DNA of 36,129 nt from a virus, in IMG/VR virus record IMGVR_UViG_3300046458_000065, positions 1 through 36,129 of that record; one strand, written 5' to 3'. The notes beneath the pieces are model-generated. The model was not told where the DNA came from, searched no databases, and saw only the letters and a list, made by a program, of their open reading frames with translations. Positions 1 through 36,129 of this stretch are shown here, one piece after another. The stretch's first letter is position 1; each line of letters opens with the position of its first letter. The translations under genes were made by a program, and so were the position numbers.

Positions 1-490
1 TGGCGATCGCCTCGCCGTCTTCACTGAGTTTGAAGGTGCCCTTGGCGCGCAGGATGATGTCCTCGGCAGCCTCGGGCAGCGCACCGGCCTTGATGGCGGC
101 AGCGCGAATGGAGTCGGCCAGCACTTTGTCGCTGTACTTCGCAGCGAAGGCTTCAGCTTTGTCAGCGCGAGCCTTCTCGGCGGCCAATTGTTTGTCATAG
201 TCGCCGCGAAGGCGCTCGGTGCGGCGGGTGATGACTTCGTCAAGCTTGCCCTCGGCAATCAGCTTGGTCTCTTCGTCCTGGCCGACCTTGGCGAGCAAGC
301 CTTTCACTGCATTGATGTCCAAGCCCTCGAACTGAGTCTTGAAGCCTTCCAACTCGGTTTTGGTGTTCTTCAGTGAGCCAAGCAGCTCGGTGTTCTTGTT
401 CTTGAGCCCGGCGGTGGCAGCCTCTACAGCAGCCGCGATGGCGTCTTTTACGGCCTGGTCTTCAAGATCAATCTGGTTTTCGTCTGCCAC
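1..490 (-). CDS. Phage scaffold-like structural protein (partial, 3' end beyond window)
   Basis: The minus-strand frame starts at GTG (488-490) behind AAGGGG about 8 bases upstream and runs off the left end of the window. The visible ~163 residues are acidic and helix-rich (VADENQIDLEDQAVKDAIAA at the start), with long Ala/Lys/Glu heptad-like stretches, as in scaffolding proteins that template prohead assembly and are then lost. It follows portal and MuF genes, where scaffold and capsid genes are expected; the capsid gene should be the next one to the left. No ATG lies near the start and the reading is continuous with good SD spacing, so GTG is chosen. The scaffold role is inferred from composition and position only. 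Confidence 0.72.
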   Translation of the reverse strand, partial: MADENQIDLEDQAVKDAIAAAVEAATAGLKNKNTELLGSLKNTKTELEGFKTQFEGLDINAVKGLLAKVGQDEETKLIAEGKLDEVITRRTERLRGDYDKQLAAEKARADKAEAFAAKYSDKVLADSIRAAAIKAGALPEAAEDIILRAKGTFKLSEDGEAIA

Positions 491-531
491 TTGGTATACC
501 CCTTGGGTTGGATTTCCCGCTTTGCGGGCAT

Positions 532-557
532 AAAAAAGCCCCGGCATGGCCGAGGCT
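532..557 (-). terminator. Rho-independent terminator after the 576-1115 gene
   Basis: On the minus strand AGCCTCGGC pairs with GCCGGGGCT (one mismatch, 3-base loop) followed by six T. It lies between the membrane gene at 576-1115 and the scaffold-like gene, so the former has its own transcript end inside a late operon. That is the usual signature of a moron gene. Confidence 0.75.
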
Positions 558-575
558 GTACAGATTTGAACTTGT

Positions 576-1115
576 CTACGGACGTGGGTGACTTACAGAT
601 ACGGAAAATGTTTTCCGAGGGCTGTCGGCAAAATTAAAGAAAGAGATTGTCGCTGTCCCCTCCTTAAGTTCACGCGCAAATGTTCCGTTATCGGCTACCT
701 GGATTGACGGGCATGGGCCAAGTTCCGATTGACCGCATATGGTGACATGCAGCCCATCATGCCCAGGGGCCCCATGCTCGCCAACAAAGCCGCTGTAATC
801 TTGCCTAAGGCCGTGCACTGTCACACCCACACGCCCATCGACCCCCATATCGACAGTCTCACTGAGTGCCCTTCCCGCCTCTAAAACCATAGATTCAAAG
901 CGATCAGTTATTGTCGGATGCAAGAGTCTTCGAAGTGTTTCATGCTGCGATGCAGCGACTAGAATAAGGCCAAATAGAGCAAGTAAAACCTGACGAAACC
1001 CAGAAGCGATAACTGGCATCTCTACATTCAACGCTTTCAGTCCGCCACCAATAATTGCAGCGCCAATACAAACGGTGCCAAATGCCAGCAATGGATCAAT
1101 GCTAACGACACTCAT
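576..1115 (-). CDS. Hypothetical membrane protein, probable moron
   Basis: A 179-residue protein with a strong AGGAGGT Shine-Dalgarno upstream of the ATG. Two hydrophobic helices (about residues 8-24 and 34-56, with IASGFRQVLLALFGLILVAA in the second) are followed by a soluble domain rich in beta-forming residues with two Cys (CGQSELGPC). I do not recognise the family. It sits between the DnaT-like head gene and the scaffold-like gene, where core head genes are normally contiguous. It is followed by its own terminator (532-557), so it is probably cargo expressed from the lysogen. Function unknown; membrane topology is inferred from hydrophobicity alone. Confidence 0.75.
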   Translation of the reverse strand: MSVVSIDPLLAFGTVCIGAAIIGGGLKALNVEMPVIASGFRQVLLALFGLILVAASQHETLRRLLHPTITDRFESMVLEAGRALSETVDMGVDGRVGVTVHGLRQDYSGFVGEHGAPGHDGLHVTICGQSELGPCPSIQVADNGTFARELKEGTATISFFNFADSPRKTFSVSVSHPRP

Positions 1116-1216
1116 AATCTACCTCCTATGATTTGGTCTGGAGGAGGTACTGACCTGGTAAACAGCTCCGACGGCAGTCGTGCGCTCCGTCAATGAATGT
1201 TAGACGAAGCCCTGAA

Positions 1217-1696
1217 TCATATGACTCTAAGTCCGCGCATCACCAGATAGTCGGCAAACTGCGTCCGGCTCGGCGTCCAGAGTGGCGGTCCAAGATTGAC
1301 CTTTGCAGTGCTGCGCATCAGCGGCACGACACTGTCGCCATCATATCCATGAGTCGGTAGCATAAGCGTGATGCCGTGATCGGCAGCGTACATCTCTATA
1401 GCGAGCATCACTTGCCCGTGCCGTATACCGTACGGGATCAAAGTTTTGCTCAGGAATTCGTCGCGGATAACGATGTTCCTTCGGGGCCAACTCAAGGGCT
1501 GGCTGGCCGATGTGCGCTGCCCCTTCCATTGCATGCTATCCATCGCAGCGCAGGCCATGAGCAGATAGCGCGCCTGTTCATCTTTGCATTCCGGGACCGG
1601 ATAGCGGTAGTAAATGCCATGGAACAGCAGCGACTCAAGGTCCGCGTAGCTGTTCGCAGCTGGATTGGCTCCAGATCCGTGCTCAACGATGATCAT
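1217..1696 (-). CDS. DnaT-like phage head-tail adaptor (DnaT_2 family)
   Basis: The 159-residue protein shows the pattern of phage proteins filed as DnaT-like ssDNA-binding: an N-terminal VEHGSG..ANSYADLES segment, a central RYLLMACAAMDSMQWKGQRT segment, then SQPLSWPRRNIVIRDEFLS and a helical C-terminal half (QVMLAIEMYAADHGI). In other tailed phages this family is encoded among head-completion genes and is thought to act as a connector adaptor. AAGGG precedes the ATG by about 7 bases. Here it directly follows the MuF-like gene and precedes the scaffold-like gene, earlier than its usual place after the major capsid gene. The final LRVI is short compared with family members I recall. Confidence 0.72.
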   Translation of the reverse strand: MIIVEHGSGANPAANSYADLESLLFHGIYYRYPVPECKDEQARYLLMACAAMDSMQWKGQRTSASQPLSWPRRNIVIRDEFLSKTLIPYGIRHGQVMLAIEMYAADHGITLMLPTHGYDGDSVVPLMRSTAKVNLGPPLWTPSRTQFADYLVMRGLRVI

Positions 1697-1719
1697 GGCG
1701 CGCCCTTTGAGGTGGGCAG

Positions 1720-2811
1720 TCAGTTTACACCGGCTCGCTTGAACATTTCCGGCTCTATCTCTTTCAACTGGGCCAGCGTCAGCGGCTTGAATGACTTGTT
1801 GAGCTGCAGCTTCGCGAACTTCTCGGGTGACAGTCCGCCGTTTCGGAACAGCTTTCCACGTACCGGGCCCAGCGCCGCATCCTGAAAGCTCGCAGGCTGA
1901 GTTGCCAACCAGGTGTAGTAAGTCAGCGAGGCGTCGACCTGCCCGCCACCGTGATCGCCGATTGAAGCGCGAGTAGCGCCATCGGAGAAGAAGTCATCGA
2001 GCCTGGTCACCGCCGTGGTGGTTGATCGGCAGTTGATGTGCGCCGGCGGTAGCGGCCCTTTGCCGACCTTGAAAGCCCGGCCGTCGAGGCCCTTGCACTG
2101 CTGCGAGGTCTTCCGATCCAGAGTCGACACCCAGCGGTAGCCTTGAACGACATCCGGGTTCGCCTTCAGCGTCTCCATCCGCGCGGTCGTGGCCACATGC
2201 TGGATCGCGGTTTGCACAACTGATGCTGCGTTGCGGTTGCTGATCGCCAGAACGCCGTCGGTGAAGTTCTGTGCGGCGGTACCGCGAACAGCCTGGATGA
2301 TTTGCGCGTTCGTCTGGCCCTGGCCGAAGCCAAGCCTGATGGTGTTGGTGATCCGCATCGTTTCCGCGCGCGTCCAGCCGCTGAGGAATGGCTTCAACAG
2401 CTTGCCGCCGTCGAGCCCGGTCACTTGCAGCGGATAGGAGAACACCGCAGCACGGATCACCGCGTTGCTCGGCACGACAGCATCAATCGAAAAAGCATGA
2501 TTCAGGCTGCTGGCCTCGAACGTTGACTCATAGAGCGCGATTTCTACCACATCAGCCTGAACCAAATCGGCATAGGCCTTGTAGATGTCGAGCAACTTAC
2601 CGTCGACCCGCGCCAAGAACTCTTCCAGGCGCTGCCGGCTGTAGGTCGTCAGTTCCTTTCGGGTCAGTTGGTCGCGAACCAGCGTGTCGATCTGGCGCAG
2701 GTACTTCTCGAACTTCTTGACCTCGCCAGCCTTAAGCCGCTCGATCATCACTGAGTGCCGGGTCGTCTGCTCCAGCAGTTGCGCGTCCTGTTCTGCCGGT
2801 ACCGTCGCCAT
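1720..2811 (-). CDS. MuF-like minor head morphogenesis protein
   Basis: This 363-residue protein carries the MuF C-terminal signature around residues 225-268: YRWVSTLDRKTSQQCKGLDG, then GPLPPAHINCRSTTTAV, with Cys239, His258 and Cys261. The family (named after Mu gpF and SPP1 gp7) is a minor head protein bound to the portal. The N-terminal 100 residues are helical. It overlaps the 3' end of the portal gene by 80 bases, using the second frame. GGA upstream of ATG 2811 is a modest SD, and a later in-frame start (MIERLK, 2748) is possible. The order TerS-TerL-portal-MuF is canonical. Confidence 0.93.
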   Translation of the reverse strand: MATVPAEQDAQLLEQTTRHSVMIERLKAGEVKKFEKYLRQIDTLVRDQLTRKELTTYSRQRLEEFLARVDGKLLDIYKAYADLVQADVVEIALYESTFEASSLNHAFSIDAVVPSNAVIRAAVFSYPLQVTGLDGGKLLKPFLSGWTRAETMRITNTIRLGFGQGQTNAQIIQAVRGTAAQNFTDGVLAISNRNAASVVQTAIQHVATTARMETLKANPDVVQGYRWVSTLDRKTSQQCKGLDGRAFKVGKGPLPPAHINCRSTTTAVTRLDDFFSDGATRASIGDHGGGQVDASLTYYTWLATQPASFQDAALGPVRGKLFRNGGLSPEKFAKLQLNKSFKPLTLAQLKEIEPEMFKRAGVN

Positions 2812-4192
2812 TTTCGTTATCCAGGTTTATGCCAGCAGATTCGCGCTCGTCGCTGATCAGTTCTGACTCGTCTTCGTAGTCGCGCTCTGGCAGCTTGCCG
2901 GTAGTGAGGTACAGCCAGTAGGTGTCGGCGCTTACGGTGCCTGCCATGACTGCCTTTTGCAGTTCAGCCAGCACCTGAGGATCAACGACCGGCGTGATGA
3001 ATTCAGGCTTGACGGTAAACGTCACGTCGTCCGGGTTGTAACCGGTCCACTCAGCCGCGTAGCGCAGACCCTGCTCGATTGCCTCGGCAACCGACATGAC
3101 GATGCTGTGCAGCGTGGCGTGCTGGTCGTTTTGGCGAGTCTTCCGGGCTTCCCCGGACTCGGTACCGCCGGTAGCGTCCATCACCTTGGCACCAGCCTCA
3201 AGCGCAGCGCTCTTCTGGTCACTCATCGCCGTGCGAACAGCCTCGATTCCCGCGCCCTGGAATTCCAGATAGCCACATGAACCGCTTGGGCCCAAATCCC
3301 ATGCCGCGGATGGGCCGGTCACGGTCAGCTCAACCTTCTCGTCCAGGCCGGCTACCCACGGCTGCGGGTGGCTGGTCTGGTGGAGCGCGGTGAAGTAGTC
3401 GGCACTCAGCTGGTAAGACTTCACGGCTGCGCGCGCCATGGTCAGCAGTGGCACTTCGTCAACGTCCGGGGAGTTGTCTGTAGAGCCGCAGTAGATGACC
3501 GGCAGGTAACCCAAGCCGCGCACCAGCTGATTATTGTTGCCGATCGTGCCGAGTGGTCGCTCGTCCTCGATCAGCTCGCCGCCCTCGTCGCGCACTGCGG
3601 TGTGGCAGACGTTGTCCACCATGTAGAACTCACGGTAGACCGTCACGCATTCGTGGCTGTATCGATCCTCGGACTTGCGCCGGAATTCGCGGAACACAGC
3701 CAGTACCAAGTCCTGCCGGCCACCCTGATCAGCAGTGTCCCAGTTGATAGCGTTCCGCGTGGCATAGGTCGAGAAATACGGCTTGCCACTGTCGTCGACG
3801 TTCACCACCAGCGGGATGCGCCCGTGGGAAACGGTCTGGCGCACCATGCGCAGGAACAGCTGCTTGAGGTCGAAGCCGTCGGCCGTAGCGTTATCCTCCA
3901 GATCCTTGAGCCCAGAGGGCAGGCTGATCTCGGGAATGAGCCGGGAGACCAGCCCCATCATTGAGCGCAGAGAGTCTCGCACCCAGTGCTCGTACTGAGC
4001 GCGGTCGCGGTAGTTTTTGTAGAGGTAGGCGTTCCCTGCCGCATCGATCTTCTCCGCCTCGACCATGCCAGATGGCTTGGGCAGATACTTCGCGCTGCGA
4101 TTGATCGCGCATTCGCCTTCGAGCGCGTCGTCCATCATCTGCCATTCAGGCAGGTGTACGTCGTACTCGGGGTTTGTGGATTGAACAGGCAT
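2732..4192 (-). CDS. Phage portal protein, DUF4055 type
   Basis: A 486-residue portal protein that would form the dodecameric DNA gate at the head vertex. Recognisable elements are the N-terminal YLYKNYRDRAQYEHWVRDSL segment, the VSHGRIPLVVNVDDSGKPYF core, the HQTSHPQPWVAGLD segment and the SGEARKTRQNDQHATLHSI helix near residue 350, all typical of DUF4055 portals. Its ATG (4190-4192) overlaps the terminase stop (TGATG), so translation is coupled. The C-terminal tail is acidic and polar and overlaps the start of the MuF-like gene, which suggests coupled production of the two interacting proteins. Confidence 0.92.
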   Translation of the reverse strand: MPVQSTNPEYDVHLPEWQMMDDALEGECAINRSAKYLPKPSGMVEAEKIDAAGNAYLYKNYRDRAQYEHWVRDSLRSMMGLVSRLIPEISLPSGLKDLEDNATADGFDLKQLFLRMVRQTVSHGRIPLVVNVDDSGKPYFSTYATRNAINWDTADQGGRQDLVLAVFREFRRKSEDRYSHECVTVYREFYMVDNVCHTAVRDEGGELIEDERPLGTIGNNNQLVRGLGYLPVIYCGSTDNSPDVDEVPLLTMARAAVKSYQLSADYFTALHQTSHPQPWVAGLDEKVELTVTGPSAAWDLGPSGSCGYLEFQGAGIEAVRTAMSDQKSAALEAGAKVMDATGGTESGEARKTRQNDQHATLHSIVMSVAEAIEQGLRYAAEWTGYNPDDVTFTVKPEFITPVVDPQVLAELQKAVMAGTVSADTYWLYLTTGKLPERDYEDESELISDERESAGINLDNENGDGTGRTGRATAGADDPALSDDRAA

Positions 4193-5682
4193 CAGGCAAG
4201 GCCTCCTATACGGCGGACGCCGCCCGTGCGCTTGCGTCTACTCATTGAAACAGCGAAATAGCGGAATCCATCAGATGCGTGTGAAGACCAGTCATGCAGC
4301 GGCTTGTCTTTCCAGCAACCGCGCTTGTCGTCCCATTCCTTTCGGTAGTTTTCCAGGCACGCGATCCCCTCCTCGCACTTGGATTCGTCGAAGGCGCATG
4401 CAGGAAGAATTTCACGCACCTGGTCGATGCCGTCATCGACACCGAGCTTCGGCACGACTTTGAATGTGAGGCTGTACTTCTCACCGTCGATCTCGTAGCC
4501 CTCGCGGGCGATTTCACGGCGAGTCTTACCGTCACTGCCGAACTCGCGATTGTCGATATCGTGCGGACCCCAGTGCTCGCCGTAGCTATAGCCCCGGTCC
4601 TTGAGCACTTTCATGTAGTGCCGAAGGCCCTCGCCGCTGTTCTGGTAGAAGTCGATGACGTGGAATTCTTCGCCTACGAACCGAACGAACCAGATCGCCG
4701 TGGAGTCGCCCACGCCGATATCCCAGAACGTGTGCACTGGCAGATGGCTGTTGTCGGGTAGCACGCCAATCCGCTGGGCGGCATAAAGCTTTGTGAACTG
4801 CTTGGAGTAGTAAGCACCTTCGATTGACTGCTGGAATGCCTCAGCCGGGATCGACGGGTACTCCCGCTTCATGTCGTCGCCGAGGGTCTTCTCCTTGGCG
4901 GCGTACCAGGCGCGCTGGCCGGGGTTGGTAAAAATCGCGTGTTTAGCAAAGAGCTCGTTGAAGTAGTCAGTCAACCGCTGCGGGATGACCACGCCTTCCG
5001 GGTCAAGCCAGTACAGTGGATTGCGCCACCAACTGAAGAAGAAGAACTTCCAGTCCAGCAGGCCCAGCGGCACGCCCGATAGCTGCTGCTTCTCAGCGCT
5101 CTGGGAGTAATCGAAGAAATACCCCGCCCGTCCCTCGGCCGTCGACTCAATTGTGACGAAGCACTCAGCGGCAACAGCCTCGAAAGCGCCAGTAACGATC
5201 TCTCGCGCCTTGTGCGGGAACTTGGCGCAGATCTTTCCGAACTCGGAAACGTGCAGGTAGCGCAGCGTGCCGCCCCGGAAGGAGGTGCTGACATAGAGCG
5301 ATCCGCCCTTGCTGAATACCAGTTCGCCCGCTGCATCGTTGCGCGCCGGGTTGGCCGCTTTGATCTCGCTGGGGAGGTTGTCGTAGGCGTATTTGACCTT
5401 TTCCCGGAACAGGCGCTTGGCGTCGTTCAGGGTGTGAGCGATCAGGGCGCACTTCGCCGCTTCAAACAGCGCTGCATCCAGCTGGACGATACAAACCAGC
5501 GTGGTGAAACCAAGCTGTCGCGCCTTCAGGATGATGTTGCGGGTGTGCATCCCTTGGAAGTAGTCGATCTGCTCCTGCGTCATGCGGAAGCGGACTTTCT
5601 TCCCGTTTTTGTCGGTGATGAAGTAAAGGTTGTTCAGGCGCCAGAACCGGTCCCGGAGCAATTTCAGATGCTCGGGCTTCAT
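4192..5682 (-). CDS. Terminase large subunit (packaging ATPase/nuclease)
   Basis: This 496-residue protein packages DNA through the portal and cuts concatemers. A deviant Walker A motif KARQLGFTT lies at residues 53-61, Walker B/SE at LRYLHVSEFG (140-149), a coupling TIESTAEG at 177-184, and RNase H-like nuclease residues in TFWDIGVGDSTAIWF (D321, D326) with a later D in HASDGFRYF near residue 470. The length is normal for the family. It starts 3 bases after the small subunit stop and overlaps the portal gene by one base. The deviant Walker A resembles many lambdoid and P22-like terminases; the packaging type (pac or cos) cannot be read from this. Confidence 0.96.
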   Translation of the reverse strand: MKPEHLKLLRDRFWRLNNLYFITDKNGKKVRFRMTQEQIDYFQGMHTRNIILKARQLGFTTLVCIVQLDAALFEAAKCALIAHTLNDAKRLFREKVKYAYDNLPSEIKAANPARNDAAGELVFSKGGSLYVSTSFRGGTLRYLHVSEFGKICAKFPHKAREIVTGAFEAVAAECFVTIESTAEGRAGYFFDYSQSAEKQQLSGVPLGLLDWKFFFFSWWRNPLYWLDPEGVVIPQRLTDYFNELFAKHAIFTNPGQRAWYAAKEKTLGDDMKREYPSIPAEAFQQSIEGAYYSKQFTKLYAAQRIGVLPDNSHLPVHTFWDIGVGDSTAIWFVRFVGEEFHVIDFYQNSGEGLRHYMKVLKDRGYSYGEHWGPHDIDNREFGSDGKTRREIAREGYEIDGEKYSLTFKVVPKLGVDDGIDQVREILPACAFDESKCEEGIACLENYRKEWDDKRGCWKDKPLHDWSSHASDGFRYFAVSMSRRKRTGGVRRIGGLA

Positions 5683-5685
5683 CCG

Positions 5686-6285
5686 TCAGGCTTCCTTCGA
5701 TAATTCATCCATCAGCTTGGAGAGGTCTTCCGAGTCATCGGTCTTCTCTTTCTCGTCCAGGCTGTAGGCTTGGCGCTCAAGCACCTGGAGATTCTTCATG
5801 GCCGACGAGAGTTGAAACAAGGTCTTGGCGTTGCTCGGCAGTGCCACGGCAGAAAGCATCGTCGCCCGGCGCATGCCGTTCGCGTCGTCTGCGGTTTCGG
5901 CCTCAATCGAGTCTTCGATCTCTTCCCGCCTGCTGATCGTGGTCAGCAGATCATCCATCAGCAGGTTCGCAAGGTTCGTGGCCTTGCGAATGTCGCGGCG
6001 ATGGCTGCGAACAACCTGCGCGCCCTCTTCTGCGGCCTCTTCGACGATCTCGGCATCACGCTCAGGGTTCGCACATTGGTCTTCGCGAACCTCGCCGCGA
6101 ACCAGCTTGTTGCGAACCTCTTTACGCACCTGCTCAGAAAGGTCCCGCGCCCAGCCAGAGGCTTTAGCTTTCTTGCGAATGGCGGTGTCGCTGATCCCAT
6201 TGCGCTCGGCAATGGTTCTGATGGAAAGCGCACCCGCCCTGTAGGCGCGTTCGATCGCCTCCCAGTCGGGTTGCTTGGCTGTCAT
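5686..6285 (-). CDS. Terminase small subunit
   Basis: A 199-residue protein with an N-terminal helix-turn-helix (ALSIRTIAERNGISDTAIRK, about residues 18-37) that would bind the packaging-start site, followed by an acidic helical oligomerisation region (about 60-190). It sits just upstream of the large terminase gene, separated by 3 bases, in the usual TerS-TerL order. The gene opens with ATG behind a weak SD (AAGAGG in the revcomp of 6289-6298). Size and layout fit small terminases of the kind annotated in many Pseudomonas prophages. Confidence 0.9.
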   Translation of the reverse strand: MTAKQPDWEAIERAYRAGALSIRTIAERNGISDTAIRKKAKASGWARDLSEQVRKEVRNKLVRGEVREDQCANPERDAEIVEEAAEEGAQVVRSHRRDIRKATNLANLLMDDLLTTISRREEIEDSIEAETADDANGMRRATMLSAVALPSNAKTLFQLSSAMKNLQVLERQAYSLDEKEKTDDSEDLSKLMDELSKEA

Positions 6286-6353
6286 TTATGCCTCTTGAGT
6301 TAGTGGGGCGTTGCCGGTATTGATGTGGATCCAATAAAAACTGAGGTTCGTAT

Positions 6354-6548
6354 ATGGCAATTCTGGACTACGTGAAATACGACAACGGCAGCCAAGAAAA
6401 TAGGCGCGCATTGGCAGTCAACGCAGCGTTGGAGCTGATAGCGGTCAGAATTGGGGCCACCTCTCCAAACGGAAACCATCTGGACATTGAGCTCGGAAAG
6501 CTTTCCGGATACGCGGATACCATTCAAAAGGCGCTGGAAATTAAGTAG
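6354..6548 (+). CDS. Small hypothetical protein, counter-oriented in the late operon
   Basis: A 64-residue protein (MAILDYVKYDNGSQENRRAL at the start) on the plus strand between TerS and the Ntn-hydrolase gene, both minus. A GAGG lies 8 bases before the ATG, and amino-acid composition is balanced, unlike a shadow frame. I do not recognise it. Its opposite orientation in a late operon suggests expression in the lysogen, i.e. a small moron, or an antisense-facing regulator. No clear terminator is visible downstream before the converging gene end at 6565. Confidence 0.6.
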   Translation: MAILDYVKYDNGSQENRRALAVNAALELIAVRIGATSPNGNHLDIELGKLSGYADTIQKALEIK

Positions 6549-6564
6549 CCAGCATTGTGCCGCA

Positions 6565-7011
6565 CTAACCCTGCGGCACTTCTTCTGCCTTGATCACCAC
6601 CGTCCGAATCGTCCCACCGGTGCTGGTATCCCGCCTGGCCGCAATCTCAACAGCCTGGAGAGCCGTTGCGCCCATATCCATCGCCGCGAAGGCGTATGGC
6701 GTTCCGCTACCGATGGCATACGGGCGGTTCATCATGACCGGAGCCTTCCACAGGCCGGTGGTGTCATCCACTGCAACCATCATTAGCTTGTCGCCATCCA
6801 GCACCAGAGCAGAGGCATCGATATTGCCATCTGGTTTTGCTCCGAAATACACATCCACCAGACGCGGATAATCCGAGACCGCCCCGGAGCAGAAGAACTT
6901 CACGCCCTCCCGCTCCAGGCACTTCTCGTAATCGTCATACGTGATGACGTCCCCACGGGTGATCTGGGAGTCATAGGCGATGACGCCGTCTTTGTAGGCG
7001 ATCGTCGTCAT
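6565..7011 (-). CDS. HslV/proteasome-like Ntn hydrolase, phage type
   Basis: The 148-residue protein begins MTTIAYKDGVIAYDSQITRG, matching the HslV/beta-proteasome N-terminus in which Thr2 becomes the catalytic nucleophile after Met removal. Further matches are AIGSGTPYAFAAMDMGA (residues 99-115; HslV GSG turn and helix) and TGGTIRTVVI (131-140). The Lys that assists catalysis is probably K30 or K38. It is shorter than HslV (~175 aa). Phage copies are common near packaging and lysis genes, but their substrate is not established; there is no HslU-like ATPase in the window. It lies between the lysis-type genes and the terminase. Confidence 0.82.
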   Translation of the reverse strand: MTTIAYKDGVIAYDSQITRGDVITYDDYEKCLEREGVKFFCSGAVSDYPRLVDVYFGAKPDGNIDASALVLDGDKLMMVAVDDTTGLWKAPVMMNRPYAIGSGTPYAFAAMDMGATALQAVEIAARRDTSTGGTIRTVVIKAEEVPQG

Positions 7012-7015
7012 AGGC

Positions 7016-7225
7016 TCAACCCAACAGCTGCTGCGTCTGCTTCAACGCGTGAGCGTGGAGAACCGCGACGATGTAGCCCTTTGGCAAGCCACCAGCGGCG
7101 GCAGCGTTGAGGGCGGTCGTAATGGCTCGGTCGAGATGGCCGACCTCGGCGTTCACTTCGACGACCGGCGCGGCTTCCATCACAGGTACAACAGGCTCGG
7201 ATGCGGCTTTGCGTGCTCTGGGCAT
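7016..7225 (-). CDS. Small hypothetical phage protein
   Basis: A 69-residue protein starting at ATG 7225 (MPRARKAASEPVVPVM). A 45-codon upstream extension in frame is low-complexity and lacks an SD, so the inner ATG is preferred. The N-terminal third is Ala/Pro/Val rich and probably disordered; the C-terminal half (DRAITTALNAAAAGGLPKGY, then IVAVLHAHALKQTQQLL) is helical. Its stop is 4 bases before the Ntn-hydrolase ATG, indicating one operon. Family not recognised. Confidence 0.65.
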   Translation of the reverse strand: MPRARKAASEPVVPVMEAAPVVEVNAEVGHLDRAITTALNAAAAGGLPKGYIVAVLHAHALKQTQQLLG

Positions 7226-7453
7226 GGCTGATACTCGTAGGTTTGGGCGCCACGAAGCGGACGCATCTGAAAAGTGGCGCGGGTGACTGACAGTAAAGTG
7301 CGCGGGTTGAGTTGTTCGGAGGTTCAATGTGTGAAGAATGGGTAGTCGACCTCCATCCAATAGGATTCGACAATGAAAGTCCCACGCCCCTCAACACTTC
7401 TCGTCATCCTCCTTGCAACCGCCGCATTGCTCTATTCACAGCATGCTTATGGC
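7226..7453. other. Gap without a supported gene
   Basis: There is no minus-strand late gene here. The only notable sequence is a plus-strand start with AGGA at 7362-7365 and an ATG at 7373 that would encode a signal-peptide-like N-terminus; its continuation is antisense to the membrane gene and not convincing. Confidence 0.4.
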
Positions 7454-7813
7454 TCAGCGCGGCCGGCGTCGACGATCAACCTGCCCAGGCTGAGCACCGA
7501 AGCGCGAATCCTGAAGGCAGTGCTCGCAGTTCAGCTTCGAGCAGATCCACTTCTTCACCGCAGCCCAATACGTGACCATGAACATGTGGCGTACTCCAGC
7601 CAGGCAAAGGGATACGTGAAGCGTGAGCCCGACGTTGGTAGGGCCGAAGAAAAGCGTCTGGTTGCGCGTCATCACAACGAAGCCGCTGATGGCGATCGCC
7701 GAATAGATCAGCTTGCCGACGATACCGTCGCGAACTTTGCCGCTCAGCACGCACCAGGTGGCCCACAGCGCGATAAGGCCGCAGGCAATGGAGTTGATCA
7801 GTTCAAGGTTCAT
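7454..7813 (-). CDS. Small membrane protein, probable holin-system component
   Basis: The 119-residue protein has three likely membrane segments: SIACGLIALWATWCVL (8-23), LIYSAIAISGFVVM (35-48) and a third around VGLTLHVSLCLAGVRHMFMVTYW (61-83). A Cys-rich tail (WICSKLNCEHCL) and a basic C-terminus follow. The start overlaps the stop of the upstream membrane gene by 4 bases (ATGA), so the two are translated together as a two-gene lysis-type cassette. Holin assignment is inferred from size, topology and pairing. No endolysin or Rz gene is visible in the window. Confidence 0.65.
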   Translation of the reverse strand: MNLELINSIACGLIALWATWCVLSGKVRDGIVGKLIYSAIAISGFVVMTRNQTLFFGPTNVGLTLHVSLCLAGVRHMFMVTYWAAVKKWICSKLNCEHCLQDSRFGAQPGQVDRRRRPR

Positions 7814-8139
7814 GGTGGATTGCCTCCCCCGAACCGCTGGCGAATGAGTGCCCAGAGGTCAGCGGCTTTGATAGCCCGGGTGATCGCCGCGATGAGTGAT
7901 CCCCCGAAGGTACCCAAAAGGAAACCAACACCCGCCACACTCCGAGGTTCAACCACTCCGAGGTAGGCGCTGATCAGTCCTGTCAGGTAATGGGCGCTCA
8001 CCGCGCCGGTGAAAATAAAGATCGCCCAGGCCTTTCGGTCTACCAGGTCATCTCGGTGCCAGAAGCTTGCTGCGATAGCGCCAAGCAATCCAGCAAATGC
8101 CCAGTCCAGTTTATCGAACAGGCGCTGTAAAAATTCCAT
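7810..8139 (-). CDS. Putative phage holin
   Basis: A 109-residue protein starting at ATG 8139 (MEFLQRLFDKLDWAFAGLLG) with GGAG 9 bases upstream; the longer frame to 8220 crosses the hicAB promoter and is rejected. Three hydrophobic segments are seen (LDWAFAGLLGAIAASFW; AWAIFIFTGAVSAHYLTGLI; VGFLLGTFGGSLIAAIT) with a charged C-terminus. This fits the small holins that permeabilise the inner membrane for lysis. It is the first gene of the leftward late block after the hicAB island and overlaps the next membrane gene by 4 bases. Confidence 0.68.
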   Translation of the reverse strand: MEFLQRLFDKLDWAFAGLLGAIAASFWHRDDLVDRKAWAIFIFTGAVSAHYLTGLISAYLGVVEPRSVAGVGFLLGTFGGSLIAAITRAIKAADLWALIRQRFGGGNPP

Positions 8140-8170
8140 GCGCTCGACTCCGTACTGGGCATGAACGGCA

Positions 8171-8190
8171 ATACTACATATTTGTTGTAT
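8171..8190. promoter_or_regulatory. Palindromic candidate operator of hicAB
   Basis: ATACTACATATTTGTTGTAT is an imperfect palindrome: 8-base arms with one mismatched pair around TATT. It overlaps the candidate -35 of the hicAB promoter, where a HicB-type HTH antitoxin would bind for autorepression. The binding protein is inferred. Confidence 0.5.
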
Positions 8191-8212
8191 TGCCACAAAA
8201 GTGATGTATACT
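8185..8212 (+). promoter_or_regulatory. Candidate sigma70 promoter of hicAB
   Basis: TTGTAT (8185-8190), 16-base spacer, TATACT (8207-8212). It lies 29 bases before the hicA ATG and overlaps the palindrome at 8171-8190. Confidence 0.55.
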
Positions 8213-8240
8213 GGATTCATCCAAACAACGAGGCGAGGTG

Positions 8241-8420
8241 ATGAAGTTCAGCGAGTTCAGACGGTGGTTGAAGGCCCAAGGGGTGACCTTCGAAGCAGGC
8301 AAAGGAAGCCACTTCAAAGTCACCGCCCCAAACGGCAACAAGACAACCTTCGCGGATCACGGGGCTAAGGAAATGCCCGAAGGGACCCGCAAGGCGATCA
8401 TTAAGCAACTGGGGCTCTGA
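8241..8420 (+). CDS. hicA: HicA family mRNA interferase toxin
   Basis: A 59-residue protein of the double-stranded RNA-binding-like fold; HicA cleaves mRNA until neutralised by HicB. The KFSEFRRWLKAQGV start, the GKGSHFKVTAPNG segment with the invariant catalytic His in GSH, and the RKAIIKQLGL end match the HicA subtype known from E. coli. ATG 8241 is preferred over the adjacent GTG 8238 because GAGG (8230-8233) is then 7 bases away. It is followed after 52 bases by the HicB-type gene. It stands on the strand opposite to both neighbours' operons, consistent with autonomous expression in the lysogen. Confidence 0.92.
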   Translation: MKFSEFRRWLKAQGVTFEAGKGSHFKVTAPNGNKTTFADHGAKEMPEGTRKAIIKQLGL

Positions 8421-8472
8421 GAGCCCCCCTTCGCCTATCTGAGCGCTGAAATATCACCTCCGAGGAGTAACC

Positions 8473-9186
8473 ATGTACGACTATGCAATGCGATTCGAGC
8501 AAGACGACCATTTGGGGTACGCGATTTTTTGCCGCGACCTGCCACAGCTCAACAGCTATGGCGAAAACCTCGGACATGCAATCCGAGAATCAGTTGATGC
8601 ACTCGAAACGACCTTGTCGCTGTACGTAGACCAGCGCCTGCCTATTCCGGAAGCATCTGCACCACGCGACGACGAGCGGGTTATACGCCTTTCCGCAGTG
8701 ACGATAGCCAAGATCACGCTTTGGAACAAAATGATGTCGCTCGGGATGCGGAAATCTGATCTATGCAAGCGATTGGAAATATCCCAGACACAGGGAGATC
8801 GCCTGGTTGACTTCCTTCATACCTCCAAGATGGAACAATTGGAGAAAGCCTTGGAAGCACTCAACACCGCTGTACGCGTAAGCCCGTTTGATGACGAGTG
8901 GATCGACCTTCCGTACGGTGGAGGTCAGGCTGGTTTCTACGTTGGTCGTCTTGTAGACGAGTTTCTCACCCGACCTGATCAGGAGATGCCGATCGGGGCT
9001 ACGAAAAGCAATTTGGATCAGGTTAAGCCTGAGTCCTTGGATTACTTCCTGCGCAGTCGCTACGCCAAAAATCCGAACACTATGCAGGCTGTTCAGTCGG
9101 TAATCGAGGCTATCGTCGACACAGGCAAGTTTGAGCACCTGCCGCGGGCACCTGGTCAACCAGCCGGACTGCTTCGCCTGAAGTGA
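8473..9186 (+). CDS. hicB: HicB-type antitoxin with unusual C-terminal extension
   Basis: The first ~60 residues have the HicB partial RNase-H-like fold pattern (YDYAMRFEQDDHLGYAIFCR, then DLPQLNSYGENLGHAIRESV) ending in LPIPEAS. Residues ~75-135 hold an HTH (KSDLCKRLEISQTQGDRLVD) expected to bind the operator. HicB proteins of this subtype usually end near residue 135-145. Here about 100 further residues follow (139-237: WIDLPYGGGQAGFYVGRLVD and onward) that I do not recognise. GAGGAG precedes the ATG by 6 bases. The extension could be a fused domain of separate function or a lineage-specific oligomerisation region. Confidence 0.85.
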   Translation: MYDYAMRFEQDDHLGYAIFCRDLPQLNSYGENLGHAIRESVDALETTLSLYVDQRLPIPEASAPRDDERVIRLSAVTIAKITLWNKMMSLGMRKSDLCKRLEISQTQGDRLVDFLHTSKMEQLEKALEALNTAVRVSPFDDEWIDLPYGGGQAGFYVGRLVDEFLTRPDQEMPIGATKSNLDQVKPESLDYFLRSRYAKNPNTMQAVQSVIEAIVDTGKFEHLPRAPGQPAGLLRLK

Positions 9187-9304
9187 CCGAGGGCCGGGGC
9201 TGCGCTACCGGCTCCTCCTCTGGAAATTGTGAGGGCCGTTACCCTCCTTGCCGCCAAAGACTTCACCGTCGCTGGTACGCAACTGCACAAGTCTGTGGAA
9301 GACA

Positions 9305-9328
9305 GAGGCCAGCACGGTTGCTGGCCTC
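9305..9328 (-). terminator. Strong hairpin downstream of the 9344-9526 gene
   Basis: A perfect 9-bp stem GAGGCCAGC/GCTGGCCTC with a 6-base loop, 15 bases past the end of the minus-strand gene. On the minus strand it is followed by TGTCTTC rather than a clean T run, so intrinsic termination is possible but weak. Confidence 0.4.
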
Positions 9329-9343
9329 GATCTAAGACAGAAA

Positions 9344-9526
9344 TCAGGAAGCGTTGAACGCCGCCTTCAAGTCAGCCAGAGGGTTTGTCACCAAATAGTT
9401 ATTGGTATCGCTTCCTTGGTAAATCGCGCGGTAGCTCCCCTGATCAATCACCTTGGAGACGCTACCTACCGAGATGATAGCGGTCTGACCGTTGGTGGCA
9501 GTCACAGTAATAAATTTCTCAGCCAT
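9344..9526 (-). CDS. Small hypothetical phage protein
   Basis: A 60-residue protein (MAEKFITVTATNGQTAIISV at the start) with AGGTGA a few bases before the ATG. It is beta-rich at the N-terminus, with SYRAIYQGSDTNNYLV in the middle and a short helical end, so probably a small compact domain. It begins 4 bases after the stop of the Com-like gene, forming a two-gene unit. I do not recognise a function. In Mu the gene after com is mom; this protein is far too small to be Mom. Confidence 0.72.
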   Translation of the reverse strand: MAEKFITVTATNGQTAIISVGSVSKVIDQGSYRAIYQGSDTNNYLVTNPLADLKAAFNAS

Positions 9527-9530
9527 TTTT

Positions 9531-9719
9531 TCACCTATTGATTCGAACGATTTGGTGCGGAGAATCCGCGTTCGTGTCGCTCAGAGGCGATAACTCAGGG
9601 CTCGAGGCCCTTACATGATTCAATGTCCCACATCGGGAACACTTGATCTGGAGCTCCGTCATCTCACCGATTCGGGCGAGAAGTCTTTTGCACTTTCCAC
9701 ATCTGCAATCTTTCAACAT
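9531..9719 (-). CDS. Com-like zinc-finger translational regulator
   Basis: A 62-residue protein starting at ATG 9719 with MLKDCRCGKCKRLLARIGEM, then ELQIKCSRCGTLNHVRA. The two CxxC pairs (CGKC, CSRC) and the LNH.RA segment are the Com family signature. In phage Mu, Com is a zinc-finger RNA-binding protein that opens the mom mRNA for translation of the DNA-modification enzyme. AAGG lies 14 bases upstream; a TTG two codons earlier is an alternative start. No mom or adenine methylase gene follows here, so the target is unclear. Confidence 0.85.
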   Translation of the reverse strand: MLKDCRCGKCKRLLARIGEMTELQIKCSRCGTLNHVRASSPELSPLSDTNADSPHQIVRINR

Positions 9720-9943
9720 CTGCAAAGCCTTATGGATTTCTGCTAGGCTCCGCCCCGCTCGCGCGAGCAGTGAGGGCCTTGGCTGGCTTGCAGGCTGGTT
9801 CTGCGATCTGGCGTCTCCCTTGGGTGTTACCGCACCCTCTGGAGTCGCCCTCTCTTTTTTTCAGAAGGAATACGAATGACACGCTGGACGCCTGAACGTG
9901 AATGACTCGGGGATGCCAGCGCGGCGACAAAGGAGTGGTGTCG
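9720..9943. other. Gap between com-like and secreted-protein genes
   Basis: It contains a short GCTCGCGCGAGC palindrome near 9757-9768 and a GGGTG-N6-CACCC hairpin near 9824-9839, then a T-rich CTCTCTTTTTTTC run. No complete gene is supported; a 9-codon frame with SD (MTRWTPERE) at 9877 is too short to judge. Divergent promoters for the two flanking genes probably lie here. Confidence 0.4.
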
Positions 9944-10339
9944 ATGAAAAGACTAATAATTACCCTGGTGCTGCTGGCCCCCGTAATCGCAGTGGCGGCA
10001 GACACTCCGCAGGTACAAGAGATGAAGCAGAAGTGCGAAAAGGAACGCACCTCAATGTTTCGCGATAACAACGGAACGCCGACCTGCGATCAACTGGACA
10101 AGATGTCCAACGACTACAACAGGCACACCGTGGAAATGACGGAAGACCTACGCGCAAAATGTGACAAAGAACAGAACTCCATGTTCCGAGAGAACAGTGG
10201 AACGCCCTCCTGCACTCGCTTGAATGAAAAGCTTCAAGACAGGGCTAAAGTGCCATTGGGAAATGGGCTTCGGTACAGTAATGAGCGTGGGAAGAACTGC
10301 TACTTCAACGATGCTGGCGAGGTTCAGTCTTGCCCATAA
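9944..10339 (+). CDS. Secreted/periplasmic cysteine-repeat protein
   Basis: A 131-residue protein with a clear Sec signal peptide (MKRLIITLVLLAPVIAVAA, cleavage before DTPQ). The mature part has an internal duplication: CEKERTSMFRDNNGTPTC and CDKEQNSMFRENSGTPSC, each bounded by two Cys and spaced 40 residues apart, plus a short tail with two more Cys (CYFNDAGEVQSC). Disulfide-bonded periplasmic modules are likely. AAGGAG precedes ATG 9944 by 9 bases; the in-frame start at 9902 lacks this. It is on the opposite strand to the operons on both sides and is directly followed by a terminator, so it is a candidate lysogenic-conversion gene. Confidence 0.82.
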   Translation: MKRLIITLVLLAPVIAVAADTPQVQEMKQKCEKERTSMFRDNNGTPTCDQLDKMSNDYNRHTVEMTEDLRAKCDKEQNSMFRENSGTPSCTRLNEKLQDRAKVPLGNGLRYSNERGKNCYFNDAGEVQSCP

Positions 10340-10365
10340 AAAACCCGACTCATCGGCCGGGTTTT
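10340..10365. terminator. Bidirectional terminator (possible tR'-like on the minus strand)
   Basis: AAAACCCG (10340-10347) pairs with CGGGTTTT (10358-10365) around a 10-base loop, with A and T runs on both sides. On the plus strand it ends the 9944-10339 gene. On the minus strand it lies about 40-60 bases downstream of the candidate late promoter. Confidence 0.8.
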
Positions 10366-10405
10366 CTTAGTAAGTTGCCGTAGGCAAAATACTCAATGTG
10401 GCAAA

Positions 10406-10434
10406 ATGATGCCCTCAGCCGTGCGGGAAGTCAA
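10406..10434 (-). promoter_or_regulatory. Candidate late promoter (pR'-like)
   Basis: On the minus strand TTGACT (10429-10434), a 17-base spacer and CATCAT (10406-10411). It lies just downstream of the gene in the Q position and fires towards the late genes, with a terminator directly after it, as in lambda pR'-tR'. Assignment is by inspection. Confidence 0.45.
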
Positions 10435-10440
10435 CACCTT

Positions 10441-10464
10441 AAAATCCCACTGAATGCAGTGGGA
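10441..10464 (-). terminator. Terminator of the leftward early operon
   Basis: On the minus strand TCCCACT-GCATTC-AGTGGGA forms a perfect 7-bp stem followed by TTTT, 13 bases after the stop of the 10477-11058 gene. Confidence 0.72.
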
Positions 10465-10476
10465 CCCAACCGGACG

Positions 10477-11058
10477 CTAAGCCGCCTCTTTCATCTGGTA
10501 AATGACCGCCCCGACTGGACTCAAGGCCATCCGATCCAGGTCCTCGCAGCACTCGAAAATTAGCGTGATCACCGGTTCCCAGTCGCGCGCCCAGGCACAG
10601 GACTCCAACCGAACCCCGTACTCGCCCATCAGCCATGAACGGAACGCCTCAGGCTTGATCATCGGATCATCATTGGCCGACTGCCCGCCCTGGTGCATGT
10701 AGCGGTAGCGGCGCATCACACCCTTGACTACGTACTCCAGCTTCTCGCGCTTAGCTGCGGTCATGCGCTTGGACTTGGAGACCACCATACCGAACACCAC
10801 GTCCTCCGCTGCCTCGCGGATGTCGTCGCTCCGAAGCGCGGCGTACATGTACTCGCCGAACACACGGACCTGAGGGTGAAGCTTGGCAATGACGGATTGG
10901 ATGTGGCCGGCCAACGCGCCGTGCACGGCGTGGTTCGCGGTCGGTCCGCGCTCGGTGGCCTGGACCACCACGCCCAGCTGAACGACGTCCGAGCTCTGGC
11001 CCGGCGCAGGGTTATAGGTGCAGTCGTGCCATGCCTGACGTGCCGAGTTGATCTTCAT
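10477..11058 (-). CDS. Phage protein in the late-antiterminator (Q) position
   Basis: A 193-residue protein whose start overlaps the NinG stop by 4 bases. The N-terminus (KINSARQAWHDCTYNPAPGQ) precedes a helical core with basic patches (KSKRMTAAKREKLEYVVKGV, then MRRYRYMH). It is the last gene of the leftward early operon and lies directly before a terminator and a candidate late promoter. That is where lambdoid phages carry Q or another late regulator. I cannot see a Q-family motif strong enough to name it, so the regulatory role is positional inference. Confidence 0.82.
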   Translation of the reverse strand: MKINSARQAWHDCTYNPAPGQSSDVVQLGVVVQATERGPTANHAVHGALAGHIQSVIAKLHPQVRVFGEYMYAALRSDDIREAAEDVVFGMVVSKSKRMTAAKREKLEYVVKGVMRRYRYMHQGGQSANDDPMIKPEAFRSWLMGEYGVRLESCAWARDWEPVITLIFECCEDLDRMALSPVGAVIYQMKEAA

Positions 11059-11654
11059 GCTGCTCTCCCCTTCAGCTCTTTGGTCTTTGCCCGGTACCGA
11101 GCCTTGATCTCTTTCAGGTCGTCCACGGTGTATTTCTTCACCGATTGATCCGACTCCAGCTCGTCTACTGCCGCTTGACCGATCCGGGCAATGAGCCCGA
11201 TCCGGTAATCCACGGCATTGCCAGACAAGAACCGATTGTCCTGTTTGCTCTGGGCGTGACAGTTGCGCTCGTCGAAGCGCAGGTGTGGGGCTGAGCCGAC
11301 GCTGCGGTAATGCCCGGCATCTACGGCGTTACCGCTCCAGTCCAACGGCTTGCCGCTGGAGATGCAAAAGTGCCCGGCCAACTGGTCACGCCAGCGGATG
11401 TACTCGTTGAACGCCTGCTGCGCCTCCCGAAGGTGATCGCTGCGGCTCTTCAGCTTCTCCTTGCGAACCTTGATATCGCGGCGTTCACGCTGGGCAATCG
11501 TTTTGCGCTGCTTCTCCTGTGCCTGGCGGGCCAACACGACAGCACAGTCCGGCGAGCACCATTTCTGAAAGCTGCGCGTCGGGGTGAAGGTTGCGCCGCA
11601 ACCGGCGACACGGCAGCGCTTTGGCCGCATTGGCTTTTCGGCTCGAGGGATCAC
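11055..11654 (-). CDS. ninG: NinG (Rap) recombination protein
   Basis: A 199-residue protein with the NinG zinc-binding N-terminus (KRCRVAGCGATFTPTRSFQK, then CSPDCA) and the typical nuclease-like C-terminal half: CISSGKPLDWSGNAVDAGHY, RFDERNCHAQSKQDNRFLSG. Lambda Rap/NinG is a structure-specific endonuclease that promotes Red-type recombination. The start is taken as GTG 11654 because it overlaps the stop of an upstream 32-codon gene (GTGA) and has GGGGGTG 6 bases before it; ATG 11630 is the alternative. This makes a partner for RecT and the YqaJ nuclease encoded to the right. Confidence 0.93.
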   Translation of the reverse strand: MIPRAEKPMRPKRCRVAGCGATFTPTRSFQKWCSPDCAVVLARQAQEKQRKTIAQRERRDIKVRKEKLKSRSDHLREAQQAFNEYIRWRDQLAGHFCISSGKPLDWSGNAVDAGHYRSVGSAPHLRFDERNCHAQSKQDNRFLSGNAVDYRIGLIARIGQAAVDELESDQSVKKYTVDDLKEIKARYRAKTKELKGRAA

Positions 11655-11749
11655 AGCCCACCCCCAAACTGAACTGCATTAGGGTTGGAGTGGTAGCTGT
11701 GCTCGAGCATGGTTGCGATAGCCCTGATGATGGCCTTAATGGTCTTCAT
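11651..11749 (-). CDS. 32-residue micro-protein, coupled to ninG
   Basis: An ATG at 11749 overlaps the stop of the upstream gene (ATGA), and its TGA overlaps the ninG GTG start. The peptide is MKTIKAIIRAIATMLEHSYH followed by a 12-residue Asn/Gly-rich end. The first half is an amphipathic cationic helix. Double stop/start overlap on both ends in a run of similarly coupled genes is good evidence that it is translated, at least to carry ribosomes to ninG. Function unknown. Confidence 0.6.
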   Translation of the reverse strand: MKTIKAIIRAIATMLEHSYHSNPNAVQFGGGL

Positions 11750-12000
11750 GCTGGCACCTCGCGGGATTCAGCTTTCTCGGGAGCGAAGTCACCGCGCCCG
11801 GGCATCAGATAGCGGCTGTTGAAGAACGCCTTGGAGCCGCATCGAAACTCGACAATCCAGCCGTCTCCGCTTGCTCGAAAGATTTTGAACGGGGTCTCAT
11901 CAGAGACAGATTCGATCAGCTCCACTGCCCAGCCTGCAGGAAGGTGCTCGCACGGCAGGAGCGTTAACGCCAGGTCGCCCGGCTTGAATTGATGGCTCAT
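11746..12000 (-). CDS. Hypothetical phage protein, ninB-ninG region
   Basis: An 84-residue protein (MSHQFKPGDLALTLLPCEHL at the start). The pattern FKPGDLALTL...AVELIES...WIVEFRCGSKAFFNSRYLMP suggests a small SH3-like beta barrel; this is a common shape for phage accessory proteins but I do not recognise the family. It overlaps the upstream NinB-like gene and the downstream micro-gene by 4 bases each. Its role is probably in the recombination/replication operon. Confidence 0.75.
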   Translation of the reverse strand: MSHQFKPGDLALTLLPCEHLPAGWAVELIESVSDETPFKIFRASGDGWIVEFRCGSKAFFNSRYLMPGRGDFAPEKAESREVPA

Positions 12001-12467
12001 GCTGCCACCTCGCCCAGCAAGTCACCGAAGTACACGCCCTTGCTGCTGAAGTCCGCCACAATGCGATCGGTGTAGGCGATACCCTGGGCTCGGTTGAACA
12101 GGCTGGTCACCGGAAATCCATCCGGCCCGAGCAGCTTGCAGTCGCCCATCAGGCCGAGCTTCTCTTCGTAGTTCAGGTGCTTTGTGGTGCGGTGCCAGGC
12201 CGCGCGGTAGTCTTCGTCCTCGTTGATCAGGATCTGCACGCCGTGGTGAAGCTTGCAGTACTTGCGTGCGTCACTGGCGTCACCGATCGGGGTCATCTCG
12301 GCAATACGCTTGTAGAACGCGAACCACAATGCGTTCTGATCCAGTGTGCGGTCCTTGCCCGGGCGCAGCGAAACCACGACGAACTTCTTGTCGCGGTACA
12401 CGGCCGTCATGCGGGTGATGGCTTCGGTGAGCTTGGACTGGCAGTTGATGCTGATCTTGTCAGTCAT
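11997..12467 (-). CDS. NinB-like recombination accessory protein
   Basis: A 156-residue protein. The segment RPGKDRTLDQNALWFAFYKR (about residues 36-55) resembles the KxRSxxQNAxLW core of lambda NinB/Orf, a ssDNA-binding recombination mediator. The rest (KYCKLHHGVQILINEDEDYR, GYTDR-like end) differs, so this is a family-level resemblance only. Genomic place supports it: it lies upstream of ninG as in lambda. It is linked by 4-base overlaps to a 37-codon gene before it and the 84-residue gene after it. Confidence 0.7.
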   Translation of the reverse strand: MTDKISINCQSKLTEAITRMTAVYRDKKFVVVSLRPGKDRTLDQNALWFAFYKRIAEMTPIGDASDARKYCKLHHGVQILINEDEDYRAAWHRTTKHLNYEEKLGLMGDCKLLGPDGFPVTSLFNRAQGIAYTDRIVADFSSKGVYFGDLLGEVAA

Positions 12468-12577
12468 TTGAACAGCACTCCCGAAGGCTTTGGAGCTACG
12501 CGCTCAACCTTGTGGTGCATGCCATAACCAGCTACCACGACGATGATAGTCAGGACGATCCAGATCCGGTTGGTCAT
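12464..12577 (-). CDS. 37-residue single-span membrane micro-protein
   Basis: ATG 12577 overlaps the preceding gene's TGA and its own TGA overlaps the next ATG (ATGA at both ends). GGAGGAC lies just upstream. The product MTNRIWIVLTIIVVVAGYGM plus a 17-residue basic/polar tail has one transmembrane helix (about 5-20). Role unknown; small membrane proteins in this region of lambdoid phages can act in host interference, but nothing here proves that. Confidence 0.6.
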   Translation of the reverse strand: MTNRIWIVLTIIVVVAGYGMHHKVERVAPKPSGVLFK

Positions 12578-13359
12578 GCTGTAGTCCTCCGCTTCTGAAG
12601 CTCTTCGACTGCCGCCATGTGCTTGATCAAGCGCTCGTTGAGGTCGCGACGCCCCTGGCGGCGACGGTGAGCCTCGACCAGCTTGCGTTTGGTGTTTTGC
12701 AGGTGCATGGCCTGCTTCAGCTCGCGGATTTTGAGAGCGACGTTTGCTGACGGCTTCGCTAGGGTGCCGGTCAGCAGGCCGGCGATGGCGCGACCGTCTT
12801 CGGTGACTGGCTCGTGGTTCATGTCGGCGATCAGCATATGTGCACGCTCTTGCGGAATGCGCTTAAGCTCGGCGGCCTTGTTGATTGCTGCCACGCGGCG
12901 GCCAGCGTCAAACCCGAGCGATATGCGCCAGTTCACCGCCTGAGCGGTGGTGCGAGCCTCGGTGACGAACCGGTCGTAAGCGCTGATGAACGCCATGCGC
13001 GCGCCGATCTTGTCCCCTGCGTCCAGCACCGGACGGGCAGCATTCAGGGCCAGTTGGATTTCGTCGGTCATCACGACAGTGTCGAATTCATCGTTCGAGG
13101 CCAGCGCGATCGCCCATGCCTCATCGCGGCCTGGACGGCCATCCTTGACTTCGATCCGCTGCAGAATCGCTTGCAGCGAAAGCTTGCCAGCCACTTCGCG
13201 ACGGCAAGCCTGCAGCGCGTCGATCAGAGTCCCGGCGTCGTAGATTTCAAGATCATTGGCGATCATCGCGGCGGCAGTGGCCGACAGAGTCGAACCCATC
13301 GCCTCGGCCGTCGCGCAAAGTGCGTCAACCAGGCCCAGCTTATCGGCGGAGGAAAGCAT
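12574..13359 (-). CDS. Replication-module protein, possible helicase loader (P-like)
   Basis: A 261-residue all-helical protein. The segment ALQACRREVAGKLSLQAILQ followed by GRPGRDEAWAIALASNDEFD and ARMAFISAYDRFVTEA matches conserved proteins found directly after replication initiators in phages of Gram-negative hosts. The C-terminus is strongly basic and coiled (KRKLVEAHRRRQGRRDLNER). It overlaps the O-like gene by 20 bases, so the two are probably a replication pair. There is no Walker A, so it is not a DnaC-type ATPase; a loader role like lambda P is inference from position. Confidence 0.8.
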   Translation of the reverse strand: MLSSADKLGLVDALCATAEAMGSTLSATAAAMIANDLEIYDAGTLIDALQACRREVAGKLSLQAILQRIEVKDGRPGRDEAWAIALASNDEFDTVVMTDEIQLALNAARPVLDAGDKIGARMAFISAYDRFVTEARTTAQAVNWRISLGFDAGRRVAAINKAAELKRIPQERAHMLIADMNHEPVTEDGRAIAGLLTGTLAKPSANVALKIRELKQAMHLQNTKRKLVEAHRRRQGRRDLNERLIKHMAAVEELQKRRTTA

Positions 13360-14314
13360 TCTGGACGCCCCCGTTCAGGAGGATCGCCTTGGCCTGTTCG
13401 GCAGCGTTCATGTTGGCCTGGGTGTTTTCCATCTGGCGGGCCGTAGTCCCGTTCATTTGGGTCTTAGTGGCCCACTGGGTGTGATAGGCCTCGGCCTTGG
13501 CGATCAGGTTGGTCAGGCTGTGGCAGTCGTTGATCAGGCGGGCGTCGTTGATGGTCAGGTAGTACGCCGCGACACTGTGGGCGACATCGATGCCGAGACG
13601 GTCAACCAGCTTGCCGAGGATTCCACCAGCGGTAGCGTTCCAGACCGGCCAGCACTGGTAACGCTTGCGGTAGGCCATGGCGTAGTTGGCCCATGCCTTG
13701 AAGGTTTTGCAGGTCTGGTCTTTGGGGCCCGGCATGTCGGCAGGGATCTCGACACGGGGAGCGTCTGGGCGATCCACCACAAGCACCAAACTCCCGGACT
13801 GGGTCGGCAGCGCCGCACCCTCCGGCAAGTCCTGACTTGTACCCTGATTGGTATCCTGATGATTGGTATCCTGATTTGTCGGAGATTTTTCCGACCCTTG
13901 CTCGGATTTTTTTCCGACCTTGCTCGGAGATTTATCCGAGGTAGATCGGATATTTTTCCGACCTTTGTTTTCAGGTGGGGTCGGATATTTTTCCGACCCA
14001 TCGAGTTTCTGGTTCCATTCGGCAGCTTTCGCGGTCAGGCGGAAAAGCGTGATGTTCGAGGTGCTCGACAACTGGATCAAACCTGCTTCGTCCAGCGCCT
14101 TCAGCATGCGGTAAGCGGTGTCAGGTTTATCCGTGAGCAGCGGGAGTTCTTCGACGATCTTCGCCTTGCTCAGCGCAAAGAAAACGCCGTCGTCAGTGGT
14201 GACCGGCTTGGTCCAGCTCGGGCAGCCGTAGATGAAGGCGAACAGCAAGGCTTGCTGAGAATTCAGCCCCCACTCCAACGCTTTCACCTGGTTGATGGTT
14301 ACGGTGAATTGCAT
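13340..14314 (-). CDS. O-like phage replication initiator
   Basis: A 324-residue protein. The N-terminal ~105 residues form a winged-helix domain (VKALEWGLNSQQALLFAFIY, LTDKPDTAYRMLKALDEAGL, IQLSSTSNITLFRLT) typical of phage replisome organisers. A low-complexity Lys/Ser/Gln/Asn linker (about 110-165) follows, and then a helical C-terminal domain (KTFKAWANYAMAYRKRYQCW) probably contacting helicase or loader. The DNA encoding the linker contains five iterons, so origin and initiator overlap as with lambda ori inside O. The gene starts one base after the stop of the Rha-type gene. Confidence 0.88.
   Translation of the reverse strand: MQFTVTINQVKALEWGLNSQQALLFAFIYGCPSWTKPVTTDDGVFFALSKAKIVEELPLLTDKPDTAYRMLKALDEAGLIQLSSTSNITLFRLTAKAAEWNQKLDGSEKYPTPPENKGRKNIRSTSDKSPSKVGKKSEQGSEKSPTNQDTNHQDTNQGTSQDLPEGAALPTQSGSLVLVVDRPDAPRVEIPADMPGPKDQTCKTFKAWANYAMAYRKRYQCWPVWNATAGGILGKLVDRLGIDVAHSVAAYYLTINDARLINDCHSLTNLIAKAEAYHTQWATKTQMNGTTARQMENTQANMNAAEQAKAILLNGGVQNAFLRR
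13843..13998. other. Phage replication origin: five 18-bp iterons inside the O-like gene
   Basis: Five copies of TCGGATATTTTTCCGACC or close variants lie at 13879, 13902, 13924, 13946 and 13981 (start positions). Successive spacing is 23, 22, 22 and 35 bases, roughly two helical turns for the first four. Each unit is an imperfect palindrome TCGGA-N8-TCCGA. Next to them (13843-13878) a direct repeat GATTGGTATCCTGAT occurs about twice. Together this looks like an initiator-binding iteron array with adjoining sequence that could be the melting site; the protein that binds is inferred to be the gene's own product. Confidence 0.8.
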
Positions 14315-14315
14315 G

Positions 14316-15116
14316 TCAGGCCTTCCCGACCAATTTGGCCAATTCGAGGAAGCGATCGACGTACCAGTGAGGCTGCGTTTCGCGGGGGGATTGGGGGCTG
14401 GTGAGGTTCTTGCCGTAGGCGAGGCCCTTATCAGTGATCGACCAGAACGGAACGACCTCCTGCTTCGAGTTCTTGCGGGTCAACACCTTGAGGTAGCCGG
14501 CGGCTTCGAGCTTCTTGTTGAAGGCCACGACTGAGCCGCCCAAACCGAAGTCTTTCAGCAGTGCGGTCGCAGACTTAGTTGGCATGGAAGAGCCGCCAGC
14601 AGCATCCGGTGCAGCGTCCACGGCATAGCCTGGGAGAAACTTCGGATCGAGGCCGTTGTTCTCGGCGATCTTCGTCAGCATCAGCATCTGGCTGGACGGC
14701 GCAGGCTTCAGTAGGCGCGTGAAGCATTCCATGATGGCGATTTCGCCGATCACCTTCGTTCCGTTGGCCGTGACGGCCTCGCGTGACGCCGACTGCTGCT
14801 CAAGTTCGTGCCAGCGACGGATCACCTTCATGCGCATCGGTGCGCTGTAGCCGGTCAGCAGGCAGTCAGTGTGCTCACGATCAAGCTGGTACTGGACCTG
14901 CTCACGGTTGCGACCGTCCAGATAGATGTCCTCAAAGTTGAGGACATCTGCCTTCAGCTCTTTGAGCATGGCGATGATGTCGCGCTTCACATTGTCGTGA
15001 CGCTTGCCCGTGATGTTGGCGATCTCGCGTGAAGACATCGTGCGCGCCACGTTTTGCTCATTCTGAAAACGTGGCGCGGCTTGTGGGGTGTTGCTCAAAA
15101 TCTGGTGGCTGTGCAT
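14316..15116 (-). CDS. Rha family phage regulatory protein
   Basis: A 266-residue protein starting at ATG 15116 with GAGG 6 bases upstream. Residues ~25-115 are the Rha domain: TMSSREIANITGKRHDNVKR, DIIAMLKELKADVLNFEDIY, YQLDREHTDCLLTGYSAPMR, MKVIRRWHELE. The C-terminal half contains an ANT-like wHTH (LLKDFGLGGSVVAFNKKLEA, GYLKVLTRKNSKQEVVPFWS, ITDKG). Such proteins act as antirepressor-like regulators or interfere with phage growth in IHF-deficient hosts. It is directly upstream of the O-like gene. Confidence 0.88.
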   Translation of the reverse strand: MHSHQILSNTPQAAPRFQNEQNVARTMSSREIANITGKRHDNVKRDIIAMLKELKADVLNFEDIYLDGRNREQVQYQLDREHTDCLLTGYSAPMRMKVIRRWHELEQQSASREAVTANGTKVIGEIAIMECFTRLLKPAPSSQMLMLTKIAENNGLDPKFLPGYAVDAAPDAAGGSSMPTKSATALLKDFGLGGSVVAFNKKLEAAGYLKVLTRKNSKQEVVPFWSITDKGLAYGKNLTSPQSPRETQPHWYVDRFLELAKLVGKA

Positions 15117-15176
15117 ACTTGCCTCACTCGTTTTGCAAATAGCCACCCTGTCCGGTGGCTTTTTTGTGCCCGGAAT

Positions 15177-15788
15177 TCAGGAAACGATTTTCAGGCGACC
15201 TGAGGTCATCAACTGCTCGGCCTTGCGCCCCAGCTCCCCTGCCCGCGCCTCAACCTGACGGCACTGCTTGGCGAATGCTGGGAGATGAGGAAGGTCCTGC
15301 TCGCACATCACCTGGTCGTCGAAGACTTCACTGCCGGTGTCGATCACATCGCCCAGAGCGCGGATCAGCGCGCCAAAGCTCTTGTTTGCACACAGGTCGC
15401 TGTCCAGGTGGCGAGCGCCGATCAGGCCGTGACGCCCTGCAAGCTCATTGATGCAGTGGTCGCGATATTCAGGAATCAACGCATCCACCCAAGCCTCTTC
15501 CAACCAAGACGGCATCTCCTGATCACCAGAGAGCCACCGCTGAACGCGCTTCAACCAACGACCGGTAGCCTTGATGAACTCACCGGCATCACCGGTCAGC
15601 GCTTCACTGTTGAAGTTCGGAACGTCTTTCTGCTTGGCCTTGACGGGAAGTGAGCGCCAGAGCTCCACGCTGAGTGCTTGAGCGAAATCGTCCTGGCTCA
15701 AACTGGTACGAGCGATCTGGTTTTGAGCGTGAGCAATCAGCACCTGATCGCGGGTTTGCTCTGCATGTCTTGGACTGGACGTTTCCAT
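15177..15788 (-). CDS. Hypothetical phage protein in the CII position
   Basis: A 203-residue protein if started at ATG 15788 (METSSPRHAEQTRDQVLIAH), preceded by GAGAGAG; a start ten codons earlier (15818) has no SD. The protein is helical and charged, with WLKRVQRWLSGDQEMPSWLE and YRDHCINELAGRHGLIGARH in the middle and a basic C-terminus. No HTH is obvious to me, though it sits between cro and the replication genes where lambda has cII. Family not recognised; it is probably a conserved Pseudomonas phage early protein. Confidence 0.8.
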   Translation of the reverse strand: METSSPRHAEQTRDQVLIAHAQNQIARTSLSQDDFAQALSVELWRSLPVKAKQKDVPNFNSEALTGDAGEFIKATGRWLKRVQRWLSGDQEMPSWLEEAWVDALIPEYRDHCINELAGRHGLIGARHLDSDLCANKSFGALIRALGDVIDTGSEVFDDQVMCEQDLPHLPAFAKQCRQVEARAGELGRKAEQLMTSGRLKIVS

Positions 15789-15851
15789 GGGGCTCTCTCG
15801 TTCGTATTCTGGGTTCATGCCAATTCGCTATCACTGATCAGGGACGCATCC

Positions 15852-16058
15852 ATGACCGACTCTTCCGAACTGCAAGGCGAGATAACCGCCCTCTGTTGCT
15901 TTGTGGGTGCCTTGGCATCCACCCTTCCGCTGTCCTCTCAGATGAGGCTCTGGCCTGCGTTCGAGCAGAAGGCCAGTCAGTTGCGTGAACAGTTGAGCGA
16001 TGAAGCTCTGCGCGGCTTCGAACTGGCGACGATCTCGCTTAGCTCGAAGCGCGGTTAG
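15852..16058 (+). CDS. Small hypothetical protein, counter-oriented next to cro
   Basis: A 68-residue protein (MTDSSELQGEITALCCFVGA at the start) with AGGGA 8 bases before ATG 15852. The pattern, a short acidic start and helical core with LPLSSQMRLWPAFEQKASQL, resembles small Pseudomonas prophage proteins of unknown role that begin MTDS.ELQ. Its stop overlaps the end of the cro-like gene by 4 bases (convergent). It lies on the plus strand inside an otherwise leftward operon, so it needs its own promoter, and its transcript would be antisense to the cro 3' end. Confidence 0.7.
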   Translation: MTDSSELQGEITALCCFVGALASTLPLSSQMRLWPAFEQKASQLREQLSDEALRGFELATISLSSKRG

Positions 16059-16303
16059 GCGGCTGTTTTGGTGGTCTTGCCCGGATGGGCTTCGGCGAGC
16101 AGCCAGGTAGCTTCAAACGGCTTACCGTTCTTGGCAGCCAGATCGGCAATGCGCTTCGAATAATCGGTTTCACCCGTGTACTCGGTGCGCGGTAGTGAGT
16201 CAGCGGAAAGCCACTTGTAAACCGCGCGAGGACTCACCTCGCAGGTCGCGGAAACCGCTGGCACGCCGCCTGCGTCATCGATGCATTTCTTTAGCGGGGT
16301 CAT
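16055..16303 (-). CDS. cro: Cro-like repressor
   Basis: An 82-residue HTH protein: MTPLKKCIDDAGGVPAVSAT, then CEVSPRAVYKWLSADSLPRT is the turn and recognition helix. This is the YdaS/Cro-type arrangement expected of the early repressor divergent from cI. GGAGG lies 5 bases before the ATG. It is transcribed leftward from the promoter at 16337-16366 and heads the early operon leading to the Rha, O-like and nin-region genes. Naming as cro rests on size, HTH and divergence from the cI-like gene. Confidence 0.85.
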   Translation of the reverse strand: MTPLKKCIDDAGGVPAVSATCEVSPRAVYKWLSADSLPRTEYTGETDYSKRIADLAAKNGKPFEATWLLAEAHPGKTTKTAA

Positions 16304-16323
16304 GTGGCCTCCGAGTGGAATAT

Positions 16324-16394
16324 GAACTTGCAGTACATATTATGTCGGAACTGAAAGTACATGCAAGGCCATGCGATATTGAACCTATGGTTCA
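16324..16394. promoter_or_regulatory. cI/cro operator region
   Basis: A palindrome TGAACCTATGGTTCA lies at 16380-16394 and overlaps the presumed cI start codon (16387). A direct repeat GAACTNNNAGTACAT occurs at 16324-16338 and 16348-16362, shifted 24 bases, covering the leftward promoter. The palindrome class recurs at 19197-19211 and 19296-19310. Two operator classes suggest binding by both CI and Cro; which protein binds which is not shown by sequence. Confidence 0.6.
16337..16366 (-). promoter_or_regulatory. Candidate pR (leftward early promoter)
   Basis: On the minus strand TTGCAT (16361-16366), an 18-base spacer and TAATAT (16337-16342), ending 33 bases before the cro ATG. The GAACTNNNAGTACAT repeats flank and overlap both boxes, consistent with repressor control. 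Confidence 0.6.
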
Positions 16395-17247
16395 AATAGA
16401 AGAGATTCGCGCCGCGTTTGCCTCCCGCCTCAAAAAATCACTTGCCGAGAAAGGCATTGATCAATGGGGAGCGGGTGCTCGCCTCGCTGAAATGACAAAA
16501 GTCACTCCCAAAGCGGCCAGCAAATGGCTCAATGGGGAGTCGATACCAGGGCCGGCGAAAATGCAGGCCATTGCCGAAAATCTCGGCGTCAAGATTGAGT
16601 GGCTGCAACATGGCTCGGGCGACGGGCCTGGGATGCTCGTCGATCAGCCCGTGGTTGGAGATTCCTTGACTGCCGCAGACAAGATCCGCGAGATGCTTGC
16701 AGGCAAGAAGCTGGGCGACGATCGTCTGCAAAAGCTTCTGTCGGTGGCTGAAGGAACTGATCAGGACGACACCATCGAAGTGCTGGTGAACGATGCCTAC
16801 AAGCCTGGTATAGGCAAGGTCGGCGATGAGGTGTGGATCGCACACTATGACGTACGCGGCGCGCTGGGCGGCGGCGAGGTTGCTCATGACTTCCCGGAAA
16901 TGCTCCAGGACGTGCGGGTCAGCCCTTCCCAACTCAGATCGATGGGCGTTGAGTTCAAAGAGCACTATCACCTGAAGGTGATCACGGGCTGGGGCCAATC
17001 GATGACGCCGACAATCAAGCATGGCGACCCCTGCCTGGTTGACATCAGCATCAAGGAATTCATCGGCGACGGGATCTACTACTTCTCATACCAAGGCTTT
17101 CAGTACATCAAGCGCCTGCAGATGAAGGGAAAGGACAAATTCAAGATGATCTCGGACAACCGTAAGCATAAGGCCGAGGACATCTTCATCGACGAGACCT
17201 ACATACAGGCGCGCGTCCTGTTCGTGTGGAATGGGAATTTGGTCTGA
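16387..17247 (+). CDS. CI-like repressor with S24 (LexA-type) peptidase domain
   Basis: A 286-residue protein. Residues ~8-70 are an XRE-type HTH (ARLAEMTKVTPKAASKWLNG). Residues ~150-280 form the S24 autoprotease: catalytic Ser205 in GWGQSMTPTIKHGD and Lys242 in GFQYIKRLQM. The cleavage loop is probably around RGALGGGEVA (157-166), lacking the classic Ala-Gly pair. It would hold the lytic promoters silent and be inactivated with RecA after DNA damage. No SD precedes ATG 16387, which lies inside an operator palindrome; translation may be leaderless, or start at ATG 16341 in frame. Confidence 0.92.
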   Translation: MVQIEEIRAAFASRLKKSLAEKGIDQWGAGARLAEMTKVTPKAASKWLNGESIPGPAKMQAIAENLGVKIEWLQHGSGDGPGMLVDQPVVGDSLTAADKIREMLAGKKLGDDRLQKLLSVAEGTDQDDTIEVLVNDAYKPGIGKVGDEVWIAHYDVRGALGGGEVAHDFPEMLQDVRVSPSQLRSMGVEFKEHYHLKVITGWGQSMTPTIKHGDPCLVDISIKEFIGDGIYYFSYQGFQYIKRLQMKGKDKFKMISDNRKHKAEDIFIDETYIQARVLFVWNGNLV

Positions 17248-17325
17248 CCCTCGAAGGCAACAGCCCCAGGCTTTCGGACGGACTGCCTCAGGCTTAAATA
17301 GACAGATCAACGCATGGAAGCAACA

Positions 17326-18243
17326 ATGGATGACATGAGCAAAGCAACGCTTCAAATCGTATATGACGGTCCAGCACTTCAGTCGCATGAGATGGAGGTG
17401 CGTGACCTTGCGCCCGCCCTTTTAGCTTTGGGCGAGCTCTTTGAAGAAGCCAACGCTACCCTGAATGATGGCCGGTCTAAGGTGTCCGTTTCCGTTAAAG
17501 GCTCATTCAAAACTGGATGCTTCGCGATTGACCTTGGCGTCACCCAAAGCTTGATTCAGCAGGCACAAGACCTGTTCGCTGGTAACTCAGTCACGGCCGC
17601 TTTGAATCTGATCGCGATCTTAGGGCTGACAGGAAGTACCTCAAAGGGTGTGTTCCATCTGATCAAGTGGGTTCGCAACAGAAAGATCACCAACGTCGAG
17701 ATCATGAGTGACGGCGTGGTCAAGGTTTACTGTGACCAAGACTATTTTGAAACAGAAGAAAAGGTGCTGGCACTCTTCAGGAACTGGCGCCTACGGAAAG
17801 CCTTCCAGGATGTGATCCACAAGCCGCTTCAAAGACCGGGCGTTGATTATTTTGCTGTTCGGGAAGATCGCGGCGACTTTGCTGCTGTGTCGGAAGCAGA
17901 GGCTGAGAATTTTGTCGCTCCCGAGCAAGAAGAAGAGCGACTTGAAGAAAATGACCGGATAGCTAGCCTGCAGCTTGTCAACGTCGCATTCAGGGATGAG
18001 AACAAGTGGCGATTTTATGATGGATCCTCCACGTTCTACGCGACCATTTCGGACGAAAGTTTTCTGCATGAGGTTGAACTGGGCGAAACCAGGTTCGGCA
18101 AGGGTGATCTTTTAAAGGTCATGCTTCGCGAAAAGAAGAGCATGGTCGGCGAGCAATTGAAAGCCGAGCATGAAGTCGTAGAAGTTATTGAGCATCGCCG
18201 TGCTGGTATTCAGCTCAAGCTCCCGATAACGCCGATTCAGTGA
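17326..18243 (+). CDS. Uncharacterised 305-aa protein in the rex-like position
   Basis: It starts at ATG 17326 with GGAAG 5 bases upstream; ATG 17314 is the alternative. The N-terminus (LQIVYDGPALQSHEMEVRDL, then APALLALGELFEEANATLN) and SVKGSFKTGCFAIDLGV look like a beta-rich domain of a widespread but unnamed family. A hydrophobic stretch (AALNLIAILGLTG, about residues 88-100) is followed by a basic IKWVRNRKIT segment. The C-terminal half is acidic, then beta-rich. It lies directly after cI on the same strand and is closed by a terminator. In lambda the rexAB exclusion genes occupy this place, so expression in the lysogen is likely. Function unknown. Confidence 0.82.
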   Translation: MDDMSKATLQIVYDGPALQSHEMEVRDLAPALLALGELFEEANATLNDGRSKVSVSVKGSFKTGCFAIDLGVTQSLIQQAQDLFAGNSVTAALNLIAILGLTGSTSKGVFHLIKWVRNRKITNVEIMSDGVVKVYCDQDYFETEEKVLALFRNWRLRKAFQDVIHKPLQRPGVDYFAVREDRGDFAAVSEAEAENFVAPEQEEERLEENDRIASLQLVNVAFRDENKWRFYDGSSTFYATISDESFLHEVELGETRFGKGDLLKVMLREKKSMVGEQLKAEHEVVEVIEHRRAGIQLKLPITPIQ

Positions 18244-18244
18244 C

Positions 18245-18270
18245 AAAGCCCGGCCCAGCGCCGGGCTTTT
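18245..18270 (+). terminator. Rho-independent terminator of the cI operon
   Basis: AAAGCCCGG pairs with CCGGGCTTT around a 7-base loop and ends in TTTT, two bases after the stop of the 17326-18243 gene. Confidence 0.88.
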
Positions 18271-18437
18271 CGTGTCAGCCCTTCCTTAACCTCCGTGCGT
18301 TGCAGTATGATCTCTTCATGGCTCGGGAAAGCCTGCGGTCCGCGCTCGCAAAGCTAATGCATCCCTAACCCTATCAGTGTGTTTAACCCCAAGGCTTGGA
18401 TTGCGGACGTCTACATATGCTGCCAATGGAGTTACAC

Positions 18438-18740
18438 ATGACCAGCCTTCTCTCAGACATTCAAATCGCTGAACGTACCCATGTTCACAATCAGCTAAAG
18501 CGATCGATAAAAGCTACGCATAAGACTTCTGAAAGTGAACTCTCACTGATGCAGCACCAAAACCTGGTAGCAAGGTCATTGGGTTACCCTGCTTGGAATC
18601 TCTTGGTCGAGGATATTCTCGACTGCGCGCCCGGCCATTTTTCGAATTTGGTGGGGCTATGCGAATTTAAAGGTCTGATCGAGCCATCTGACGATGTGGA
18701 CTTTGATGAGTTTTGGTTTGACGGTGCAGCCGACTCATAG
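18438..18740 (+). CDS. Hypothetical protein with LARxLGYxxWN-type motif
   Basis: A 100-residue protein starting at ATG 18438 with GGAG 6 bases upstream. The segment HQNLVARSLGYPAWNLLVED resembles the helical motif (L.A..LGF.DWN.L) seen at the N-terminus of some plasmid and phage proteins annotated glyoxalase-related. The remainder is acidic (EPSDDVDFDEFWFDGAADS). A TATGAT box at 18307-18312 may be its -10. It is a separate transcription unit downstream of the cI-operon terminator and ends at a bidirectional terminator, so it is probably a moron. Function unknown. Confidence 0.7.
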   Translation: MTSLLSDIQIAERTHVHNQLKRSIKATHKTSESELSLMQHQNLVARSLGYPAWNLLVEDILDCAPGHFSNLVGLCEFKGLIEPSDDVDFDEFWFDGAADS

Positions 18741-18790
18741 AAGCAGCACCTGCAGGCATCGCGCTAGAAATTGCTAGATACTGACACCGT

Positions 18791-18816
18791 AGCCCGCCAC
18801 TAGAGCGGGCTTTTTT
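18791..18816. terminator. Terminator between convergent genes
   Basis: GCCCGC (18792-18797) pairs with GCGGGC (18805-18810), followed by TTTTTT. It separates the 18438-18740 gene (+) from the end of the DUF1654 gene (-). Confidence 0.82.
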
Positions 18817-18823
18817 GTGTCTG

Positions 18824-19141
18824 TCAGAAAGGTGCAGGTTCTTCTGCTTCAAATGGATCCGCCACCTGCACAGGCTTTTCGTCATCCTCTGACGGCTCCC
18901 ACCTCAGCGTAATCGAGGCGTCTTCGTGATTGTGGGTCAAGTCGATCCCGTCCGCTTCTGAGATCGCGTTCACGATCTCGTTCCACTCCCTCTCCCCGTC
19001 CGTGTCCAGTCGATGAATCCTCACTTCGCGCCTTTCCTGGGCTATCGGATGATTGATCATCGACGACACGCGCATGGTAAGCCGCTCCATAGGGCTGATA
19101 GTCGCCGGCCCTGAACTCTTCTTGTTGCCTTGCTGCGCCAT
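18824..19141 (-). CDS. DUF1654 family protein
   Basis: A 105-residue protein starting at ATG 19141 with GAGGAGGTG upstream; a longer in-frame extension crosses the promoter region and is rejected. The pattern MAQQGNKKSSGPATISPMER, LTMRVSSMINHPIAQERREV, RIHRLDTDGEREWNEIVNAI, THNHEDASITLRW is DUF1654, a family found almost only in Pseudomonas and its phages, of unknown function. The promoter upstream contains an operator palindrome matching the one at cI, so it is probably repressed in the lysogen and expressed early on induction. Confidence 0.88.
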   Translation of the reverse strand: MAQQGNKKSSGPATISPMERLTMRVSSMINHPIAQERREVRIHRLDTDGEREWNEIVNAISEADGIDLTHNHEDASITLRWEPSEDDEKPVQVADPFEAEEPAPF

Positions 19142-19184
19142 AAACACCTCCTCAGCTAATGCTGTATATCCATCCAGTATTCGA

Positions 19185-19220
19185 CGGCGAGCATAACGAA
19201 CCTTAGGTTCATCGTAAATC
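19185..19220 (-). promoter_or_regulatory. Operator and candidate promoter of the DUF1654 gene
   Basis: CGAACCTTAGGTTCA (19197-19211) is a GAACC-N3-GGTTC palindrome. On the minus strand it sits between a weak -35 TTTACG and a -10-like TATGCT, where bound repressor would block transcription. The same palindrome type lies at the cI start and at 19296. Confidence 0.6.
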
Positions 19221-19269
19221 CCATTTCGAACTCTGATTCGTGAAGCAAAACCGTCCACGGGAAAAAAAT

Positions 19270-19314
19270 ATGTACTATTGGTACTTGACGCAAAGTGAAC
19301 CGTTAGTTCATATT
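19270..19314 (+). promoter_or_regulatory. Candidate rightward early promoter (pL-like) with operator
   Basis: TTGACG (19285-19290), an 18-base spacer and CATATT (19309-19314). The spacer contains TGAACCGTTAGTTCA (19296-19310), the third GAACC-N3-GGTTC-like site (one arm imperfect). An ATGTACT...GGTACTT element (19270-19286) overlaps the -35 and echoes the AGTACAT repeats at cro. It would drive the recombination/integration operon. Confidence 0.62.
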
Positions 19315-19345
19315 TGACCCGTCGCAGCGACACACCGCTCCGAAC

Positions 19346-19358
19346 CGCTCTTTAACAA
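19346..19358 (+). promoter_or_regulatory. boxA-like antitermination element
   Basis: CGCTCTTTAACAA is a near-perfect match to the boxA consensus (rrn TGCTCTTTAACA; lambda nut CGCTCTTA). It lies about 25 bases into the transcript of the pL-like promoter, where a nut site is expected. A short CCGG-CCAAA-CCGG hairpin follows at 19379-19391; it is not clearly a boxB. Confidence 0.6.
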
Positions 19359-19620
19359 CCAGCGCCATGAACGACTACCCGGCCAAACCGGTTAGGTCAC
19401 TCCCGGCACCATCGGTGGGAGGTCAGTAAACCGAAGGAAACAAACCGCTGCGCTTGTGAGGCGACCGGCGCCAGATGAAAGCCATTGAGGGGCTGATTCT
19501 GGCGAGGTGATGACCGAACTGTGCGAATGACCCTGACGGGCGCAGTGAGTGACAAAACCGAGAGATTCACTGAAGCACCTGGGCGACCGGGTGCTTTGGG
19601 AATCCACTGGAGGCAACAAC
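19359..19620 (+). other. Early-operon untranslated leader
   Basis: About 260 bases without a gene I can support. It contains the hairpin CCGG-CCAAA-CCGG (19379-19391) and a longer hairpin AAGCACC-N10-GGTGCTT near 19573-19596, which has no T run and ends shortly before the SD of the next gene. Together with the boxA-like site this may be an antitermination or attenuation leader. Confidence 0.45.
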
Positions 19621-19863
19621 ATGAGTACGTCCCCATTTGAAGCAAGCGACGAGACGGTCAGCGAAGCAGCAGCGTCCTGCGCAAGGCTGTTGGAAAAGTG
19701 GTTCGGTGGCGTCGACGAGGCGATTGCAGCACTTGAAGCCGACCCAGCCGACTTGGCTGATCTTGTGATGCGCAGCCACATCAAGCAGCGCCGCGACATG
19801 ACCGTCCGGACGCACATGAGCATTCACGCATTTAGCCGTGAGATTTTGCGAAAGGTCGCCTGA
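19621..19863 (+). CDS. Hypothetical protein, first gene of the rightward early operon
   Basis: An 80-residue helical protein (MSTSPFEASDETVSEAAASC at the start) with GGAGG 7 bases before ATG 19621. An in-frame upstream extension to 19549 lacks an SD. The sequence is acidic at the N-terminus (EAIAALEADPADLADLVM) and basic at the C-terminus (HIKQRRDMTVRTHMSIHAFS). I do not recognise it. In lambda the first pL gene is the antiterminator N; with a boxA upstream, a small protein with a basic segment is a conceivable antiterminator, but that is speculation. Confidence 0.75.
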   Translation: MSTSPFEASDETVSEAAASCARLLEKWFGGVDEAIAALEADPADLADLVMRSHIKQRRDMTVRTHMSIHAFSREILRKVA

Positions 19864-19957
19864 ACCATCCTGCTGCCCATTCCCAGAGTGCGCAGTGGGA
19901 TGCGGAAGACTTCTGCACCGCGCAACGCGGCCCCCTGCATCACCCCTATCCCACAAC

Positions 19958-20032
19958 GACCGCATCGACAGGTGCCCGCGTGCTTCACGGCACGGGCTTG
20001 GTCACCTGCGCGGGCACCTGATCAATGCGGTC
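19958..20032 (+). repeat. Long inverted repeat / stem-loop
   Basis: The left arm at 19958-19980 and the right arm at 20009-20032 are reverse complements over 23-24 bases with one mismatch and one unpaired base. They include a perfect 12-bp core CAGGTGCCCGCG/CGCGGGCACCTG. The 28-base loop contains a smaller GTG...CAC hairpin. The right arm ends 14 bases before the SD of the next gene. There is no T run, so it is not a simple terminator; a structured RNA or a protein/DNA site is possible. Confidence 0.8.
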
Positions 20033-20056
20033 TACCTGCTCGCCACGGAGGCAGCT

Positions 20057-20473
20057 ATGAACTCATTCGCAAGGGCGCAAGCGCGCTGGGACAACATGCA
20101 GCCGGATGACGACTCCGGGCGTGAAGAAGCGGCGCGAGTCTGGATTGAAAACACGGCTGAGAACCTGATGCGCGGATGTGACCTGGTGATTCGGCGTCGG
20201 TTTTCGGCGCCGATCATGGTCGAGTACTCGGCGTATCTGAACGCGGTTCAGCTGTATTTGAATCAGTGCCAGATCGATGGCGACGACTCAGAAGACTGGT
20301 TCGCCCAGTTGGTCATCGCTGCTATCAGCGGCGGACCAGTCAAGACCTTTGGCGAAGCGCTGATCGGCGAAGGCGAAACGTCGATGGGCAAGCTGTTCGA
20401 TATCGCCGTTGCGCTGGTTGAGCCCCACGCCGAGGCAGGTCTCCAGGCTGAAGCAGAGGACTCCGATTTATGA
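20057..20473 (+). CDS. Hypothetical phage early protein
   Basis: A 138-residue acidic protein starting at ATG 20057 with GGAGG 6 bases upstream (MNSFARAQARWDNMQPDDDS). The first ~40 residues, ARWDNMQPDDD...VWIENTAENLMRG, resemble small phage and plasmid proteins of unknown role; the rest is helical, ending in an acidic tail. An upstream in-frame start at 19838 would read through the stem-loop and lacks an SD. The stop overlaps the next ATG by 4 bases (ATGA), beginning a chain of four coupled small genes. Confidence 0.8.
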   Translation: MNSFARAQARWDNMQPDDDSGREEAARVWIENTAENLMRGCDLVIRRRFSAPIMVEYSAYLNAVQLYLNQCQIDGDDSEDWFAQLVIAAISGGPVKTFGEALIGEGETSMGKLFDIAVALVEPHAEAGLQAEAEDSDL

Positions 20474-20664
20474 GCCCGCACATCTTGATCGACGTCGCAC
20501 TTGAGGGCCTCGCCGATGACGACTGCCCGCCCGGTAACGAGGTTCTGGTCCAGAAGATCATCACAGGGATGCTGACCGACTGCCTTATCACCATCCCCGA
20601 ATTCCACCATTACTGTGAGCGCCTGGTGAGAATTCTCCAGCGGCGCGGGAGGCTTGCGGCATGA
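20470..20664 (+). CDS. Small hypothetical phage protein
   Basis: A 64-residue protein (MSPHILIDVALEGLADDDCP at the start), overlapping both the preceding stop and the following ATG by 4 bases. It is helical with an LVQKIITGMLTDCLITIPEF core and a basic end (RLVRILQRRGRLAA). Not recognised. Confidence 0.72.
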   Translation: MSPHILIDVALEGLADDDCPPGNEVLVQKIITGMLTDCLITIPEFHHYCERLVRILQRRGRLAA

Positions 20665-20840
20665 GCACGCCAATCGTGAAATCTCTGATCGACGAGCAGA
20701 TCGAGGATGTACAGCAGTGCGTTCAAGTGCGCGGCGTCATCCAGTTGCGCCGCGACATGCTGGTGTCTGAGCTTGAGCATCCGATCAAGGCTGACTGGCT
20801 GAAGCGTCGGCCAATGCCAAAGCCGCGGCCTTGCCCATGA
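20661..20840 (+). CDS. Small hypothetical phage protein (59 aa)
   Basis: ATG 20661 overlaps the previous TGA, and the TGA at 20838-20840 overlaps the next ATG. The 59-residue product starts MSTPIVKSLIDEQIEDVQQC and ends in a Lys/Arg/Pro-rich tail (WLKRRPMPKPRPCP). Coupling on both sides and a coherent composition support a real gene. Function unknown. Confidence 0.65.
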   Translation: MSTPIVKSLIDEQIEDVQQCVQVRGVIQLRRDMLVSELEHPIKADWLKRRPMPKPRPCP

Positions 20841-20953
20841 TCTCTGCGCAGCGCCGCCGGCGCATTGTGTTCTGGCGCGGATCTTTGCCAGTCCTTGCCG
20901 CCTTCACCGTTCTGATGTTGTCGCTGTCGCTCGCTGACCGCATCACTCAGTAA
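20837..20953 (+). CDS. 38-residue single-span membrane micro-protein
   Basis: ATG 20837 overlaps the preceding stop (ATGA), and the frame ends at TAA 20951-20953. The product has a very basic start (MISAQRRRRIVFWRGS) followed by one hydrophobic helix (LPVLAAFTVLMLSLSLA) and a short tail. Positive-inside rules suggest N-in topology. It is followed by the C-rich linker before recT. Not recognised. Confidence 0.6.
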   Translation: MISAQRRRRIVFWRGSLPVLAAFTVLMLSLSLADRITQ

Positions 20954-20974
20954 CCCCTCCCCCATTCTATCGCA
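20951..20974. repeat. Copy A of the recurring C-rich linker
   Basis: TAACCCCTCCCCCATTCTAT directly precedes recT; its TAA is the stop of the gene before. Related sequences precede other plus-strand genes near 29104, 29989, 32802, 33825 and 34192. Confidence 0.5.
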
Positions 20975-21008
20975 GCGCCCCGGTAACGGCATGGCGCAAG
21001 GAGCTTCC

Positions 21009-21896
21009 GTGTCTGCACATAACCCCGCGCCAGTGGCGCACGAGCAACAGCTTCACATCATTCCGCACGCGGCGACCAGCACCAGTGCGCTCGTGCTGGA
21101 TGGTGACAGCCTCGACAAGATGATGCGCCTGGCGGACGTCATGGCCACCGGCCGCGCGACACTGCCGAAGCACTTCAATGGCAACTCCGCCGACTGCCTG
21201 GCTGTGATCATGCAGTCTATGCAATGGAAGATGAACCCCTTCGCCGTGGCGCAGAAAACGCACCTGGTGAACGGTGTCCTCGGCTACGAGGCACAGCTCG
21301 TAAACGCTGTAATTACCACCTGCGCGCCGGTCGTAGATCGCCTGCATTACGAATGGTTTGGCGACTGGGAAAAAGTGATCGGCAAGTTCACGATCAAGAC
21401 CGGCGACAAAGGCGAGTACCGCGTCCCAGGCTGGAAGATGCAGGACGAGGAAGGCTTGGGCGTGAAGGTCTGGGCCACCTTCCGCGGTGAAGACGAGCCT
21501 CGCGTGCTGGAATTGCTACTAGCGCAAGCGCGCACTCGCAACAGCACTCTGTGGGCCGACGATCCCCGTCAGCAGTTGGCCTACCTGGCCACCAAGCGCT
21601 GGTCCCGCCTCTACTGCCCTGATGTGATCCTCGGCGTTTACAGCCCTGATGAACTGGAGGAAAGCGCCCCGCGTGTTCGCGACGTCTCTCCGACTCGTGG
21701 AGCGGAGCCCGCCGGCCTGCCGCCCTACCCCGAGGACAAGCTCGCTGAGAACCTGCCCAAGTGGCAGAAATCAGTCGACGCTGGCAAGTCCTCGCCCGAG
21801 CACCTGATCGCAACCATCAGCAGCAAATACACCCTGAGCGAGCAGCAGATCGAGCAGATCAAAAACCTCGCGCCCATCGAAGGAGAATCCGCATGA
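21009..21896 (+). CDS. recT: RecT family single-strand annealing protein
   Basis: A ~295-residue RecT-type annealing recombinase that coats exonuclease-generated ssDNA and pairs it with a complementary strand. Conserved segments are MMRLADVMATGRATLPKHFN, ADCLAVIMQSMQWKMNPFAV, AQKTHLVNGVLGYEAQLVNA and the QQLAYLATKRWSRLYCPDVI block. AAGGAG stands 5 bases before GTG 21009, which is preferred; ATG 20991 in frame would place the SD inside the gene. It overlaps the exonuclease gene by 4 bases, forming a recombination pair like RecE/RecT or Red alpha/beta. Confidence 0.94.
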   Translation: MSAHNPAPVAHEQQLHIIPHAATSTSALVLDGDSLDKMMRLADVMATGRATLPKHFNGNSADCLAVIMQSMQWKMNPFAVAQKTHLVNGVLGYEAQLVNAVITTCAPVVDRLHYEWFGDWEKVIGKFTIKTGDKGEYRVPGWKMQDEEGLGVKVWATFRGEDEPRVLELLLAQARTRNSTLWADDPRQQLAYLATKRWSRLYCPDVILGVYSPDELEESAPRVRDVSPTRGAEPAGLPPYPEDKLAENLPKWQKSVDAGKSSPEHLIATISSKYTLSEQQIEQIKNLAPIEGESA

Positions 21897-23551
21897 AGAT
21901 CCATAACGTCGCCCAGGGAACTCCCGAGTGGCATGCGCTGCGCGCCAACTATCACACTGCATCCGAAGCGCCCGCCATGATGGGTGACTCAAAGCAGATG
22001 AAACGCACCGAGCTGCTGCACGCCAAGAAGACCGGGCTTGATCGGGACATTTCGTGGTGGGTCCAGAAATACCTGTTCGATAAAGGCCACGATTCAGAAG
22101 CGCGCGCTCGGCCGATCCTTGAAGCGCGTATCGGCGAAGACCTCTTCCCAGTTGTCGGCACCGAAGGCGACCTGCTCGCGTCCCTGGACGGCTGCACCAT
22201 GCTTGGCGAAATTCTGTTCGAGCACAAAATGTGGAATGAACAGCTCGCCGCTGACGTGCGCGCCGGCGATCTGGACGCCCATTATTACTGGCAGCTGGAA
22301 CAGCAACTGCTTGTGTCCGGCGCTGAGAAAGTGATTTTCGTCTGCTCCGATGGTACTGAGGAGAACTTCGTCTCGATGGAGTACTTCCCCGTTCCCGGCC
22401 GCGCCGAAAAGCTTGTTGCAGGCTGGAAGCAGTTTGAAGCCGACCTCGAAACGTACGAGCCCGTCGAGGCCGCCCCAGAGGCAGTAGGCACTGCGCCGGA
22501 AACCCTGCCCGCTCTACGCATCGAAGTCACCGGCATGGTGACTGCCAGCAACCTTGAACAGTTTAAGGCTCGGTCATTGGCCGTCATTAGCGCCATTAAC
22601 ACCGACCTGCAGACCGATCAGCACTTCGCTGACGCGGACAAAACTGTGAAATGGTGCGGCGAAGTCGAATCGAAGCTGGCAGCGGCGAAACAGCACGCCC
22701 TCAGCCAAACAGAGTCGATCGACCTACTCTTCCGCACAATCGATCAGATCAGCGAACAAACTCGGACAAAGCGTCTGGAGCTCGAAAAGCTGGTCAAGGC
22801 TCGGAAGGTTGCGATTCGCGATGAGATCGTCACAAAGGCACAAGCAGCTCTAAGGGCGCATATTGACCATATCAATGCATCGCTGGGCGGCCGCGTGTTG
22901 CTGCCTCAAATCTCATCTGACTTCGCCGGCGCCATCAAAGGCAAGAAGTCGATAGCTAGCCTGCGCGACGCTGCCGAAAGCGAACTCGCCCGCGCGAAGA
23001 TCGATGCCAGCCAAAAGGCCGACGCGATCCGCCTCAACCTCGCCAGCCTGGCTGAACTGGCCGTCGACCATAACTTTCTGTTCAACGACATTCAGCAATT
23101 AGTCATGAAGGCCAACGATGACCTCGTGACGTTGATCAAGGTCCGCATCGACGAGCATAAGAAAGCCGAGGAAGAACGGCTGGAGAAACAGCGCCGGAAG
23201 ATCCGCGAGGAAGAAGCCAAGAAGCTCGCTGATGCCGAGGCCGCAAAGGTTGCCGAGCAAAACAAGGCCGCTGAGCAAGCAGCATCGGCCCTACCGGCTT
23301 CGACACCAATGTCAAAAACCCAACCTGCGACGCGGGTATCGACGGTACCGCCATCTGCCAAGATACCGCCGACGCCAATGAAGCTCGAAGCTCAGGTGAC
23401 CGATCTCGAGGCGCTGGTTAAGGCTGTCTACGAAGGCCGTGCCCCGATCTCGGTGCTTACCGTCAACTGGGGCGCACTCGACGACCTCGTTCACATTCAC
23501 GGCGCAGAATTCAGCATGGACGGGGTGGTCCTGCAGCAGGTGGCCGCATGA
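21893..23551 (+). CDS. YqaJ/lambda-exo type recombination nuclease with long coiled-coil tail
   Basis: A 552-residue protein. Residues 1-190 are a YqaJ-type PD-(D/E)xK nuclease: GTPEWHALRANYHTASEAPA start, ARARPILEARIGEDLFPVVG (Glu77), LLASLDGCTMLGEILFEHKM with Asp99, Glu110 and Lys112 as probable catalytic residues, and YYWQLEQQLLVSGAEKVIFV. It would resect DNA ends for RecT. Residues ~230-550 are helical with a long charged coiled coil (KKAEEERLEKQRRKIREEEA), a Pro/Thr-rich spacer and a small C-terminal domain. Stand-alone YqaJ nucleases are 200-350 residues, so this is a fusion or extended form. ATG overlaps the recT stop. Confidence 0.9.
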   Translation: MKIHNVAQGTPEWHALRANYHTASEAPAMMGDSKQMKRTELLHAKKTGLDRDISWWVQKYLFDKGHDSEARARPILEARIGEDLFPVVGTEGDLLASLDGCTMLGEILFEHKMWNEQLAADVRAGDLDAHYYWQLEQQLLVSGAEKVIFVCSDGTEENFVSMEYFPVPGRAEKLVAGWKQFEADLETYEPVEAAPEAVGTAPETLPALRIEVTGMVTASNLEQFKARSLAVISAINTDLQTDQHFADADKTVKWCGEVESKLAAAKQHALSQTESIDLLFRTIDQISEQTRTKRLELEKLVKARKVAIRDEIVTKAQAALRAHIDHINASLGGRVLLPQISSDFAGAIKGKKSIASLRDAAESELARAKIDASQKADAIRLNLASLAELAVDHNFLFNDIQQLVMKANDDLVTLIKVRIDEHKKAEEERLEKQRRKIREEEAKKLADAEAAKVAEQNKAAEQAASALPASTPMSKTQPATRVSTVPPSAKIPPTPMKLEAQVTDLEALVKAVYEGRAPISVLTVNWGALDDLVHIHGAEFSMDGVVLQQVAA

Positions 23552-23790
23552 TCAGCTTCAGCCTAAGTCCTGACGCTCCAACCCTCACCAAGTCAGCCGA
23601 ATTCGCCGCCGCGATGGCGGCTTATGAACAAAGCGGCGGCCGAATTACCCAAGGCGCCTGCTTCACCGGCAAGCCGATCCCGCCCAAGCGCCGGGACTGG
23701 ATAGACCCTGAAACGGTGCTCAAGCGCAAACCACCGCGCATCTCGGCAGCGGAGCGCAAGCGCCTCCGGCAAATGGCGGAGGCGATATGA
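23548..23790 (+). CDS. Hypothetical phage protein
   Basis: An 80-residue protein (MISFSLSPDAPTLTKSAEFA at the start) overlapping its neighbours by 4 bases on both sides. It is basic in the second half (PPKRRDWIDPETVLKRKPPR, ISAAERKRLRQMAEAI), suggesting nucleic-acid contact. It is part of the recombination operon. Family not recognised. Confidence 0.78.
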   Translation: MISFSLSPDAPTLTKSAEFAAAMAAYEQSGGRITQGACFTGKPIPPKRRDWIDPETVLKRKPPRISAAERKRLRQMAEAI

Positions 23791-24248
23791 GCAAGCGCAA
23801 GGCGAACAACATGCGCGTACGCATGGAGCGCTCCCTACGTGCCATGCTCAGCACCAATCATGTTTGCGTGGTGAACATTGACCCTAGCGGCAAGCAGCGA
23901 ATGTTCAACTGGAAGAACTGCAAACCTATCCTGGTGCGAAAGGTTGCTGATGCTGTGTGCGACATTGCGCATCACTGGACGATCTACATCAGCTGCATGT
24001 GCGCTCGGCAGGATGGCAGCGAATACCTGAAGTCGGTGGAAATCGCGCCGATCGGGATCTACCTTGCCAGCCAACTGACTGAGGCGATCGAGCACCACTA
24101 CACCGAGCTGCGCGACAGCTGCAACGCTCAGCACCTGGTCGCTTATGGCTGGATTGCGATTCCCGCAGATGTTTCGCTTGAGGAAAGCCAAGCTGCGAAA
24201 TTGTTCGTCGCGGCTGGTGCCTGGAATCAGGACAAGGTGGCCGCGTGA
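23787..24248 (+). CDS. Hypothetical phage protein (153 aa)
   Basis: ATG 23787 overlaps the previous stop. It starts MSKRKANNMRVRMERSLRAM with a basic N-terminus, followed by beta-rich segments (VCVVNIDPSGKQRMFNWKNC, WTIYISCMCARQDGSEYLKS) and a helical end (ESQAAKLFVAAGAWNQDKVA). I recall similar proteins in Pseudomonas prophages without an assigned role. A GTG overlapping its stop (24245) could start another frame, but the better next gene begins at 24330. Confidence 0.8.
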   Translation: MSKRKANNMRVRMERSLRAMLSTNHVCVVNIDPSGKQRMFNWKNCKPILVRKVADAVCDIAHHWTIYISCMCARQDGSEYLKSVEIAPIGIYLASQLTEAIEHHYTELRDSCNAQHLVAYGWIAIPADVSLEESQAAKLFVAAGAWNQDKVAA

Positions 24249-24329
24249 AGCGCATCAGCAGACTTGTCGCCCAGCGCCGGCGGCAGGAACACATTCATTT
24301 GCCACCGAGTGGCCTTACCGGAGAATGCC

Positions 24330-24581
24330 ATGGCAGCAAAAACGCCCAAGCAGCGCCAGCAGGACAAGCGCGACCGGGACAAGATGTCGAAGGAGGAACG
24401 CGAGGCTCGCCTTCTGTCACGGCGCATCGTCACGGACCTTTATCACAACGATGACGCCGCGCTGAAACGGGTGATGGCCCGTGCTGATATCGGAGAAGAA
24501 CAGGACATCCTGTCCAGGTTGATTCGCGGCGCTGACCGGATGAGTGACGAACAGCTCGCGGATCACATCCGCATTGCGTGA
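24330..24581 (+). CDS. Hypothetical charged phage protein
   Basis: An 83-residue protein starting at ATG 24330 (MAAKTPKQRQQDKRDRDKMS) with CGGAGA upstream. The first 35 residues are almost entirely charged, then a helical C-terminal half (HNDDAALKRVMARADIGEEQ). It ends the first uninterrupted part of the rightward operon; the following 2.4 kb are counter-oriented. Not recognised. Confidence 0.75.
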   Translation: MAAKTPKQRQQDKRDRDKMSKEEREARLLSRRIVTDLYHNDDAALKRVMARADIGEEQDILSRLIRGADRMSDEQLADHIRIA

Positions 24582-24639
24582 CACTCGGCCGTCATGCTAT
24601 GCCGTGCATATGTCGGATGATACTGAGAAATAACTCCCC

Positions 24640-25398
24640 TCAGCTCGGGCAGTGGCGCGGCTCACCGACCCAGCTAAAGGATGCCAGTGCTCGCTCAAAT
24701 ATAGCGACAAGATTATTCAGCGACGCTGGGGAGATATCGAGTTCTCCAACTGTACCGTCCTCGAGAGTCGCGCAGTAGGTATCGCCATTAAGCGTATTAA
24801 GAATCACCACGCCTCCTGGCGAAGATACGATCCCTATATCAAATTCCTTCAATGCGATAGCACGTTTCTTACGATCCAGCTTACGCAACCTATCCTCAAT
24901 GTGATGTGAGGTGTCTCTAAGACTACGGAGGTCCGGAAATGCTTCGAGAAACATATTGTGCGAAATTTGTAGCTCTGATGGGGCTCCTTCAAGCTTCATG
25001 AGCACTGCGAGCACTTTCTCGAACGAATCCAAGGCGTATACAAAGGATTTCGCGCAGATGAGTGCTCTGAATCTAGGAAAGTGAAACGGTATAGCACCAG
25101 CAGCCCATCTTTCATTTTTATAAATATGCTCTACCTTCATTCGGATATCTTCTGGAGAGCTCCCCTCGGTGACCTCGTTCAGGAATATTTCTTTGTAGAT
25201 CGCGACTCGTCTTTCGTTGCCGCTTCCTAAACGATCCGATGGTGGTTCACATCTGACTTGTTGAAAAAGATTGAGTGCCGAATTAGCTTCATAGACCAAT
25301 TGCTCAAGGCAATCGATTAGCTCAATCGAAGCGCTGTTCAAGCCCGCATCAATATTTGTGAGACCCATCCCTGGGATCAGAAACTCAGCGATATACAT
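24640..25398 (-). CDS. Hypothetical protein with HEPN-like motif (accessory)
   Basis: A 252-residue protein if started at ATG 25398 (MYIAEFLIPGMGLTNIDAGL); a longer frame to 25455 has no SD. It is mostly helical, with a small beta-rich C-terminal domain (GVVILNTLNGDTYCATLEDG). The segment LRDTSHHIEDRLRKLDRKKR near residue 165 resembles the R-x(3-6)-H signature followed by acidic/Arg residues seen in HEPN-type RNases; this is suggestive only. Its base composition is more AT-rich than neighbouring core genes, which suggests transfer. It is the last gene of the first counter-oriented block. Confidence 0.72.
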   Translation of the reverse strand: MYIAEFLIPGMGLTNIDAGLNSASIELIDCLEQLVYEANSALNLFQQVRCEPPSDRLGSGNERRVAIYKEIFLNEVTEGSSPEDIRMKVEHIYKNERWAAGAIPFHFPRFRALICAKSFVYALDSFEKVLAVLMKLEGAPSELQISHNMFLEAFPDLRSLRDTSHHIEDRLRKLDRKKRAIALKEFDIGIVSSPGGVVILNTLNGDTYCATLEDGTVGELDISPASLNNLVAIFERALASFSWVGEPRHCPS

Positions 25399-25548
25399 TT
25401 TCAATCTCGGTGAAAGGCATCTCCGGGCCCTGGATCGGGCCATGCCGGTCACCACGTATAGCCTACCACCAACCTATTTGCCACCGAACTTTCGGAGGCT
25501 TAATACCGAGCGGAGATCGTGTGGCACACCAAAACCGCCGTGGCTGCG

Positions 25549-26196
25549 CTACATTTTTGTCCGAAGAAAGACTTCCACTTCAGTGAGGCGATCCTTAAAC
25601 CGCAGACCGAAAGCATTTTCCTGGCCATCAGCATACAAAACGCCCTTATGCTCGACCCAAGCCTTCGCATAAAGCTCCCTTGTTTCGGCATCCACTGCCG
25701 GATCCATCGCAGAAGTGTAGCGCCTGGCTACAGTCCACCATTCGTCTTTCATAGCAACCAACGCGCCAACCAATCCATCAACTTCGTGGCCCCAAAGCGC
25801 CTTGGCTTCCAAAAGGTAAGCGCGAACCGGAGCGAGTGAGTTATCAATGGCGCTCAAACGAGCCCGGTAAATCGAGTAAGCGAAAGCGTACCGTTTGCCT
25901 GGAACTGGCGAGCCAGCGAAGCGAGAAGCCTCTTCCTCGCTCAGTTCGCTCAGACTCATACCTATGTCTCGAGCAGCGTTAAGGGTTGCTTCATATGAGT
26001 AGATGGCAACCAGCAACTTTCGTGACAACTCATGGTTCGCGGTACCCCGCAATTGCTGCTTCCATGTCTTCAGCCCTAACCAGCCAAATACGACACCAGC
26101 CACAACTGTACATACGCTTGCGACCGATCCAATCACGGAGGCGACATCCTTAGTTACTTCCCACTGAACCTCAGTGAACGTCAAGCAAAGATCCAT
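25549..26196 (-). CDS. Membrane-anchored hypothetical protein (accessory)
   Basis: A 215-residue protein with GGGGAG 7 bases before ATG 26196. A single hydrophobic helix (SVIGSVASVCTVVAGVVFGW, about residues 20-39) is followed by LGLKTWKQQLRGTANHELSR and a long helical cytoplasmic domain. The TM-GLxTWK..L arrangement occurs in many uncharacterised bacterial membrane proteins encoded in cargo regions. No enzyme motif is visible. It lies in the counter-oriented block and is likely expressed independently of the lytic operon. Confidence 0.75.
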   Translation of the reverse strand: MDLCLTFTEVQWEVTKDVASVIGSVASVCTVVAGVVFGWLGLKTWKQQLRGTANHELSRKLLVAIYSYEATLNAARDIGMSLSELSEEEASRFAGSPVPGKRYAFAYSIYRARLSAIDNSLAPVRAYLLEAKALWGHEVDGLVGALVAMKDEWWTVARRYTSAMDPAVDAETRELYAKAWVEHKGVLYADGQENAFGLRFKDRLTEVEVFLRTKM

Positions 26197-26289
26197 AGCG
26201 AACTCCCCAAAACCTTATGCTCGCCTTATTCAACCAAATTGCCACCATCCGACATGCATGGAACATTGTCATGAGTGAATTCATCGTGA

Positions 26290-26490
26290 TCATTCCACCG
26301 CAAGCATATCGACCGCCCTTTCTATTTCCAATATTGCTTGCGAGACATACCAGCTGCCATAAACCCGATCAACGATAAGAGCTTCTGCCGCTCCCCCGGC
26401 CAACGCTTCCAGGTCGACACCCTGTTTTTTTGCCGTGGCCAGCAGCGACTTCAATGCGATCCCAAGTGCAACTTCCCGTTCCTCGCCCAT
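26290..26490 (-). CDS. Small paralogous protein, copy P1
   Basis: 66 residues: MGEEREVALGIALKSLLATA then KKQGVDLEALAGGAAEALIV and an alpha-helical end (ILEIERAVDMLAVE). It shares the pattern M-x-E-x-R-x-(L/V)-A-(L/M)-x-x-A-(L/I)-x-(A/S)-x-L-x-x-A with genes at 26526, 27892 and 28162, and has a similar leader with CCACAGGA before the start. It follows copy P2 by 35 bases in the same direction. The family is not one I can name; all copies are all-helical, acidic and Cys-poor, so protein-protein or regulatory roles are possible. Confidence 0.75.
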   Translation of the reverse strand: MGEEREVALGIALKSLLATAKKQGVDLEALAGGAAEALIVDRVYGSWYVSQAILEIERAVDMLAVE

Positions 26491-26525
26491 GACGCTCTTG
26501 ATTCCTGTGGTGTGTAAGCCCCAAC

Positions 26526-26735
26526 TTATCGATTTTCGTCAAGATCGAGCACGTCTGCAGCAATTTCGATCTCCCTGATAGCGGCAGCGATAGAAGGAGA
26601 AACGTTGCTGGGCACGAGCGTAAGCGACTCGATTGCCTTTTCACAGAGCTCGTCGACATCTACATAGAGCCCGCGCGCGGCAGTGAGCACCGCCTCAAGC
26701 GCTATCGAAAGAGCCAATTCCCGGTTTTCGCTCAT
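26526..26735 (-). CDS. Small paralogous protein, copy P2
   Basis: 69 residues starting at ATG 26735: MSENRELALSIALEAVLTAA, then RGLYVDVDELCEKAIESLTL and an end AAIREIEIAADVLDLDENR. GGAAGGGAGAAGG forms the SD region; the leader CGCTCCACAGGA recurs nearly unchanged before copy P4 (28374). A longer frame to 26921 reads through the gene at 26783 and is rejected. P2 and P1 form one pair; P4 and P3 form a second. Confidence 0.78.
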   Translation of the reverse strand: MSENRELALSIALEAVLTAARGLYVDVDELCEKAIESLTLVPSNVSPSIAAAIREIEIAADVLDLDENR

Positions 26736-26782
26736 GACCTTCTCCCTTCCTGTGGAGCGGTAAGCGTAGGTCAAATGGATGC

Positions 26783-27031
26783 TCAGTCCAACGGCTGAAC
26801 CTTCCACCGATAATAGGAATAAAGGTGCACCCTGCAATCGTCTGATTTCTTCTCCTTCTCTTTGACCTGCAAGCGGAATTTTGCACCGACCCGACTCGAC
26901 TCTCTGAAGCTTTTCGCGCACTCAACCACGAGAGTAGGCGGGTATTTCTGACCAGGGAGAGGTCGTGCGCGATTCTCGCCTCTTCTCTGATCGAAGAAGA
27001 TTTCAACGTCGAGCAATTCGTACTGGCTCAC
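26783..27031 (-). CDS. Hypothetical protein (82 aa, accessory)
   Basis: It starts at GTG 27031 with GGAG about 9 bases upstream (MSQYELLDVEIFFDQRRGEN). The middle (LPGQKYPPTLVVECAKSFRE, then SSRVGAKFRLQVKEKEKKSD) and the end (VHLYSYYRWKVQPLD) are beta-rich and basic, giving a compact domain of the size of small nucleic-acid-binding folds. It is the first gene of the counter-oriented block and stands about 30 bases from the C-rich/35-bp repeat linker. Not recognised. Confidence 0.65.
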   Translation of the reverse strand: MSQYELLDVEIFFDQRRGENRARPLPGQKYPPTLVVECAKSFRESSRVGAKFRLQVKEKEKKSDDCRVHLYSYYRWKVQPLD

Positions 27032-27071
27032 AAAGGCCGCTCCATCAGCATTCGAACAATCACCAATACCT

Positions 27072-27106
27072 CACTTCCACGAATCACGCCACTGGCGAGG
27101 ATCAGC
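27072..27106. repeat. 35-bp direct repeat, copy 1
   Basis: Identical over 35 bases to 29114-29148 (begins CACTTCCACG, ends GCGAGGATCAGC). Here it provides the SD (GAGG) of the PAPS-reductase-like gene. The second copy precedes a gene remnant. Confidence 0.92.
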
Positions 27107-27107
27107 G

Positions 27108-27878
27108 ATGTCCCAAATATTGAAGCCTCCTACCATGGTCAGCTACGGCGCCGGGACCAACAGCACCGCCATGCTTGTGGAAATGGTCCGGCGCGGCGAA
27201 CACGTCGACCTCGTCACATTTGCCGATACTGGCGGCGAGCGCCCTGAGACCTATGCCTACGTCGAAATGTTCAGCGCCTGGTTGGTCGAGCGTGGGATGC
27301 CGCACATCTTCACTGTGAAGAAAGGCGGTCGCGAAGAAACGCTCGAAGAGAATTGCCTGCGGATGAACATGCTGCCAAGCGTGGCTTACGGCTTCAAATC
27401 CTGCTCAAAGAAATTCAAGATCGAGCCGCAGGAGAAGTTCGCGAACAATCATTCGCTGACACTTGCCGCCTGGGCAGAGGGATTGAAGGTGGTGAAGTGC
27501 ATCGGCTACGACGCTGGCGAGCCGCACCGAGCCAAGTTCTTCGAGGACAAGAAATACCAGTGGCGATACCCCTTGCTTGAGTGGGACATGGGTCGCGAGG
27601 AATGCATTGACTCCATTCGCTCCGCTGGCTTGCCGCTTCCTGGCAAAAGCAGCTGCTTCTTCTGCCCGAACGCCAAACCGCCCGAGATTCTGTCCCTGCC
27701 TGACGATCTGCAAAACCGCGCCATCGCTTTGGAGCGAAACGCAGCGCTGACCAGCATCAAAGGACTCGGCCGTCGCTGGCGCTGGGAGGACTTAATCGCG
27801 TCTGACCGACAGCAGATGGACATGTTTTCTCAACCGCCTGAAATGCCGTGCGGTTGCTATGACGGCGACGCCGCCTGA
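27108..27878 (+). CDS. PAPS reductase-like (PP-loop, adenylyl-binding) phage protein
   Basis: A 256-residue protein with a modified PP-loop at the N-terminus (MVSYGAGTNSTAMLVEMVRR; usual SGGxDS), VTFADTGGERPETYAYVEMF, the GFKSCSKKFKIEP segment, and Cys-rich ends (SSCFFCPNAKPPEI; PCGCYDGD). Phage members of the PAPS-reductase/DndC-like superfamily are widespread; their substrate is not established, with tRNA or DNA thiolation or nucleotide chemistry proposed. The four clustered Cys could bind an Fe-S cluster. GAGG 7 bases before the ATG lies within the 35-bp repeat. It is isolated between two counter-oriented blocks. Confidence 0.88.
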   Translation: MSQILKPPTMVSYGAGTNSTAMLVEMVRRGEHVDLVTFADTGGERPETYAYVEMFSAWLVERGMPHIFTVKKGGREETLEENCLRMNMLPSVAYGFKSCSKKFKIEPQEKFANNHSLTLAAWAEGLKVVKCIGYDAGEPHRAKFFEDKKYQWRYPLLEWDMGREECIDSIRSAGLPLPGKSSCFFCPNAKPPEILSLPDDLQNRAIALERNAALTSIKGLGRRWRWEDLIASDRQQMDMFSQPPEMPCGCYDGDAA

Positions 27879-27891
27879 TCACATCCCGGCA

Positions 27892-28107
27892 TCACACGCC
27901 CTCAACCCCGTCATAATCCAGCGAATCAGCCGCAGCCTCAATCGCCGCACTGGCCTCGGCCACCTCTTCAGCTTCGAATGATCTGTCGCGCAGCATTGAT
28001 TGAATTGCGGCCTCCGTAAGCTCGTCGACGTCTACATAAAGCTCTTGCGCTGCAAGCAACAACGCTTTCACCGCCATCCGCAAAACCTTTTCCCTGTCTT
28101 CGATCAT
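27892..28107 (-). CDS. Small paralogous protein, copy P3
   Basis: 71 residues from ATG 28107 (GTG 28110 adjacent is the alternative), GGAGG 8 bases upstream: MIEDREKVLRMAVKALLLAA, QELYVDVDELTEAAIQSMLR, ending ASAAIEAAADSLDYDGVEGV. The centre LYVDVDEL is identical to P2, and the layout after P4 mirrors P1 after P2. It converges on the PAPS-reductase-like gene with a 13-base gap. Confidence 0.75.
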   Translation of the reverse strand: MIEDREKVLRMAVKALLLAAQELYVDVDELTEAAIQSMLRDRSFEAEEVAEASAAIEAAADSLDYDGVEGV

Positions 28108-28161
28108 CACTGTTTCCTCCCTGAGAAAATCGAGCTTAGACGATCGTAAGAAAAGCGCTGC

Positions 28162-28374
28162 TCAGTGGTTTGGAAACTGAGTTCGTTTGATGTCGTACGC
28201 CAGACGCTGGATTGTCGTTGCGGCCAAGATGCTTTGCTGGTCGTACCCGCCAGTGTCACCGAGCCACTCCACAGCGCCATCACAAAGCGCCTGTACATGA
28301 ACCCCTTGCATTTTCGCGGCTTGAAGGATTGCTCTGATCGCGAGCTGCATTGCCAATTCCCTGTCTTCGCTCAT
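28162..28374 (-). CDS. Small paralogous protein, copy P4
   Basis: 70 residues: MSEDRELAMQLAIRAILQAA, KMQGVHVQALCDGAVEWLGD, then a helical end (SILAATTIQRLAYDIKRTQF). The leader CGCTCCACAGGAGGGAAAAG nearly matches that of P2. The first 20 residues are the best-conserved part of the family. It is followed by P3 with a 54-base gap. Divergence between copies is high enough that these are old duplicates or independent acquisitions, not recent tandem copies. Confidence 0.76.
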   Translation of the reverse strand: MSEDRELAMQLAIRAILQAAKMQGVHVQALCDGAVEWLGDTGGYDQQSILAATTIQRLAYDIKRTQFPNH

Positions 28375-28419
28375 GACCTTTTCCCTCCTGTGGAGCGTTA
28401 AGGATATAGAAACCAGATC

Positions 28420-29001
28420 CTAAACGTAGGATCTCAACTTAAACCCTTCCAATGGCTTTCCAGTTATCTGTGTACACAGCTTGTTCATTGCCGCTTCGCA
28501 GTCTTTGATAACATCCTGTCCATATTCTGCAAAGCTATCCCAGCCTCCTGGGTGATCGGGATTTTCGGAATATTCAATTAAGCTATCTCTAACATGCTTA
28601 ACTTCCGCAAGCTCTTCGTATGCTCGTGAAACAGCTGAAAATATCTCAGCGTCAGCTTCGGCTAGACCAATAAAAATCTTTTCAAAAACCGACGTATGAA
28701 TAGGCCAAAGCGGGCTAGAACCCCAACTGCCCTTAGTACGCATTGCGATCTTAAGCCCTCCTGACGAAAGCTTTGAGATCTCCACAGATTTCAAGTCAGG
28801 ATCAGCTAATTCGGACATTACACCTTTCAAATGCTTTACAGACCACGCGTTCTTACGCAGCTCTTCGAGTATCAAAAGTTTGTATGCAGATATTTTTCTT
28901 TGCCTTTCAGTTTTCTTTTTGAATACGTCCAATATTTCTTTTAGCACGAAGATCAATACTGCACATACAACCGTTATTGGAAGAAAGTCCTTTAAAATCA
29001 T
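28420..29001 (-). CDS. Membrane-anchored hypothetical protein (accessory, AT-rich)
   Basis: A 193-residue protein from ATG 29001 with CGGAG 6 bases upstream; a longer frame to 29070 has no SD. A single N-terminal helix (LPITVVCAVLIFVLKEILDV) is followed by a basic stretch (FKKKTERQRKISAYKLLILE) and a helical cytoplasmic domain (EELRKNAWSVKHLKGVMSEL and onward). Codon use is distinctly AT-richer than the phage core, indicating transfer. The one-TM plus helical-domain plan is shared with the 25549-26196 product, although the sequences do not align by eye. Confidence 0.75.
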   Translation of the reverse strand: MILKDFLPITVVCAVLIFVLKEILDVFKKKTERQRKISAYKLLILEELRKNAWSVKHLKGVMSELADPDLKSVEISKLSSGGLKIAMRTKGSWGSSPLWPIHTSVFEKIFIGLAEADAEIFSAVSRAYEELAEVKHVRDSLIEYSENPDHPGGWDSFAEYGQDVIKDCEAAMNKLCTQITGKPLEGFKLRSYV

Positions 29002-29103
29002 TTTTTGCTCCGTTTGATAAATAGCCAAGTGAACTTGCTGAATTTTGCCATGAGGATAGAAATCTAGCATCCAGCCCCTGCTCCAGATTTCCTAAAGGGC
29101 CAA

Positions 29104-29148
29104 ACCCCTTTCCCACTTCCACGAATCACGCCACTGGCGAGGATCAGC
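29104..29148. repeat. C-rich linker plus 35-bp direct repeat, copy 2
   Basis: AACCCCTTTCCCACTTCCAC begins the linker-type sequence, and 29114-29148 is the second exact copy of the 35-bp repeat at 27072-27106. The copy here leads into a frame without a complete gene. Confidence 0.85.
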
Positions 29149-29297
29149 AGATCAACCTATACGGGCAGCTCAACTGGATCGCCGAACCTGCACAATCGGC
29201 GGCGAAGGGATCAGGGTCTGTTTTTGAAAAAACGTTGGGAGCTCACGCGTTACGACTGAGTAGTATAGGACTGGGCGGGAAATATGGTTTCAGCTAG
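29136..29297 (+). pseudogene. Possible gene remnant after the second 35-bp repeat
   Basis: The plus frame reads GEDQQINLYGQLNWIAEPAQ, then SAAKGSGS, protein-like, before drifting into sequence antisense to the 29250-29957 gene and stopping at TAG. No start codon or complete domain is present. It looks like a truncated piece of a plus-strand phage gene left where the next counter-oriented gene was inserted. Weak evidence. Confidence 0.3.
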
Positions 29298-29957
29298 AAC
29301 GACTATCCCCCCTTGGCCCATTCCTTCCGGGAGCTTTATGAAAGCAAATTTTACTGATCCCTTGCTCCCGCTTTGCTTTAAATAGCTCACGGTAATAGTC
29401 GCTGTCTCACCTAAAGGAATGACCGTAGGTGAATAAAATTTTTTTGTCATCCCGGATGGCAAATTTCCAAGGTCAGAGCCTCCCAAATTCTCAGGCTTAC
29501 CTGAATAGTCCCAGCTTATGAAGGTTTTTGTACATGAAACACCTTGATTGGATATCTCAAACGAATTCGTGTTGTCCCTAACCGTTGGGATGTAGACGAT
29601 ATCAAGAATAGGTTCTAACGCCTTCTCTTGCCGCTCTGAAGCAATCTTCTGGTATTCGACGGAACTCTTTAGCTCCTCTGCCTGTATGCGCAAGGCATTA
29701 GAACTGATCTTTAGTTCTCTCCCCTGCTGAATATACCCTAGGACTAGCCACCCAAATGCAACTGGTCCAAAAACACCGGCAAAGAAGTCGCCATACTCAT
29801 TTAATTTCATTACCGCTAGGTCTTCGTAGCGATCAGCCATCAACAAGATTACAAATCCTATCCAAAGAGCGGTTAGATACCCCGCCCACCATTCAATAGA
29901 TCGCGTCATCCAGAACAAAGACTGTTTTTTTTTGCAAAGCAATATCCAACTAAGCAT
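29250..29957 (-). CDS. Two-TM membrane protein with coiled coil (accessory)
   Basis: A 235-residue protein from ATG 29957 with AGAGGTGG upstream (MLSWILLCKKKQSLFWMTRS). Two membrane helices (WWAGYLTALWIGFVILLMA; YGDFFAGVFGPVAFGWLVLG) are followed by YIQQGRELKISSNALRIQAE, a short coiled coil, and a beta-rich C-terminal domain. The GDFFAGVFGPVAFGWLV..Y.QQG.EL pattern occurs in many uncharacterised proteins in Pseudomonas and other cargo regions. Base composition is AT-rich. It is divergent from the methyltransferase gene. Confidence 0.78.
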   Translation of the reverse strand: MLSWILLCKKKQSLFWMTRSIEWWAGYLTALWIGFVILLMADRYEDLAVMKLNEYGDFFAGVFGPVAFGWLVLGYIQQGRELKISSNALRIQAEELKSSVEYQKIASERQEKALEPILDIVYIPTVRDNTNSFEISNQGVSCTKTFISWDYSGKPENLGGSDLGNLPSGMTKKFYSPTVIPLGETATITVSYLKQSGSKGSVKFAFIKLPEGMGQGGIVVLAETIFPAQSYTTQS

Positions 29958-29988
29958 CTGACCACCTCTGCCGATTAAGGGTGCTGAT

Positions 29989-30011
29989 ATACCCCACTCC
30001 CCCTCGAATTG
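29989..30011. repeat. C-rich linker copy before the methyltransferase gene
   Basis: ATACCCCACTCCCCCTCGAA is a degenerate relative of TAACCCCTCCCCCAT at 20951 and 32802. It lies in the divergent gap between the 29250-29957 gene and the methyltransferase. Confidence 0.35.
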
Positions 30012-30052
30012 CCATACCTCAGTTCGATGTGCCGCCGACGTTTGGAGCATTT

Positions 30053-32146
30053 ATGACCTCATTTCAAAAAAAACACCCTTCCGATTTCAAAACGCAGTAC
30101 GGCCTTGGCTTCGACCCGCAAGACGATGAGATCGTCGTGGACTTCTTCTGCGGCGGTGGCGGCGCCGGTACCGGTCTGGAGATGGGACTGGGTCGCAAGG
30201 TGAACGTGGCGAAGAACCACAGCCCCAAAGCAATCAGCATGCACACCGTCAACCACCCGGGCACTAAGCACTTCACCACCGACGTGTTCGAGGGTGATCC
30301 GGATACTGAGTGCGGCGGCAAGGCGGTCGGTTGGTTTCACATGTCGCCTGACTGCACGCACCACAGCCAGGCGGCGGGAGGACAGCCGCGAAAGCGTGAA
30401 ATCCGCAACCTGTCGTGGATTGGCCTGAAGTGGGCAGGCAAGAAGAAGCCCCGAGTCATTAGCCTGGAAAACGTGAAGCAGATTTTGCAGTGGGGTCCGC
30501 TGATCGCCAGGCGCGACAAAGAGACTGGGCGCGCCATCAAGCTGGTGACGGTCCTGAACGCTAAGGGAAAGGAAGTCATCGAGAAGGTTGTCGCCGAACC
30601 TGGCGAGGTTGTCCCCGTAGGCCAGCAGTTTCTGGTGCCTGACCCGAAACGCCGCGGCACTACATGGCGCCGGTTCGTCCAGTTGCTGGAAGGCATGGGC
30701 TACGCGGTGGAGTGGCGCGTGATCAAGGCCTGCGATTTCGGCGCGCCAACCAGCCGGGAACGCCTGTTCATGATCGCCCGTTGCGATGGTCAGCCGATCG
30801 TGTGGCCAGAGCCGACCCACGCCAAGAAGCCCGGCAAGGGGCAGCAAAAGTACCGAACCGCCGCCGAGTGCATCGACTTCAGCGACCTGGGAAAAAGCAT
30901 CTTCGGGCGCAAAGACGAACTGGCCGACGCCACCAAGCGCCGGATCGCCAAGGGCATGAAGAAATTCGTCGTCGACAACCCGGCGCCGTTCATTGTGCCA
31001 ATCGCGAACTGGTCAACCGAGACTGTTCAATCGTTGGATGAGCCGCTGCGCACAGTCACGTCATATCCGAAAGGCGGTTCGTTCTCTGTCGTCAGCCCAG
31101 TGATCGCGCCAGCGACACACCAAGGCAGCGACCGTATCAACGACCCACTCGAACCTCTACCGACTGTGACCTGCGCCAACCGCGGCGAACTGACATTGAT
31201 CAGCCCTACTCTCGTGCAAACGGGTTACGGGGAACGCGACGGCCAGCAGCCGCGCACGCAGGATCTGGATCAGCCTCTCGGAACCGTAGTCGCCGGAGGC
31301 GTGAAACATGCGCTTGCCGCTGCGCACCTGGTCAAATTCCGATTCGACGATGAAGGCAAAGCGCTGGACGAACCGCTGCCGACCATAACCAGCGGCGGCA
31401 ATTACCAACGTCCAGCCGGTGCCGCGCACGCCATGGGCATCGCTACAGCCTTCATGGCGCAGATGAATGGGGGTTTCAACACAACCGACGCAAAAAGCCT
31501 TAACGATCCGATGACCACGGTGACGAACACCGGCAGCCAGCAGCAGCTGGATACCGCAAGCCTCCTACATCTGCGCGGCAACTGCGATGCCCGGGCGGCG
31601 GATGAGCCCCTGCACACTGTCAGCGCTGGCGGCACGCACCACGGCCTGATGACCGCGTTCATGGAACGTCAGTTCGGCGCCAGCGTCGGCCAAGACCTTT
31701 ACGACCCGGCACCGAGGATCACAGCGGGCAGCGGCGGGAAGAGTTCGTTGGTCAGCTTTGAGCTATCGCCAGAACATGAGGAAGGTGCCCTGCGCGTCGC
31801 TGCGTTCCTGATCAGCTACTACGGCACCGAAAACATGAGCGGCTGCGATCAGCCTGCTCCGACGATCACTACCAAGGATCGATTGGGTCTGGTCACCGTC
31901 ATGGTCAAGGGCACGCCCTATGTGATCGTCGATATCCGGCTGCGCATGCTGCAACCGGCGGAGCTGTACCGGGCGCAAGGCTTCCCGCCGGACTACATCA
32001 TCACGCACGGCGCCGACGGCAAACCGTTCACGAAGACCGAACAGGTTCACATGTGCGGTAACAGCGTCAGCCCGCCACCGATGGCCGCCCTCGCCCGTGC
32101 TAACGATCCTTGGCGCGCTGCTCAAAGCCAGGCCGTCGCCGCCTGA
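30053..32146 (+). CDS. DNA (cytosine-5) methyltransferase with repeat-built recognition region
   Basis: A 697-residue protein; GGAG 6 bases before ATG 30053. Motif I is FFCGGGGAGTG (31-41); motif IV is the variant SPDCTHHSQAAGG with nucleophile Cys101 (usual PPCQ); motif VI is SLENV (137-141); motif VIII is FGAPTSRERLFMIA (229-242). Residues ~330-640 hold about eight units of the form D-x-P-L-x-T-V-T-x-G (e.g. LDEPLRTVTS, LDQPLGTVVAGG, LDEPLPTITSGG), an unusually long target-recognition region. Motifs IX-X end with RAQGFPPDYI and HMCGNSVSPPPM. It would modify phage DNA against host restriction. No cognate endonuclease is next to it. Confidence 0.94.
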   Translation: MTSFQKKHPSDFKTQYGLGFDPQDDEIVVDFFCGGGGAGTGLEMGLGRKVNVAKNHSPKAISMHTVNHPGTKHFTTDVFEGDPDTECGGKAVGWFHMSPDCTHHSQAAGGQPRKREIRNLSWIGLKWAGKKKPRVISLENVKQILQWGPLIARRDKETGRAIKLVTVLNAKGKEVIEKVVAEPGEVVPVGQQFLVPDPKRRGTTWRRFVQLLEGMGYAVEWRVIKACDFGAPTSRERLFMIARCDGQPIVWPEPTHAKKPGKGQQKYRTAAECIDFSDLGKSIFGRKDELADATKRRIAKGMKKFVVDNPAPFIVPIANWSTETVQSLDEPLRTVTSYPKGGSFSVVSPVIAPATHQGSDRINDPLEPLPTVTCANRGELTLISPTLVQTGYGERDGQQPRTQDLDQPLGTVVAGGVKHALAAAHLVKFRFDDEGKALDEPLPTITSGGNYQRPAGAAHAMGIATAFMAQMNGGFNTTDAKSLNDPMTTVTNTGSQQQLDTASLLHLRGNCDARAADEPLHTVSAGGTHHGLMTAFMERQFGASVGQDLYDPAPRITAGSGGKSSLVSFELSPEHEEGALRVAAFLISYYGTENMSGCDQPAPTITTKDRLGLVTVMVKGTPYVIVDIRLRMLQPAELYRAQGFPPDYIITHGADGKPFTKTEQVHMCGNSVSPPPMAALARANDPWRAAQSQAVAA

Positions 32147-32156
32147 CCAACCTCAC

Positions 32157-32204
32157 AGTAACCTCCAGAGGTTACATCTCGAAAAGTAACCCAAATGGGT
32201 TACA
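32157..32204. promoter_or_regulatory. Tandem perfect palindromes upstream of the DUF4406 gene
   Basis: GTAACCTCCAGAGGTTAC (32158-32175) and GTAACCCAAATGGGTTAC (32186-32203) each have 8-bp perfect arms around two bases, with shared outer GTAACC/GGTTAC and flanking A. The start-to-start distance is 28 bases. A two-base loop does not favour RNA hairpins, so a dimeric DNA-binding protein operator is more likely. They lie in the short gap between the methyltransferase stop and the next gene. Confidence 0.7.
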
Positions 32205-32216
32205 GGAAATCAATCC

Positions 32217-32531
32217 ATTCGCATATATCTCAGCGGGCCGATGACGGGCCTGCCCGATTACAACTACCCGGCATTCAACGCTGAAGCCGCTAGGCTGCGC
32301 GCGTTGGGCTATGCAGTAGAGAATCCAGCAGAGAATCCCCTGCCCGCCGACGCGTCCTGGCACATGTGCATGCGCGACGCCATCCGCCAGATGCTGACCT
32401 GCGATGCCGTGGCGTTCTTGCCTGGCTGGCAGGCCTCACGCGGCGCCAACGTCGAAATCGAACTGGCCGGGCATCTCGGCATGGAAGTCATTCAAGCGAG
32501 CGGGATCGTTTCGCCGTGGGAGGGGTTATGA
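32217..32531 (+). CDS. DUF4406 family (nucleoside deoxyribosyltransferase-like) protein, apparent ATT start
   Basis: Family members begin M-(R/K)-I-Y-(I/L)-S-G-P-M-T-G. Here that whole N-terminus is present, reading IRIYLSGPMTGLPDYNYPAF, but the initiator codon is ATT (32217-32219) with AGGA 9 bases upstream. An ordinary start would be ATG 32241, which cuts off the first beta strand and SGP loop of the Rossmann-like fold. Later segments (DASWHMCMRDAIRQMLTCDA; LPGWQASRGANVEIELAGHL, with conserved SRGA.VE) are intact. Either ATT is a true rare start limiting expression, or a start mutation has weakened the gene. Confidence 0.82.
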   Translation: MRIYLSGPMTGLPDYNYPAFNAEAARLRALGYAVENPAENPLPADASWHMCMRDAIRQMLTCDAVAFLPGWQASRGANVEIELAGHLGMEVIQASGIVSPWEGL

Positions 32532-32548
32532 GGGGGATTACAGAGAGT

Positions 32549-32746
32549 TCAAAACCAAGCCCTCGACAAATGTTCGCCAATCTTGCTGATCGTCTTCCAT
32601 TTCATCAAAGGAGTGATAAGAAAAAACACAGCAACTACGGAAAGTAGGATTTGGTTGAAGTCCCATTCCCAAGTCAGGTACATACTAACCAGAACAAAGG
32701 CGCCTATCAGAGGCAAAACAATCTTTACCTTTGTCTCGACGTTCAT
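32549..32746 (-). CDS. Small two-TM membrane protein (accessory)
   Basis: A 65-residue protein from ATG 32746 with a perfect AAGGAGGT SD. Two hydrophobic helices (VLPLIGAFVLVSMYLTW; NQILLSVVAVFFLITPLM) are joined by a short acidic/aromatic turn, with a basic C-terminus (KWKTISKIGEHLSRAWF). It is alone on the minus strand between two plus-strand core genes, with the C-rich linker just beyond its start. A likely moron with holin- or toxin-like size; no function can be assigned. Confidence 0.75.
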   Translation of the reverse strand: MNVETKVKIVLPLIGAFVLVSMYLTWEWDFNQILLSVVAVFFLITPLMKWKTISKIGEHLSRAWF

Positions 32747-32801
32747 CTCGCTACCTCCTTGATTTGGTGACGAGCGTATAGATCGATTGCTGAGTCCGCA
32801 A

Positions 32802-32850
32802 TAACCCCTCCCCACCCATCTATTGCCTGCTGTGCCTGAGCGCGGCGAGG
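32802..32850. repeat. C-rich linker copy B
   Basis: TAACCCCTCCCCACCCATCT, then TATTGCCTGC and a GCGGCGAGGAG end that supplies the SD of the following GTG start. It resembles the linker at 33825-33867. Confidence 0.5.
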
Positions 32851-32857
32851 AGCAACT

Positions 32858-33544
32858 GTGTGCGAAACAAAAGAACGCCCGATCCTGTTCTCGGCGCCGA
32901 TGGTGCGCGCCATCCTGGAAGGCCGGAAGACGGTCACCCGGCGCGAAATCAAACCGAGCATGCGTAGCGCTGATACCCAATTCGAACTCCACCAACAAGA
33001 AAACGGCTCATGGCTTCCTCTGCATACGTTGGACGAAAGCTGCATGGATGAGCAAGGTACTGAGCATCCGATCAAATGCCCTTATGGCCAGCCAGGCGAC
33101 CGGCTGTGGGTGCGCGAGACCTGGGCAGCCGATGCGCAACTCGACGCAGTTGCGCCACGCGATCTCAGCCAGGGTGAGCCGATTCTGTACCCGGCTGATG
33201 GCGCCATCCGGACAACCGGCTGCGCCATGATTTCACCGGGACGATACCGGCCCAGCATTCACATGCCGTGCTGGGCCAGCCGCATCCTGCTGGAGATCAC
33301 CGACGTGCGCGTAGAGCGGCTGCAGGACATCAGCGACGCACAGATCGAAGCCGAGGGTATCGATCTCGAAGCGCTAGCCGACGGGCAGGAACGGTACGAC
33401 ATGTGTCATGCGGGCTCAGGCGCTGGCGGCAGGCCTACGCTGCTGAGCGCTTGGAGCGACCTGTGGCAATCCATCAACGGGCCTGAGTCTTGGGAGGCGA
33501 ATCCGTGGGTGTGGTGCGTGAGCTTCAAGCAGGTTTCGCCATGA
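32858..33544 (+). CDS. ASCH-like phage protein ('morphogenetic protein' family)
   Basis: A 228-residue protein starting at GTG 32858 with GAGGAG 5 bases upstream. Family hallmarks are PILFSAPMVRAILEGRKTVT-RR near the N-terminus, CPYGQPGDRLWVRETWAADA, HMPCWASRILLEITDVRVER, LQDISDAQIEAEGI and WEANPWVWCVSFKQV at the end. These belong to ASCH-type (PUA-like, probable RNA-binding) phage proteins, often labelled morphogenetic protein from old lambda-like annotation without evidence. The Arg/Trp-rich surface fits nucleic-acid or modified-nucleotide recognition. It overlaps the next gene by 4 bases. Confidence 0.87.
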   Translation: MCETKERPILFSAPMVRAILEGRKTVTRREIKPSMRSADTQFELHQQENGSWLPLHTLDESCMDEQGTEHPIKCPYGQPGDRLWVRETWAADAQLDAVAPRDLSQGEPILYPADGAIRTTGCAMISPGRYRPSIHMPCWASRILLEITDVRVERLQDISDAQIEAEGIDLEALADGQERYDMCHAGSGAGGRPTLLSAWSDLWQSINGPESWEANPWVWCVSFKQVSP

Positions 33545-33696
33545 CCAGCCGCGACCAATTCGAACAGGCCTACGCCGAGGACCATAACTGCACGCTGGCT
33601 TGGTGCCAATCACAGCGCCTGAGCAACGGCAGCTATGACGACCGCTTCATGGCCCGCGCTTGGCATTGGTGGCAGCGCGGGAAGGAGGCGGCATGA
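33541..33696 (+). CDS. Small hypothetical phage protein (51 aa)
   Basis: ATG 33541 overlaps the stop of the ASCH-like gene (ATGA). The 51-residue product (MTSRDQFEQAYAEDHNCTLA, then W-rich RFMARAWHWWQRGKEAA) resembles small Pseudomonas and enterobacterial phage proteins with an ...QFE.W......Y..A...WQ pattern. Function unknown. Its stop overlaps the next start. Confidence 0.75.
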   Translation: MTSRDQFEQAYAEDHNCTLAWCQSQRLSNGSYDDRFMARAWHWWQRGKEAA

Positions 33697-33827
33697 CCTA
33701 CTTGGTCTACTTCCCGCCCCAGTATGGAAACGCCGGGCGCTGGGCAGAGTGCACTGTCGATGACTTCGGCGTGTGGCGCTGCAATGGGATGTACATGCCG
33801 CCGCCGGCGAAAGATCGAATCAAGTAA
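33693..33827 (+). CDS. Small hypothetical phage protein (44 aa)
   Basis: ATG 33693 overlaps the previous stop (ATGA), with GGAGG 5 bases upstream. The 44-residue product reads MTYLVYFPPQYGNAGRWAEC, then TVDDFGVWRCNGMYMPPPAK and a short basic end. The coherent composition with two Cys and many aromatics, plus tight coupling, supports translation. Its TAA begins linker copy C. Confidence 0.62.
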   Translation: MTYLVYFPPQYGNAGRWAECTVDDFGVWRCNGMYMPPPAKDRIK

Positions 33828-33867
33828 CCCCTTGCCCATCTATCCACATGCCTGCCGGTGTACGGCG
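33825..33867. repeat. Linker copy C with direct-repeat end
   Basis: TAACCCCTTGCCCATCTATC, then CACATGCCTGCCGGTGTACGGCG-type sequence; CTGCCGGTGTACGGCG (33852-33867) is repeated exactly at 34208-34223. The two copies flank the counter-oriented 33878-34150 gene. Confidence 0.7.
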
Positions 33868-33877
33868 AGCGCGATGC

Positions 33878-34150
33878 TTATAGGAAAAATCGGATGTTGA
33901 TGGCGATGATGACTATTGCGGTGATCAGGCCTGGAGCGCCTGAAAGCCCCATGAAGACGAAGATGAGTAAGTTCAAGAGGCATGCCAAAGCCGACAATAG
34001 AACGAAGGCCGATCCTTGCCAGTCGCCTATCAGCCACTGCCAAACTGGCCGAAGAAGCCAGGCAGCAATGAACACATACATCGTCACACCGTCTACGCGG
34101 CGAAATGCGCGCCAAAGCACTGGCCCAAGATGATCGTCTTCCCTTAACAA
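33878..34150 (-). CDS. Small membrane protein (accessory)
   Basis: A 90-residue protein if started at TTG 34150, with GGGAG 7 bases before it. The N-terminus (LREDDHLGPVLWRAFRRVDG) is cytoplasmic and basic, followed by VTMYVFIAAWLLRPVWQWLI, GSAFVLLSALACLLNLLIFV and APGLITAIVIIAINI as three hydrophobic segments. A longer frame to 34459 reads antisense through the next plus gene and is rejected; ATG further in (MYVFIAAW) is the alternative. It is flanked by an exact 16-bp direct repeat. Function unknown. Confidence 0.6.
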   Translation of the reverse strand: MLREDDHLGPVLWRAFRRVDGVTMYVFIAAWLLRPVWQWLIGDWQGSAFVLLSALACLLNLLIFVFMGLSGAPGLITAIVIIAINIRFFL

Positions 34151-34191
34151 AATACGGCTCCCTTTTCGAAAGCCGAACCTTACCACTTCCG

Positions 34192-34223
34192 TTATCAATC
34201 TATCAGTCTGCCGGTGTACGGCG
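34192..34223. repeat. Linker copy D with direct-repeat end
   Basis: It contains ATCTATC followed by CTGCCGGTGTACGGCG (34208-34223), exact to 33852-33867. It leads into the SD of the next plus-strand gene. Confidence 0.7.
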
Positions 34224-34237
34224 GGTGGGAGATACGC

Positions 34238-34570
34238 ATGTCCAAAGAAAATCCGATCCACCAACAAGACCAAGCCTTGATCGAGCGCATCCACGCGCAG
34301 CACCTTGAGCGTATCGGCGTATTGGGCGACGAAGCAATCCAGTTTCAGGACGCTTCTTACGCCGTCGGACGCCAGCGCGGTGCCAGGGAGGCAAACGCAG
34401 AGCTGCTCGACGACCTGACTGAGGCTGCCGCAACCCTGCGCCGGTATGAGAGCCTGCATCGCGCCAAGGGCAGCGACGAGAGCACGGCCAAAGCTGAGGT
34501 GAACGCAGCTCTTGCCTCTCGTTTCGAGGCCACCATCGCCAAAGCAAAGCGATCACTCAACCCCGCATAG
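34238..34570 (+). CDS. Hypothetical phage protein (110 aa)
   Basis: It starts at ATG 34238 with GGGAG upstream (MSKENPIHQQDQALIERIHA). Almost entirely helical and charged; the C-terminal half (KAEVNAALASRFEATIAKAK) suggests a coiled coil. It is upstream of the excisionase in the rightward operon. I do not recognise a family. Confidence 0.75.
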   Translation: MSKENPIHQQDQALIERIHAQHLERIGVLGDEAIQFQDASYAVGRQRGAREANAELLDDLTEAAATLRRYESLHRAKGSDESTAKAEVNAALASRFEATIAKAKRSLNPA

Positions 34571-34592
34571 ACCCCGCAGGGAGGTAGCCAAC

Positions 34593-34805
34593 ATGAAGCG
34601 CGAACTGATCAAGATCAGCGAATTCCAGCGCCGCCGCTGGGGGGAGAACGGCACACCGCCCTGCTCCCAGGCGATCCGTAATTACATCCGAGACGGCAAG
34701 CTTCCGGGCGAGCAGATCGGGAAACTCTGGTATATCGATTGGGCGGCCTTCAACAAGTCCGCCGGCAACGAGCTCGTAGCGATGGTATTGAAAGGAGCTG
34801 CATGA
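34593..34805 (+). CDS. xis: Excisionase-like DNA-binding protein
   Basis: A 70-residue winged-helix/MerR-type protein with GGGAGG before ATG 34593. KISEFQRRRWGENGTPPCSQ, then AIRNYIRDGKLPGEQIGKLW-YIDW is the pattern of phage excisionases and the related pyocin activator family: HTH recognition followed by a beta wing. It overlaps the integrase start by 4 bases, the usual xis-int coupling, and would bias recombination towards excision. Naming rests on size, fold pattern and position. Confidence 0.85.
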   Translation: MKRELIKISEFQRRRWGENGTPPCSQAIRNYIRDGKLPGEQIGKLWYIDWAAFNKSAGNELVAMVLKGAA

Positions 34806-35917
34806 TGGTCCCACGGCCGCGTAACAAGTCGAACAGAGGCTTGCCGCCGAACCTCTACCTGGATGATCGGCGCGGAACATACCGGTACCGCCGCCCAACC
34901 GATGGAAAGTGGTTTCCGTTCGGCGCCGACCGGGTCAAGGCAGTAGACGCGGCAAAGCAATTGAACCTCGCCTTCATGCAGGGCGCCGATCTGGTTGGCG
35001 CGGTGATGGGTGAATCTGCCGAGCTGTTCACAGCCTTCCTGACCCAGTATGAAGAAAAAGTGCTGCCTCCGCGCGAGCTCTCCGAAGGGACGCTCGGTCT
35101 GTACGCCGTCCACTTCCGGCGTTTCCGAAAAGCGTTCGAAGGTAAAGCGATCGATCAGATAACGATTCGCATGATCGCCGAGCTGCTGGATTCGGTCACG
35201 CCTCGTACCGCGAACCAGTACCGCGCTCTGCTGATCGACATATTCAACCACGCCGCGGCCAAGGGGCTATGCCCCGACAACCCAGCAATGAGCACGATTA
35301 GCCGGATCGAAAAGAAGTCCCGCAAGCGTCACACCGTCGAAGGCCTGAAAGCCATCCGGGAGAAATCGCCCGCCTGGCTGCAGAATGCAATCGATCTCGC
35401 GTTGATTACCGCTCAACGACGCACCGACATCCTGTCCATGAAGTTCGAAGACGTGAAGGATGGATACCTCTACGTGGTCCAGCAGAAGACTGCAAAAGCG
35501 TCGGACATGGCATGGATCAGGTTCAGGGTTACACCAGAGCTTCAGCGGGTCATCAGCCATTGCCGAGATAACATCGTCTCGCCATTTCTGATCCACCGAC
35601 GGCCAGAACGAAAGAAACAGAAGCAGGCTGAAACGAAAGAGCATTGGACCAAGATTGAGGAACGGTATCTGACCAGGGCTTTCAAGGAAGCGCGGGAAGC
35701 GGCGGATTGTTACAAGGGATGGAAGGAAGAAGAGATGCCGGGCTTCCATGAAGTCAGAGCGCTGTCGCTGCATCTGTACAAGAAAGCCGGAAAGGATGGG
35801 CAGAAGATCGCCGGCCACGCCAGCGAGGAGATGACCAAAAACTATCAGAAGGATCACGCAGAAGTGGTCTGGTCAGAGGCAGTACCCGACCTCGATATCA
35901 GCGAAATCGCCGGATAG
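34802..35917 (+). CDS. int: Tyrosine-type phage integrase
   Basis: A 371-residue integrase (ATG 34802, or 34805 next to it). The N-terminal ~60 residues are an arm-binding domain (NLYLDDRRGTYRYRRPTDGK). Residues ~70-165 are the core-binding domain (LRTANQYRALLIDIFNHAAA type). The catalytic domain shows Arg206 in TAQRRTDILSMKF, Lys229, His316-x-x-Arg319 (HEVRALSLHLY), His339 in IAGHASEEMT and the nucleophile Tyr348 in KNYQKDH. It integrates the phage at the adjacent tRNA-Pro 3' end. The stop is followed by three 11-base repeats and a terminator. Confidence 0.95.
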   Translation: MMVPRPRNKSNRGLPPNLYLDDRRGTYRYRRPTDGKWFPFGADRVKAVDAAKQLNLAFMQGADLVGAVMGESAELFTAFLTQYEEKVLPPRELSEGTLGLYAVHFRRFRKAFEGKAIDQITIRMIAELLDSVTPRTANQYRALLIDIFNHAAAKGLCPDNPAMSTISRIEKKSRKRHTVEGLKAIREKSPAWLQNAIDLALITAQRRTDILSMKFEDVKDGYLYVVQQKTAKASDMAWIRFRVTPELQRVISHCRDNIVSPFLIHRRPERKKQKQAETKEHWTKIEERYLTRAFKEAREAADCYKGWKEEEMPGFHEVRALSLHLYKKAGKDGQKIAGHASEEMTKNYQKDHAEVVWSEAVPDLDISEIAG

Positions 35918-35948
35918 TTTTGCGCCAGTTTTGCGCGGGTTTTGCGCC
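35916..35948. repeat. Three tandem 11-bp repeats next to the integrase stop
   Basis: AGTTTTGCGCC, AGTTTTGCGCG and GGTTTTGCGCC occur head to tail, one helical turn each, beginning inside the int stop codon and 58 bases from the tRNA. Position and periodicity fit integrase arm-type sites of attP. Confidence 0.7.
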
Positions 35949-35961
35949 GACCAGAAATGAA

Positions 35962-35997
35962 AAAGGGAATCAAACCTGTAAGTGGCTGATTCCCTTT
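35962..35997. terminator. Long-stem terminator between int and the tRNA
   Basis: AAAGGGAATCA (35962-35972) pairs perfectly with TGATTCCCTTT (35987-35997) around a 14-base loop, with an A run before and a short T run in the arm. It could work in both directions, ending int and the tRNA transcript. Confidence 0.7.
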
Positions 35998-36005
35998 ACA
36001 AAATA

Positions 36006-36040
36006 TGGTCGGGACGGAGTGATTCGAACACTCGACCCCT
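36006..36040. other. Probable attachment core (att) in the tRNA 3' half
   Basis: The tRNA-Pro 3' end faces the integrase gene, the standard geometry for tyrosine integrases that rebuild the tRNA 3' part from the phage att sequence. The exact core cannot be delimited because the other junction is outside the window. Confidence 0.6.
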
Positions 36041-36082
36041 AGCACCCCATGCTAGTGCGCTACCGGACTGCGCTACGCCCCG
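36006..36082 (-). tRNA. tRNA-Pro (GGG anticodon)
   Basis: The minus strand reads CGGGGCG acceptor, GTAGCGCAGTCCGGTAGCGC D-arm, CTAGC-ATGGGGT-GCTAG anticodon arm with anticodon GGG, a variable loop, GAGTG-TTCGAAT-CACTC T-arm, then CGTCCCG-A-CCA. All four stems pair, the length is 77 with encoded CCA, and GGG reads CCC/CCU proline codons. It is the integration target of the phage. Confidence 0.95.
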
Positions 36083-36129
36083 ACTAGGCGTGAATCTGTT
36101 GTCGCTCTTGCGAGGACGTCGAGGAATAT

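Follow-up and report, generated by a model that had tools for sequence, protein, structure and literature searches.

The four small genes P1, P2, P3 and P4 in a 36,129-nucleotide stretch of viral DNA (hereafter the window) are members of one homologous family, and their products are, on balance, probably host-acting small helical proteins carried as accessory (moron) cargo of a prophage and expressed in the lysogen from promoters of the sigma-S type. According to this reading, temperate Pseudomonas phages would carry mostly acidic three-helix proteins of ~65–70 aa as moron cargo, encoded by reverse-oriented genes inside the early operon that would probably be transcribed in the prophage state from a sigma-S-type promoter of their own, with a 5′ UTR of roughly 20 nt. 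The window would contain two short operons, P2–P1 and P4–P3, led by the promoters of P2 and P4. Because such a promoter is of the sigma-S type, P1–P4 would be produced when the lysogen is stationary or under stress. Their site of action would be the host cell, where their helical faces would most likely serve to bind another protein; the subtypes would do different, conserved jobs, and the conserved leaders and 5′ coding ends would let phages swap them as cassettes. Taken together, leader, strand and location favour prophage cargo that the lysogen expresses, a reading absent from the preliminary description of this DNA. Given the RpoS-like promoter block, the dormant virus probably makes P1–P4 for the host and not for virus production, a host-directed action that we argue from position only. 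Four "hypothetical" ORFs would thereby become a defined family with an expression rule, namely cargo turned on by the stationary-phase sigma factor of the host, and, if that expression is true, they would offer a handle on prophage action in non-growing Pseudomonas cells.

P1–P4 belong to one family

The preliminary description had noted four paralogous minus-strand ORFs of 66–71 aa, and both their coordinates (Table 1) and their relationship were borne out. Alignment of P1–P4 with MAFFT gave 13 invariant columns over ~70 positions. When an HMM was built from three of the proteins and the fourth was sought, P1, P2, P3 and P4 scored 51.8, 67.1, 53.6 and 47.6 bits, respectively, with E values of 1e-12 to 1e-18. 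A shuffle control asked whether this likeness reflects mere helical composition; among 20,000 shuffles that preserve composition, the top score was only 11.1–15.4 bits, and none of them equalled the real proteins, so that the similarity goes well beyond the heptad-like composition that had been named as the alternative. In addition, an HMM built from other phages alone picked exactly P1–P4 among the 736 frames of the window (E values of 8e-21 to 1e-28). A weak family-HMM match of the membrane protein at 25549–26196 (E ~0.01) was taken as chance. In the P2 region, a longer ORF of 131 aa is merely an upstream open frame, and P3 starts at ATG, with a GTG one codon upstream.

Table 1. Features of the P1–P4 region in the window
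Feature	Coordinates	Strand	Remarks
Reverse-strand cargo, 252 aa	24640..25398	-	no family match
Reverse-strand cargo, probable membrane protein, 215 aa	25549..26196	-	phrog_14464, E 0.0044
P1	26290..26490	-	66 aa; family clade E; second gene of pair P2–P1
P1 leader	26491..26527	-	CCACAGGA kept (~26510–26503); -10 degraded to GGGGCTTAC
P2	26526..26735	-	69 aa; family clade A; leads pair P2–P1
P2 leader GACCTACGCTTACCGCTCCACAGGAAGGGAGAAGGTC	26736..26772	-	-10-like CTACGCTTA at 26769–26761, short 5′ UTR, Shine-Dalgarno
PAPS-reductase-like early-operon gene	27108..27878	+	between both pairs; phrog_424, E 7e-31
P3	27892..28107	-	71 aa; family clade C; second gene of pair P4–P3
P3 leader CGATCGTCTAAGCTCGATTTTCTCAGGGAGGAAACAGTG	28108..28150	-	common to second copy of locus L065, there before a different family gene
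P4	28162..28374	-	70 aa; family clade B; leads pair P4–P3
P4 leader TTTCTATATCCTTAACGCTCCACAGGAGGGAAAAGGTC	28375..28411	-	-10-like CTATATCCTTAA, one base longer than consensus
Reverse-strand cargo, probable membrane protein, 216 aa	28420..29070	-	no family match
Reverse-strand cargo, probable membrane protein	29250..30050	-	phrog_9267 (function unassigned), E 6e-25

Family range and relation to known proteins

The search of phages and Pseudomonas genomes that had been proposed for the family was carried out and yielded 42 copies, distributed over 18 IMG/VR contigs, three Pseudomonas loci from GTDB genomes and the window. Using a 34-row profile, matches, some of them distant, were obtained in 61 of 399 Pseudomonas genomes and none outside Pseudomonas among 369 sampled Gammaproteobacteria; the family is apparently restricted to Pseudomonas. 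Pfam, NCBIfam and a PDB sequence search returned nothing significant, and GenBank phage and plasmid records gave zero tblastn matches. All PHROGs matches were below threshold, the best being phrog_31739, a family of 74 aa with no assigned function (E 0.017 for P4 and 0.028 for P2). Pseudomonas cousins of the family match phrog_31739 with E values down to 5e-27, and the cousin profile aligned with that of the P1–P4 family over the full length with 99.2% probability, so a broader superfamily exists. Since P2 and P4 match phrog_31739 only at the E values above and the kinship runs through intermediates alone, P1–P4 form a separate, distant branch of it. Distant cousins also matched ribosomal L11 (E 0.0045–0.2), but the match resembled a short chance motif and was dropped.

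AlphaFold2 predicted three helices for both P2 (pLDDT 84, pTM 0.64) and P4 (pLDDT 88.5, pTM 0.74). Fold searches with these two models found no convincing relative (best E 2.1 in PDB and 1.9 in BFVD), and the VIA-align Z values of at most 5.2 are ordinary for small helix bundles. The calculated pI values were 4.5, 4.1, 4.1 and 5.5 for P1 to P4, with a family median of 4.3; P4 carries little net charge. Neither fold nor sequence provided a relative of known function in the databases searched, in agreement with the earlier view of four diverged copies of a small helical family that could not be named. The family is thus unnamed in the libraries searched. Prophage cargo without known function is an already known kind; the features that stand out here are the family-specific stress-type leader and the pool of subtypes.

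DUF6124 (PF19619) was considered as a relative and rejected (hhalign probability 0.2). Like the P1–P4 family, it comprises small helical Pseudomonas proteins that are multi-copy and genus-typical, with many paralogs, but it has a different upstream region and no profile similarity to the family. One Pseudomonas genome holds 27 occurrences of DUF6124, many with a similar upstream inverted repeat, CTGCCACC...GGTGGCAG.

Subtypes, copy number and selection

In the family tree, P4, P2, P3 and P1 fell into four separate clades of 10, 10, 7 and 4 rows, with supports of 100/100, 100/98, 99/92 and 96/93, respectively; the tree rests on few columns and its deep forks are unsure. Each of these clades has members from other phages, which indicates that P1–P4 are old subtypes and not local duplications. 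Therefore, the claim of four copies of one family held, whereas the idea that they are recent duplicates of one another did not. Copy-number variation, which had been suggested for inspection, was evident, with one to four copies per phage as lower bounds, because records may be incomplete.

Almost every pairwise dN/dS value was between 0.02 and 0.4, the single exception (0.81) being a very close pair. This result indicated that the copies are conserved and not fast-diversifying, and it lends no support to the "diversified effector" of the preliminary description in the sense of diversifying selection. The other suggestion made there, a set of subunits, was weakened. It is quite improbable that one hetero-oligomeric complex has P1–P4 as its fixed subunits: they share the form of a small helix bundle and subtypes seldom repeat within a phage, with two same-clade pairs observed against 5.2 expected, but this avoidance is suggestive and not significant (P ~0.07), nine of 18 virus records have a single copy (a lower bound, since some may be fragments), and the combinations of subtypes differ among phages.

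C-terminal fragments of the family were observed just downstream of intact copies in two genomes (G010, C1:43871–43927; G014, C1:45784–45840) and are probably remnants of a third family gene.

Conserved leader and putative sigma-S-type promoter

The shared CCACAGGA leader reported earlier was found in P1, P2 and P4, whereas P3 has a different leader. The family-wide block, GGCCTACGCTTACCKCTCCACAGGAAGGGAGAAGGTC-ATG, is longer than this first-noted element and includes, besides the ribosome-binding site, a -10-like element. In P2, CTACGCTTA lies 34 nt before the ATG and fits the extended sigma-S -10 consensus KCTAYRCTTAA, including C at -13 and C at -8, a consensus derived chiefly from E. coli (PMC5650638). 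The P2 leader holds the sole exact CTAYRCTTA in the window. In Pseudomonas, CTATACT is the RpoS -10 element of promoters (PMC2375449), with binding and mutation evidence from P. putida (PMC11784136). A sigma-70 -10 (TATAAT) would share just three of its six bases with TACGCT. From these sequence features we infer sigma-S dependence of the family leaders.

Among the four genes, the element is perfect at P2, near at P4, weak at P3 (CTAAGCT) and absent at P1, a gradation that suits bicistronic units P2–P1 and P4–P3, and P1 would probably depend on the P2 promoter. Across the family, the nine-base core of the extended RpoS -10, CTAYRCTTA, was exact in 28 of 56 copies and had one mismatch in nine more, a few of the latter being artefacts at locus ends; it was nearly always located 34 or 33 nt before the ATG. 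An exact core occurred in 0.05% of shuffles and at three of 1,071 further genes from the regions around the copies, two of the three being boundary artefacts. The deviation of the P1 and P3 leaders from the consensus of RpoS-dependent promoters, together with at least two mismatches in the -10 core of about one third of the copies, counts against promoter-driven expression in the lysogen, as does the consideration that recombination between copies could homogenise leaders without promoter function.

In a set of 27 copies with protein likeness below 75%, conservation of the leader peaked at the C, T, A, C and T of the -10 and ended upstream of it. Moreover, in 1,281 pairs with protein identity below 50%, the -10 region was 66% identical, compared with 38% for the flank, 34% for fourfold-degenerate sites and ~35% for shuffled sequence, indicating that common ancestry alone does not account for the conservation of the block. 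These data bear on a reading in which the leader is a ribosome-binding site kept by common ancestry or gene conversion and the genes are read from a longer reverse-strand cargo transcript. Several copies without a -10 match, and reverse-strand neighbours that could provide a promoter, are consistent with it. We nevertheless consider it unlikely, because the conserved block extends ~15 nt past the Shine-Dalgarno, peaks at a recognisable -10 with its spacing kept, and is still conserved between copies whose synonymous sites have reached saturation and whose immediately upstream flanks are unrelated. An RsmA/CsrA site (ACANGGA) in the leader was rejected as an explanation; its match is limited to some copies, and it shares bases with the Shine-Dalgarno.

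The leader is also specific enough to locate further copies, broken ones included. With one mismatch allowed, its pattern occurred at eight sites in 299 Pseudomonas genomes and at none with a reversed control; six sites precede family genes, one a broken remnant and one an unrelated ORF (in L132). The remnant (L135, ~1501–1600) keeps the conserved leader in full, ahead of a family gene that breaks off after ~13 codons, and represents a decayed copy.

Cassette-like homology between phages

Comparison of P4–P3 of the window with locus L065 showed a stretch of ~73–100% identity that opens with the P4 leader and extends through the first ~60 nt of the following gene, beyond which identity dropped to 40–60%; upstream of the P4 leader the two DNAs are unrelated. 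Similarly, P2 of the window matched locus L066 only from the leader onward. Homology between phages that begins with the leader and ends within the family gene that follows would suit recombination at conserved 5′ blocks, and we infer cassette exchange from these breakpoints. It is possible, though speculative, that Pseudomonas prophages pool one-gene cassettes with the sigma-S leader as recombination anchor, and that the phage-specific sets of three-helix proteins would form a combinatorial programme of the stationary lysogen under the host stress sigma factor.

Genomic context

All 35 copies in 19 virus records lie opposite to the majority coding strand and the phage early operon, that is, opposite to the lytic and early genes. 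The family is outside the conserved phage gene set, and its presence, copy number and subtype vary. In the Salmonella prophage transcriptome, an antisense position is characteristic of accessory loci, one of which has its own promoter (PMC7067206). P1–P4 resemble these moron loci in their position antisense to lytic genes, putative promoter signature, variable presence and cargo neighbours, the candidate promoter appearing as a sequence signature at P2, more weakly at P4 and not at P1. Unlike typical moron loci, they form a multi-copy family with a conserved, family-specific leader of the sigma-S type.

The neighbouring early-region genes encode an exonuclease and DUF2303-like, PAPS-reductase-like and DNA-methyltransferase proteins, several of these names being read from sequence. 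As described previously, the pairs P2–P1 and P4–P3 flank the PAPS-reductase-like gene. This gene and a large DNA cytosine methyltransferase-like gene (30053–32146, plus strand) are DNA-modification-type genes of the early operon. We regard it as extremely improbable that P1–P4 function in the lytic cycle or as early-operon products (in replication or recombination, or as structural subunits): the copies sit within the early region, but on the opposite strand in every case, and they vary as described among phages that share the early genes.

An anti-defence role for the phage, in which the proteins would resemble anti-CRISPRs or DNA mimics and would have diversified in response to host defences, was also weighed. 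The proteins are small and mostly acidic, and defence-type genes are nearby; however, purifying selection is strong, reverse orientation and a stationary-type promoter are ill-suited to a protein needed at phage entry, the gene tables show no constant neighbour of the kind that an aca-type regulator gene would be, and P4 is nearly uncharged. We therefore give this role a low probability. The preliminary description had also raised a constant partner gene, and none was found beside family copies in the gene tables of the compared loci. Small acidic proteins in tandem could be antitoxins or immunity proteins, each with a paired toxin, but there is no constant adjoining partner and most same-strand neighbours are singletons, which makes this role highly unlikely. 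These same-strand neighbours include putAbiC (L066) and PDC-S31/DUF2971 (L078 and L089), and membrane and coil proteins similar to the reverse-strand cargo of the window occur beside family copies in other phages, putAbiC being one of them. In one further locus (L094, 9234–10278), a family copy is flanked on either side by one gene of a paralogous pair (105 and 107 aa), a relative of which (10325–10630) is found near a family copy in L064.
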